From IMG/VR virus record IMGVR_UViG_3300017917_002551, positions 1 to 41,566 of that record: a DNA stretch of 41,566 nucleotides, one strand, 5' to 3'. This DNA comes from a virus. The notes under the pieces are model-generated. The model was not told the origin of the DNA, searched no databases, and worked only from the letters and a program-made list of their open reading frames with translations. The translations under genes were made by a program, and so were the position numbers. The first letter of the stretch is position 1. Each line of letters begins with the position of its first letter. Shown here piece after piece: positions 1 through 41,566 of the stretch.

Positions 1-495
1 AATAATCCACGAATTTTTAAATGTCCGCCCTCGCATGTATGCTAGTGGAGCAATCTCTATATATTTTTCTTCTAGCAGACGCAATACCTCTTGTGGTTTA
101 TAATACTCCTCTATAATATCAAAGATGGGTCTAGTCCATGGTTCCATCTTCTGATTTAATGTGCCCGGCAAAAATCCATGTTGCTCGTCATCAACACCTA
201 CTGCGGGTCTAGTAATAACAATTTTAGAACATTCGCCTGTTCTAAATGCTTTTAGTGCGGCCAACACAGCCAGCATAGTTTTGCCTGTGCCTGCCGGGCC
301 TGATGCAAATACTATTAAGCGTTGGGGATTTTGTAAAAGATCTATGTAAGTTTCTTGGTTTAAACTTTTGGGGATTAATTGAATATCACGACGTTGTTTT
401 TGATACGAATCTATCTGTACTACTTGTAATTGTGCTGCTTCGCTACGGCGACGTTTGCTCAAAACTACCTCCTTTAGAAATGGTGGATTTGCCAT
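1..495 (-). CDS. phoH: PhoH-like P-loop ATPase, partial (3' end outside window)
   Basis: This is the only gene on the minus strand and it runs off the left edge. Reading the reverse complement gives a Walker A motif GPAGTGKT (bases about 277-300), then ITRPAVGVDDEQHGFLPG and a segment ending AYMRGRTFKNSWII, which are hallmark PhoH-family blocks. PhoH proteins are cytoplasmic ATPases, often found in marine and freshwater phages; their exact role in infection is unsettled. Two starts are possible: ATG at 495 preceded by AGGAG, or TTG at 462 preceded by a near-perfect AAAGGAGG five bases upstream, which would begin with a basic SKRRR stretch. I list the longer form, but TTG is used elsewhere in this genome and may be the real start. 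Family call is firm, start is not. Confidence 0.9.
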   Translation of the reverse strand, partial: MANPPFLKEVVLSKRRRSEAAQLQVVQIDSYQKQRRDIQLIPKSLNQETYIDLLQNPQRLIVFASGPAGTGKTMLAVLAALKAFRTGECSKIVITRPAVGVDDEQHGFLPGTLNQKMEPWTRPIFDIIEEYYKPQEVLRLLEEKYIEIAPLAYMRGRTFKNSWII

Positions 496-671
496 GGCCC
501 GAGCTCCTACTGCTAGTGGGCTTGGCGTCTTCTTTATCAAGTCCACGCAAATATTTAAGAAATATAAATTAGAGCTAAAACTGTGTGTTTATTAGTATTT
601 TTTTATGCTAAGTATTAGACCGTAGTAATTCATAAGCTACAATTTCTTAATAGAAATCAAATAATTATTAG

Positions 672-678
672 CTAAATA
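672..678 (+). promoter_or_regulatory. Late-promoter-like CTAAATA element
   Basis: CTAAATA ends 22 nt before the ATG at 701, the same placement as similar heptamers before several other genes of the window. It resembles the T4-type late promoter core TATAAATA. The rest of the 205-base divergent gap (496-700) is AT-rich and shows no open reading frame or strong hairpin. No Shine-Dalgarno sequence precedes the 701 start. Confidence 0.4.
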
Positions 679-700
679 ACTAATATTGAAATAAGTTTCT

Positions 701-1282
701 ATGCCAACAAATATTAAAGACGTATTAGAAAATACGAAAACTATATCGCTAACAGACAGCGCAGTTAATACCCTTTTGGACTTTGAGCGTGTAATTGATG
801 AGTTAGATACCTATACATTTGCTAATTGGAAAAAAGGCGAGCTAGTAGTTGGCCCAAAATACGAAAAATATTTCGTTACTTGCACATTTATGTGGCCGTA
901 TAAATTAATGCCCGATCCCAGAGGAGGCGAGCGTTTATTAGAATACGGCTGCGAAGTTAAGTACAAAAAAGATCATTTACAATACCCAGTTAAAGTTAAA
1001 GATCCTAAAGATTTTAAGCCTGGTACCAAAGTTCCTAAGATGAATCGTGTGCCAATTTGGCTAGTAGAAATCATAATGCCTAAGCAGTTAATGCAAGAAA
1101 TTAACCAAGGAAGTGTTGAGCTCGAAGCCGGCAAAGTAGATGCCGAAGATATCGAGCAAAGTTACGAAGAAGGATTAGACGATAACATGTACAAAACCGA
1201 AGCTGAAGCACCAGTTAGTGCTAGCCAAGGTACAGACAATGCACCACAAGGACAACAAAATGCCGGCCCACCACCATTCTAA
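701..1282 (+). CDS. Conserved hypothetical phage protein, 193 aa
   Basis: I do not recognise a named family. The protein starts with an acidic, mixed helical stretch, has an aromatic central segment (TCTFMWPYKLMPDPRGGERL) and ends in an acidic then Gln/Pro-rich low-complexity tail (roughly residues 150-193) that finishes in PPPF. There is no signal peptide or membrane span, so it is probably soluble, in the virion or the cytoplasm. It is the first + strand gene after the divergent phoH and overlaps the next gene by 23 bases, so the pair is likely co-translated. No Shine-Dalgarno motif is visible; a CTAAATA late-promoter-like element lies 22 nt upstream. The ORF is complete and codon use matches its neighbours, so the gene is real; the function is unknown. 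Confidence 0.8.
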   Translation: MPTNIKDVLENTKTISLTDSAVNTLLDFERVIDELDTYTFANWKKGELVVGPKYEKYFVTCTFMWPYKLMPDPRGGERLLEYGCEVKYKKDHLQYPVKVKDPKDFKPGTKVPKMNRVPIWLVEIIMPKQLMQEINQGSVELEAGKVDAEDIEQSYEEGLDDNMYKTEAEAPVSASQGTDNAPQGQQNAGPPPF

Positions 1283-1820
1283 TATTACCGAAGGATTAGA
1301 AGCAAATGATCTAAAACGACTAGTTCATAACGAGCTTCATATTGACGAATATAAAAGTAAGCTAGGCAAAGACGAAGATGTTATTGTTATAAGTTTCAAA
1401 GTTGCTGGTAAAGAACCAGCAGCAGATCTAGTTAATTTTATCGAAAAAGGCTACGGCTGGGTAATTGATGCAGATATCAGTGCCGGCGAATTAGACGATG
1501 GTGATTTTATTGTTTTTGTTGAAGCAGATAGAGAACCTGCCGCAGCTGAAAATATTATTTCTATGCTAGAAGACATTATGCGTCTAACAGACCAAGACTT
1601 AGCGGATTGGCGTTTGCTTACTAGATCTAGTCCCGAAGAACACGAGCTAACAGTAGAAGCTATACAATCATTGGTTCCTCTTTCCACAGAGGATTATCTA
1701 CGAAGATATGGAAACAAAGCACTTGATGAAATGCGGGCGGCGGCTGGTGTTAATGTAACAACCAAAGCACCAAAAAACGACCATACACAATCAATACGTG
1801 CTTTAGCTGGAATACTTTAA
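1260..1820 (+). CDS. Conserved hypothetical phage protein, 186 aa
   Basis: Start chosen at ATG 1260 because AAGGAC lies just upstream; two earlier in-frame ATGs (1218, 1239) would increase the overlap with the previous gene. The protein contains a beta-alpha domain with DVIVISFKVAGKEPAADLV and a Gly-rich turn (EKGYGWVIDADISAGELDDGD, 21 residues at about 62-82 in two parts: EKGYGWVIDAD then ISAGELDDGD), followed by a helical C-terminal half. No signal peptide, no membrane span. It overlaps the 193-aa unknown upstream, with which it likely forms a pair. I recall similar proteins being conserved in T4-like aquatic phages but cannot attach a function. Confidence 0.8.
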   Translation: MPAHHHSNITEGLEANDLKRLVHNELHIDEYKSKLGKDEDVIVISFKVAGKEPAADLVNFIEKGYGWVIDADISAGELDDGDFIVFVEADREPAAAENIISMLEDIMRLTDQDLADWRLLTRSSPEEHELTVEAIQSLVPLSTEDYLRRYGNKALDEMRAAAGVNVTTKAPKNDHTQSIRALAGIL

Positions 1821-1831
1821 TTTAAAATTCA

Positions 1832-2713
1832 ATGTTTGATCTTATTACGGTTGTTTTTCGACCCGAAGTACTATACCTCAAAATTCAAGCCAAATCAATT
1901 GAAAACTATTTCCCCGACGATCAGATAAAAAATATCTACATAATTGTAAATGACAATGATGACGTTGTTGATTTAATAGATAAATCCTGGTACGGAAAAT
2001 ATGCAGATCGTGTGATTGTTTATCCTTATTCAGAGTTTGGATATATAAATCGTGTTGGCGGTTGGGACAATCAACAATTATGTAAAATACTAGCAGCATC
2101 ACGCTCACAATGTGAGTGGAGCATTGTATTAGATGCTAAAACGTTTTTTGTAAAGCCATTTAAAAAAGAATTCTTTATTGATCCAGATAATCGAGCATGC
2201 ACTCACCGATTGCGTCCATTTACTGAATTTGAGTCGGCTGGGGCATTTGTTGAAAAATTCTATAATATTGAATTTGACTATGTAATAGGTCCTGGCGGAG
2301 TTCCATTTATTTTTCATACTCCAACTGTATTATCATTAATAAAAGATACCGAAGTATTATCTAAACAGAATTTCATTGATTTTTTCCTAGATAATGTTTG
2401 CTACCCAAATTTAATTACCGAGTTCTATCTATACTCAGCATATGTAAAATACAAGCACGGAGATATACGAGCCTTGTACAACGATAAGCAACGTTGGGAC
2501 TGTGTAAATATTGCTGAATGGGAAGTTGAGAACTTCGACGAGCTATTCATAAAGATGCAAAAATTTATGGCTCTAACTGTAAGTATAGCATCAAAAGCAT
2601 GGGTTTTGCTTACACCTGAGCAACAAGTTTCGTACCTAGAATTTCTAAGCAAGAAGAATCTGCTTACCGACGTCCAAAATACTCAAAAAAAGCTAAATAC
2701 TGTTATCAATTAA
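1832..2713 (+). CDS. DUF6492-like glycosyltransferase-fold protein
   Basis: The 293-aa protein begins directly with a Rossmann-like strand (MFDLITVVFRPEVLYL) and carries the blocks GGWDNQQLCKILAA and VLDAKTFFVKP, which match the DUF6492 family as I know it. These are GT-A-like proteins whose aspartate-containing strand occupies the place of a DxD sugar-nucleotide site. A role in glycan transfer, to virion proteins, host surface sugar or modified DNA, is inference. No signal peptide is present. The stop codon is buried in an 11-bp perfect hairpin with a U-run (2695-2723), so transcription may end here. No Shine-Dalgarno motif is seen before the start, 11 bases after the previous stop. Confidence 0.65.
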   Translation: MFDLITVVFRPEVLYLKIQAKSIENYFPDDQIKNIYIIVNDNDDVVDLIDKSWYGKYADRVIVYPYSEFGYINRVGGWDNQQLCKILAASRSQCEWSIVLDAKTFFVKPFKKEFFIDPDNRACTHRLRPFTEFESAGAFVEKFYNIEFDYVIGPGGVPFIFHTPTVLSLIKDTEVLSKQNFIDFFLDNVCYPNLITEFYLYSAYVKYKHGDIRALYNDKQRWDCVNIAEWEVENFDELFIKMQKFMALTVSIASKAWVLLTPEQQVSYLEFLSKKNLLTDVQNTQKKLNTVIN

Positions 2714-2723
2714 CAGTATTTTT
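2695..2723 (+). terminator. Perfect 11-bp hairpin with U-run, terminator or lysis-gene attenuator
   Basis: AAATACTGTTA (2695-2705) pairs perfectly with TAACAGTATTT (2711-2721) around a 5-base loop, and the second arm runs into TTTTT. It spans the stop codon of the upstream gene (TAA 2711-2713) and ends exactly where the i-spanin ATG (2724) begins. The stem is AT-rich, so it would be a moderate intrinsic terminator; it also covers the space where a ribosome binding site would sit. Confidence 0.6.
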
Positions 2724-3209
2724 ATGTGGCTTTTACATTTATTACCTGATAGTTTAATACTCTTCTTTACCTACTGCATGATAGGTGCAGGTGTAATTGG
2801 CTTGCTAGTTAGCTGGTTTATTACTTTTATTCCCTTTATCAATATCTATAGGAAATGGATACAGATTGCTAGTATCTTGTTGCTAGTCAGCGGCATTTAC
2901 TGGTACGGCGGTTATACAGTAGAAAAAATATGGCGTGATGAAGTAGCTAAGTTAGAAGAAAAAGTGCAGGCCGCTGAAGCAAAGAGCGAAAAAACAAATA
3001 CTGTCATTAAAACTATATATAAAGATCGCGTTAAAGTTGTAAAACAAGACGTGGTTGTAGTTAAAGAAAAAATTAAAGAAGTAGAAAAACTAATAGACAA
3101 AGAATGCACAGTTTCGCCTGAAGCTATTAATATTTTAAATTCAGCAGCTAAACCTCGAAAAGGTACAGTTGAAGTTGGGCCATTGACACCCGCAGGAGAT
3201 AAGAATTGA
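2724..3209 (+). CDS. Inner-membrane spanin (Rz-like)
   Basis: The 161-aa protein has two hydrophobic segments near the N-terminus (about residues 10-36 and 46-64), then a long charged coiled coil (about 70-127, rich in Lys, Glu and Val heptads). It is followed, with a 4-base overlap, by a small lipoprotein gene: the classic i-spanin/o-spanin layout. Typical Rz proteins have a single N-terminal membrane anchor; a second segment is a deviation, and a later start (ATG at 2778) would leave essentially the second one. Spanins fuse inner and outer membrane at the last step of lysis in Gram-negative hosts. There is no Shine-Dalgarno sequence; the start abuts the hairpin at 2695-2723. The call rests on architecture and context, not on sequence identity. 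Confidence 0.7.
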   Translation: MWLLHLLPDSLILFFTYCMIGAGVIGLLVSWFITFIPFINIYRKWIQIASILLLVSGIYWYGGYTVEKIWRDEVAKLEEKVQAAEAKSEKTNTVIKTIYKDRVKVVKQDVVVVKEKIKEVEKLIDKECTVSPEAINILNSAAKPRKGTVEVGPLTPAGDKN

Positions 3210-3472
3210 AATACGTATTAATACTTTCTTTATTACTTGCAGGATGTTCGACTACTGTTCCTGTTAAACATCGATTCCCCAACGTGCCAGAAGAGCTGAA
3301 ACAAGAGTGTCCTGATTTAAAAGAGGTCACCGAAGGAACTACAAAACTAAGCGAAGTTCTAGGTGTAGTAACTGAAAACTACGGACAGTATAAAGAGTGC
3401 CAGATTCGTGTTGATATGTGGAACGATTGGTACGAAAAACAAAAAAAGATATTTGACGAAGCATACAAATAA
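3206..3472 (+). CDS. Outer-membrane spanin lipoprotein (Rz1-like)
   Basis: The 88-aa product opens with a lipoprotein signal, MKYVLILSLLLAGCSTT, with lipobox LAGC, so it is predicted to be lipidated at Cys14 and carried to the outer membrane. The mature part is short, has one proline-containing stretch near the N-terminus and two further cysteines (in EECPD-like and KECQ contexts), and ends in a charged helix. Overlap with the i-spanin (ATGA-type junction at 3206-3209) and the endolysin two genes later support an o-spanin role. Family sequences diverge quickly, so context carries the call. Confidence 0.7.
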   Translation: MKYVLILSLLLAGCSTTVPVKHRFPNVPEELKQECPDLKEVTEGTTKLSEVLGVVTENYGQYKECQIRVDMWNDWYEKQKKIFDEAYK

Positions 3473-3483
3473 AGGAGCACACA

Positions 3484-4005
3484 ATGTCAGAAGTTCATGA
3501 AGCCATTAAAGAAAGAACAGGTTGGATTATTACTTTCCTTGCTGCCTTTCTTGCTATCACCTCGCTATTAGACGGAGGAAATTCTTCCGACATTCTAAAC
3601 AAGACCATTGAAGCCAATAATTTATGGTCTTTCTACCAAGCTAAGAGTGTTAAAGGTTCTATCGCCGAATTAGCCTACGAAAATGCTGTTGAAAGACACG
3701 ATCGAGCAAAAGCCGACAAACTAAAAGCCAAGATTGAACGTTACGAATCAGATCCGGCCACAGGAGAAGGTAAAAAAGAACTAATGGCACGAGCCCGAAC
3801 TATTGAAGCAGAAAGAGCAGTTGCTGAGCAACGCAGCCCTTGGTACACTTATTCAAATGCATTTTATCAAATTGCAATTGTTATATTAGCAGCATCTATG
3901 CTGACCTACAGTAGAAAAATGTATTGGATAGGAATTGGACTTGGCGGTATCGCAATATTGCTAATGACACAGGGTGCCTTTTTATGGTTACCATTTAACT
4001 TATAG
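3484..4005 (+). CDS. DUF4337-like membrane protein in the lysis block
   Basis: The 173-aa protein has one N-terminal membrane segment (about residues 13-29), a charged helical middle (about 55-115, rich in Ala, Lys and Glu) and two C-terminal membrane segments (about 126-143 and 147-168). This topology and the YDNAVERHDRA-like middle resemble bacterial DUF4337 proteins. A good AAAGGAG precedes the ATG. Its position between spanins and endolysin makes a holin or lysis-timing role possible, but classic holins are smaller and lack a long charged loop, so this is inference only. Confidence 0.65.
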   Translation: MSEVHEAIKERTGWIITFLAAFLAITSLLDGGNSSDILNKTIEANNLWSFYQAKSVKGSIAELAYENAVERHDRAKADKLKAKIERYESDPATGEGKKELMARARTIEAERAVAEQRSPWYTYSNAFYQIAIVILAASMLTYSRKMYWIGIGLGGIAILLMTQGAFLWLPFNL

Positions 4006-4016
4006 GAAAATAAAAT

Positions 4017-4634
4017 ATGGAATTAACTAAAGATCAATTAAAACAATTATTACCAAAAAACCCATATATTGACCATTGGCATCGCGCACTAAGTCAATTA
4101 TTGCCGGATTACGAAATTAATACTCCGCAACGTATTGCTGCATTTATGGCGCAATGTGCTCATGAGTCGGGTGGATTTATTTTCTTGACAGAAAATTTAA
4201 ATTATAAGGCAGAAAGCCTTATGAAGGTTTTTCCAAAATATTTTCCGGACATGAGTTTGGCCAAACAGTACGAAAAGAAGCCAGAAAAAATTGCTAACAG
4301 AGTCTATGCTAATCGTATGGGCAATGGTGACGAAGCAAGCGGAGATGGCTTTAAGTATCGCGGTCGCGGCTTAATTCAATTAACTGGTAAAACAAACTAT
4401 TCATGGTTTGCAGCATCTCTAGAAATTAGTCCAGAAGAAGCAGCCGAATACACACAAACATTTGAAGGTGCTGCACAATCAGCATGCTGGTTCTGGGAAA
4501 CAAATAAGCTAAACAAAGAAGCAGATGCAGGTGATATCAAATTGATGACTAAGAAAATCAACGGCGGATATATCGGCCTAGATGATCGTATTAAACACTA
4601 CAACCATGCTCTGCATGTATTAGGAGTACATTAA
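4017..4634 (+). CDS. GH19 (chitinase-class) endolysin
   Basis: The 205-aa protein matches the short phage GH19 glycosidase form: AAFMAQCAHESGGF with Glu50 as probable catalytic acid, LTENLNYKAESL with Glu59 as second carboxylate candidate, then YANRMGNGDEASGDG and the family block YRGRGLIQLTGKTNY (about 114-128). In phages these enzymes cut the glycan strand of peptidoglycan. There is no signal peptide or SAR-like anchor, so it needs a holin to reach the periplasm; candidates are the adjacent small membrane proteins. Length is normal for a stand-alone catalytic domain without a cell-wall binding module. The stop overlaps the next start by one base. Confidence 0.9.
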   Translation: MELTKDQLKQLLPKNPYIDHWHRALSQLLPDYEINTPQRIAAFMAQCAHESGGFIFLTENLNYKAESLMKVFPKYFPDMSLAKQYEKKPEKIANRVYANRMGNGDEASGDGFKYRGRGLIQLTGKTNYSWFAASLEISPEEAAEYTQTFEGAAQSACWFWETNKLNKEADAGDIKLMTKKINGGYIGLDDRIKHYNHALHVLGVH

Positions 4635-4876
4635 TGAAATATTTTATTGTTCTGGCATTATCGCTGTTTTTGCTAGGCTGCGAAGAACGGTATCGATACC
4701 CTTGTCAGGATCCTGAAAACTGGGACACAAAAGAATGTAAAAAACCGTTCTGTAGTGCAAATGGTACATGCCCTGAAGATTTAACTCCTTACGAAAAAGA
4801 TAAAGTAGGAGGCACTCCAGGAAATTCAAACTTACAGCCTGCCCCGCAGGCACCAAAAAAAGGAGATTGTAAATGA
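4634..4876 (+). CDS. Small Cys-rich lipoprotein
   Basis: The 80-aa product begins MKYFIVLALSLFLLGCEERY with lipobox LLGC (Cys16). The mature part holds four or five more cysteines in the first half (PCQDP, KECKKPFC, GTCPED), then a Pro/Gly/Asn-rich tail. It is likely exported, lipidated and disulfide-bonded in the periplasm. It is one base overlapped with the endolysin and four bases with the next gene. A second lipoprotein in a lysis cassette is unusual; it may be an alternative o-spanin or a superinfection-exclusion-type protein. I cannot decide. Confidence 0.7.
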   Translation: MKYFIVLALSLFLLGCEERYRYPCQDPENWDTKECKKPFCSANGTCPEDLTPYEKDKVGGTPGNSNLQPAPQAPKKGDCK

Positions 4877-5364
4877 TTAACGAGTTATGGTCGGGTGAAA
4901 GATATACCACAGAAGAATTAAATGCTAGATTAAAATTCTTTATTGGTATCGTGTTAGGTTGTACATTATTTGGTATTGTGTTTGTTGTTCTATACAGCCT
5001 TATTTTTGTTACACAGCCAATGAATGGAATGAGTCCAGTGGATAACAAGTTCTTTGAGCTTATTATTCCCATTGCTACATTCTTGACCGGTACGTTATCT
5101 GGTATTATGTTAGCCGGTGACGATAAGGAATTAAGAGCTAAAGCACTAGAAGCAGCTAACAAGCCTTATACTCCCCCACCACCACCTCCACCAGCTCCAG
5201 TAAGCAGCGGCTTTGGGGGCTCACCATTGGGTGGCAATACTATGAGCGCCGCTCCTAGTTCTTTTGGTGGTTTAGGTGATCTAGGAATGCCAATGGTGGC
5301 AACCGTTGCAGCTGGCTTTGGCGGTAAAGAAGCTCCAGCACAACCAGCTCATCCGGAAATATGA
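4873..5364 (+). CDS. Two-span membrane protein with Pro/Gly-rich tail
   Basis: The 163-aa protein has membrane segments at about residues 21-46 and 60-81, joined by a short loop, followed by a cytoplasmic-type tail with a run of prolines near 101-108 and Gly/Ser/Ala-rich low complexity to the end. The hairpin topology fits class II holins, but the long tail does not. Four-base overlaps on both sides place it firmly in the lysis operon. No named family recognised. Confidence 0.7.
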   Translation: MINELWSGERYTTEELNARLKFFIGIVLGCTLFGIVFVVLYSLIFVTQPMNGMSPVDNKFFELIIPIATFLTGTLSGIMLAGDDKELRAKALEAANKPYTPPPPPPPAPVSSGFGGSPLGGNTMSAAPSSFGGLGDLGMPMVATVAAGFGGKEAPAQPAHPEI

Positions 5365-5591
5365 TACAATTTATTGTAAAAATGCTTTCCGGGGAAAGCG
5401 AAACTAATCCTAGCAGCAAGAGAGTCATTACATTTTTGGCTTTCTTGTTAATAGCTGTAGCGTTCTTTGCGGAATTATTTTTTGAAAAGAAAGTAAGTCC
5501 GCAAACATTTGACGCAATAAGCTATATAGTATTAGGGGGATTGGGATTTACAGCATCAGAAAAATTTTCTAAAAAGGATACAACAAAATGA
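5361..5591 (+). CDS. Small two-span membrane protein, holin candidate
   Basis: The 76-aa protein has a short N-terminal part, membrane segments at about residues 21-41 and 49-65, and a charged Lys-rich C-terminus (SEKFSKKDTTK). Size, hairpin topology and basic tail match class II holins, which form membrane lesions that release the endolysin. It sits four genes after the spanins and two after the endolysin with 4-base overlaps. Best holin candidate of the block, by architecture only. Confidence 0.6.
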   Translation: MIQFIVKMLSGESETNPSSKRVITFLAFLLIAVAFFAELFFEKKVSPQTFDAISYIVLGGLGFTASEKFSKKDTTK

Positions 5592-5779
5592 AAAAACTAC
5601 TAGCACTTGCATTAATCGCAATGATGCCACTGGCATTCGCAGCAGAGGAGAAAAAAGTTTGCGTTAAAGAAATGGACGCTAAAACTAAAAAAGAAAAAGA
5701 AGTTTGCAAAACAATTAAGGTTCATAAGAAATTAGAAGGAACCAAAATTGAAGATGCAAAAAAAGACGCAAAGAAGTAA
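5588..5779 (+). CDS. Small exported Lys-rich protein
   Basis: The 63-aa product begins with a clear Sec signal, MKKLLALALIAMMPLAFAAE, with a likely signal peptidase I cut after AFA (about residue 18). The mature part of about 45 residues is very rich in Lys and Glu and has two Cys in KVCVKEM and EVCKTIK contexts that could form a disulfide. It is the last gene before the terminator at 5798-5835. No family recognised; a periplasmic role is inferred from the signal. Confidence 0.7.
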   Translation: MKKLLALALIAMMPLAFAAEEKKVCVKEMDAKTKKEKEVCKTIKVHKKLEGTKIEDAKKDAKK

Positions 5780-5797
5780 TTGTAATTAAATTATAAC

Positions 5798-5835
5798 AAC
5801 GGTCAATGCTCTAAAGTATTGACCGTTTTCTTTTT
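5798..5835 (+). terminator. Rho-independent terminator closing the lysis block
   Basis: AACGGTCAAT (5798-5807) pairs perfectly with ATTGACCGTT (5818-5827) around a 10-base loop and is followed by TTCTTTTT. This is a textbook intrinsic terminator 18 bases after the last stop of the lysis operon. Confidence 0.88.
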
Positions 5836-5847
5836 GTATTGTATAAT
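5819..5847 (+). promoter_or_regulatory. Sigma70-type promoter inside the terminator, leaderless dnaJ start
   Basis: TTGACC (5819-5824) is followed by exactly 17 bases and TATAAT (5842-5847), a near-consensus host promoter. The -35 box lies inside the right arm of the terminator stem. Only 8 bases separate the -10 box from the ATG at 5856, so the expected transcript would begin within a base or two of the start codon. Confidence 0.7.
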
Positions 5848-5855
5848 ACTAGTCT

Positions 5856-6722
5856 ATGACCCATTACGCAACACTAGGCGTATCCGAATCTGCTAGTCAG
5901 GACGAAATAAAAAAAGCATACCGAAAACTGGCTATGCAGCATCATCCTGACAAAGGTGGTGATACTAATAAGTTCCAAGAAATTCAAAGTGCATACGATG
6001 TCATTGGCGACGAACAACGTCGCTCTCAGTACGATGCTGAACGTCGGGGCGGTGTCAGATTTAATTTTAACGGGCAGGATTTCGATGGAGGTATGCCCGG
6101 GGGCATGGAGGATATCCTACGCAATTTTGGATTTGCTTTTGGCCCAGGATTTGCTGCCGGTGGCGGCGGTGATCCATTTGGCGGATTTAGGCAACCAAGA
6201 CGTAACAAAGATATTCAAGTTGATATAGCAGTACCGTTATCAAGCACACTAAATGATCAGCAAAAAACAATTAGTATTCAAACCACTAACGGTGGCCGGC
6301 AAACTGTTGAAGTACAAATACCCAAAGGCGTCCGTCCTAATACTACAGTAAAATATCCAGGACTAGGCGACAACTTTTTTGAAAGTCTTGCCCGCGGAGA
6401 TCTTTTTGTGCGTGTGCATGTGGAAAATGATACTAAATTTCAAATTGATAATTTAGACTTAATATTAACAGCCGAAATAGATTGTGTTCGTGCAATGGTA
6501 GGCGATCATATAACCGTACAAGGATTAGACGGGAAACACTTTGAATTAACTATCCCAGCCGGAACACAACCTGGTACTAAATTTCGAATTGCTAATCAGG
6601 GACTTTATGCAATGAACCAAAATGTTAGGGGATCGTTGTTAGTCTCTGTTAAAATAAACGTTCCAGTTCAGTTATCAAGCGAACAAAAACAAACTCTTAA
6701 AGATCTATTTTTCATTCAATAA
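5856..6722 (+). CDS. DnaJ/CbpA-like J-domain co-chaperone
   Basis: The 288-aa protein has an N-terminal J domain with helix II KKAYRKLAMQHHPDKGG and the HPD motif at residues 30-32, which stimulates DnaK ATP hydrolysis. A Gly/Phe-rich linker follows (about 75-115), then a two-lobed C-terminal substrate-binding region with VDIAVPLSSTL and IPKGVRPNT blocks. The Cys-rich zinc finger of DnaJ is absent, so it is the CbpA (class B) type, at normal length. It would work with the host DnaK. No Shine-Dalgarno sequence precedes the ATG and the promoter at 5819-5847 predicts a nearly leaderless mRNA. The clpA-like gene follows two bases after the stop, so the two are probably one chaperone operon. Confidence 0.9.
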   Translation: MTHYATLGVSESASQDEIKKAYRKLAMQHHPDKGGDTNKFQEIQSAYDVIGDEQRRSQYDAERRGGVRFNFNGQDFDGGMPGGMEDILRNFGFAFGPGFAAGGGGDPFGGFRQPRRNKDIQVDIAVPLSSTLNDQQKTISIQTTNGGRQTVEVQIPKGVRPNTTVKYPGLGDNFFESLARGDLFVRVHVENDTKFQIDNLDLILTAEIDCVRAMVGDHITVQGLDGKHFELTIPAGTQPGTKFRIANQGLYAMNQNVRGSLLVSVKINVPVQLSSEQKQTLKDLFFIQ

Positions 6723-6724
6723 AT

Positions 6725-9016
6725 ATGGATATGCTACAGACCAATCCCGAAATTGATCACGTAATTGAAGAAGCTACACAACTAGCTATTAAATTAAGTC
6801 ACGAATATGTGACTTTGGAACATGTATTCTTATCGATGATAAGATACGAGCCGTTTAAAAATCTTTTAACAGATTATGGGATTGATATTAATTCCCTTGA
6901 CAATGATTTGGATGCATATCTACTATCCCAAATTGATTTGATAGCCAATGGAGAAGATCCGAAAAAGACGCATGCTCTTGAACGTGTGTTTAACCGAGCA
7001 TTTACGCAGGTACTATTCAGTTCAAGAACGCACATCACATTAATTGATTTATTTTTAAGTATTCATTCAGAGAATAATAGTTATGCACACTACTTCATGA
7101 CCAAGTATGGCATTGAACGAGCTAAACTAGTTGATTTATATAATAAAACATATAAAAGTGACAGCAGTAAAACTATAACAGATACTTCAAGAGCAGATAA
7201 GGTACTAGAACATTTCTGTACCAATTTAAATAAACTTGCTACAGAAGGAAAAATTGATCCGGTTATCGGACGCGACTATGAGACTAACGAAATCGTTGAG
7301 GTGTTAGCTCGCAGGAATAAAAATAACGTTCTATTAATTGGTGACCCAGGTGTTGGTAAAACTGCTATCGCAGAAGGGTTGGCATTAAACATTACGCAAA
7401 AAATTGTTCCAGACTATCTACACGACTACACAGTGTATAATCTAGACATTGGCACTATACTTGCAGGTAGTAAGTATCGCGGGGACTTTGAAGAAAAAAT
7501 ACAAGAAATCATTACTGCCCTTACAGTTAAAGGCAAGGCTATTTTATTCATCGACGAAGCACACCAGATGAGAGGTGCAGGGTCAGGTAGCCAAAGTGGC
7601 CCAGATTTTAGTAACATGATTAAGCCAGCACTGGCTAAAGGTAAAATTAAAGTTATTGCAAGTACTACTTGGGAAGAATATACACAGACCTTCGAAAAGG
7701 ATCGTGCGCTAATGCGTCGCTTCCAACGCATTACAGTTGATGAGCCAAGTCCGCAAGTTGCAAAAGATATCCTTAGGGGACTGAAACCAAACTTTGAGAA
7801 GTTCCACGGTGGCACTATTAGCGATAGCGCAATCGAAGCGGCTGTAGATCTTAGTGTTCGTTACCAGACTGATAAAAAACTTCCCGACAAAGCAATCGAT
7901 TTGATTGATGTGTGCTGTGCTCGACGGAAATTAACATCTAAGGGATGGACAATTATAAAACACGATATTGTTGATGCCATTAGCAAAATGACTAAGATAC
8001 CAGTCGAGCAAATTGGTACAACAGAAAATTCTAAAGGAATAGAACATTTAGAATCAAAAATAAAAACTAAATTGTTTGGTCAAGATTCGGCCGTTGAATC
8101 AGTACTTGAAAAGATTTATGTTAGTAGAGCCGGTCTTAAAACTATTAGCAAACCAGTAGGTAACTTCTTGTTCTTAGGACCAACTGGCACTGGTAAAACT
8201 GAACTAGCTAAACTGTTGTCCGAAAACCTTGGGATGAAACTACTAAGATATGATATGAGTGAATACCAAGAGCGTCATGCGGTTGCAAAACTAATTGGCG
8301 CACCCCCGGGGTATGTAGGATACGATGATGGCAATCTAGGTGGCGGATTATTAATTAGCGATATTGAAAAGAATCCTAACTGCATTATCCTAATGGACGA
8401 AATTGAAAAAGCACACCCTGATGTTAGTAATATTTTGCTGCAAATGATGGACGAAGGTACAGTTACATCTAGTAACGGTAAAAAAGCCGATTGCAGAAAC
8501 TCTATTATTATCTTAACATCTAACCTAGGTGCTGCTGATAATGAAAAACACTCAATCGGTTTTACCACACTAGAAAAAACTGGCGAAGATGATCGAGCTG
8601 TTAAGGACTTCTTTAGACCAGAGTTTAGAAATCGGTTAGACGGAGTTGTTAAATTTAATAAACTTGATAAACTCAGTATGAGAAAGATTGTGAATAAATT
8701 TATTACTGAGTTAAATGATCTAATGCAGGATAAACAACTACGTGTTCGTTTAACAGAAAAAGCAGTTGATGAGTTAGTAGCTAACGGATTTGACCCTAAA
8801 ATGGGTGCAAGACCTTTACAAAGAAAGATTAACGATAGTATTAAAGTTCCTTTAAGTAAAAAAATATTGTTTGAAAATATTAATGAAGGAACTACAATCA
8901 TTGTAGATTTTGCAGATAATGCTTTTGAATTTCAAACCGTAGAAACATCAAATTTTCAACATAGAATAGATGATAATGGATACATCATTTTGGAAGAACC
9001 TGTCGCCAAGTATTAA
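6725..9016 (+). CDS. clpA: ClpA-like AAA+ unfoldase
   Basis: The 763-aa protein has the Clp layout at almost the length of E. coli ClpA: an N-terminal Clp repeat domain (EEATQLAIKLSHEYVTLEHV), a first AAA+ module with Walker A GDPGVGKT (206-213) and DEAH box, and a second with GPTGTGKT (485-492). It lacks the ClpB middle coiled coil. It has IGF at 611-613 in the position of the IGL/IGF loop by which ClpA and ClpX dock on ClpP, then FRPEFRNRLDG. It should unfold substrates and could feed host ClpP. Phage copies of ClpA next to a J protein are uncommon; a role in remodelling host or virion proteins is inference. ClpA is favoured over ClpB because of length and the docking loop. Confidence 0.92.
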   Translation: MDMLQTNPEIDHVIEEATQLAIKLSHEYVTLEHVFLSMIRYEPFKNLLTDYGIDINSLDNDLDAYLLSQIDLIANGEDPKKTHALERVFNRAFTQVLFSSRTHITLIDLFLSIHSENNSYAHYFMTKYGIERAKLVDLYNKTYKSDSSKTITDTSRADKVLEHFCTNLNKLATEGKIDPVIGRDYETNEIVEVLARRNKNNVLLIGDPGVGKTAIAEGLALNITQKIVPDYLHDYTVYNLDIGTILAGSKYRGDFEEKIQEIITALTVKGKAILFIDEAHQMRGAGSGSQSGPDFSNMIKPALAKGKIKVIASTTWEEYTQTFEKDRALMRRFQRITVDEPSPQVAKDILRGLKPNFEKFHGGTISDSAIEAAVDLSVRYQTDKKLPDKAIDLIDVCCARRKLTSKGWTIIKHDIVDAISKMTKIPVEQIGTTENSKGIEHLESKIKTKLFGQDSAVESVLEKIYVSRAGLKTISKPVGNFLFLGPTGTGKTELAKLLSENLGMKLLRYDMSEYQERHAVAKLIGAPPGYVGYDDGNLGGGLLISDIEKNPNCIILMDEIEKAHPDVSNILLQMMDEGTVTSSNGKKADCRNSIIILTSNLGAADNEKHSIGFTTLEKTGEDDRAVKDFFRPEFRNRLDGVVKFNKLDKLSMRKIVNKFITELNDLMQDKQLRVRLTEKAVDELVANGFDPKMGARPLQRKINDSIKVPLSKKILFENINEGTTIIVDFADNAFEFQTVETSNFQHRIDDNGYIILEEPVAKY

Positions 9017-9698
9017 AGTACTGTCGTCATCAAAACAATTTTACAATCAATACTATTACAAACTGGATATAAACGCTCCTGGATGTAAGAGTATTCGTTG
9101 TGACGATATTGCTGTTGATATTAGTAAAAGGCAAGAATGGGTTAGAGACTATAAACGACAAGGCTCTTGGTACAATAAACAGTTGTACAAATATCTCAAA
9201 GAGTCCGATGTTGGGTTTTTATATAGTCTAAAGGATCTTTATTACGAATATCCTGATGTAAAAATACGCACCGAAGAACCCAAGATATCTGTTTATGCTG
9301 CCGATGAACTAATGTTGCAGTCTGTAGCTCGATCAATTGATGCCGATTATAAAGACAAGATAATTTCAATTACCGGGCCAGCAAGCGACGAAATCAAAGC
9401 ATTACTTAATAAAAATGTTATACTAGTAAAAAATCCTCCAAAATATCGATATCGAATTTGGTTTAAAGAAAAGCAATTTACACACGAAGCTAGATCTCAA
9501 TTGTTGTCATATCTTACAAGTTTAGGTGATTTGGTTAGAATGAGTGATCATACAAAAGAAAGCTTAGGTAAGCCTTATGACTGGATTTGGGGATCGTACG
9601 TTTATTCAAACGATAGAGATATAGCAACCTTTATTAAATTAATACATCCAGATTTTGTAAGAGAAGTTTCTGAGTTCGTTTGCCCGGAGAATAAATAA
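8970..9698 (+). CDS. Conserved hypothetical phage protein, 242 aa
   Basis: No named family recognised. The protein is rich in Tyr, Lys and Asp, with segments such as SIRCDDIAVDISKRQEW near the N-terminus, a strand-rich centre (KYRYRIWFKEKQF) and a C-terminal block GKPYDWIWGSYVY. No signal or membrane segment. Start ATG 8970 (or ATG 8976) lies inside the last 47 bases of the ClpA-like gene, so translation is probably coupled. The long, well-formed frame and the ATAAATA element overlapping its stop mark it as a real gene and the end of this transcription unit. Confidence 0.75.
   Translation: MIMDTSFWKNLSPSIKVLSSSKQFYNQYYYKLDINAPGCKSIRCDDIAVDISKRQEWVRDYKRQGSWYNKQLYKYLKESDVGFLYSLKDLYYEYPDVKIRTEEPKISVYAADELMLQSVARSIDADYKDKIISITGPASDEIKALLNKNVILVKNPPKYRYRIWFKEKQFTHEARSQLLSYLTSLGDLVRMSDHTKESLGKPYDWIWGSYVYSNDRDIATFIKLIHPDFVREVSEFVCPENK
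9691..9697 (+). promoter_or_regulatory. Late-promoter-like ATAAATA element
   Basis: ATAAATA overlaps the stop codon of the preceding gene and ends 26 nt before the next ATG (9724), which has a strong AAGGAG. Same element and placement as at 672, 11363, 12913, 18553 and 24265. Confidence 0.45.
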
Positions 9699-9723
9699 TA
9701 GTATTATTCAAGGAGCCCTTAAA

Positions 9724-9891
9724 ATGGCACAGATACATTCAGAAAATATTGTTATTACATTGAGCACATTGACAAAGGACACAGATCTTAATCATCCAAT
9801 ACTTGCCAACGACGATGTAAGAACAGCTTTAGAACAAATAGCACAAGAATTAGTAGGTTCAGGTGTTATTGTTGAAGTTAAAGTAGCGTAA
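9724..9891 (+). CDS. Small hypothetical protein, 55 aa
   Basis: A strong AAGGAG nine bases before ATG 9724 opens a 55-codon frame (MAQIHSENIVITLS...; ends VEVKVA). The sequence alternates strands and one helix (DVRTALEQIAQELV), suggesting a compact beta-alpha-beta fold. It is preceded by a late-promoter-like ATAAATA and followed after 33 bases by the glycosyltransferase. Too short for many gene finders, but the ribosome binding site, promoter element and clean ending support it. Function unknown; a small virion-associated protein is possible. Confidence 0.7.
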   Translation: MAQIHSENIVITLSTLTKDTDLNHPILANDDVRTALEQIAQELVGSGVIVEVKVA

Positions 9892-9924
9892 GTAAAAACC
9901 CAAATCAACTAAAGAAAGAAATCA

Positions 9925-10869
9925 ATGACTAAAAAAGTAATCGGTGAAAATGCCTCTTCGCAGGCTGACGCTGTAGCTGCTATCAAGGCAGCAGCAGCAC
10001 AAAGACAAACACAACAAAGCATGCCTCAACAGGATGCAGTTTCGTTAATTAAGCAAGCGGCTGCACAACGTTCAGCACAACAACCACAACAGCAAGGACA
10101 ACCATTTGACTTTACTAAATGTCATTTACACATTGGCATGCCTTGCTACGGCGGTAATGTTAGCGAGCCCACAATGACTTCGCTATTGCGCTTTATTCTT
10201 ATGGCGCAGCAAGTTGGTCTAAATTGGTCATTGGACACTATGGTTAATGAGAGCTTGGTTACTCGTGCTCGCAATAACTTAATGGCTAAAATGATGACTA
10301 ATCAAGCTGCTACACATTTTATGTTTATTGATGCTGATATCCGTTTCCAGCCAGAATCAATCCTACAAATGATGGCATGCGACAAAGATGTTATTGGCGG
10401 CTTATACCCTAAAAAAGCACTACCGGTTAATTATGTTATTAACCTAAAACCCGAAACTAAAGTACAAGGCGATATCTTTACTGTAGATACTATGGGTACC
10501 GGCTTCTTAATGTTTAAACGACATGTATATGAACAACTATGTGCAGCACATCCAGAATGTAAGTATGTTGATGATGTTGGACTAGGCAAACAATACGAAC
10601 CTACAATGTATAGCATCTTTGATGTTCAAATTGATGCTAAAGGACATTACCTATCCGAAGATTGGCTATTCTGCCGTCGCTGGTCTGCTCTAGGTGGCGA
10701 AATCTGGGCACACGGTAAAGTCTTGTTGAATCATATCGGACACTACGAGTTTGTTGGCGATCTAAGCAAGATGCCACAATTTGGACAACCAGTAAATCCT
10801 GATGCTGCACCGGGTGCGCCAAGAGCACTACAGGATGCTATCCAAATGGCTCAAAAAGTCCCAGCTTAA
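9925..10869 (+). CDS. GT-A-type glycosyltransferase
   Basis: The 314-aa protein has a low-complexity N-terminus (about 1-65) containing two copies of a short Ala/Gln repeat (DAVAAIKAAAAQR and DAVSLIKQAAAQR), then a catalytic domain starting HIGMPCYGG. The motif FMFIDADIRF holds the DxD metal and nucleotide-sugar site; VIGGLYPKK, TMGTGFLMFKR and LSEDWLFCRRW follow in the order usual for phage GT-A enzymes. It probably transfers a sugar to phage DNA, a virion protein or a host glycan; the acceptor cannot be told. The Gln/Ala extension is odd and looks like an added repeat-bearing linker. The gene is in a late-looking unit. Confidence 0.8.
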   Translation: MTKKVIGENASSQADAVAAIKAAAAQRQTQQSMPQQDAVSLIKQAAAQRSAQQPQQQGQPFDFTKCHLHIGMPCYGGNVSEPTMTSLLRFILMAQQVGLNWSLDTMVNESLVTRARNNLMAKMMTNQAATHFMFIDADIRFQPESILQMMACDKDVIGGLYPKKALPVNYVINLKPETKVQGDIFTVDTMGTGFLMFKRHVYEQLCAAHPECKYVDDVGLGKQYEPTMYSIFDVQIDAKGHYLSEDWLFCRRWSALGGEIWAHGKVLLNHIGHYEFVGDLSKMPQFGQPVNPDAAPGAPRALQDAIQMAQKVPA

Positions 10870-10878
10870 GGACATATT

Positions 10879-11361
10879 ATGGATAATAAAGAAACACTAA
10901 CCTTTAAAATTGGATTGAGTAGCACGTCTGATAAAAAACAAACTGAGTTTAAAATAGGTATTAACGGAAACACGTTAGTACATAGTAAGCTATCAAAATC
11001 AGTTAATGAAACTGAGTATTTTGAATTCAGCCACGAAATTGCCGAAGGCGATAATGTGTTAGAAATCAGTTTGCTTAACAAAGGGTTTGGTGATACCGTT
11101 GTAGATTCAGAGGGTAACATTGTTAGCGACTTACTTCTTAACATCGATTCTATTGAAATTGATGAGATTGACCTAGGCGCACTTAAATGGACCTTGAGTT
11201 CTTATGATCCAGAGTACCCCGAACGCTATAAAGCAGAAGCTGTTAAACACGGTAAAGAATTATCCAACGATATAAAAAATTGTGTTAATTTGGGCTGGAA
11301 CGGTACATGGAAACTTCCTTTTACCAGTCCTTTCTACATTTGGTTACTAGAACACATTTAA
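10879..11361 (+). CDS. Beta-sandwich-like protein, possible carbohydrate-binding module
   Basis: The 160-aa protein alternates short strands (LTFKIGLSS, TEFKIGING, YFEFSHEIAEGDNVLEISLLN) in a jelly-roll-like pattern, followed by a C-terminal segment rich in aromatic residues (NLGWNGTWKLPFTSPFYIWLLEHI, here residues about 137-160). The EGDNVLEISLLNKG block resembles sugar-binding beta-sandwich modules in which a strand precedes an acidic turn, and the 102-aa protein at 12608 has the same pattern. Carbohydrate binding is therefore plausible but unproven. Located between a glycosyltransferase and the cargo-type nucleotidyltransferase. Confidence 0.6.
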   Translation: MDNKETLTFKIGLSSTSDKKQTEFKIGINGNTLVHSKLSKSVNETEYFEFSHEIAEGDNVLEISLLNKGFGDTVVDSEGNIVSDLLLNIDSIEIDEIDLGALKWTLSSYDPEYPERYKAEAVKHGKELSNDIKNCVNLGWNGTWKLPFTSPFYIWLLEHI

Positions 11362-11362
11362 G

Positions 11363-11381
11363 CTAAATACAGCAATATAAT
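11363..11381 (+). promoter_or_regulatory. CTAAATA element plus TATAAT box before the cargo block
   Basis: CTAAATA (11363-11369) ends 21 nt before ATG 11391, and TATAAT (11376-11381) follows. The same pair (ATAAATA then ATATAATGG) occurs at 24265-24281. It resembles the T4 late core and could drive the 11391-17756 block. No good -35 box goes with the TATAAT. Confidence 0.4.
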
Positions 11382-11390
11382 GGAAGATCC

Positions 11391-12608
11391 ATGTTTATTG
11401 CTGATTTATTTGAAAGTTATGTAGCAGAAGCCGGCCCGCAGTTAGTAGTACTATACCCGGGCCGTTTTCAACCTTTTCATCTTGGGCACGGCGAAGTATT
11501 TCGTAGCCTACAAAGTAAGTTCGGACGCGACAGCGTTTATATTGCAACTAGCAATAAAGTAGAACTACCAAAAAGTCCTTTTAATTTTTCCGATAAATCT
11601 ACACTAATGCATGCAGCTGGTATTCCTAGCGATCGCATATTAGAAGTAGTAAGCCCTTATAAACTTCCCGAACCTCAATTTAATCCCGCTAATAGTATTT
11701 TCATAGTAGCCGTTGGCGCTCCAGATCGAGAGCGTCTGCGTCCTGACAGCGTTAAAAAAGACGGCACTCCAGGATATTTTAAAACTTTTGAAAGTCTTGA
11801 TAAATGTACAACTGCTGATAAGCACGGTTATGTAATTATTGCCGATGAGCGTCAAAAAGTAATTACTATCAATGGGCAACAAGTAGATGTAAGTCACGGA
11901 ACTCCAGCAAGAGCAGTTTGGAATGACGTTAGAGACAATCCAAAGTTACGATCAGAATACTTAATGCAAATGTACGGGCGAGACGACCCAGAACTAGGCC
12001 GTGTATTAGATAAAATTCCACAGACTGTTAATGAAGATTGGAAGGACGATTATTCTCCCGAACAACTTCGTGCCGGAGAATTAGCTTATAAATTAGACAG
12101 ACACGATCAATATAATACTGGAAAATATCCAAAAAATCAAGATAATGTTGTGCGCCAGACTGGGGAAAGACCATGGGATACAAAAACTGTAGATATGCCT
12201 GGCGATTTTAAATCAAATACTCAAAAGACAGCCCTTGGTGATAAAATAGTAAACGATCCGTATAAACCCAACGACATGGGTAACCCATGGGATTGGGTGG
12301 ATAGCGAAGCACTTACTAATTATAGAAGAAAAAATCGTTTTTACGAAGAAGCGGCTGGCGTTGGAGTAGTCAAGGACGGCAACGACCCACGTTACAGCAT
12401 GGCTACAATGGGCGATGATAACGACGTAACTGCTGCTACACTACCTCGAATGATGGCAGGATATCATTTAAATAAGAAGTACAAAAAATTAAAAGAAGAA
12501 ATAGATACGCTTAAAGAAAAGTGGTCTGCAAAATACAAACGCAGTATTAACTGTAATAATCCCAAAGGCTTTAGTCAGCGGGCACATTGCCAGGGTAGGA
12601 AAAAGTAA
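11391..12608 (+). CDS. NadM-like nucleotidyltransferase with capsid-targeting-like N-terminus
   Basis: The 405-aa protein begins MFIADLFESYVAE|AGPQ, where the bar marks a V-x-E|A site like those cut by T4 gp21 prohead protease behind its capsid-targeting peptides. The nucleotidylyltransferase signature GRFQPFHLGH follows at residues 24-33, with the HxGH motif (His30, His33) of the NMN/cytidylyl-transferase superfamily, in the form typical of NadM. The enzyme domain covers about the first 190 residues. The rest is a low-complexity, Asp/Lys-rich linker with DDPELGR and DPRYSMATMGDD modules, a short coiled coil, and a basic tail with two Cys (388, 400). Substrate is not certain; packaging in the head is inference from the N-terminus. 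Confidence 0.8.
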   Translation: MFIADLFESYVAEAGPQLVVLYPGRFQPFHLGHGEVFRSLQSKFGRDSVYIATSNKVELPKSPFNFSDKSTLMHAAGIPSDRILEVVSPYKLPEPQFNPANSIFIVAVGAPDRERLRPDSVKKDGTPGYFKTFESLDKCTTADKHGYVIIADERQKVITINGQQVDVSHGTPARAVWNDVRDNPKLRSEYLMQMYGRDDPELGRVLDKIPQTVNEDWKDDYSPEQLRAGELAYKLDRHDQYNTGKYPKNQDNVVRQTGERPWDTKTVDMPGDFKSNTQKTALGDKIVNDPYKPNDMGNPWDWVDSEALTNYRRKNRFYEEAAGVGVVKDGNDPRYSMATMGDDNDVTAATLPRMMAGYHLNKKYKKLKEEIDTLKEKWSAKYKRSINCNNPKGFSQRAHCQGRKK

Positions 12609-12916
12609 TGTTTAACAGAATGCTACGCTTCGATGTACATTGTCATTGGAGTGGAGAGCCTCCTGTGTATAGAATATATGTGGATGATGATTTAATTACC
12701 GAACGTACATTTGGTTATGCTGGATATGATTATTATATACAAGAAAACGTAGTATGCGATTTAACACCCGGTGTGCATTGTATTAAAATAGAAAATTGTT
12801 CTAACAGTGGTAATTTCCAGTTACTTAAATTAAGAGTAGATAACGCAGAAATGCCTAAACAACCAGGCAAAGACGGATACGATAACAAGCAATGGACCTT
12901 TGCTTGTAATTACTAA
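12608..12916 (+). CDS. Small beta-sandwich-like protein
   Basis: The 102-aa protein consists of predicted strands (RFDVHCHWSG, YRIYVDDDLI, YYIQENVVCDLTPGVHCIKI, FQLLKLRVDN). The pattern 'DLTPGVHCIKIENCSN' is what carbohydrate-binding beta-sandwich modules show where a strand follows a Pro-Gly turn. It overlaps the nucleotidyltransferase gene by one base, with AGGAAAA ahead of its ATG. It looks like a shorter relative in style, not clearly in sequence, of the 160-aa protein at 10879. Sugar binding is only a suggestion. Confidence 0.65.
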   Translation: MFNRMLRFDVHCHWSGEPPVYRIYVDDDLITERTFGYAGYDYYIQENVVCDLTPGVHCIKIENCSNSGNFQLLKLRVDNAEMPKQPGKDGYDNKQWTFACNY

Positions 12917-12919
12917 ATA
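12913..12919 (+). promoter_or_regulatory. Late-promoter-like CTAAATA element
   Basis: CTAAATA overlaps the stop region of the upstream gene and ends 22 nt before ATG 12942. Same motif and spacing as at 672 and 11363. Confidence 0.4.
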
Positions 12920-12941
12920 TTAGATAAAGTAAGGTAATAAT

Positions 12942-13403
12942 ATGAAACCAACAGAATTTATAGTAGAAAATAGCGTAATTGCACAAGAAGCCGATGATAT
13001 GCACCGCGATCACGAAGTACAAATGGCTCGTAGTCAAATGTATTCTGCTGCACAAGCTGCAATTGAAATTCATCGTATGCTTAAAGATATTAGTGAAATG
13101 GAAGGGCTTGAGGGTTGGGTACAAAGCAAACTAACTTTAGCTAGTGAATACCTTGAAAGCGTTCGTGACTATTTAAAATACGAAGCGGTTAGTCAAGAAC
13201 AGGAACTAGCTGTATTTGCAGAAGATGCTGCTGAGTATGCTCTTGAGAAAATGATTAATGAAGAAGCTTCTGCAGGAGCCTCAGGATCAAGTGGTATTTC
13301 TATTAGCATGTCGGGTGGAGGTACTCCAGGTACAGGCAAACCAAAGAAGATTGCTAATGCACATAAGCCTAAGAAAATTGCTGTAGGAAAAGGCGTTTAT
13401 TAA
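12942..13403 (+). CDS. Putative head-packaged protein with targeting-type N-terminus, 153 aa
   Basis: The N-terminus MKPTEFIVE|NSVIAQE resembles the T4 internal protein III targeting peptide, as I remember it, with an I-x-E site after about nine residues. A helical domain follows (about 20-95; blocks HEVQMARSQMYSAAQAA and GLEGWVQSKLTLASEYL), then an acidic helix and a Gly/Ser/Lys-rich basic tail (PKKIANAHKPKKIAVGKG). The basic tail could contact DNA. It overlaps the next gene's start by one base. The helical block is, to my knowledge, recurrent in aquatic T4-like phages, but no function is assigned. Confidence 0.75.
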   Translation: MKPTEFIVENSVIAQEADDMHRDHEVQMARSQMYSAAQAAIEIHRMLKDISEMEGLEGWVQSKLTLASEYLESVRDYLKYEAVSQEQELAVFAEDAAEYALEKMINEEASAGASGSSGISISMSGGGTPGTGKPKKIANAHKPKKIAVGKGVY

Positions 13404-14479
13404 TGAGTAATATGCGCGATCTGCTAGAAAAAATGAATCAGTTCGCTGGTGAGAAGGCGGGACAAAAGCCTGGTGACCAAGTTCGTGGTATCGAACCAAT
13501 GCCTCGTAAAGGTGGCGGGAAAAAACATCCTTATGCTGGCAGATTGGTTGGCGCAAATGAAAGCTCAGACAATTTATTAAAAGAATTAAACACAGTCATA
13601 AACAGCGATCCGGTTAAAAGAGATTTATTTAAAGAATGGGCGGAATTTAAAGAAGGATTTGGGGATACAGTTAAATCCACGGCTGATAAAATTGTTTCAG
13701 CCGGCAGTGCTACTAGGGACGCACTTAGTAGTGTAGTGGATGCAATCCCAAGACCATTCGACGAAAAAACTTATCAAGATCGAGTTACACAAAAGCCAGT
13801 TGCCAAAGCAGACTGGCGGAACACTGACAGTAAAAAAGTACAAGAAGGAACAGCTCGAATCGCTGTAAGCAGAGATCCCGAAGATCCAGATAATTACGAT
13901 ACGATTAGATTTCATCGAGAACTCCCAGATGGTTCAATTATTGATATAGAACCTTATAGTGGATCGCATCGTAATTATTATCAACAAATAACAGGTAAAG
14001 AACCCGGGCAAAGTCCTACAGAAAAAGCAATGACTGATACTCTTACTAATATGATGCGAGAGCCGGTTAAAAAAGGCCCGGTTATCAATGAACCAATTCC
14101 GCTAGAACCGCAAGATAAAATTACACCAATTAAACAAAACCCTGATTCAGACGAGGAAGATGATATAGTTGCAGAATGGGGTGCATCTGGTACTGCTGTT
14201 GGTCCAGGGAATGATGATGCTGATCCTGTTGAGATTGCAGCACAACGAGCACAACAAGTGTCAGGTAAAACAGAACAACACAATCAGCTAATGAATCTAG
14301 TTGCACAAGTCAATGGTGCTAGATCGCAATTAGCTGACTTAAACAAACAATTTCCACAAGGTGCAAATCCAGTTGAAAAAGCAATGAGCTTGCAACAACA
14401 ACAAGCCCAAAAGGTTCAGATAAGCAGACAAATCGAAGACCTCATGACACAGGTAGCAGCATTAAGATCACAGGCGTAA
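13403..14479 (+). CDS. Putative head-packaged low-complexity protein, 358 aa
   Basis: It starts with a short amphipathic helix (MRDLLEKMNQFAGE), then KPGDQVRG and a basic Gly-rich stretch (RKGGGKKHPYAGR) before an acidic helix (about residues 55-75). V-x-E sites are present as KKVQE|GTAR and DDIVAE|W. The centre has a small strand-rich patch (RFHRELPDGSIIDIEP). The C-terminal 80 residues are a Gln-rich coiled coil. No enzyme motif. The N-terminal helix, the protease-like sites and the place in the 11391-17756 run suggest an internal head protein; this is inference. Confidence 0.7.
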   Translation: MSNMRDLLEKMNQFAGEKAGQKPGDQVRGIEPMPRKGGGKKHPYAGRLVGANESSDNLLKELNTVINSDPVKRDLFKEWAEFKEGFGDTVKSTADKIVSAGSATRDALSSVVDAIPRPFDEKTYQDRVTQKPVAKADWRNTDSKKVQEGTARIAVSRDPEDPDNYDTIRFHRELPDGSIIDIEPYSGSHRNYYQQITGKEPGQSPTEKAMTDTLTNMMREPVKKGPVINEPIPLEPQDKITPIKQNPDSDEEDDIVAEWGASGTAVGPGNDDADPVEIAAQRAQQVSGKTEQHNQLMNLVAQVNGARSQLADLNKQFPQGANPVEKAMSLQQQQAQKVQISRQIEDLMTQVAALRSQA

Positions 14480-14483
14480 AATT

Positions 14484-16934
14484 ATGTTCATTAACGATTT
14501 ATTTAAAGATAACGAAAAACCCTTAAACGAAGTTAGCAATGAATTGCTAGGACGTTATAAAAAAGCTGCTGGCGCTGATGCATCAGCTGCGGACAAGCGT
14601 GGAGACATTGAACGCGGTAATAAAAGATTTAAGGGAATAGTTAAAGCTACTGTCAAGCAAGGCGAAAACGATGTTAAGCGACACAAAGAGCAAGGTGTAG
14701 CGGAAGGCAGTAGTATTCTTGATATTCTTGATGTTCCTGAGAAAGTAATTCGTACAGCACAAGATGCAGCACGTGGTATGCCAACTGGTACAGTACCAGA
14801 CAGTAAAACTGATTTAGCAAATACTGCTGCTAAGGTTGGTAAACAGGTAATTGATACCGCAAAAGATGCGGCACGTGGTATGCCAACTGGTACTTCACCA
14901 AAACCACAAAAAGAAAAAGGTGTAGATAAAGATGTTCAAGAAGCATACGACACTAGCGAAGGCAACCGTGAATATTTTGATGATATACAAGAGTGGGCAC
15001 AAGCCGTACTAGACTTCGGGGGCGAAGTCGTCAAAGCCCGTGGCGTTTATGTAGCACACGGGTGGGAAGGCGAAGCTGGAGAATTTGACCCTGTTGCTGG
15101 CGAAGGTTGGTTAGTTAGCAAAGTTATGCGTGAAGGTGCAGAGACCTCGGGAAACAAAGTTAGTTACAATGGCCGAGTCATTGGCCACATTGCAACTGAC
15201 TTAGATGGCGATCCAATGGGTGTTGTTTATGATGGTGAAAACAGACCATACGAGATTTACGGCTATAATGATCTTGATGAATTAAAGAATGAAATGATTC
15301 ATGTGTACATGGAACGAGTTCAGCGAGGTGTGGCAGAAGGCTCGGAAACACACAAATATGAGGTAGTCGTCAAAGGACACAAGAGGTCATATTCAGTCTG
15401 GGTTGATGCCAAAAACGAAGAGGTTGCTATAATTAGGGCACAGCAATATGTGGCCCGAGAACACAATGACACCGCAAAAAGAGCAGCAGTAGTTGATATG
15501 AAGAAAGGTGTAGCGGAAGGTATTAGTGTTGTTGATTCAAACTACGACCTAGATCAAATGGTATTAACACTTGACATAGAAGGTACGAAAAAATATTTTA
15601 CTTACTGGGATTATGACGAAAACTTTGCGAATGCAGAGCGTAAAGATGTATTTGCTCAACTGCAAGAACAGCCTTGGTATGCGGGTCTAGATCATCCTAC
15701 CAAAATGGAAATCCTTGACGCCGCATATAAAGCCATACGAGGAGAGGAACCCAGCGAGTATAGACCAACTGTAGGTGACGAACCTTTAGACGAAGCAGGT
15801 CCATTCTCATACGGTGCCAAGAAGCCACGCAAAGGTAGTGTAGCAGATCTAGCAGCTAAAAAACGCAAAGAGCAGGAACGCGGCCAGCGGCCCATCGAAC
15901 CCCGGGATCAAATGGTAGGAGTTGCTAAGATCCTACCAAAAGATGTGTCGGAAGGTAAAGAAGATTTAAGCAAGTATTCTACTGAACGATTAAAAGCCTA
16001 TGTTGAAAAAGTATCAGGTGGAGGTGTTCCAGCATTTGGTTCTGGAGCACAACTAAAGCGTGTGCAAGCGGAACTAAAGCGTAGAGAACAAGGTGTGTCA
16101 GAAGCCTCTGTGCAAGACAAACTACATCGTCGTCATCAAGAATTAAGAAAAAAGTCTGGCTTGCCTAACCCTGATTATTATAAAGAACTACAAAAGTCTT
16201 ACGATATCGAAAATGATCAAGAAAGACTAGCAGCACAAGCAGATATTAAAAAGAAATACAAAGTTGCTGAAGCTCGCAAAGCTGAACAAAACTTTGATAT
16301 TGAAGATATTAAAAACTTAGAATCTATTAGAGACCTTGCTACACTAAAATTACAAGCATTTAATTTAATTAGTCGTCCTAGTGCTAAACCAATGAAACCA
16401 GAGAAAGTTGAATGGTTTAAACAGCGACTAGAAGATCTTAAGTCACCAATGGCAGTAATTAAACTAATGTACGATTTATTGTTAAGCGGAGAAGGACACT
16501 CGGTAATTGGTAGCAGACATAGTATGAAGGCCAATACCTATAGAGACAGATTTGGCGAAAGTAGTGATGGGTCAGTAAAATATGAATTTGATCTTGGCAA
16601 TGGCAAAAAAGATTATAATATAGAGAAGCCAGGCAAAGCCGGGGATAAAGTCGAACCTGATACAAGTAGAGCCGAAGCAAAATATAAACTTAACAATCCT
16701 TTGCGTAAGGTAAAATCAGTTAAAGTTGTTGATAAACCACAAGAAGACAAATCGCAGGTCAAAAACGAAGACATAGAAAAATATGTCGAAGAGCTAGAGC
16801 GAGCTGGTTATGAAATAATTACAGAAAAGAAAATTAAACAAAGGCTTGATCCAAAATGTTGGAAAGGCTACAAAAAATCCGGAACTAAAATTAAAGGAGG
16901 GGTGCGTGTTAATAATTGCGTACCAAAAAAATAA
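14484..16934 (+). CDS. 816-aa modular polyprotein with repeated V/L-x-E|G/A sites
   Basis: The protein begins MFINDLFKDNEKPLNE, close to the MFIADLFES start of the nucleotidyltransferase at 11391. It is divided by sites of one type: GVAE74|G, VQE153|A, GVAE285|G, GVAE345|G, LDE437|A, DVSE490|G, GVSE540|A and VAE596|A. Between them lie small modules of about 50-130 residues, several with their own strand-helix pattern, for example 286-345 and 346-437. Residues 95-103 and 129-137 repeat AARGMPTGT. The C-terminus is a basic tail with Cys792 and Cys812. The sites match the (L/I)-x-E|(A/G) rule of T4-type prohead proteases, with Val at P3. I infer a head-packaged precursor that is cut into pieces. 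No enzymatic motif seen. Confidence 0.8.
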   Translation: MFINDLFKDNEKPLNEVSNELLGRYKKAAGADASAADKRGDIERGNKRFKGIVKATVKQGENDVKRHKEQGVAEGSSILDILDVPEKVIRTAQDAARGMPTGTVPDSKTDLANTAAKVGKQVIDTAKDAARGMPTGTSPKPQKEKGVDKDVQEAYDTSEGNREYFDDIQEWAQAVLDFGGEVVKARGVYVAHGWEGEAGEFDPVAGEGWLVSKVMREGAETSGNKVSYNGRVIGHIATDLDGDPMGVVYDGENRPYEIYGYNDLDELKNEMIHVYMERVQRGVAEGSETHKYEVVVKGHKRSYSVWVDAKNEEVAIIRAQQYVAREHNDTAKRAAVVDMKKGVAEGISVVDSNYDLDQMVLTLDIEGTKKYFTYWDYDENFANAERKDVFAQLQEQPWYAGLDHPTKMEILDAAYKAIRGEEPSEYRPTVGDEPLDEAGPFSYGAKKPRKGSVADLAAKKRKEQERGQRPIEPRDQMVGVAKILPKDVSEGKEDLSKYSTERLKAYVEKVSGGGVPAFGSGAQLKRVQAELKRREQGVSEASVQDKLHRRHQELRKKSGLPNPDYYKELQKSYDIENDQERLAAQADIKKKYKVAEARKAEQNFDIEDIKNLESIRDLATLKLQAFNLISRPSAKPMKPEKVEWFKQRLEDLKSPMAVIKLMYDLLLSGEGHSVIGSRHSMKANTYRDRFGESSDGSVKYEFDLGNGKKDYNIEKPGKAGDKVEPDTSRAEAKYKLNNPLRKVKSVKVVDKPQEDKSQVKNEDIEKYVEELERAGYEIITEKKIKQRLDPKCWKGYKKSGTKIKGGVRVNNCVPKK
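14763..14893 (+). repeat. 29-bp direct repeat pair within the polyprotein gene
   Basis: Bases 14763-14791 and 14865-14893 are identical except for one position (gatgcAgcacg versus gatgcGgcacg) and encode DAARGMPTGT twice, with start-to-start distance 102 bases. The in-frame distance of 34 codons suggests a tandem duplication of one small module. Confidence 0.85.
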
Positions 16935-16937
16935 AAC

Positions 16938-17756
16938 ATGGACCCAAAATTTTTTAGAAAATACTCAGACATATTACGCGAATTTGGTGCAGACAATGGC
17001 CCAATTGGTGTAGCTGGACGACAACCTGCGCCAGCTGGTACAGCACCGGCAGCAAAGCCAGCACCAGGTCAGCCTGCTCCTGCTGCTCCTGCTGCACAAC
17101 CACAGCAACAAGGCGTAAGTCGTTTTGCAAATACTGCTGATGCGTATGATAGTGGCATTGACGGTCCCGCCGGACAAAGAACAACTATTAATACTAGCAC
17201 TGGACAAAGACAAACTAGCGATGCATCTGGAACTTCTACTGTTGATGCATCTGGAACTCCTATATCGCACACTACTCCTAACTTAGGTGGTTATTCGCAA
17301 ACAACATATACAGGCAGTGCAGGTAAAGGCCCAGCCAGTGGAGCACAAACTACAAACTATAGCCAAGGTCCGTTGTCGGTTACTAGAGATACTAATGCTG
17401 CTGGAAAGCAAACATCGTCGTCGGCAGAATACGATATGGGAGTTGCAAAAGCTACAGTGACACAACAAGGCGATGAAAATGCTCCGTTGCAAACAAACAT
17501 GCAGACCACACAACCAGCGCCGGTGGATGAGGATGGTATTCCTACAATATCAGATCCTAATCCAAGAGAACAACCGCATCCTGCTGATCAAGCATTAGGT
17601 GCATTGCGTACTCTTAGAAAATTAGCCGGTATAGATCGCGGTGATATTGAAGGTGCAGTTAATCAAGAAGTAACTAATATTGTACGATCACCACAGGACC
17701 CTAGTAGCAAAAACGTAAGCTTTATAAATCGTTTCTTCGGTCACAATAAAGATTAA
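16938..17756 (+). CDS. Putative head-packaged Ala/Pro/Thr-rich protein, 272 aa
   Basis: The first 15 residues, MDPKFFRKYSDILRE, form an amphipathic helix ending L-x-E like the other members of this block. The rest is low complexity: Pro/Ala/Gln-rich (about 20-65), then Gly/Ser/Thr/Gln-rich repeats containing pairs such as TSTGQRQTSDASGTSTVDASG (about 85-106), then a short helix (PADQALGALRTLRKLAG) and a C-terminal segment. It has no hydrophobic core outside the ends and is probably disordered. Context and N-terminus suggest it is packaged in the head. It abuts the next gene with a one-base overlap. Confidence 0.7.
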   Translation: MDPKFFRKYSDILREFGADNGPIGVAGRQPAPAGTAPAAKPAPGQPAPAAPAAQPQQQGVSRFANTADAYDSGIDGPAGQRTTINTSTGQRQTSDASGTSTVDASGTPISHTTPNLGGYSQTTYTGSAGKGPASGAQTTNYSQGPLSVTRDTNAAGKQTSSSAEYDMGVAKATVTQQGDENAPLQTNMQTTQPAPVDEDGIPTISDPNPREQPHPADQALGALRTLRKLAGIDRGDIEGAVNQEVTNIVRSPQDPSSKNVSFINRFFGHNKD

Positions 17757-18394
17757 TGCGAGATTTTATACTAACTGATAATACATGGAATCCCAACGGC
17801 CATTGGTCTTTACCGCTACCAGGATATTTCGCTCCTAAAATATATCACTTAGAATTATTTGACCAAAACGGATACGATCTAACCGAGCTTGAGAAATTGT
17901 TCGCCGATGTAAATATGGCAGACACAGACCCCCATCGTAGTCACAGAACAGCAATTAAGCGTCCATGGTTTGACCAATCAGATAAAGTAGAAGGTGCTAT
18001 ACTTAATCATAGTTTATTGTTTGAACGCAAAGGATTCGAAGGCGAAGCACTTAGTCAGCTAAAAATGTGGACTAAGTACTTTCCACGCATATGGCAGCTA
18101 ATTAGATTACGTCCTAAGTGGGGACTTGATTTTAGTATGGATTATGCTGATGCCTACGGTAACTGTTTTGAAATCCTACACTGGGAATATGATGGCTTTG
18201 ATTACAACGAATTACAAGAAATTAAACAGACAGTCGAACCCATTCTATCTAGCATTGACTGGGACGATGCTGCACAGCAACTCTTAAAGAAAAAATCTGA
18301 GTGGCATCATCTGGACTTTTTTGCACAAAGCGAATACAAGTGTAAATACTTTGGTATTGTTAAAGAACGTTTTAAAATGGTAGCATGGGAATAA
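17756..18394 (+). CDS. Conserved hypothetical phage protein, 212 aa
   Basis: No named family recognised. A compact soluble protein rich in aromatic residues: NPNGHWSLPLPGYFAPKIYH near the N-terminus, LKMWTKYFPRIWQLIRLRPK in the middle, WGLDFSMDYAD and EILHWEYDGFDYNELQEI, then a helix with LLKKKSEWHHLDFF. No signal or membrane span. There is no targeting-type N-terminus, so it is not part of the cargo set, although it overlaps that set by one base. A clean long frame of typical codon use. Confidence 0.75.
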   Translation: MRDFILTDNTWNPNGHWSLPLPGYFAPKIYHLELFDQNGYDLTELEKLFADVNMADTDPHRSHRTAIKRPWFDQSDKVEGAILNHSLLFERKGFEGEALSQLKMWTKYFPRIWQLIRLRPKWGLDFSMDYADAYGNCFEILHWEYDGFDYNELQEIKQTVEPILSSIDWDDAAQQLLKKKSEWHHLDFFAQSEYKCKYFGIVKERFKMVAWE

Positions 18395-18409
18395 CTCAAG
18401 GAGAATAAA

Positions 18410-18556
18410 ATGGCAAAACCATCAACATCAAGTAATAAAAAAGCGATCAAGAGCGTATTCAAGCTTACTAGTCAAGGTGGGCGCAGAGCTAAAACTAGCG
18501 CACTTAATAAAAGCGAAAAGCGTTCGCACAAAGCATATCGTGGGCAAGGCAGATAA
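18410..18556 (+). CDS. Small very basic protein, 48 aa
   Basis: AAGGAGAAT precedes ATG 18410 and opens a 48-codon frame starting MAKPSTSSNKKAIKSVFKL and ending KAYRGQGR. Lys and Arg make up about a third of the residues and there is no hydrophobic stretch, so nucleic-acid binding is likely. It resembles ribosomal-protein-like or DNA-compacting tails in composition only. Its stop overlaps an ATAAATA element that precedes the Dps-like gene. Confidence 0.7.
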   Translation: MAKPSTSSNKKAIKSVFKLTSQGGRRAKTSALNKSEKRSHKAYRGQGR

Positions 18557-18559
18557 ATA
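18553..18559 (+). promoter_or_regulatory. Late-promoter-like ATAAATA element
   Basis: ATAAATA overlaps the stop (TAA 18554-18556) of the small basic protein and ends 19 nt before the Dps-like ATG at 18579. Same motif and placement as at 9691 and 24265. Confidence 0.45.
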
Positions 18560-18578
18560 CTCGTATTAAGGTTTTATT

Positions 18579-19013
18579 ATGGACGAGTTACAACGAGCAC
18601 TTAAAATTGCTTTTGCAAGCGAATTTTCTTTTTACTTAAAAGCACATTATTTTCACTGGAACGTTGAGGGACCTAATTTCCCCCAATTACATGATCTGTT
18701 TGGTAAAATTTACGAAGAAGTGTATGGTAGTATTGATACATTTGCAGAAGAAATTCGCGCAACCGGCGCATACACCCCAGGTTCGTTTGCTCGTCTAAGT
18801 ATCCTAAGTTTAGTCGATGATGAAGTAGAGATTATACCTGCCGAAGCTATGTTATTAGAACTTCTTGAAGATAGCGAACGAATGGCAGAAATGTTTCGTA
18901 TAGTGTTTAATGCTTCTGAAGAATTAGGACTGCATGGGTTAAGTGACTTTTTGGCTGGACGTCAAGATGCACACAAAAAACATTCTTGGATGCTAAGATC
19001 TACTCTTAAATAA
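18579..19013 (+). CDS. Dps-like ferritin-family protein
   Basis: The 144-aa protein shows the Dps signature HYFHWNVEGPNFPQLHDLFG with His26 and His38, and the ferroxidase pair Asp53 and Glu57 in SIDTFAEEI. Dps subunits form 12-mers that oxidise iron and protect DNA. Length is slightly below the usual 155-170 residues, with almost no N-terminal extension, so the lysine-rich DNA-binding tail of E. coli Dps is missing. Role in infection is unknown; iron or peroxide detoxification is the natural guess. It is followed, 6 bases later, by the radical SAM gene. Confidence 0.85.
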   Translation: MDELQRALKIAFASEFSFYLKAHYFHWNVEGPNFPQLHDLFGKIYEEVYGSIDTFAEEIRATGAYTPGSFARLSILSLVDDEVEIIPAEAMLLELLEDSERMAEMFRIVFNASEELGLHGLSDFLAGRQDAHKKHSWMLRSTLK

Positions 19014-19019
19014 GAGTAT

Positions 19020-20174
19020 ATGTCAATCAAATTAAATCCAGAAATTGGATCCAATTTCTGCTATGCGCCTTGGACCAATATACACATCAATACAGGTGGT
19101 GAATACAAAACTTGTTGTGCAGGCACAGATGTTATTGGAGATTTGAGGACCGTTCCAATTTTGGATTTATTATCCAATCAAAAACTAATTGAAATTAAAA
19201 ATTCAATTATCAACAATAATACCCACCGCAACTGCCAGATATGCTATCGCCAAGAGCGTCATAGTTCTGTAAGCGAACGTGCTTGGTATAACGATATTGC
19301 AGATAATCAATCTGTTAATATTGACGATATTACAGAAACAAAATTACAAAATTTAGATATACGCTGGTCAAACACTTGCAATTTAAGTTGTGTTTATTGT
19401 GACCACGAAGCTAGTAGCCAATGGGCTGCATTAAAACAACTTCCAGTTGAAAGATTAAATTATGATAATACATTACCAGATATTATCAAATTTATCGAAA
19501 CAAATCGATCAACACTAAAAAATCTAGCATTACTTGGTGGCGAACCTTTATTACAAAAAGAAAACGATTACTTACTAGATGTAATCAACGAGAACGTTAA
19601 TATAAATGTTATTACCAATTTAAGCGTTCCACTAAAAAATAATCGTATTTTTCAAAAACTATTGTCAAAGAAAAATGTAATGTGGGATATTAGTTTTGAA
19701 ACAATCGAAGATCGTTTTGAATATGTACGACACGGCAGCAGTTGGTCTCTTATAACAGAAAATTTAAAACAATTAGCATACGCTATAAAAGATATTCCTG
19801 GGCAAAGAATTGGCATCACTAGCCAATATTGCATATATAATGCTATGTCCTTGTCAAAATTACACGAATACTTCGCAGATAATAACTTACCAATGATGCG
19901 TTGGAATGAATTGCATTATCCGAACATATTAAGTGTATCAAGCTTACCTCAAGAATTTATTAATCAAGCAATTAAAGAACTTACAAATTCTATTCAATAT
20001 CACTATTCGCCTGTACAAGAAAGATTTTTACAAGAGATGGCAAATAGTTTGCAAACTATTAAACCAACAAAATCAAATTGTGACGATTTATATAGTTGGC
20101 ATCAAAAACAAGAAGAAACATATTGGCCCGGATTTAAATACAAATTTGCAAATCTTTGGCCGGAGTACAGATAA
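19020..20174 (+). CDS. Radical SAM protein with auxiliary cysteine (twitch/SPASM-like) region
   Basis: The 384-aa protein has the radical SAM motif CNLSCVYC (CX3CX2C), which binds the 4Fe-4S cluster and SAM, and ALLGGEPLL as the GGE motif. Before it, FCYAPWTNIHINTGGEYKTCC and CQICYRQE provide extra cysteines of the kind that hold an auxiliary cluster in SPASM and twitch proteins; here they lie N-terminal. The substrate is unknown; such phage enzymes often modify proteins or sugars. It overlaps the lipase-like gene downstream by one base, so the two may act together. It is soluble, without signal. Confidence 0.85.
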   Translation: MSIKLNPEIGSNFCYAPWTNIHINTGGEYKTCCAGTDVIGDLRTVPILDLLSNQKLIEIKNSIINNNTHRNCQICYRQERHSSVSERAWYNDIADNQSVNIDDITETKLQNLDIRWSNTCNLSCVYCDHEASSQWAALKQLPVERLNYDNTLPDIIKFIETNRSTLKNLALLGGEPLLQKENDYLLDVINENVNINVITNLSVPLKNNRIFQKLLSKKNVMWDISFETIEDRFEYVRHGSSWSLITENLKQLAYAIKDIPGQRIGITSQYCIYNAMSLSKLHEYFADNNLPMMRWNELHYPNILSVSSLPQEFINQAIKELTNSIQYHYSPVQERFLQEMANSLQTIKPTKSNCDDLYSWHQKQEETYWPGFKYKFANLWPEYR

Positions 20175-20746
20175 TGATTTTAGTTTATATACACGGAGCA
20201 AATGCTACCAGCGAAAGTTTTAATTATATACGTAAGCACATTGGTGGCAATGATTTAGTAATTAACTATGATAGTCGAAATGGCTTTCAAAAAAACTTAG
20301 AGGATATCGGCGAACAAATCAAAGATTACAATGATATCTTTTTTATTTGTCACAGCCTCGGGGGAATTTATGCATTACATCTCGCAAATAAATTCCCTGA
20401 CAAAGTTATTGGTGCAGTTACATTAAGCACACCATATGGCGGTGCCGAAGTAGCTGACGTAGCAAAATATTTTTTACCTTATAGTCGTTTATTAAAAGAT
20501 ATTGGCCCTAATAGTTGGGCTATGAGAGAAACAAGGAAAATTCAAATTACACAACCTTGGTGTAATGTAGTTACTATTCGCGGTGATAGTCCTTGGGTAA
20601 TGGGAAAGAATGACGGTGTTGTGACTATTAATAGTCAAAAATATCGAGAAGATATTATGGACCTAATAGAATTAGAATACAACCACTATGAAGTAGTCTT
20701 AAGCGATCGGGTAATTAACTTAATAAAAGAAAGAATACCAAAATGA
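20174..20746 (+). CDS. Alpha/beta hydrolase, lipase-like
   Basis: The 190-aa protein begins MILVYIHGANATSESF, with the HG oxyanion motif of alpha/beta hydrolases, and has CHSLGGIYALHLANKF, the nucleophile elbow with catalytic Ser. A segment with NDGVVT holds a candidate acid Asp, and NHYEVVLS a candidate His. It is most like small lipases or esterases of the PGAP1/lipase_2 type. Start chosen at ATG 20174, which overlaps the radical SAM stop by one base; the frame opens 18 bases earlier with MAGVQI, but no ribosome binding site is seen there. Cytoplasmic. Acceptor unknown. Confidence 0.8.
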   Translation: MILVYIHGANATSESFNYIRKHIGGNDLVINYDSRNGFQKNLEDIGEQIKDYNDIFFICHSLGGIYALHLANKFPDKVIGAVTLSTPYGGAEVADVAKYFLPYSRLLKDIGPNSWAMRETRKIQITQPWCNVVTIRGDSPWVMGKNDGVVTINSQKYREDIMDLIELEYNHYEVVLSDRVINLIKERIPK

Positions 20747-20922
20747 TTGCAGACATGATAATAAGCGGATTTTTTGGAGCACTAGGTTGGATGGGCGCCT
20801 TTTGGACTGTAGATAAAGTTCTGCCAGAAAAAACAGAAACTCAAATTTGTTCAGAATGGAAAGAAGAAGTTCAAGCCGATGGCAAAGTAATAAGGACTCG
20901 ATCCTGTGAGCCAAAAAAATAA
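20743..20922 (+). CDS. Small membrane-anchored protein, 59 aa
   Basis: A 4-base overlap (ATGA) with the hydrolase starts a 59-codon frame. Residues 1-24 (MIADMIISGFFGALGWMGAF) are a single membrane segment; the rest is charged, with two Cys (CSEW, RSCEPKK). The end is K-rich. It is likely to be an inner-membrane protein with a periplasmic or cytoplasmic tail. Support is the overlap and clean composition. Confidence 0.65.
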   Translation: MIADMIISGFFGALGWMGAFWTVDKVLPEKTETQICSEWKEEVQADGKVIRTRSCEPKK

Positions 20923-20990
20923 GAACACACCTTAGGACCGTGTGTGGGCGGCTGCTGCCCTATCCAGAGGAGTCGTGCCCTGAGGATTAA
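20923..20990 (+). ncRNA. GC-rich structured RNA candidate in the gap before dsbA
   Basis: The gap 20923-21059 holds no open frame. In 20931-20980, 33 of 50 bases are G or C in an otherwise AT-rich genome. Three consecutive hairpins can be drawn: ACACAC/GTGTGT (20925-20930 with 20940-20945), GGGC/GCCC (20946-20949 with 20957-20960) and ATCC..AGG/CCT..GGAT (20962-20970 with 20979-20987). There is no U-run after them, so a plain terminator is unlikely. It could be a small RNA, a leader, or a processing signal. Confidence 0.45.
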
Positions 20991-21006
20991 AGTGAGCAAA
21001 GTTCTC

Positions 21007-21035
21007 TTGCAATTCTTGTTACATTCATCTACAAT
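21007..21035 (+). promoter_or_regulatory. Sigma70-type promoter for the dsbA-polymerase unit
   Basis: TTGCAA (21007-21012), a 17-base spacer and TACAAT (21030-21035) make a good host-type promoter. The expected start near 21042 leaves a short leader with TTAGGAG before ATG 21060. Confidence 0.55.
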
Positions 21036-21059
21036 ATTATTTTTAACTTAGGAGATTTT

Positions 21060-21320
21060 ATGAGCTCACGTATGTTCTCTTCTGAACAAAAGGCTAAACT
21101 TACACAAATCATTAATGAAGGCATGACGGTCATGCAAGAAGTAGAGGACCTTAATGCTGGACTAAATGATACTATCAAAGCAGTTGCTCAAGAAATGGAA
21201 ATTAAACCGGCCATTCTCAAAAAAGCAATTAAGATCGCACACAAATCTAAACTAGGCGACGAAAATGCCGATAATGAAGAATTAAACACTATTCTCGAAA
21301 CCGTAGGAAAAACTCTTTGA
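21060..21320 (+). CDS. dsbA: DsbA-like dsDNA-binding protein
   Basis: The 86-aa acidic and basic helical protein (MSSRMFSSEQKAKLTQIINEG... ending NTILETVGKTL) matches, in size and in its helix pattern with LNDTIKAVAQEMEIKPAILKKAIKIAH, the DsbA proteins of T4-like phages, which bind double-stranded DNA and are linked to late transcription. The helix-turn-helix-like stretch MEIKPAILKKAIKIAHKS fits DNA recognition. It has a clear TTAGGAG and its own promoter, and overlaps the next gene by four bases. T4 DsbA is 89 aa, so size agrees; sequence identity is low by eye, hence moderate confidence. Confidence 0.6.
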   Translation: MSSRMFSSEQKAKLTQIINEGMTVMQEVEDLNAGLNDTIKAVAQEMEIKPAILKKAIKIAHKSKLGDENADNEELNTILETVGKTL

Positions 21321-21601
21321 TTGATGTTATAGCCGGAATTTTTTCTTGGATTAAGGATGACTTTCGTTCTCACCCCGTTAGGTTCGCTCTTGAGCTCCTT
21401 GCTTGGGCTGTTAGCATTGGCTGCTCTATCACGATGGCAGTCACCGTCCCTAATCCTCCTCTTCTCATACTATATCCTATCTGGATTAGTGGCTGTGCAA
21501 TTTATGCGTGGGCTGCTTGGTCTAGGAAAAGCTTTGGTATGTTGGCTAACTATCTCTTGCTAACCACAATCGATGCAATTGGTCTTATAAGGATGTTATA
21601 A
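21317..21601 (+). CDS. Small polytopic membrane protein
   Basis: The 94-aa protein starts from TTG at 21317, four bases inside the dsbA stop (TTGA). It has three membrane segments, around residues 22-42, 46-66 and 74-93, separated by short loops (RSHPVRF, PNPPLL, SRKSFG). Codon use is richer in C-ending codons than the neighbours. Position directly before the polymerase suggests a replication-region accessory. No family recognised. Confidence 0.65.
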   Translation: MIDVIAGIFSWIKDDFRSHPVRFALELLAWAVSIGCSITMAVTVPNPPLLILYPIWISGCAIYAWAAWSRKSFGMLANYLLLTTIDAIGLIRML

Positions 21602-21607
21602 TAATAC

Positions 21608-24268
21608 ATGAGTTATGTTGATGCATTGTATGACCGCGGCTCGGATCGTATCCATGTTGTTGAACGAGTCAATGGCGGAAGGGTATATAAAGAATATCCG
21701 GCCAACTACATCTTTTACTATGATGACCCTCGCGGTAAGTTCCGTACTGTCTATGGTACTCCTGTTGGCCGGTTTTCAAGTCGTTCGTACAAGGAGTTCC
21801 AAAAAGAGCTGCGTATTAATTCTAACAAGCGTCTTTGGGAATCGGATATTAATCCAGTATTCCGCTGTTTGGAAGAAAACTATATTGGAGCCAACTCGCC
21901 AAAACTGCAAACTGCGTTTTTCGACATTGAGGTTGACTTCGATCCCGTAAGGGGATACAGCCGCCCCGAAGATCCGTTTAATGCTATTACATCTATTTCA
22001 GTTTATTTAGATTGGATGGACAAACTAGTTACACTAGTAGTTCCGCCAAAATCGTACAGTTGGGAAACTGCACAAGAAATTTGTAATGGGTTTGATAATT
22101 GTTTTCTTTTTGAGAGAGAAGAAGACATGCTCAATACATTCCTTGATATCATCGACGATGCAGACATTCTAAGCGGTTGGAACTCAGAAGGTTTCGATAT
22201 TCCCTACATGGTAATGCGTACTACCAAGGTATTGAGTAGGGACGATACACGCAGATTCTGTCTGTGGGGGCAATTACCTAAGCAGCGTACATTTGAACGC
22301 TTTGGTGCAGAAAATCTAACATTCGATCTTATTGGTCGAGTGCATATGGACTATATGCAACTGTATCGAAAATACACATACGAAGAACGCCATTCATACT
22401 CACTAGATGCTATTGGTGAATATGAACTTGATGAACGTAAGACACAATACGAAGGCACACTTGATCAGTTATACAATAAAGACTTTCCTAAGTTTATTGA
22501 TTATAACAGACAAGATACTATGCTTGTTGCCAAGCTAGATAAAAAACTAAGGTTCTTAGATCTAGCAAACGAACTGGCACATGACAACACAGTTTTATTG
22601 GCTACCACTATGGGAGCCGTTGCAGTTACTGAGCAAGCAATTATCAATGAAGCACATCAACGTGGAATGGTTGTACCTAATAGGAAAGGAAAAGATGAAC
22701 ACGGAGACACGCAAGCAGCAGGTGCCTATGTTGCTTACCCCAAAAAAGGCATGCACGACTGGATCGGCGCAATCGACATCAACTCGCTCTACCCGTCAGC
22801 AATCCGCGCTCTTAACATGGCACAAGAGTCAATCATTGGACAACTCCGTCCGATAATGACTGATAGATATATTCGAGAAAAGATGGCAGCAGGCAGCTCT
22901 TTTGCAGATGCATGGGAAAATATGTTTGGCAGTCTTGAATATACCGCAGTAATGAACGGCGAAGTTGGTACTGAAATTACTATTGACTGGGAGTCAGGAG
23001 GTAGTGATATTATGAGTGCTGCTGATATCTGGCGTATGATCTTTGACAGTAATCAACCCTGGATGCTTAGTGCCAATGGTACTATATTCAGTTATGAACA
23101 AAAAGCAGTTGTACCTGGACTACTAGAGAGGTGGTATGCTGAACGTAAGGAACTGCAAGCAAAGAAAAAAGAAGCGACTACTGATGAGGACAAGGCTTTT
23201 TGGGATAAGAGACAGCTGGTCAAAAAGATTAATCTTAACAGTCTCTATGGAGCAATTCTCAACCCAGGTTGTAGATTTTTCGACAAAAGAATTGGTCAAA
23301 GTACTACTCTTACAGGCCGAATTATCGCCAGACACATGGATGCGTATATCAATGAGTGCATTTTCGGAGAGTACAACCATGTTGGCCCGAGTATCATCTA
23401 CGGCGACACTGATTCATGCTATTTTACAGCTTGGCCTGCAATTAGAGATGAAGTTGAGTCAGGTCGTATGGAATGGAACAAAGAAATCTGCACCCAACTA
23501 TATGATAGTATCGCAGATCAAGTCAATGATTCCTTTCCAGGATTCATGGAAAGAGCTTGTCATGTACCAAGACAGTTGGGTTCGCTCATCCGAGGAGGAC
23601 GGGAACTTGTTGCTTCGAAGGGATTATTCATAAAGAAGAAACGGTATGCAGTTCTTATATATGATTTAGAAGGACACCGACTAGACACACACGGCAAGCC
23701 GGGCAAAGTTAAAGCAATGGGTCTTGATCTTAAACGTTCCGATACTCCTAAGGTTGTTCAGGACTTCCTAAGTGATTTACTACACGATGTTCTAACCGGT
23801 AAAGAAAAGGAACATATCTACGATAAAGTTCGAGAATTTAAACTTGCGTTCCAAGATAGACCGGCTTGGGAAAAAGGCACTCCCAAACGTGTGAATAATT
23901 TAACCAAATACACTAAAGAAGAAGAACGACTAGGTCGAGCTAATATGCCCGGGCATGTACGTGCAGCAATGAATTGGAATAACTTGCGTCGTATGCATGG
24001 CGACAATTATTCACAGTCTATTGTTGATGGTATGAAAACTATTGTGTGTAAGCTAAAAGATAATCCGCTAGGCTACACTAGTGTAGGCTATCCTACAGAT
24101 GAAAGTCACTTACCGCAATGGTTTAAAGAACTTCCATTTGACGATGGAGAAATGGAAGGTACTATTGTTAATCAAAAAGTAGAAAATCTATTAGGAGTAC
24201 TTGAATGGGACATTCCGTCTCACACTGATATTAAGACAACCTTTGATAGCTTATTCACGTTCGAATAA
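21608..24268 (+). CDS. 43: Family B DNA polymerase (T4 gp43 type)
   Basis: The 886-aa protein, close to the 898 aa of T4 gp43, has the 3'-5' exonuclease motifs FFDIEVDFDP and GWNSEGFDIPYM, then polymerase motif A DINSLYPSAIRALN, motif B KINLNSLYGAI (lysine and tyrosine for dNTP) and motif C YGDTDSCYF (the DTD metal site), and KKRYAVL. All catalytic residues are present. It is the replicative enzyme that works with the gp45-type clamp at 25274. Upstream TATAAT (21597-21602) lies six bases before the ATG with weak -35; translation may be coupled to the membrane protein. No intein or intron interrupts it. Confidence 0.97.
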   Translation: MSYVDALYDRGSDRIHVVERVNGGRVYKEYPANYIFYYDDPRGKFRTVYGTPVGRFSSRSYKEFQKELRINSNKRLWESDINPVFRCLEENYIGANSPKLQTAFFDIEVDFDPVRGYSRPEDPFNAITSISVYLDWMDKLVTLVVPPKSYSWETAQEICNGFDNCFLFEREEDMLNTFLDIIDDADILSGWNSEGFDIPYMVMRTTKVLSRDDTRRFCLWGQLPKQRTFERFGAENLTFDLIGRVHMDYMQLYRKYTYEERHSYSLDAIGEYELDERKTQYEGTLDQLYNKDFPKFIDYNRQDTMLVAKLDKKLRFLDLANELAHDNTVLLATTMGAVAVTEQAIINEAHQRGMVVPNRKGKDEHGDTQAAGAYVAYPKKGMHDWIGAIDINSLYPSAIRALNMAQESIIGQLRPIMTDRYIREKMAAGSSFADAWENMFGSLEYTAVMNGEVGTEITIDWESGGSDIMSAADIWRMIFDSNQPWMLSANGTIFSYEQKAVVPGLLERWYAERKELQAKKKEATTDEDKAFWDKRQLVKKINLNSLYGAILNPGCRFFDKRIGQSTTLTGRIIARHMDAYINECIFGEYNHVGPSIIYGDTDSCYFTAWPAIRDEVESGRMEWNKEICTQLYDSIADQVNDSFPGFMERACHVPRQLGSLIRGGRELVASKGLFIKKKRYAVLIYDLEGHRLDTHGKPGKVKAMGLDLKRSDTPKVVQDFLSDLLHDVLTGKEKEHIYDKVREFKLAFQDRPAWEKGTPKRVNNLTKYTKEEERLGRANMPGHVRAAMNWNNLRRMHGDNYSQSIVDGMKTIVCKLKDNPLGYTSVGYPTDESHLPQWFKELPFDDGEMEGTIVNQKVENLLGVLEWDIPSHTDIKTTFDSLFTFE

Positions 24269-24281
24269 ATATGCATATAAT
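24265..24281 (+). promoter_or_regulatory. ATAAATA element plus TATAAT box
   Basis: ATAAATA (24265-24271) overlaps the polymerase stop and ends 21 nt before ATG 24293. ATATAATGG follows (TATAAT 24276-24281), as at 11376. No good -35 box at 17 bases upstream, so a late-type element is more likely than a sigma70 promoter. Confidence 0.42.
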
Positions 24282-24292
24282 GGTGATTTTCA

Positions 24293-25225
24293 ATGACCTT
24301 GTCTGAACTTGTAAAATTACGAAACGATCTAAATAAAGTTTTAGAAGTTTCTATCTTAAAACAGGAAATTGATAAGAACTATTCACGGCTACAAGATCTA
24401 TCAATTGGAATCGATGCAACCTTATCAGAAAAACTAATCTCGATCGCTAATTCACACAAAGAACTAGAGACAGTTATACAACGAGATATAGATAGTGTAA
24501 AAACCGTTTATAACGAAGTACAAGATCAAATAACTATCTTAGCAAGTAAGTTTTTTCAGGCTAATTACCAATTTGAACTTAAACATGTAAGCCCCGAATT
24601 TATTCGTAAAGTTAGGGTAATGCCAGAAAATCAAGAATTTCTTAATGCATTAACTCAAAGGATTAATTTGTATAGTAACTGGCGATACCCAGCATTGGAG
24701 ATTGGTTGCAGGGACGGGGACTGGACTAAATTATTAGTTGCCAGTGATCCGTTATATGTTGCTGATGTATTTCCAGAGTTTCTAACATCTTCAATCGAGC
24801 AGTTTCCTGAACTATACCAAAGCAGAGTTAGAAAATACTTGGTACAAGATTTTTATAAAATCAATAACTTACCTAAGAATCAGTTTGGGTTTATTTTTAG
24901 TTTTAACTTTTTTAACTATCTAAGTATTGATAGTATTAAACAATTGCTTCTTCAAGCAATGGATTGGCTTAGACCTGGTGGGGTAATTACCTTTACTTAC
25001 AACAATGCCGATCTATCAACATCAGCTGGATTAGCTGAAAGTTATTTTATGACTTATGTGCCCGAATCAATTTTAGTTCCAATGGCAGAGAGCATAGGTT
25101 TTGAAACAGTGTTTAGTTACAATTCAGAACCGTCGCACTCTTTCATTGAATTTAAGAAAAAAGGCACACTTAAATCAGTAAAATCATCACAGGCACTTGG
25201 TGAAATAAAACCCATTCACCATTGA
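24293..25225 (+). CDS. SAM-dependent methyltransferase-like protein
   Basis: The 310-aa protein has a helical coiled-coil-like N-terminus (about 1-90) and a class I methyltransferase domain from about residue 130: ALEIGCRDGDW (motif I), ADVFPEF as the acidic strand-2 end, FGFIFSFNFFNYL and WLRPGGVITFTYNN (post-motif). The C-terminus carries SEPSHSFIEF. A GCRDGDW motif instead of GxGxG is a usual variant. Target unknown: it could be a small molecule, glycan, protein or base. It sits between polymerase and clamp, so a link to DNA metabolism is possible. Confidence 0.75.
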   Translation: MTLSELVKLRNDLNKVLEVSILKQEIDKNYSRLQDLSIGIDATLSEKLISIANSHKELETVIQRDIDSVKTVYNEVQDQITILASKFFQANYQFELKHVSPEFIRKVRVMPENQEFLNALTQRINLYSNWRYPALEIGCRDGDWTKLLVASDPLYVADVFPEFLTSSIEQFPELYQSRVRKYLVQDFYKINNLPKNQFGFIFSFNFFNYLSIDSIKQLLLQAMDWLRPGGVITFTYNNADLSTSAGLAESYFMTYVPESILVPMAESIGFETVFSYNSEPSHSFIEFKKKGTLKSVKSSQALGEIKPIHH

Positions 25226-25250
25226 CTTGTCTAAATACATTTGCTAAACT
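25222..25250 (+). promoter_or_regulatory. Sigma70-type promoter with extended -10 before the clamp gene
   Basis: TTGACT (25222-25227), 17-base spacer, and TAAACT (25245-25250) preceded by TGC (extended -10). A CTAAATA motif (25231-25237) lies between them. TSS is expected near 25257; GGAG precedes ATG 25274. Confidence 0.6.
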
Positions 25251-25273
25251 TACAACTATTATTGGAGATCTAA

Positions 25274-25996
25274 ATGAAAGATTATTTACACGACATCGTA
25301 CAACACACTCATGGCCTTGGATTCATTGATTTAGTAAAGATTACTGGCACAGATTCAACTACTGTTATTGATGCTGTTAGCGAAGACAGAGTTGCAATTA
25401 TTCAAGCACAATTCCATAATCCTGTTCCGGAGTTTATTGGAACATTTGGTATGCCTAGCCTAGGAAAATTAAATACAATTTTAAATATTCCCGAATACAA
25501 AGAAGATGCCGATATTGTTATTACAAAAAAACAAGAAGGCGACCCTGATGGTATTTCTTTTAAAAACAAGAACGGTGATTTTAAAAATGATTATCGTTTG
25601 ATGACTGCTAATGTTGTCAATGATAAACTTAAAACTGTTAAGTTTAAAGGAGTTCAATGGGGAGTAGAGATTGAACCTAGCGTTGCAAGTATTCAACGTT
25701 TAAAGTTTCAAGCACAAGCAAACAGTGAGGAAACTACTTTTGTTGCTAAAGTTGAAAATGGAAACCTAGTATTTTACTTTGGTGACCATTCAAGTCACGC
25801 TGGTAATTTTGTATTTGCACACGACGTAGCCGGAAGTTTAACTAAAGCATGGCACTGGCCTGTTGCTGCTGTTATTAGCATTTTAAGTTTGCCAGGAGAC
25901 AAAATGATTCGATTTAGTGACGGTGGTGCCGCACAAATTACAGTTGATTCTGGTTTGGCTATTTACAATTACATTTTACCTGCACAAACCAAGTAA
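25274..25996 (+). CDS. 45: Sliding clamp (T4 gp45 type)
   Basis: The 240-aa protein fits the length and the two-domain repeated pattern of phage clamps: a first domain with GLGFIDLVKITG and EFIGTFGMPSLGKLNTILNI, a second with KVENGNLVFYFGDHSSHAGNFVF and a strand-rich C-terminus ending IYNYILPAQTK. These blocks match gp45 homologues of aquatic T4-like phages as I recall them. It forms a trimeric ring that tethers the polymerase and, in T4, activates late transcription. Own promoter at 25222-25250 and an SD sequence. Stop overlaps the next gene by one base. Confidence 0.8.
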   Translation: MKDYLHDIVQHTHGLGFIDLVKITGTDSTTVIDAVSEDRVAIIQAQFHNPVPEFIGTFGMPSLGKLNTILNIPEYKEDADIVITKKQEGDPDGISFKNKNGDFKNDYRLMTANVVNDKLKTVKFKGVQWGVEIEPSVASIQRLKFQAQANSEETTFVAKVENGNLVFYFGDHSSHAGNFVFAHDVAGSLTKAWHWPVAAVISILSLPGDKMIRFSDGGAAQITVDSGLAIYNYILPAQTK

Positions 25997-26616
25997 TGCA
26001 AGATCAAGGATATTACCCCGGCGGAGGAATGTTATCTCCTAACGGGGAAATATTTTATCTTAATATTCCAAAGAATGCAAGTACATACTTAACTAATACG
26101 TTAAAAGAAAACAATTGGGTTCATTGGAATATTCTAGACGATCATTCAACAGTAAAGACTACCATCGCTGTTATACGAGATCCATTGGACCGATGGCTTA
26201 GTGGTTTCGCTACCTATGCTGCATTACATTTGTTTGGGTACGGTTACGGTAGTGATCATTTTGTTGAAGATTACAATGACTTATCACAAAGAATCATTTT
26301 TGATCAAATAATATTTGATGATCATACTGAACTTCAAGTAAAATATGTTAATCAAATAATAAACTACGAGCCTGTATTTTTTCGTTACAATGAAAACTTA
26401 ATATTACAAATTAATTCTTATCTTGGATACGATCTAAATACAAGTTCAGTGGTTGATGCAAATAGATCAGAATCAAATTACGATACCAATCAAGTATTAA
26501 AATTTATTAATACACAACTTACAAACAACCCAGATTTAAAAGCTCGCGTAATACAAGCTTATAAAGATGATTATGAATTTATAAACAGCATTGAATTTTA
26601 CAATGACCCAAGATAA
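25996..26616 (+). CDS. Sulfotransferase-like protein
   Basis: The 206-aa protein has IPKNASTYL (5'-PAPS-binding loop, PKxxST form) at about residues 28-36 and VIRDPLDRWLSGF (3'-phosphate-binding block RDPxxRxxS) at about 61-73. This is the two-block signature of PAPS-dependent sulfotransferases of the short family. The rest is helical and Tyr/Asn-rich. It is between the clamp and dpdA with a one-base overlap upstream and a 14-base overlap downstream. Whether it sulfates a glycan, protein or small molecule is open. I rate the family, not the substrate. Confidence 0.7.
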   Translation: MQDQGYYPGGGMLSPNGEIFYLNIPKNASTYLTNTLKENNWVHWNILDDHSTVKTTIAVIRDPLDRWLSGFATYAALHLFGYGYGSDHFVEDYNDLSQRIIFDQIIFDDHTELQVKYVNQIINYEPVFFRYNENLILQINSYLGYDLNTSSVVDANRSESNYDTNQVLKFINTQLTNNPDLKARVIQAYKDDYEFINSIEFYNDPR

Positions 26617-28144
26617 CTTAACAGCAAAACAATCAGACTATGCAGTGTTCTTGCCTGCTATATCTGGTTTCTATGCAACTTTTATAGGAAAACAACGTGT
26701 TAACAATGACTATGTTGATCCTGCTCGTATGCCTAAGGCATTACAGGACATGGAGCAATTCAATTGGCTCAACAGCCAAAAAGGACTCTTCCCCTACAGA
26801 TGGAGCCTCTACTCAGGCGGACACGCAAACTTAGATCTTGCTAAAGATGATCCTAGCGAGGACATGGTTCGCAAACGCGAAGCAGGAACATTTATGCTAG
26901 GCGATTCGGGTGGATTCCAGATTGCCAAGGGCCTGTGGGAAGGTGACTGGAAAGCCAACTCCGGTTGCCCTAAAGCACAAAAGAAACGTGAAGCAGTTCT
27001 AAAATGGTTAGATGGTATTGCTGACTATGGAATGATTCTTGATATTCCAACTTGGGTCATACACGACAAGAAAGCAAGCAAGGCATGTCAAATTACTACT
27101 CTACAAGAAGCTGTTGATGCCACTAAGTTTAATAACGAATACTTCATGGCTAACCGTAAAGGAAAGAACAACGGTGGTGCAAAGTTTCTAAATGTATTAC
27201 AAGGCGATAATCATACTAGTGCAGAAGAATGGTATGAGATTATGAAAGATTATTGCGACCCTGCAAAGTACCCAGACACACACTTTGATGGTTGGGCCAT
27301 GGGCGGTCAGAACATGTGCGACATACATTTAATTCTCAAACGATTAGTTGCTCTGCGATATGATAATTTATTACAAGAAGGCAAGCACGACTGGATGCAT
27401 TTCTTGGGTACAAGTAAATTAGAATGGGCTGTGTTACTAACAGTAATACAAAGAGCTGTAAGGAAATATGTTAATCCCGCATTTACTATTTCCTTTGATT
27501 GTGCTAGTCCATTTCTTGCTACTGCCAATGGACAGATGTATCATCAAATTGATTTACCGCACGACAGTAAATGGTCTTACAGGATGAGCCCAAGTGCAGA
27601 TGATAAAAAGTATGCCACTGATACTAGAACATTTCGAGATGCTGTCCTTCAAGATGGAATTTTTAAACATTTTGATGAAAGCCCGATTAGCCAACATTTA
27701 TTAATCAAAGATGTTTGCATATACAAGCCAGGCGACCTAAATAAAAATGGTAAAGAAGGCAAAACTAGTTGGGATAGTTTTAGTTATGCATTAATGATGG
27801 GGCATAATGTATGGACGCATATTGAATCAGTTCAACGTGCTAATAGAGAATTTGATGCTGGATCTCGCCCAGCTATGTTGTGGAATCAAAACGGTGATCA
27901 TACAAAATTTGAAGATATTGTTGAAGCTATATTTTCGGCACCGGACCGTACGAGTGCTGAAGCAATTATTAATCACTACGACAGATACTGGATGGATATT
28001 GTTGGAACCCGTGGTTTTAAGGGAAAGAAAACTAAAAACTCTAATACAATGTTTAACGCTCTTTTTGAAACCGTGGAAGATGATATGGACGATATGTCCG
28101 AAGACGAAGCAGCGGATATCATGCAATCTCATTTGGAGGACTAA
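26603..28144 (+). CDS. dpdA: DpdA-like DNA 7-deazaguanine transglycosylase
   Basis: The 513-aa protein belongs to the TGT superfamily. GDSGGFQI holds the general-base Asp (Asp101 from ATG 26603; the frame opens at TTG 26591), and SFDCASPF holds Asp299, where TGTs have their nucleophile in FDCVxPT. WAMGGQNM stands for the GG substrate loop. TGTs exchange guanine for a 7-deazaguanine base in tRNA; the phage DpdA subfamily does so in DNA. The zinc CxCxxC motif of bacterial TGT is not visible; single Cys and His residues occur in DVCIYKPG and MMGHNVW. With folE, queD and queE elsewhere in the window, a DNA-modifying role is the best reading. C-terminus is acidic. Confidence 0.85.
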   Translation: MTQDNLTAKQSDYAVFLPAISGFYATFIGKQRVNNDYVDPARMPKALQDMEQFNWLNSQKGLFPYRWSLYSGGHANLDLAKDDPSEDMVRKREAGTFMLGDSGGFQIAKGLWEGDWKANSGCPKAQKKREAVLKWLDGIADYGMILDIPTWVIHDKKASKACQITTLQEAVDATKFNNEYFMANRKGKNNGGAKFLNVLQGDNHTSAEEWYEIMKDYCDPAKYPDTHFDGWAMGGQNMCDIHLILKRLVALRYDNLLQEGKHDWMHFLGTSKLEWAVLLTVIQRAVRKYVNPAFTISFDCASPFLATANGQMYHQIDLPHDSKWSYRMSPSADDKKYATDTRTFRDAVLQDGIFKHFDESPISQHLLIKDVCIYKPGDLNKNGKEGKTSWDSFSYALMMGHNVWTHIESVQRANREFDAGSRPAMLWNQNGDHTKFEDIVEAIFSAPDRTSAEAIINHYDRYWMDIVGTRGFKGKKTKNSNTMFNALFETVEDDMDDMSEDEAADIMQSHLED

Positions 28145-28145
28145 T

Positions 28146-28361
28146 ATGAGTTATAAAAGCAGAATCAATCATTTAGAAGAAATGCACAAGTTGTTGGATA
28201 AACAAATCAACGAGATGCAGACCAACCACCCCGGCGTAGATGTTGAACATTTAGCCGAATTGAAAAAGAAAAAGTTGCTAATTAAGGACGAAATTAGTAA
28301 ACTTAATAGATTGCAGTGGGAAGAAGATACTCAACGTACCGGTTATGGAGATGATTATTAA
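28146..28361 (+). CDS. DUF465/YdcH-like small protein
   Basis: The 71-aa product, MSYKSRINHLEEMHKLLDK..., shows two short helices joined by a turn with HPGVDVEHLAELKKKKLLIKDEI, the pattern of DUF465 (YdcH) proteins, whose function is not known. Starts at ATG 28146, two bases after the dpdA stop, with TTTGGAGG just before. It overlaps the next gene by one base, so it belongs to the dpdA operon. Confidence 0.7.
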   Translation: MSYKSRINHLEEMHKLLDKQINEMQTNHPGVDVEHLAELKKKKLLIKDEISKLNRLQWEEDTQRTGYGDDY

Positions 28362-28879
28362 TGGATAGAGTCGGACATCACAATGCTCAATTATTTGTTG
28401 GCACTGAAGTTGAACACAGTCCAGCATTTGGATTAAAAACATTATTTGTAGTCGGAGTGCAGCCAACCGAACTTATCGAAGCGGCTTATGTTGCATATAA
28501 ATGCGAGCATATCTATTTTGGTGCTAATCAAAGTTTTCCAACGATTCATACAAATGATGCAGAACGTTGGAGAGAATGGGAAAATATGATAGGATCATTT
28601 TTAGCCAAGGGTTACCTATGTACATTAGACATTGATGTTAATCAAGTAGAAGGATTACTCGAAAGCGGATTGACCGAGAAACATAACTTTATTCCGATGA
28701 TTTCGGTTAAATTGCCCTATATACAACAACTAGGCTACAATGCTATAATTAAACTAGATGACAAAGACTTTGCAGCAACTAACCCCGGCGTATGGTGCCA
28801 TAGCTTGCATACTTTAATGAAACGTGATATGATATTCACGGATTGGAACAAATACACCAAAGACGAGGTTATTCGATGA
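28361..28879 (+). CDS. Conserved unknown downstream of dpdA, 172 aa
   Basis: The protein has a strand-helix repeat: LFVGTEVEHSPAFGLKTLFVVG at the N-terminus, HIYFGANQSFPTI, then LCTLDIDVNQVEGLLESGL and FIPMISVKLPYIQQLGYN, ending LDDKDFAATNPGVWCHSLHTLM. The strand, acid and helix order looks like part of a TIM-barrel or flavodoxin-like enzyme, but no catalytic motif is recognised. It overlaps DUF465 by one base and the T-fold-like gene by four. Because it is co-located with dpdA, a role with 7-deazaguanine is possible; this is inference. Confidence 0.7.
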   Translation: MDRVGHHNAQLFVGTEVEHSPAFGLKTLFVVGVQPTELIEAAYVAYKCEHIYFGANQSFPTIHTNDAERWREWENMIGSFLAKGYLCTLDIDVNQVEGLLESGLTEKHNFIPMISVKLPYIQQLGYNAIIKLDDKDFAATNPGVWCHSLHTLMKRDMIFTDWNKYTKDEVIR

Positions 28880-29310
28880 TTCAAGAACAAAGAGAAACAG
28901 CAGAAAGAATTATGCAACATGCCCAAAGACAAATTTGGGTTTCTTTTCAAAAAGAAGGTATTCATAAATATCCCGCAGCATTGGAGGATCCTACACTTGC
29001 AGACGTATCATTTCTTGGTTATCCTCATCGCCACATTTTTCATTTCAGGGTGTCAATCGACGTATGGCACAATGACCGTGATATCGAATTCATACAATTC
29101 AAACGGTGGCTTGAATCATTGTATTCAGGGGAATCGAATTGTTTGCGACTGGACTACAAAAGCTGTGAAATGATTGCAGATGAACTATATGTCCAGATTG
29201 CTAGCAAATACCCCGGGCGCAATGTTACAATTGATGTAAGTGAAGACAACGAAAACGGCTGCACTATTACTTACAATACTCATCAACCTTCTCTATCAAT
29301 AAAAATCTAA
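28876..29310 (+). CDS. QueD/T-fold-like protein downstream of dpdA
   Basis: The 144-aa protein begins ATG 28876 in ATGA overlap. GYPHRHIFHFRVSIDV (His51 and His53) aligns by eye with the LHGHSFxV strand of QueD, EFIQFKRWLESLY with the MDFADLK helix, SCEMIADELYVQI with the helix after the tetrahydropterin loop, and VTIDVSEDNENGC with the ETxxxGC segment. So it looks like a T-fold protein with the two HxH zinc histidines kept; the catalytic cysteine upstream is not seen. Since it lies in the dpdA operon, an auxiliary deazaguanine enzyme is a good guess. Function is not established. Confidence 0.6.
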   Translation: MIQEQRETAERIMQHAQRQIWVSFQKEGIHKYPAALEDPTLADVSFLGYPHRHIFHFRVSIDVWHNDRDIEFIQFKRWLESLYSGESNCLRLDYKSCEMIADELYVQIASKYPGRNVTIDVSEDNENGCTITYNTHQPSLSIKI

Positions 29311-29320
29311 GGAGATTAAA

Positions 29321-29542
29321 ATGGCCGCAAAATGGCTTAAGAAGTACTTGACTATGAAACCGGAAGTTAGTCAAATTTTTGACGAGCTTGACCGATATCG
29401 CGAATTCTGTGTTGAATATGGATACCCATATGACGAACGGCATTTGTATAACGAAAAAACTCCTTGGGGAGAATTTGATCGGTCACGCCGAGGTAAGTAT
29501 CCCCGAAACAATTGGTACTCTAAAAAGGAACGTACCCAATGA
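29321..29542 (+). CDS. Small conserved hypothetical protein, 73 aa
   Basis: AAGGAG precedes ATG 29321. The 73-aa basic protein contains SQIFDELDRYREFCVEYGYPYDE and a C-terminal Arg/Lys/Tyr-rich stretch (FDRSRRGKYPRNNWYSKK). No membrane segment or known motif. Overlaps the next gene by four bases. Confidence 0.7.
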   Translation: MAAKWLKKYLTMKPEVSQIFDELDRYREFCVEYGYPYDERHLYNEKTPWGEFDRSRRGKYPRNNWYSKKERTQ

Positions 29543-30042
29543 GCGGCGCCATGCGCGAAAAGGATAGCGGGGATTACGACCTAGAACGCTTGACTGAATT
29601 GTTCGACGAAGCATTAACTAGCAACGATCCTCGCGTTAAGAATGCGCTGCGTCAATTGATGATGATGGTTATCCTTACTAGTGAAGACCACGAAGATAAG
29701 GATAAAGGTTTGTATGGTCGTAGAGGTCCGATGCGTAGAATGCAGGAAGACCTCAATGACTTACGTAGAATAGTATCAGATCTAAGAAACGAAATTCAGA
29801 ATCTACAAAAAATGAATGCGTGGGGCGGCGGATATCGATCTGGTGCTGTTGGTGCTGAACAAGTGCGGTGGCCACAAACACAAAGTCAAAGTAACGGGAC
29901 TGGCGCAAATGCTATTTCTGCAGCAGATTATTGGAAACAAATAGAGGCAGGAGCAAAATACGAAGCACAAATTTCAGAGGATGCTCTACGCGATCTAAAT
30001 ATTAGAATCAACACTGCCGAAAAAGGATTATTTGACAAATGA
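29539..30042 (+). CDS. Coiled-coil hypothetical protein, 167 aa
   Basis: The protein has an acidic helical first half (LERLTELFDEALTSNDPRVK, LRQLMMMVIL), a likely coiled coil at about residues 70-95 (MQEDLNDLRRIVSDLRNEIQ), a Gly/Gln/Ser-rich linker and a helical C-terminus. No enzyme motif. It overlaps genes on both sides by four bases. Possibly a structural or scaffold partner of the adjacent glycosyltransferase; no evidence beyond position. Confidence 0.65.
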   Translation: MSGAMREKDSGDYDLERLTELFDEALTSNDPRVKNALRQLMMMVILTSEDHEDKDKGLYGRRGPMRRMQEDLNDLRRIVSDLRNEIQNLQKMNAWGGGYRSGAVGAEQVRWPQTQSQSNGTGANAISAADYWKQIEAGAKYEAQISEDALRDLNIRINTAEKGLFDK

Positions 30043-31235
30043 TGCGTAAGTTATGGTATATGGGCCTAGAGCCTTACAAAGCACGTTACACACTACAACT
30101 ACAAGAATGGAATCGTGCTGTATTTGAACGTCGTGGTATTAATTATTCTATTGTACCCGGACTAACACTAGACAAAAGTCAAAAGATCAGTGTAGGCCAA
30201 GTTTTAGATGCACACGGCCGTACCTACTTTGGTATGAGTCAGTTAATGAACTTAGTTCGTATGATGCAACAAGGAGAAGTTACCAATGAAGATGTTGTTT
30301 TCTTTGAAGACATGTTTCAACCCGGTATCGAGAGCTTACCTTACATTATGGATCAAATCAATCCTAGTATGCGTCCTCGCATTGCCGTTCGTTGCCTTGC
30401 ACAAAGTATTGACCCTGACGACTTTGTTCATGTCTGGGGCATGCAAGAATGGATGGGCCACTATGAAAAGATGGTAGATTCATTTGCAGACATTATCCTT
30501 GCATCAAACGAGGAAATGGCTATGCATATGAAAGTTGCTGGCTGGAAGGGCAAGATTTATAATATCAGTGGGCTTGCGTTTGGTAAAGACGAAGTTCGTG
30601 GTCGTGTTCCTGGCGAACTAAAGCCATTTAAGGATCGTGCGTATCGTGTAGGCTTTGCTGCTCGTTGGGATCAAGAAAAGCAGCCTGACTTTTACATGGA
30701 CCTTATTGAAGAATATCATAGACTACAAGCAATGCCGTATAACAACTGGCCCAAGGTTGAATTCGCAGTGTTTAGTGGAAGTGCATTAAAGTCTAATAAC
30801 TCTAGTTACATGGAGCGTACTCGCAGACTGCAAGCAGAAGGGAAGTTAAAAGTTTATGAAGACCTTGATAAAAATGATTATTATCAACTTCTTAACGATA
30901 CCCGTGTATTGTTTAATTGTGCTTTACAAGATTGGGTTAGCAATACTGTTAGTGAAGCGGATGCTTTGGGATGTAACGTCCTATACCCTGCCTATAGATC
31001 ATTTCCCGAAACCTTTGCGAATGATAGTGACCGCTTGTATGTCCCTTGGTCACTACAGGACGCACTTGGCAAGATCGTTAGACTATTGGAACAACCCCAC
31101 AATAATATGGGCAGAATTTCTGATTGGACAGACGGCACCATTGATCGTATTTGCGATATCCTTGAAGGCAATGGTGAGCAATGGTTACGTATGAGTACAG
31201 ACTATCGTAAGCATACACATGAATCCAAGTATTAA
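30039..31235 (+). CDS. GT-B-type glycosyltransferase
   Basis: The 398-aa protein has VGFAARWDQEKQPDFYMDLI (the start of the second Rossmann domain in GT4-like enzymes) and VSNTVSEADALGCNVLYP, the family's E-x7-E-like region that binds the nucleotide sugar. The N-terminal domain contains HVWGMQEWMGHYEKMVDSFAD and ILASNEEM. This fits retaining GT-B glycosyltransferases. No signal or membrane span. Acceptor unknown: phage DNA, virion or host glycan. It is near GalE and other nucleotide-sugar genes, so it may use their products. Confidence 0.8.
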   Translation: MMRKLWYMGLEPYKARYTLQLQEWNRAVFERRGINYSIVPGLTLDKSQKISVGQVLDAHGRTYFGMSQLMNLVRMMQQGEVTNEDVVFFEDMFQPGIESLPYIMDQINPSMRPRIAVRCLAQSIDPDDFVHVWGMQEWMGHYEKMVDSFADIILASNEEMAMHMKVAGWKGKIYNISGLAFGKDEVRGRVPGELKPFKDRAYRVGFAARWDQEKQPDFYMDLIEEYHRLQAMPYNNWPKVEFAVFSGSALKSNNSSYMERTRRLQAEGKLKVYEDLDKNDYYQLLNDTRVLFNCALQDWVSNTVSEADALGCNVLYPAYRSFPETFANDSDRLYVPWSLQDALGKIVRLLEQPHNNMGRISDWTDGTIDRICDILEGNGEQWLRMSTDYRKHTHESKY

Positions 31236-31452
31236 TCTTGCCGATTGGCACGATGTATTGCAGGATGCCTTGTACTGGGAAGAACTAAACCCAGACAAGG
31301 TAATTTTGTATTTTAAATATGCTAATCGTGCTCACGCAGAAGGTTGCCAATATTATGTAAATCATCCGGCTGGCCGGCAACCAGTTGAATTGACAAAGAT
31401 CCTCGAACAGTTTATAATATTAGAAAAATTACGAGCAGATTATTATGACTGA
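31219..31452 (+). CDS. Small conserved hypothetical protein, 77 aa
   Basis: The 77-aa helical protein starts inside the glycosyltransferase end (17-base overlap). It has NLADWHDVLQDALYWEELNP and KILEQFIILEKLRADYYD, with many aromatic residues. No motif recognised. The neighbour at 31445 shares size and aromatic style, so both may be small regulators or structural proteins. Confidence 0.6.
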   Translation: MNPSINLADWHDVLQDALYWEELNPDKVILYFKYANRAHAEGCQYYVNHPAGRQPVELTKILEQFIILEKLRADYYD

Positions 31453-31675
31453 ACTCGATATGTGGAAAGACATGGTTCAAGAGGAGTATCCTGACCTACA
31501 AGATTATCAATACGATAATATGAAAAATGTAGCTGCAATTTATTATTACTTTGGGTCAGACAACAACTGGAATCCTAATAATGAGTTAGGTGGGTCATCT
31601 GAACATGCTGCATTGTTCGAAAAGTTTTTAGTTTACAAATCATTAAAACAAACAAATCAAGAAGAATACCAATGA
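31445..31675 (+). CDS. Small acidic hypothetical protein, 76 aa
   Basis: The 76-aa acidic protein has MWKDMVQEEYPDLQDYQYD and a Tyr-rich centre (AAIYYYFGSDNNWNPNN), with LFEKFLVYKSLK at the C-terminus. It overlaps its neighbours by eight and four bases. No motif recognised. It may be a relative of the 77-aa protein just upstream, with which it shares the ILEKxx/FEKF helix, but the similarity is weak. Confidence 0.6.
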   Translation: MTELDMWKDMVQEEYPDLQDYQYDNMKNVAAIYYYFGSDNNWNPNNELGGSSEHAALFEKFLVYKSLKQTNQEEYQ

Positions 31676-32637
31676 AAATAGTTATTACCGGAGGATGTGG
31701 TTATATTGGTAGCCATATTGCTCGTTATTTAAAACAACATAACGAAGGTTCAAGTGTGTATGTGATTGACCGCGAGCGCAGAGATCATACATTAAAAGGA
31801 GTAGATGGTTTTCTACACACAGACTATGCGTCAAAACAAAGCTTGCTATGGTTAGATGAACTTGAACCAGATGTTATTGTGCATTGCGCCGGCGATGTTT
31901 CTGTTAGAGAAAGTGTTGAAGATCCAGCAAAGTATTATGACAACAATGTAGCAAAAACAATAACTTTTCTAAATCATGTTAAGGATTATAAAAAGAAACC
32001 GCTTATTCTTTTCAGTTCTAGTGCTAGTGTGTACGGTAATCCTGACCATGTTCCACTTGTTGAAACAGATAGGGTAAAACCTATCAGTCCATATGGACAT
32101 ACCAAAGACATAATTGAAGTGGTACTGCAGAATTACAATCAAGCATACGGGCTACCTAGTGTTTGTTTCAGATACTTTAATGCAGCTGGTGCTGAACCCA
32201 ACACGTTCGATCTCGGACAAGCCCCGGGCGCAGGACATATTATTGCTAGGCTATTAGAATCTAAAATCAACGATGAGTTCTTTACACTCAACGGAGTAGA
32301 CTTTGATACCCCGGATCGCACTTGCATCAGAGATTATATTCATGTATGGGATTTAGCCGATGCTCATAATCGAGCTATAAAATGGAACACCAATCAACAA
32401 TTTGCTGTGTTCAATTTGGGCACTAACAGCGGAATTAGCAATCAAGAAGTAGTTGACTATATTACTTTCAAGTATGGTGCTCTTAAATTGCGAGTCGGTC
32501 CAAGGCGTCCTGGAGATCCGGATAAGTTGATTGCAGACGCTACGTTAGCGAATCGTATTCTACAATGGAAACCCAACTATTCTACTATCAATCAAATTGT
32601 TGATAGTGCTTACAAGTGGTATACCCGTGGCGTTTGA
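31672..32637 (+). CDS. galE: GalE-like UDP-sugar 4-epimerase
   Basis: The 321-aa protein has the Rossmann NAD-binding start TGGCGYIGSH (6-15), SSSASVYG with the catalytic Ser/Thr (116-118), and YGHTK (Tyr141, Lys145), the SDR catalytic pair, plus RYFNAAGAEPN typical of GalE. It is full length. It interconverts UDP-glucose and UDP-galactose (or a related pair) in the cytoplasm and could supply the glycosyltransferases of the window. It is followed by the mini DegT with an 11-base overlap. Confidence 0.9.
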   Translation: MKIVITGGCGYIGSHIARYLKQHNEGSSVYVIDRERRDHTLKGVDGFLHTDYASKQSLLWLDELEPDVIVHCAGDVSVRESVEDPAKYYDNNVAKTITFLNHVKDYKKKPLILFSSSASVYGNPDHVPLVETDRVKPISPYGHTKDIIEVVLQNYNQAYGLPSVCFRYFNAAGAEPNTFDLGQAPGAGHIIARLLESKINDEFFTLNGVDFDTPDRTCIRDYIHVWDLADAHNRAIKWNTNQQFAVFNLGTNSGISNQEVVDYITFKYGALKLRVGPRRPGDPDKLIADATLANRILQWKPNYSTINQIVDSAYKWYTRGV

Positions 32638-33223
32638 AGAAATACTTCAATTTGAGAAATTGCTGGCCAAGAAAACTGGCGCACCATATGCCATCATGAC
32701 CGATTGCTGCACTCATGCAATTGAGATGTGTCTAAGATATAAACAGGTCAAACGAACTCAGTTTACTGCATATACCTACCTATCCGTTCCAATGACCATG
32801 CACAAGTTAGGGATTGAATACGAACTAGTACCAGAAAAATGGACAGGGGAATATCGTTTCTATGGCACAGATATTTGGGATAGTGCTAGAAGATTAGAAG
32901 ATGGCATGTATAGATCCGGTATGATGCAATGTCTGAGTTTTGGTCATAACAAGCCTTTACAAATAGGCCACGGTGGTGCTATACTATTAGATGACAAGGA
33001 AGCATATGGCATTTTATTACAGCAGAGATATGATGGACGCGACCTTACAACGCAACCGTGGCAGTCGCAGCGCACGTTCATGGTGGGCTACCATTATCGG
33101 CCCACTATTGAAGACGCAAGGATTGGTTTAGAAAAGTTATACTTTGTTAACGAGCCGCCTAAATACCACGAATACCCAGACTTGAGAGATATTAAAATTA
33201 TTGGAGACACAAATGGTTTATAA
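32627..33223 (+). CDS. Short DegT/DnrJ-like PLP-fold protein
   Basis: GTG at 32627 gives 198 residues and overlaps galE by 11 bases; the frame extends upstream without a better start. The protein has FEKLLAKKTGAPYAIMTDCCTHAIEM (N-terminal helix and cofactor loop), ATYTYLSVP-like ATRLEDG segment with DSAR, and LSFGHNKPLQIGHGG with Lys109 in the position of the PLP-binding lysine. DegT enzymes are usually 360-400 residues; the C-terminal small domain is absent. It could be a minimal aminotransferase or a degenerate copy. It precedes folE, sharing 11 bases with it. Confidence 0.65.
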   Translation: MAFEEILQFEKLLAKKTGAPYAIMTDCCTHAIEMCLRYKQVKRTQFTAYTYLSVPMTMHKLGIEYELVPEKWTGEYRFYGTDIWDSARRLEDGMYRSGMMQCLSFGHNKPLQIGHGGAILLDDKEAYGILLQQRYDGRDLTTQPWQSQRTFMVGYHYRPTIEDARIGLEKLYFVNEPPKYHEYPDLRDIKIIGDTNGL

Positions 33224-33977
33224 CAAAATGTATGAAAGCAATGACGAAACAGCACTAGATGCAATGGCAGGAGATGGCGGTTACAAAGAAGGAACATTAC
33301 ATGGGCTCATTCGCGCAAAAATGCAGCGTGATGGTAAAAGATACTGGGCCGGAGACAACATTAGTGAATATGTCAGCGAAGCCGACAAAGCTCAACTAAT
33401 CAACGAAGCCACAGCGGCATTTGAACAAGTATTAGATACTTTAATTATCGATCGTGATACAGACCCTAACAGTCAAGGTACAGCTCGCCGACTAGCTAAA
33501 ATGTATTTCAATGAACTAATGGCAGGTAGATATGATCCGACTCCAAACGCAACTGCATTTCCAAATGACACGGATGGAAAATACGAAGGTATGCTCGTTG
33601 TCCGTTCAGAACTTAAGAGCGTTTGCAGCCATCATCACCAACCTGTTACCGGCGTTGCTTATATTGGCATTATTGCTGGACCCAAACTTATCGGCTTATC
33701 TAAATACACGAGAATTGCACAATGGTGTGCGAGGAGAGGTACGCTACAGGAAGAACTTTGTATGGACATTGCACGAGAAATCGAATTTGCGACTGGAAGT
33801 GGGGATGTGGCTGTATACATTCAAGCAACACACGGATGCTGTGAAAATCGCGGAATTATGGCGCACAGTAGTCTCACACAAACCACCGTATTAAGAGGTG
33901 CGTTCAAAGATGATCCAGCAACAAAGAAAGAGTTTTTTGATAACGTAAAACTACAACAAGAATTTGCTCCGAGGTGA
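33213..33977 (+). CDS. folE: GTP cyclohydrolase I
   Basis: The 254-aa protein has SVCSHHHQP with the zinc ligands Cys138 and His141 and HGCCENRGI with Cys209 and Arg213, as in FolE. GTP is converted to 7,8-dihydroneopterin triphosphate, the first step to 7-deazaguanines and folate. Start ATG 33213 has a GGAG six bases upstream; TTG 33201 is a less likely alternative. The N-terminal 70 residues (YGG..GTLHGL, AFEQVLD) extend the core. With queD, queE and dpdA in the window, the 7-deazaguanine pathway is the expected role. Confidence 0.93.
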   Translation: MVYNKMYESNDETALDAMAGDGGYKEGTLHGLIRAKMQRDGKRYWAGDNISEYVSEADKAQLINEATAAFEQVLDTLIIDRDTDPNSQGTARRLAKMYFNELMAGRYDPTPNATAFPNDTDGKYEGMLVVRSELKSVCSHHHQPVTGVAYIGIIAGPKLIGLSKYTRIAQWCARRGTLQEELCMDIAREIEFATGSGDVAVYIQATHGCCENRGIMAHSSLTQTTVLRGAFKDDPATKKEFFDNVKLQQEFAPR

Positions 33978-33979
33978 TT

Positions 33980-34150
33980 ATGGAAGTTCAACCTAAAGAT
34001 ACAAGTCGAGGACATTTTTATGTTAGCCTTGTTAAAAGCGCAACACGAATAGCAGCTGGTATTGCTCTAATTTGGCCTCAGAATATTATTCTAGCCGGCA
34101 TATTTCTAATTGCAGCAGAAGTATTGGGCGTCGTTGAGGAAATAGTCTAG
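33980..34150 (+). CDS. Small membrane protein, 56 aa
   Basis: A 56-codon frame starts at ATG 33980, two bases after the folE stop, and ends in TAG 34150. Residues about 18-50 (KSATRIAAGIALIWPQNIIL) form one or two hydrophobic segments; the ends are charged. Probably an inner-membrane protein. GGTGAT precedes the ATG as a weak ribosome binding site. Real by frame and composition; function unknown. Confidence 0.6.
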   Translation: MEVQPKDTSRGHFYVSLVKSATRIAAGIALIWPQNIILAGIFLIAAEVLGVVEEIV

Positions 34151-34161
34151 TATAAATTCTT

Positions 34162-34191
34162 TCCTTTTTGGTCTTAAATAGACTAAAAGGA
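34162..34191 (+). promoter_or_regulatory. Hairpin sequestering the ribosome binding site of the 34199 gene
   Basis: TCCTTTTTGGTCT (34162-34174) pairs with AGACTAAAAGGA (34180-34191) with one extra base, around loop TAAAT. The 3' arm covers most of the AGGAGG (34188-34193) that serves ATG 34199. A TTAAATA motif straddles stem and loop. The layout suggests translational control, or a weak terminator. Confidence 0.5.
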
Positions 34192-34198
34192 GGGCAGT

Positions 34199-34429
34199 AT
34201 GTCAGACGATAATAACGATGACGTGAAGGCAAATTTAAAAAAGTTTAAACCAAAAAAGCCTAAACTAGCAGTACCGGAAGAGTTTTTACAATCAGCAAAT
34301 AGTTACGACGACAAGTTAATGTTAGTTAAATTTCTTACTGAACAAGAAAAGGGACGAGTAACATTAATTTTTAAAAAGATGATACAAGCAGGGATAGCAG
34401 AATCTAAACAAAAGAAAGGATTAAAATGA
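34199..34429 (+). CDS. Small Lys-rich hypothetical protein, 76 aa
   Basis: The 76-aa protein has an acidic start (MSDDNNDDVKANLKKFKPKK), a proline patch and helices SYDDKLMLVKFLTEQEK and LIFKKMIQAGIAES. No motif. Its AGGAGG is in the hairpin at 34162-34191, so translation may be controlled. Overlaps the next gene by four bases. Confidence 0.65.
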   Translation: MSDDNNDDVKANLKKFKPKKPKLAVPEEFLQSANSYDDKLMLVKFLTEQEKGRVTLIFKKMIQAGIAESKQKKGLK

Positions 34430-34614
34430 AAATCGAAGAAAAATTAGTTAAAATCAATGACAACTTCTCAGTTTATATGTACGACAATGGTTTTATGTTC
34501 GAAGTTAGCGGACGAGACCATAGCGAGGAATGGGCCAGTGTAAAAATCATTTGTAACGACCTTGATTCTTTAGTTGCACTTATACAAGAAGCTGCCAAAA
34601 TGGAACGTGATTAA
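34426..34614 (+). CDS. Small hypothetical protein, 62 aa
   Basis: The 62-aa acidic protein shows a beta-strand run (FSVYMYDNGFMFEVSG) and a helix (SLVALIQEAAKMERD), consistent with a small beta-alpha fold. No motif. It starts in ATGA overlap with the previous gene and is followed, after three bases, by the dehydrogenase. Confidence 0.65.
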   Translation: MKIEEKLVKINDNFSVYMYDNGFMFEVSGRDHSEEWASVKIICNDLDSLVALIQEAAKMERD

Positions 34615-34617
34615 TAC

Positions 34618-35412
34618 ATGAAAGTTGGCATTATAGGTATGGGTTATGTTGGCCGAGCTGTTGCGGCCAGCTGGCTTGGTACTCAACATTCAGTAAAATT
34701 TTACGATCCTGCTGTAGCAGGGTCAGTCGAAAGTATCAAAGATATATTAAATGATCGACCTGGAGTAATTTTTGTTTGCGTCCCTACTCCAGAGTCCGAA
34801 ACTGGTGCATGCGATTCTAGTATTGTTCGTACGACTCTAGATCAAATTTTAGGAAATTACGCTGGTATTATTATTGTTAAAAGTACAGTTGAACCTAGTT
34901 TTTGGAAAGACTATATCAACTACACCAATCTATTTCATGTACCAGAATTTTTAGTTGCTAGTAATGCTATTACAGATTACTTAAATCCAAAATTTATTTT
35001 TATTGGTGGGCATCGTGATCACACTTACCAAGTAATGCGTATTTTACAATTAAGTGCCGTTCGTCTTGCTGTTCCTACATATACTACTGACCTTGTTACT
35101 GCTAGTTTGGTAAAATATTTTATGAATGTCTTTCTAGCAACTAAAGTTACAGTATTAAATCAATTTTATCAACTAAGCAAATCCGTAAATGGTAATTGGC
35201 AAGATTTCACCGAAATGATTGAAATGGACGAACGTATGGGTAGTAGTCATAACCAGGTACCCGGACCGGACGGTAATTTTGGTTATGGCGGCGCTTGCTT
35301 TCCTAAAGATGTTCGTGCTATAATTTCAGCAATGCAAGAACACAATGTTAGTGCAGGTATTATCGAAGCAGTACATTCTTCCAACCAACAATTTAGAAAA
35401 GAAAATGAGTAA
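34618..35412 (+). CDS. Truncated UDP-glucose/GDP-mannose dehydrogenase family protein
   Basis: The 264-aa protein has the NAD-binding start GIIGMGYVG (4-12), FVCVPTPES and IVKSTVEP of the first domain, then FGYGGACFPKD with the catalytic Cys227. Family members are about 390-450 residues; the C-terminal UDP-sugar-binding Rossmann domain is missing. The protein may have another C-terminal partner, may be a shorter relative, or may not oxidise the sugar in full. It is in the sugar-gene part of the window, near galE. It overlaps the phosphoribosyltransferase gene by eight bases. Confidence 0.75.
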   Translation: MKVGIIGMGYVGRAVAASWLGTQHSVKFYDPAVAGSVESIKDILNDRPGVIFVCVPTPESETGACDSSIVRTTLDQILGNYAGIIIVKSTVEPSFWKDYINYTNLFHVPEFLVASNAITDYLNPKFIFIGGHRDHTYQVMRILQLSAVRLAVPTYTTDLVTASLVKYFMNVFLATKVTVLNQFYQLSKSVNGNWQDFTEMIEMDERMGSSHNQVPGPDGNFGYGGACFPKDVRAIISAMQEHNVSAGIIEAVHSSNQQFRKENE

Positions 35413-35935
35413 ATTGTACTTTACCGACAAACATGTTAAGTCGTGGATTCATTCTATCATCCGTGAAATTAATAATCAACAATGGCGTCCAGATTATATT
35501 GTAGGTCTTAATCGCGGAGGTCTTACTCCGGCTGTTATGATTAGTCATTATCTTGGTGTGCCTATGCATACCTTAAATGTTAGTTTTAGAGATGGTGATG
35601 GTCCAGAGAGCAATCTCTGGATGGCCGAAGATGCATTTGGTTATGCAAATCATGATCCGATGGCTTCGGGCGACGGGAGAAAAAATATTCTTATTGTTGA
35701 TGACATCAACGATAGCGGACGCACACTGCAATGGATTAAAGAAGATTGGCCTAGCGGATGTCTTCCGGATGCCGAGGTTTGGAACGATGTTTGGAATAAC
35801 AATGTTCGATTTGCAGTGCTGGTTAATAACGAAGCTAGTAGTTTTAAAGATGTTGATTACATTGGAAAATCTATTAACAAACAAGAAACACCTTGTTGGG
35901 TAGTATTTCCTTGGGAAGAATGGTGGGAACAATGA
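35405..35935 (+). CDS. Purine-type phosphoribosyltransferase
   Basis: The 176-aa protein has PDYIVGLNRGGLTPAVMISH (N-terminal PRTase loop region with RGG) and ILIVDDINDSGRTL, the PRPP-binding DDxxxxG motif. It resembles xanthine-guanine/hypoxanthine phosphoribosyltransferases, which attach a base to PRPP. The size is normal. Start at ATG 35405, inside the preceding gene. Its base is unknown: guanine salvage or a modified base. Placed near folE and queD, it might handle deazaguanine precursors, but this is inference. Confidence 0.8.
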   Translation: MSKLYFTDKHVKSWIHSIIREINNQQWRPDYIVGLNRGGLTPAVMISHYLGVPMHTLNVSFRDGDGPESNLWMAEDAFGYANHDPMASGDGRKNILIVDDINDSGRTLQWIKEDWPSGCLPDAEVWNDVWNNNVRFAVLVNNEASSFKDVDYIGKSINKQETPCWVVFPWEEWWEQ

Positions 35936-36270
35936 TCGCTCTTCCCCCCGGTTGTACTGTAACTTACGCTGTTTATGTTGATGTAGATAAACTCACAGAC
36001 GAAATGGTTGAGTGGTATAAGCTTATCGGAGGCACAACATACGAGGATAAATGGTACGACTCGCGTGGTAGAGAAAAATCAGTTTCTTATGTAAGCTACG
36101 GAAAAGGAAAACGCTGCCATCATCATCACAACGGCACAGGTGGTACTCGCTTACATTTTCACGGAGATGACGCAAGTGCTGCTAGTATGTTTATTATGAA
36201 ATTTTTTGAGCACATCACTAGAAACAATTTGCAGGAAGTAATGGAGAGACATGCTCGAGAGACCGCATAA
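35932..36270 (+). CDS. His-rich hypothetical protein, 112 aa
   Basis: Start ATG 35932 overlaps the preceding stop by four bases; an upstream frame exists but has no better ribosome binding site. The 112-aa protein contains four consecutive His in RCHHHHNGTGG and HFHGDD, which suggests metal binding, in an otherwise beta-rich protein (TYAVYVDVDKL, VSYVSYGKGK). No family recognised. Confidence 0.6.
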   Translation: MIALPPGCTVTYAVYVDVDKLTDEMVEWYKLIGGTTYEDKWYDSRGREKSVSYVSYGKGKRCHHHHNGTGGTRLHFHGDDASAASMFIMKFFEHITRNNLQEVMERHARETA

Positions 36271-36278
36271 ATATTTGT

Positions 36279-36455
36279 ATGTGGACTTTAATTATTATGT
36301 TACATGCGGTTTCCCCAAACGTGCCGCCATCAAAAGGCTCAATTAGCTTTCCTACACAAAGTCTCGAAGAATGTCAAAAAATTAGAGATTACGTTAAAAA
36401 AGCATGGGAATCTGACAGATACAGAGTTTCAGCAAACTGCATTACCATAAAATAA
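36279..36455 (+). CDS. Small exported-type protein, 58 aa
   Basis: ATG 36279 lies 12 bases after the preceding stop behind an ATAAATA motif (36267-36273) and opens a 58-codon frame. A hydrophobic start (MWTLIIMLHAVSPNVPP) could be a short signal or anchor, followed by SFPTQSLEECQKIRDYVKK and an end with ANCITIK; two Cys could pair. Typical of small phage periplasmic proteins by architecture. No Shine-Dalgarno motif. Confidence 0.55.
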   Translation: MWTLIIMLHAVSPNVPPSKGSISFPTQSLEECQKIRDYVKKAWESDRYRVSANCITIK

Positions 36456-36496
36456 AACATCATTCTATATAGCGGCCTTTCTGGCATTCATCCCGC

Positions 36497-36526
36497 TTTA
36501 CAAATTCTGCAAGCCTATGCTAAAAT
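36497..36526 (+). promoter_or_regulatory. Sigma70-type promoter with extended -10 for queD-queE
   Basis: TTTACA (36497-36502), an 18-base spacer and TAAAAT (36521-36526) preceded by TGC (extended -10). The SD (TAGGAG) is at 36532-36537 before ATG 36545, so the transcript start near 36533 would be very close to the SD. A weak AGCGG/CCGCT hairpin (36471-36497) lies just upstream. Confidence 0.6.
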
Positions 36527-36544
36527 TAACATAGGAGAAATAGC

Positions 36545-37042
36545 ATGACACCTGTTACATACAAATACACAAGTACAAAAGAATATCACGACGCATTTCC
36601 ATGTGCATACCGTCAATGGCGAGCTGACAGTCATTGTAATCTAATCCACGGCTATTCATTTAGCATGAAGTTCTATTTTGGCACAAACGATTTGGATGTG
36701 CGTAACTGGGCAGCTGACTACGGTGGGCTCAAAGAACTCAAGAAGATCCTAGAAGATCAATTTGATCACACTCTAATTGTAGCGCAAGATGATCCGGAAA
36801 TGGAGACATTTAAACTTCTGCAAGAAAAGAATATGGCCAAGATTGTTGTGCTGCCGCGCCTGGGCTGCGAAGGTCTTGCTGACATGCTGTACAAGTATGT
36901 TAATGGCGTTTATATTCCTGAAATGTGGGGGCAAGGTGAAGCAGAACGTCTTTGGTGCTACAGAGTTGAAGTACGTGAAACACAATCAAACATGGCTTTC
37001 CGTGAAGGCCATAGAGAATGGAATGAGGACTTGTTTGCATGA
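36545..37042 (+). CDS. queD: QueD-type 6-carboxytetrahydropterin synthase
   Basis: The 165-aa protein shows the T-fold: AFPCAYRQWRADSHCNLIHGYSF with Cys31 (catalytic Cys, as in QueD) and His35; FDHTLIVAQDDPEM with the family His; and RVEVRETQSNMA with the Glu of ETxTSxA. Unusually, two zinc ligands are different: Tyr22 in place of the first His, and Tyr37 where HGH has His. QueD converts dihydroneopterin triphosphate to 6-carboxytetrahydropterin. The gene has its own promoter and TAGGAG, and overlaps the cupin gene. It is a bit longer than bacterial QueD (about 120). QueD family is firm; the active site is odd. Confidence 0.85.
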   Translation: MTPVTYKYTSTKEYHDAFPCAYRQWRADSHCNLIHGYSFSMKFYFGTNDLDVRNWAADYGGLKELKKILEDQFDHTLIVAQDDPEMETFKLLQEKNMAKIVVLPRLGCEGLADMLYKYVNGVYIPEMWGQGEAERLWCYRVEVRETQSNMAFREGHREWNEDLFA

Positions 37043-37383
37043 TCAAATATAATATTCATGATGTAGGCGGAGAAGTTGTTAAAGACAACGAAACTTATCT
37101 GCTTAAAGATAATCGAACACTAAACAATTTAGTACTAAGTTCTACAAAATTGTATCGTGAGCAAAGCACACGAGGACATCGTCATCCTGGTCAGGAAGAA
37201 GTTTATTTCTTTGTTCAAGGATACGGTGAAATGATTGTAGGTAATGAGGATGACACGCCGTTTCCAGTTAAACCCGGAGACATTGTATTAATTCCAGATG
37301 GTGCATTTCATCGTGTTTTTAACACCGGCGAAATGAATTTACTATTCAACTGTGTGTTCGACGGAAAGAGAAATCATCAATGA
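37039..37383 (+). CDS. Cupin-domain protein
   Basis: The 114-aa protein has the two cupin motifs: GHRHPGQEEVYFFVQGYGEM (metal His and Glu) and PFPVKPGDIVLIPDGAFHRVFNTG. It is a small single-domain cupin that binds a metal. It is located between queD and queE with four-base overlaps on both sides. Its substrate is unknown: it may be an isomerase or epimerase of a sugar, or help with a deazaguanine precursor. Not known as part of the preQ0 pathway. Confidence 0.85.
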   Translation: MIKYNIHDVGGEVVKDNETYLLKDNRTLNNLVLSSTKLYREQSTRGHRHPGQEEVYFFVQGYGEMIVGNEDDTPFPVKPGDIVLIPDGAFHRVFNTGEMNLLFNCVFDGKRNHQ

Positions 37384-38240
37384 GTAAAATCAAAGTAGCA
37401 GAATTATTTTATAGTATCCAAGGTGAAGGACGCTTTATGGGCGTCCCTTCAGTGTTCTTGCGTACATTTGGATGTAACTTCAAATGTGCAGGATTTGGTA
37501 TGCCCAGAGGCGAACTAAGTGCAGAAGCCGAGGATATTGTAGTACAACATGAAAGAAAACCATATACAAAATACGAAGAACTTCCACTGGTTAGTACCGG
37601 GTGCGATAGTTATGCGAGTTGGCACCCATCTTTTAAGGACCTTAGCCCTGTACTAACTTCTGATGCGATCGTAGAACGTATTATGGAAATTCTTCCCCAT
37701 GGTAAGTGGAAGGAAGAGCATCTGGTTATTACTGGTGGCGAGCCATTACTAGGTTGGCAAAAACAATACCCAGACTTATTAAATCATCCTCGTATGCGTA
37801 AGTTAAAAGAGATTACTTTTGAAACTAACGGTACTCAACCGCTAACAGATGAATTTGAAGATTACTTGTTACAATGGCAAATGCCCGGAGTTAACTTTAC
37901 ACGAGAAATTACATTTAGTGTAAGCGCCAAACTACCTGCTAGCGGAGAATCTTGGCATGATGCTATCAAGCCAGAAGTTGTATGCCAATATGAAAATATT
38001 GGACACACTTATCTCAAGTTTGTTGTTGCTACAGAAGAAGATGTTAAGGATGCACTAAAAGCAACCGAACAATATCGCAATGCAGGATTTAAAGGTAGTG
38101 TGTATCTAATGCCTGTTGGTGGTGTGGAAAGTGTATATTCTTTAAATAATCGTGCAGTTGCTATACACGCAATGAAACACGGGTTACGTTATAGTGATAG
38201 ATTACAAGTACCGTTGTTTAAAAATGAGTGGGGTACTTGA
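37380..38240 (+). CDS. queE: QueE-type 7-carboxy-7-deazaguanine synthase
   Basis: The 286-aa radical SAM protein starts VAELFYSIQGEGRFMGVPSVFLRTFGC, as QueE does, with CNFKC (Cys32, Cys36). The third Cys is Cys75 in STGCDSYASW, 39 residues further on, with GFGMPRG and a helical insert in between. LVITGGEPLL is the GGE motif. QueE turns 6-carboxytetrahydropterin into 7-carboxy-7-deazaguanine (CDG). A cysteine arrangement with an insert has been seen in other phage QueE proteins as far as I recall. C-terminus overlaps the DUF2061 gene by one base. Confidence 0.9.
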   Translation: MSKIKVAELFYSIQGEGRFMGVPSVFLRTFGCNFKCAGFGMPRGELSAEAEDIVVQHERKPYTKYEELPLVSTGCDSYASWHPSFKDLSPVLTSDAIVERIMEILPHGKWKEEHLVITGGEPLLGWQKQYPDLLNHPRMRKLKEITFETNGTQPLTDEFEDYLLQWQMPGVNFTREITFSVSAKLPASGESWHDAIKPEVVCQYENIGHTYLKFVVATEEDVKDALKATEQYRNAGFKGSVYLMPVGGVESVYSLNNRAVAIHAMKHGLRYSDRLQVPLFKNEWGT

Positions 38241-38437
38241 TGACAGAAACTCATCAAAGGACCTTAGCTAGAACGGTGTCTTATCGAATTGTTGCTACGT
38301 TAATCACAGCATTATTTACAGGATTAGAAACTGCAATTTTTATACACATTCTGCTAACTCTCATTCATTATGTTATGGAAAGATTGTGGTTAAAAATTAA
38401 TTGGGGGAAGAATAATGTACATGGACGGGATATTTGA
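38240..38437 (+). CDS. DUF2061-like small membrane protein
   Basis: The 65-aa protein starts MTETHQRTLARTVSYRIVATLITA and has two hydrophobic segments (about 16-32 and 36-50), followed by a basic tail. The motif RTxxYRxxAxxxT is that of DUF2061. Start ATG 38240 overlaps the queE stop; an in-frame ATG at 38228 is less likely. Inner-membrane protein, function unknown. Confidence 0.7.
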   Translation: MTETHQRTLARTVSYRIVATLITALFTGLETAIFIHILLTLIHYVMERLWLKINWGKNNVHGRDI

Positions 38438-38837
38438 AATGTTTGATTTTTTAAAGAAAAAAGTTAAAGAAACACCCAAGGTAGAAAAAGCCGAACCAAG
38501 AGTCAAGGCAAAACCCAAGACTGCAAAAGAGTTAGCCAACGAAGCAGGCGAACCTTATATTAGTGTAGTTAGCGTAGAACTTGATCCTGATAATGTTGGA
38601 AATGGTGCATTTGAATTGGATTGGAACGACATATTTGTTTCAAGACTAGTTAAAGCAGGTTATATGCAAAAGAAAGATGATACCGATGCAGAGATTGTAG
38701 ATCGTTGGTTTCAAAGTATCTGCAGAAATATTCTTAACGAAAACTTTGAGCAATGGGAAGCCAATCAACCTGTTGATGCTCGGCCACGCAGAGTAGATCG
38801 TAATGATTTAGGTAACGGAAGGTCTGAGATCTCTTGA
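38415..38837 (+). CDS. Hypothetical protein, 140 aa
   Basis: The frame can begin at ATG 38415 (140 aa) or ATG 38439 (132 aa; MFDFLKKKVKETPK), right after the DUF2061 stop. The N-terminal 50 residues are Lys/Ala/Pro-rich, followed by a compact domain with VVSVELDPDNVGNGAFELDWND and WFQSICRNILNENFEQWE. No signal or known motif. It overlaps the next gene by four bases. I recall similar proteins in T4-like phages but not their function. Confidence 0.65.
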   Translation: MYMDGIFEMFDFLKKKVKETPKVEKAEPRVKAKPKTAKELANEAGEPYISVVSVELDPDNVGNGAFELDWNDIFVSRLVKAGYMQKKDDTDAEIVDRWFQSICRNILNENFEQWEANQPVDARPRRVDRNDLGNGRSEIS

Positions 38838-39517
38838 TCTTATATGTAAATGGCGACAGTCACAGTGCCGGCGCAGAGGCTGTGGTTCCGTATTGTTTTG
38901 CCGAAGATGATCCTTTGTATCGAGGATTAGGAAGATTACCACATCCAGAAAATGAACGTGCTAGCTATGGTTGTTTAATTGCTAATGAACTAAATGCTAT
39001 ACTACATTGCGATGCAGAATCAGCGAGTTCTAACTCTCGAATTATAAGAACAACAAGAGAGTATTTAAAGAACGAAGGATCTCCAGATGCTATCATAATC
39101 GGATGGAGCACATGGGAGCGCGAAGAATGGTTACACGACGGTGTTTATTGGCAAGTAAATGCCGGCGGTATCGGACACGATTGGCCCGATGTTATTAAAG
39201 AACGTTATAAAAAATATGTTGTTAATATCAATTGGACGCACTACGAACAAAAGGCCCATAATGAAATTTTTGAGTTTCATTTAGAATTAACCAAATTGTC
39301 CATTCCACATTTGTTCTTCAACTGTTATAGTGATTTTCATAATCAACCGATGCAAGATTGGAATGGATGTTATATTGATCCATATGATCCGGATATGACA
39401 TATTGGAAATGGCTAACTAACAACGGATTTGAGTCAAACAAATCTTACCATTTTCGAGCAGATGCACATAGAAAATGGGCAGAATTTCTACTGCCGTACT
39501 TGACTAAGTTATTATAA
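38834..39517 (+). CDS. SGNH-hydrolase-like protein
   Basis: TTG start at 38834 overlaps the previous stop by four bases. The 227-aa protein opens ILYVNGDSHSAGAEA, with the GDS motif of SGNH/GDSL esterases at residue 7-9, ends with FRADAHRKWAEFLLPYL (the DxxH-like segment), and has PDAIIIGWSTWEREEW in the middle. Catalytic Ser, Asp and His candidates are all there. Activity would be deacylation of a glycan or lipid, but family members may be inactive, so only the fold is claimed. Cytoplasmic by sequence. Confidence 0.65.
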   Translation: MILYVNGDSHSAGAEAVVPYCFAEDDPLYRGLGRLPHPENERASYGCLIANELNAILHCDAESASSNSRIIRTTREYLKNEGSPDAIIIGWSTWEREEWLHDGVYWQVNAGGIGHDWPDVIKERYKKYVVNINWTHYEQKAHNEIFEFHLELTKLSIPHLFFNCYSDFHNQPMQDWNGCYIDPYDPDMTYWKWLTNNGFESNKSYHFRADAHRKWAEFLLPYLTKLL

Positions 39518-39528
39518 TATGCTACTAT
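39500..39528 (+). promoter_or_regulatory. Sigma70-type promoter, leaderless start of the nuclease gene
   Basis: TTGACT (39500-39505), 17-base spacer, TACTAT (39523-39528) preceded by TGC (extended -10). Only six bases separate the -10 box from ATG 39535, so the transcript would start at or next to the start codon. There is no Shine-Dalgarno sequence before the ATG. Confidence 0.62.
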
Positions 39529-39534
39529 TACTAC

Positions 39535-40524
39535 ATGAGATACCTTATTGTAGATACCGCAAATACATTCTTTCGTGCTCGCCATTCAGCCAGCCGCCAA
39601 TCGGACACTTGGGATAAGCTAGGATTCGCTATCCATGTTACCTTGGCGTCAGTTAATAAAGCGTGGCGCGAACATCAAGCCGACCACGTCGTATTCTGTT
39701 TGGAGGGACGCTCGTGGCGCAAAGATTTCTATGAACCTTACAAGAAGAATCGTGCAGTCGCGAGAGCTGCGCTCACGGAAGCGGAAGCTGAAGAGGACCG
39801 ACTTTTTTGGGAAACTTTCGATAACCTTAAGACTTTTCTTGCTGAGAAAACTAATTGCACCGTGCTCCAACACAGCGAGCTCGAAGCAGATGATCTTATC
39901 TCTGGTTGGATCTGGAACCATCCCAATGACAGTCATATTATTGTTTCGTCCGACACAGACTTTCACCAGTTACTGGCGCCGAATGTACAACAATATAACG
40001 GTGTTGCCGACGAGCTTCATACACTAGAAGGTATCTTTGATAAAAAAGGTAAGTTAGTAATTGACAAGAAAACCAAGGCGCCAAAAGTCATACCTGATCC
40101 GAAGTGGATCCTGTTTGAGAAGTGTATGCGTGGAGATCCAACAGATAATGTATTTTCCGCGTTCCCGGGTGTTAGGACGAAGGGTAGCAAAAATAAAGTT
40201 GGTCTCACTGAAGCGTTTGCTGATAAAGATCGTAAGGGATTTGATTGGAACAATCTCATGCTCCAACGATGGACAGACCACAATGGTGTTGAACATCGTG
40301 TTCTAGATGATTATAATCGTAATGTGACACTAGTGGATCTTACTGCACAGCCCGAGGATATCAAAGCAAAGATTAACGAAACAGTACAAGCAGGTGCAGT
40401 AAAGCATAGCAGGCCAATGGTAGGCGCACAGTTTCTTAAGTTCTGCGGCAAATACGAACTTAATAGACTAAGCGAACATAGCCAAAATTATTCAGAACTA
40501 TTAGGTGCGGAGTATCCAGGATGA
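39535..40524 (+). CDS. 5'-3' exonuclease/flap nuclease (T4 RNase H type)
   Basis: The 329-aa protein has the FEN-family acidic cluster: YLIVDTANTFFRA (Asp7), ELEADDLISGW, VSSDTDFHQL and MRGDPTDNVF. T4 RNase H (305 aa) and related enzymes remove RNA primers and flaps during lagging-strand replication. All metal-binding acids visible; length normal. The C-terminal part lacks a clear helix-hairpin-helix but contains SAFPGVRTKGSK. The start has no SD and the promoter at 39500-39528 predicts a leaderless mRNA. Part of the gene (39650-40130) is GC-richer than neighbours. Confidence 0.88.
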   Translation: MRYLIVDTANTFFRARHSASRQSDTWDKLGFAIHVTLASVNKAWREHQADHVVFCLEGRSWRKDFYEPYKKNRAVARAALTEAEAEEDRLFWETFDNLKTFLAEKTNCTVLQHSELEADDLISGWIWNHPNDSHIIVSSDTDFHQLLAPNVQQYNGVADELHTLEGIFDKKGKLVIDKKTKAPKVIPDPKWILFEKCMRGDPTDNVFSAFPGVRTKGSKNKVGLTEAFADKDRKGFDWNNLMLQRWTDHNGVEHRVLDDYNRNVTLVDLTAQPEDIKAKINETVQAGAVKHSRPMVGAQFLKFCGKYELNRLSEHSQNYSELLGAEYPG

Positions 40525-40658
40525 GCCTTCTATTAGAGTTACAACTTTGGATCTTGTTTCAAGGTATGCTTACCGCAGTATCTTGGAGATTCTTAGGGTT
40601 TGGCGGCGTGATTGGTAGCTTACTTGGTGCATTTCTTTATCTTTCAATTTTTAGATGA
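40521..40658 (+). CDS. Small hydrophobic membrane protein, 45 aa
   Basis: ATGA overlap with the nuclease stop opens a 45-codon frame, MSLLLELQLWILFQGMLTAV..., with one or two hydrophobic segments including FGGVIGSLLGAFLYLSIF. It overlaps the next gene at ATGA. A tiny inner-membrane protein; function unknown. Support is the 4-base overlaps on both sides. Confidence 0.6.
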   Translation: MSLLLELQLWILFQGMLTAVSWRFLGFGGVIGSLLGAFLYLSIFR

Positions 40659-40879
40659 AATATACTGCACACAAGTCCAATGTCCGGACTATTAGACAAA
40701 AAGATCCTGGCTTTTTTATTACCGACGGTATTACTGTTGCTGCTCGTGCCGGAGTAGAATTTGATCCTAAATGCCCGCGATATGAAGAAGAAATAATACG
40801 AAGAGCTTTTTCTCTTGGCTATATTACACTTGTTGCTAATGTAAAGGATAACGAATTGATGTGGGAGACTCTCAGTTAA
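40655..40879 (+). CDS. Small conserved hypothetical protein, 74 aa
   Basis: The 74-aa protein, MKYTAHKSNVRTIRQKDPGFF..., has a basic start and a mixed alpha-beta body (ITVAARAGVEFDPKCP, EIIRRAFSLGYITLVANV). A similar type of small protein is conserved in T4-like phages as I recall, without function. It overlaps both neighbours. Confidence 0.65.
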   Translation: MKYTAHKSNVRTIRQKDPGFFITDGITVAARAGVEFDPKCPRYEEEIIRRAFSLGYITLVANVKDNELMWETLS

Positions 40880-41064
40880 TGATCGATGATACTATACCGA
40901 CCCGTATAGAATTACTATGCGGCAATACAGCTCACTTTGATGTAGAAAGTGGAATTAGCTATCGTTGTGATGCTTGCTTTGCTGTGGTGTTTAGCGTAGG
41001 TATGCCTAGAGTATGTAAGGAACTGTACGATAAAGAACAAGTGTGGGAGACATTAAGTAAATGA
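40879..41064 (+). CDS. Small Cys-containing (zinc-ribbon-like) protein, 61 aa
   Basis: Start at ATG 40879, overlapping the preceding stop by one base; an upstream in-frame ATG at 40861 is less likely. The 61-aa protein has RIELLCGNTAHFD and YRCDACFAVVFS, then PRVCKE, so four Cys and a His could bind zinc. The first Cys-Gly and the CDAC look like a zinc ribbon. Function unknown. Confidence 0.6.
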   Translation: MIDDTIPTRIELLCGNTAHFDVESGISYRCDACFAVVFSVGMPRVCKELYDKEQVWETLSK

Positions 41065-41435
41065 CAACTTGGCTAGTATTAGCCTTGCTATTCGTTAAAC
41101 ACTTTCTAGCAGACTTCTGCTGGCAAAGTGACCGCATGATTAAAGACAAAGGACACCTTGGTAGGCTTGGTGGATTACAACATGCTGGGCTCCATGGTGC
41201 TTTGACCTATGTAATACTAATGCATTTTCTAGGTATGCAAGCTTGTATTATGCTAGCTGTATTTGATGCTACTGTACATTATTTTATAGACTTCTTGCAT
41301 CGTAGAGCTACAGTTAAATTAAGTACAGATTCAGATGGCTTTTGGATGTGGATTGGTATTGATCAGTTTTCGCACACACTAGTTTATCTAACAATAGGTT
41401 TTATAGTTTCAATTTTAACAATAGAATACATATGA
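41061..41435 (+). CDS. DUF3307 membrane protein
   Basis: The 124-aa protein has LLFVKHFLADFCWQSDRMIKDKG, matching the conserved FLADFxxQxDxM of DUF3307, then LQHAGLHGALTYVILMHF and VHYFIDFLH. Four membrane segments are likely. Members are found in bacteria and phages with unknown function. It overlaps the previous gene by four bases and the next by four. Confidence 0.8.
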   Translation: MTTWLVLALLFVKHFLADFCWQSDRMIKDKGHLGRLGGLQHAGLHGALTYVILMHFLGMQACIMLAVFDATVHYFIDFLHRRATVKLSTDSDGFWMWIGIDQFSHTLVYLTIGFIVSILTIEYI

Positions 41436-41566
41436 TTAACAATATTTACGGAAACAGCAATTGGTTGAACGTGCAAATGTACCCTGGAAATAAACCTTAT
41501 GTTAATACTACACAACCGGTAGCAGGATTAATTCGTTATAATTCTAATTCCAATGGTGGCTGTATA
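41432..41566 (+). CDS. Start of a possible virion protein (cut by window end)
   Basis: ATGA overlap at 41432 opens a frame that continues to the window end (45 codons). The protein begins MINNIYGNSNWLNVQMYP and goes on through GNKPYVNTTQPVAGLIRYNS to GGCI, with many Asn, Tyr and Gly. That composition and the NWLNV/GLIRYN style are typical of phage tail and baseplate proteins, so I suggest a virion protein. Only the N-terminus is seen. Confidence 0.6.
   Translation, partial: MINNIYGNSNWLNVQMYPGNKPYVNTTQPVAGLIRYNSNSNGGCI

Follow-up and report, generated by a model that had tools for sequence, protein, structure and literature searches.

What does the 816-aa ORF at positions 14484-16934 (plus strand) encode: a single protein, or a chain to be cut into many? 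The ORF starts with ATG, its call was confirmed as real, and its product is here called P0001. It is found in a linear virus record of 41,566 bases, the whole of which was analysed and is referred to as the window. According to the initial annotation, P0001 looks like a polyprotein in which V/L-x-E↓G/A sites (the arrow marks the predicted cut) separate small, perhaps shuffled modules and are cut by a protease of the type of T4 gp21. Much of this stands, as we find a modular build, shuffled modules and gp21-type sites, and a gp21-type protease in the relatives. The reading we prefer, with a probability of roughly two in three, is that P0001 is an internal-head polyprotein of a T4-like jumbo phage, led by a capsid-targeting sequence (CTS), cut by gp21, and carrying exchangeable cargo that is shuffled at the joints.

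All eight proposed sites are present between the modules, at E74, E153, E285, E345, E437, E490, E540 and E596, and a ninth match to [LIVMF]xE[AG] is found at E217. Composition shuffles give 2.75 such matches, compared with the nine observed (P = 0.0012), and V[AS]E[AG] occurs six times in P0001 and at most once in every other ORF of the window. In a homology search with the sites masked, breakpoints were found at the mask edge of 8/8 sites (residues 78; 147; 289; 339/349; 430/441; 484/494; 534/544; 590/601). The main joint is an 18-mer DNA element, CAAGGTGTGGCGGAAGGC, that encodes QGVAE↓G. At E153, E437 and E596 this DNA element is lost and the protein motif retained. The features of P0001 are the following, in window coordinates.

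14484-14531, plus strand: CTS-like leader MFINDLFKDNEKPLNE↓V, residues 1-16, common to several relatives
14532-14705, plus strand: module 1, residues 17-74, seen from a match in cyanophage BUCT-ZZ01 and from breakpoints
14691-14708, plus strand: joint element copy 1, CAAGGTGTAGCGGAAGGC, QGVAE↓G, 1 mismatch
14706-14942, plus strand: module 2, residues 75-153, ending in VQE↓A, 81-82% identical in L002/L003
14943-15338, plus strand: module 3, residues 154-285, with an ordered beta/alpha domain at about 219-282 in the model
15324-15341, plus strand: joint element copy 2, CGAGGTGTGGCAGAAGGC, RGVAE↓G, 2 mismatches
15339-15518, plus strand: module 4, residues 286-345, order relative to module 5 reversed in L011
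15504-15521, plus strand: joint element copy 3, AAAGGTGTAGCGGAAGGT, KGVAE↓G, 3 mismatches
15519-15794, plus strand: module 5, residues 346-437, ending in LDE↓A, pLDDT about 81-94 for 361-420, present in L010 and L011
15795-15953, plus strand: module 6, residues 438-490, present in relatives, order relative to module 8 reversed in L033
15939-15956, plus strand: decayed joint element, AAAGATGTGTCGGAAGGT, KDVSE↓G, 4 mismatches
15954-16103, plus strand: module 7, residues 491-540, seen from the model, relatives and breakpoints
16089-16106, plus strand: joint element copy 5, CAAGGTGTGTCAGAAGCC, QGVSE↓A, 3 mismatches
16104-16271, plus strand: module 8, residues 541-596, ending in VAE↓A, with 10 homology starts at the module edge
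16272-16559, plus strand: module 9, residues 597-692, ending in FGE↓S, the commonest module
16560-16931, plus strand: C-terminal modules, residues 693-816, matching phrog_4359

The C-terminal part includes an LDPKCWKGYKK module that is common to cyanophages too. Module 2 contains an internal near-duplication (AxDAARGMPTGT), AQDAARGMPTGT...AKDAARGMPTGT, at window positions 14733-14900, residues 84-139.

Relatives of P0001 are encoded at 80 loci of uncultivated viruses, and a search of these loci found the same modules in other orders, as the initial annotation had supposed. Module 8 is ahead of module 6 in L033 and module 5 ahead of module 4 in L011, both the reverse of P0001, and module 9 has quite different upstream neighbours in L013, L023 and L025. 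In 34 related proteins, a breakpoint is found no more than 8 aa away for 60% of the sites, compared with 23-32% when decoy masks are used. For breakpoints supported at least three times, 33% are near a site, compared with 6-18% with decoys. A mask-edge artefact was tested as the cause, against decoy masks and an unmasked run, and rejected. When 113 element-bearing proteins were cut in silico at the sites, 396 segments were obtained, forming 285 families. Of these families 63 recur in at least two proteins, and for 44 of the 63 both the left and the right neighbours change. The proteins have a cassette architecture. Misassembly is an unlikely source of this mosaicism, because two near-identical cassette copies are found within one contig (L176) and both flanks differ in example cassettes; module families of divergent sequence change neighbours too.

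The AlphaFold2 model of P0001, made from 26 sequences, has a mean pLDDT of 62.5 and a pTM of 0.30, and consists of ordered modules with low-confidence stretches between them. Taken with the relatives, these ordered segments bear out the distinct small modules suggested to lie between the sites. Five of the eight sites are located in segments with a pLDDT below 50 and E596 adjoins one; E490 and E540 are at module edges with intermediate confidence. A fold search with the model against PDB and BFVD gave no significant match.

The joint is a DNA-level element. The exact 18-mer is present in at least 120 viral stretches. In 80 loci retrieved by the element we found 221 copies with at most three mismatches, all in frame 0 and in the same sense, of which the 100 exact ones were selected for identity and the rest were not. 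In the same loci, base conservation falls sharply just beyond the 18-mer, and silent positions are as fixed as the others. The core is often flanked by AGC before and GCT after, i.e. by short inverted ends AGC...GCT. The codon comparison used relatives retrieved by protein search alone. At GVAEG-type sites the Ala codon is GCG in 38/52 cases, compared with 6.5% of the Ala codons in the rest of these proteins (P = 5e-34), and the Val codon is GTG in 84%, compared with 17%. Codon bias was rejected as the cause of the DNA conservation, GCG being so rare elsewhere. Each ORF contains one to nine copies with a median spacing of 78 codons (IQR 60-130). Two long related contigs contain two and seven copies, all in frame, several of them in genes with a leader-type start.

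In bacterial and archaeal genomes (257 Gb) there are 26 scattered single 18-mer matches, never repeated. A bacterial origin of the element was rejected: the 26 exceed the about 8 matches expected by a composition-blind estimate, but many of them are in GC-rich genomes. Among 50,697 deposited phage records the 18-mer matches are only at chance level.

Homology at the DNA level ends at the element about six times more often than expected by chance in element-bearing regions, with 23.6% of 887 breakpoints in the element +-6 bp against 4.0 +- 0.8% for shifted elements. Because the element is itself shared DNA, into which alignments may run, this test describes where homology ends and not how junctions form. 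Cassettes of 97-99% identity are found in unrelated contexts, with the identity stopping at the element: 482 bp at 98.3% in L187/L191, 181 bp at 97.8% in L133/L198 and 180 bp at 97.2% in L130/L176, all with unrelated flanks on both sides. L176 has one cassette twice, 99.4% identical, in two different genes. The identity of the joint DNA may be kept by recombination; the joint may be maintained for recombination, or only spread by it. Two points tell against the preferred reading: 18-20 bp are few for RecA-type recombination, and a dedicated recombinase was not identified. In L191, positions 2300-3655 (minus strand) encode a leader followed by GNAT, ADP-ribosyltransferase-like and ParB-like modules, the last two recognised by eye; the middle cassette is the one shared at 98.3% identity with L187, and is there the final cassette ahead of the stop.

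Fixed wobble positions and breakpoints at the DNA element would also be expected if the joint was a DNA-level recombination patch or a selfish short repeat, in chains that stay uncut and where QGVAEG is a flexible linker. We find this unlikely, due to the signal at the protein level. Copies with 3-6 mismatches remain in frame (83/84 at up to four mismatches). In decayed copies the non-synonymous changes per codon of Q-G-V-A-E-G are 109, 75, 78, 89, 43 and 101, i.e. the Glu codon is the best kept with 43 changes compared with 75-109 at the others, and in 51 of the 78 Val changes the new residue is Met, Ile, Leu or Phe. This is the pattern expected from selection for [VLI]-x-E↓(G/A). Further, the joints of P0001 that are not elements (VQEA, LDEA, VAEA) still fit the gp21 rule, the CTS-like leaders also end in [LIV]xE, and gp22 and gp23 of the relatives have the same type of site. 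We consider it likely that the joints are gp21 sites.

The internal proteins of T4 have a 10-residue capsid-targeting sequence and gp21 cuts after L/I-x-E (PMC9026906). The LNE of the P0001 leader is at residue 16, and the next residue is V, not A/G. The same type of leader is found with different first modules behind it in L002, L003, L005, L008, L010 and L033, and also on the cytidylyltransferase-like gene at 11391. In 168 proteins linked to P0001 by homology, a Glu after two hydrophobic residues peaks at position 9 (n=32, with at most 7 at each other position), in leader forms such as MRAxEFIxE↓ and MKPTEFIVE↓. A crude leader pattern matches 31/68 element ORFs compared with 147/1035 other ORFs (P = 3e-9). 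The leaders M[FI]I[NA]D[LIF]F of 14 genes are similar at the DNA level too (ATGTTTATTAACGATTTATTT), even for two genes within one genome, and leader DNA may be a 5-prime exchange patch.

For the protease, support for the initial annotation comes from the relatives. Peptidase S77 (gp21) is absent from the 41.6-kb window fragment, but the Pfam model identifies it in 12/50 contigs of relatives. A gp21 gene of a relative is, for example, at L082:1444-2079. Of the related contigs 13 are 200 kb or longer, and nine of these have S77; in the other four, which may be incomplete, it was not found. A gp21 profile built from the relatives gave no additional matches when run on gp21-negative contigs. The His, Ser and Asp positions, putative catalytic residues, are conserved in the S77 of the relatives. 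In two contigs examined gp21 is adjoined by gp22 and gp23, both named by position and resemblance. The gp22 of the relatives has several [VLI]xE↓[AG] sites (VTE↓A, VVE↓A, VQE↓G), and gp23 has a short propeptide, with a predicted cut ...RKYLAE↓S in one of the two contigs. S77 is also encoded by the cultured cyanophage BUCT-ZZ01, a Synechococcus phage that infects S. elongatus PCC 7942.

If P0001 was instead a prohead core or scaffold protein like gp22 or gp67, gp21 would degrade it into waste and the modules would be functionless after cutting. In T4, gp21 cuts gp22, gp67 and gp68 at many sites, into many fragments (PMC9026906). Module 1 resembles a piece of a small BUCT-ZZ01 ORF (42% over 48 aa) that is located between the portal and prohead protease genes, the position of gp67 in T4. 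However, in two relatives examined, G008 and G016, gp21 is accompanied by separate gp22 and gp67-like genes, and the element ORFs are located elsewhere. The cassettes are also diverse, with 285 families from 113 proteins. Several have a fold in the model, and among them are enzymes and signal-bearing domains (GNAT, cytidine deaminase, LysM, TAT), unlike a coiled-coil scaffold. Overall, a scaffold role is quite improbable. In 84 element ORFs the Pfam domains include GNAT acetyltransferase, DUF6321, GP88, LysM, cytidine deaminase and a TAT signal, and no peptidase domain was found by Pfam in P0001 or these ORFs.

The window is likely a fragment of a larger genome. The enzymes nearest to its T4-type family B DNA polymerase, at 42-51%, are from jumbo phages, including Sinorhizobium phage Phosso and Agrobacterium phage Atu_ph07. 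Replication and metabolic genes are among its other genes; within the 41.6 kb no head genes were identified, and no portal-gp67-gp21-gp22-gp23 block was found. Positions 5856-9016 encode a DnaJ-like protein with DnaJ and DnaJ_C domains and, immediately after it, a 763-aa Clp-type AAA+ protein, 18579-19013 a Ferritin/Dps-like protein (Pfam Ferritin, E 1.5e-18), and 36545-38240 two genes that by eye resemble QueD and QueE of the 7-deazaguanine pathway. The genes around P0001 are as follows.

11391-12608, plus strand: leader MFIADLFE↓SYVAE↓A, of the same type as in P0001, on a cytidylyltransferase-like domain
12942-13403, plus strand: start MKPTEFIVE↓N, similar to a T4 CTS; homologue of an L011 polyprotein module (E = 3e-20)
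13403-14479, plus strand: gene with no assigned function, start MSNMRDLLEKM
16938-17756, plus strand: downstream gene in the frame of P0001, with TAA-AAC-ATG at the boundary; in L002/L003 its C-terminal part is joined to the polyprotein

A gene like the one at 13403-14479 directly precedes the polyprotein in L002, L003, L005, L007 and L013. At 16932-16940 the TAA of the polyprotein, an in-frame AAC and the ATG of the next gene follow each other, resembling gene fission or fusion. Since the gene at 12942 is a free-standing L011 module and the gene at 16938 is fused in L002/L003, one cargo occurs both free and chained.

A window with replication and metabolic genes and no identified head gene would suit a mosaic protein outside the virion, e.g. 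an early host-takeover factor, made by general T4-type recombination and not targeted to the head. We give this very little credence given the CTS-like leader. Moreover, the BUCT-ZZ01 relative UTS51990.1 is encoded among late genes, with terminase genes on one side and baseplate genes on the other, and a few element ORFs match PHROGs annotated as virion structural protein. UTS51990.1 has 612 aa and the sites LDE↓S, IEE↓A, IQE↓G and INE↓S.

For the preferred internal-head polyprotein, the N-terminal leader (MFINDLF...LNE↓) would act as the capsid-targeting sequence and bring the chain into the prohead core. The gp21-type protease of the phage would there cleave the chain behind every [VLI]-x-E and release about nine to twelve small proteins. 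These would stay behind in the head as its internal cargo, and would probably pass into the host together with the DNA. We infer the cutting by gp21, the packaging and the ejection. That the pieces are injected cargo is plausible, and we lean slightly towards it. P0001 and its relatives have several unrelated domains per chain, and the kinds of domains in the element ORFs overlap with those of polyvalent proteins, for which injection is considered likely (PMC5512222). Modules resembling secretion signals, either TAT (RRGFLKGLG...) or hydrophobic (WKxxLxxAALAGAMA), are found soon after a joint or leader in L014:1953-3854, G008:34476-36722 and G016:54027-55862, and their sequences suggest export of a released piece.

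In the same reading, the 18-bp element QGVAE↓G would be the preferred joint, and recombination between joints would swap, duplicate or fuse cassettes. As every cassette starts and ends in the same joint and frame, recombination would always remake an open frame and a cut site. A dedicated in-frame system for cassette exchange, where one 18-bp joint, invariant among diverse phages, is both the recombination site and the codons of the prohead-protease site, is a tentative proposal to which we give slightly less than even odds. If true, any cassette order would give working, separately released cargo. A polyprotein with standard joints would then be a plug-in cargo system, which packs and then frees many small proteins per gene, and to which a single recombination event could add a new host-takeover or counter-defence domain. 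The 18-bp joint would also be a sequence handle for finding many unknown small phage proteins in metagenomes, and raises the question of how distant phages keep so short an intragenic sequence the same even in its silent positions. Among 5.39 million open-access papers we found no mention of the joint peptide in the phage literature, and subscription journals may hold an earlier description; in the open-access literature a translated DNA joint is without known precedent.

In T4-type phages, mobile regulatory cassettes called PeSLs mediate modular shuffling. Like the joint, PeSLs are short conserved DNA repeats tied to module exchange in T4-type genomes, but they are intergenic promoter/stem-loop elements, whereas the joint is intragenic, in frame and translated. 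T4-type phages are also known to pack and inject proteins, one per gene. The cutting and packaging, if true, would rely on this known machine of prohead-processed internal head proteins. Shared with T4 IPI-IPIII and Alt are a short leader at the N-terminus, closed by [LIV]-x-E near residue 9-10, a gp21-type protease (here in the relatives), and small variable proteins. However, a T4 gene encodes a single cargo protein and the IPs have one leader cut, while an ORF here can have up to nine element joints, which are DNA repeats and lie between different cargos. Many sites with the same motif in one chain are known from T4 gp22, gp67 and gp68 (PMC9026906), and multiple prohead-protease sites of this kind from the phiKZ and SPN3US propeptides (PMC5694885; PMC10052503). 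The fragments of those chains mostly leave the head, whereas here the sites separate modules that are distinct and mobile, and of which several have a fold in the model. Finally, the polyvalent proteins, which Iyer 2017 compares to viral polyproteins (PMC5512222), share with P0001 and its relatives several unrelated domains per chain, including GNAT, and likely injection. Their release is proposed to rely on a metallopeptidase domain within the chain, while the chains described here are without such a domain and bear a repeated site at their joints.
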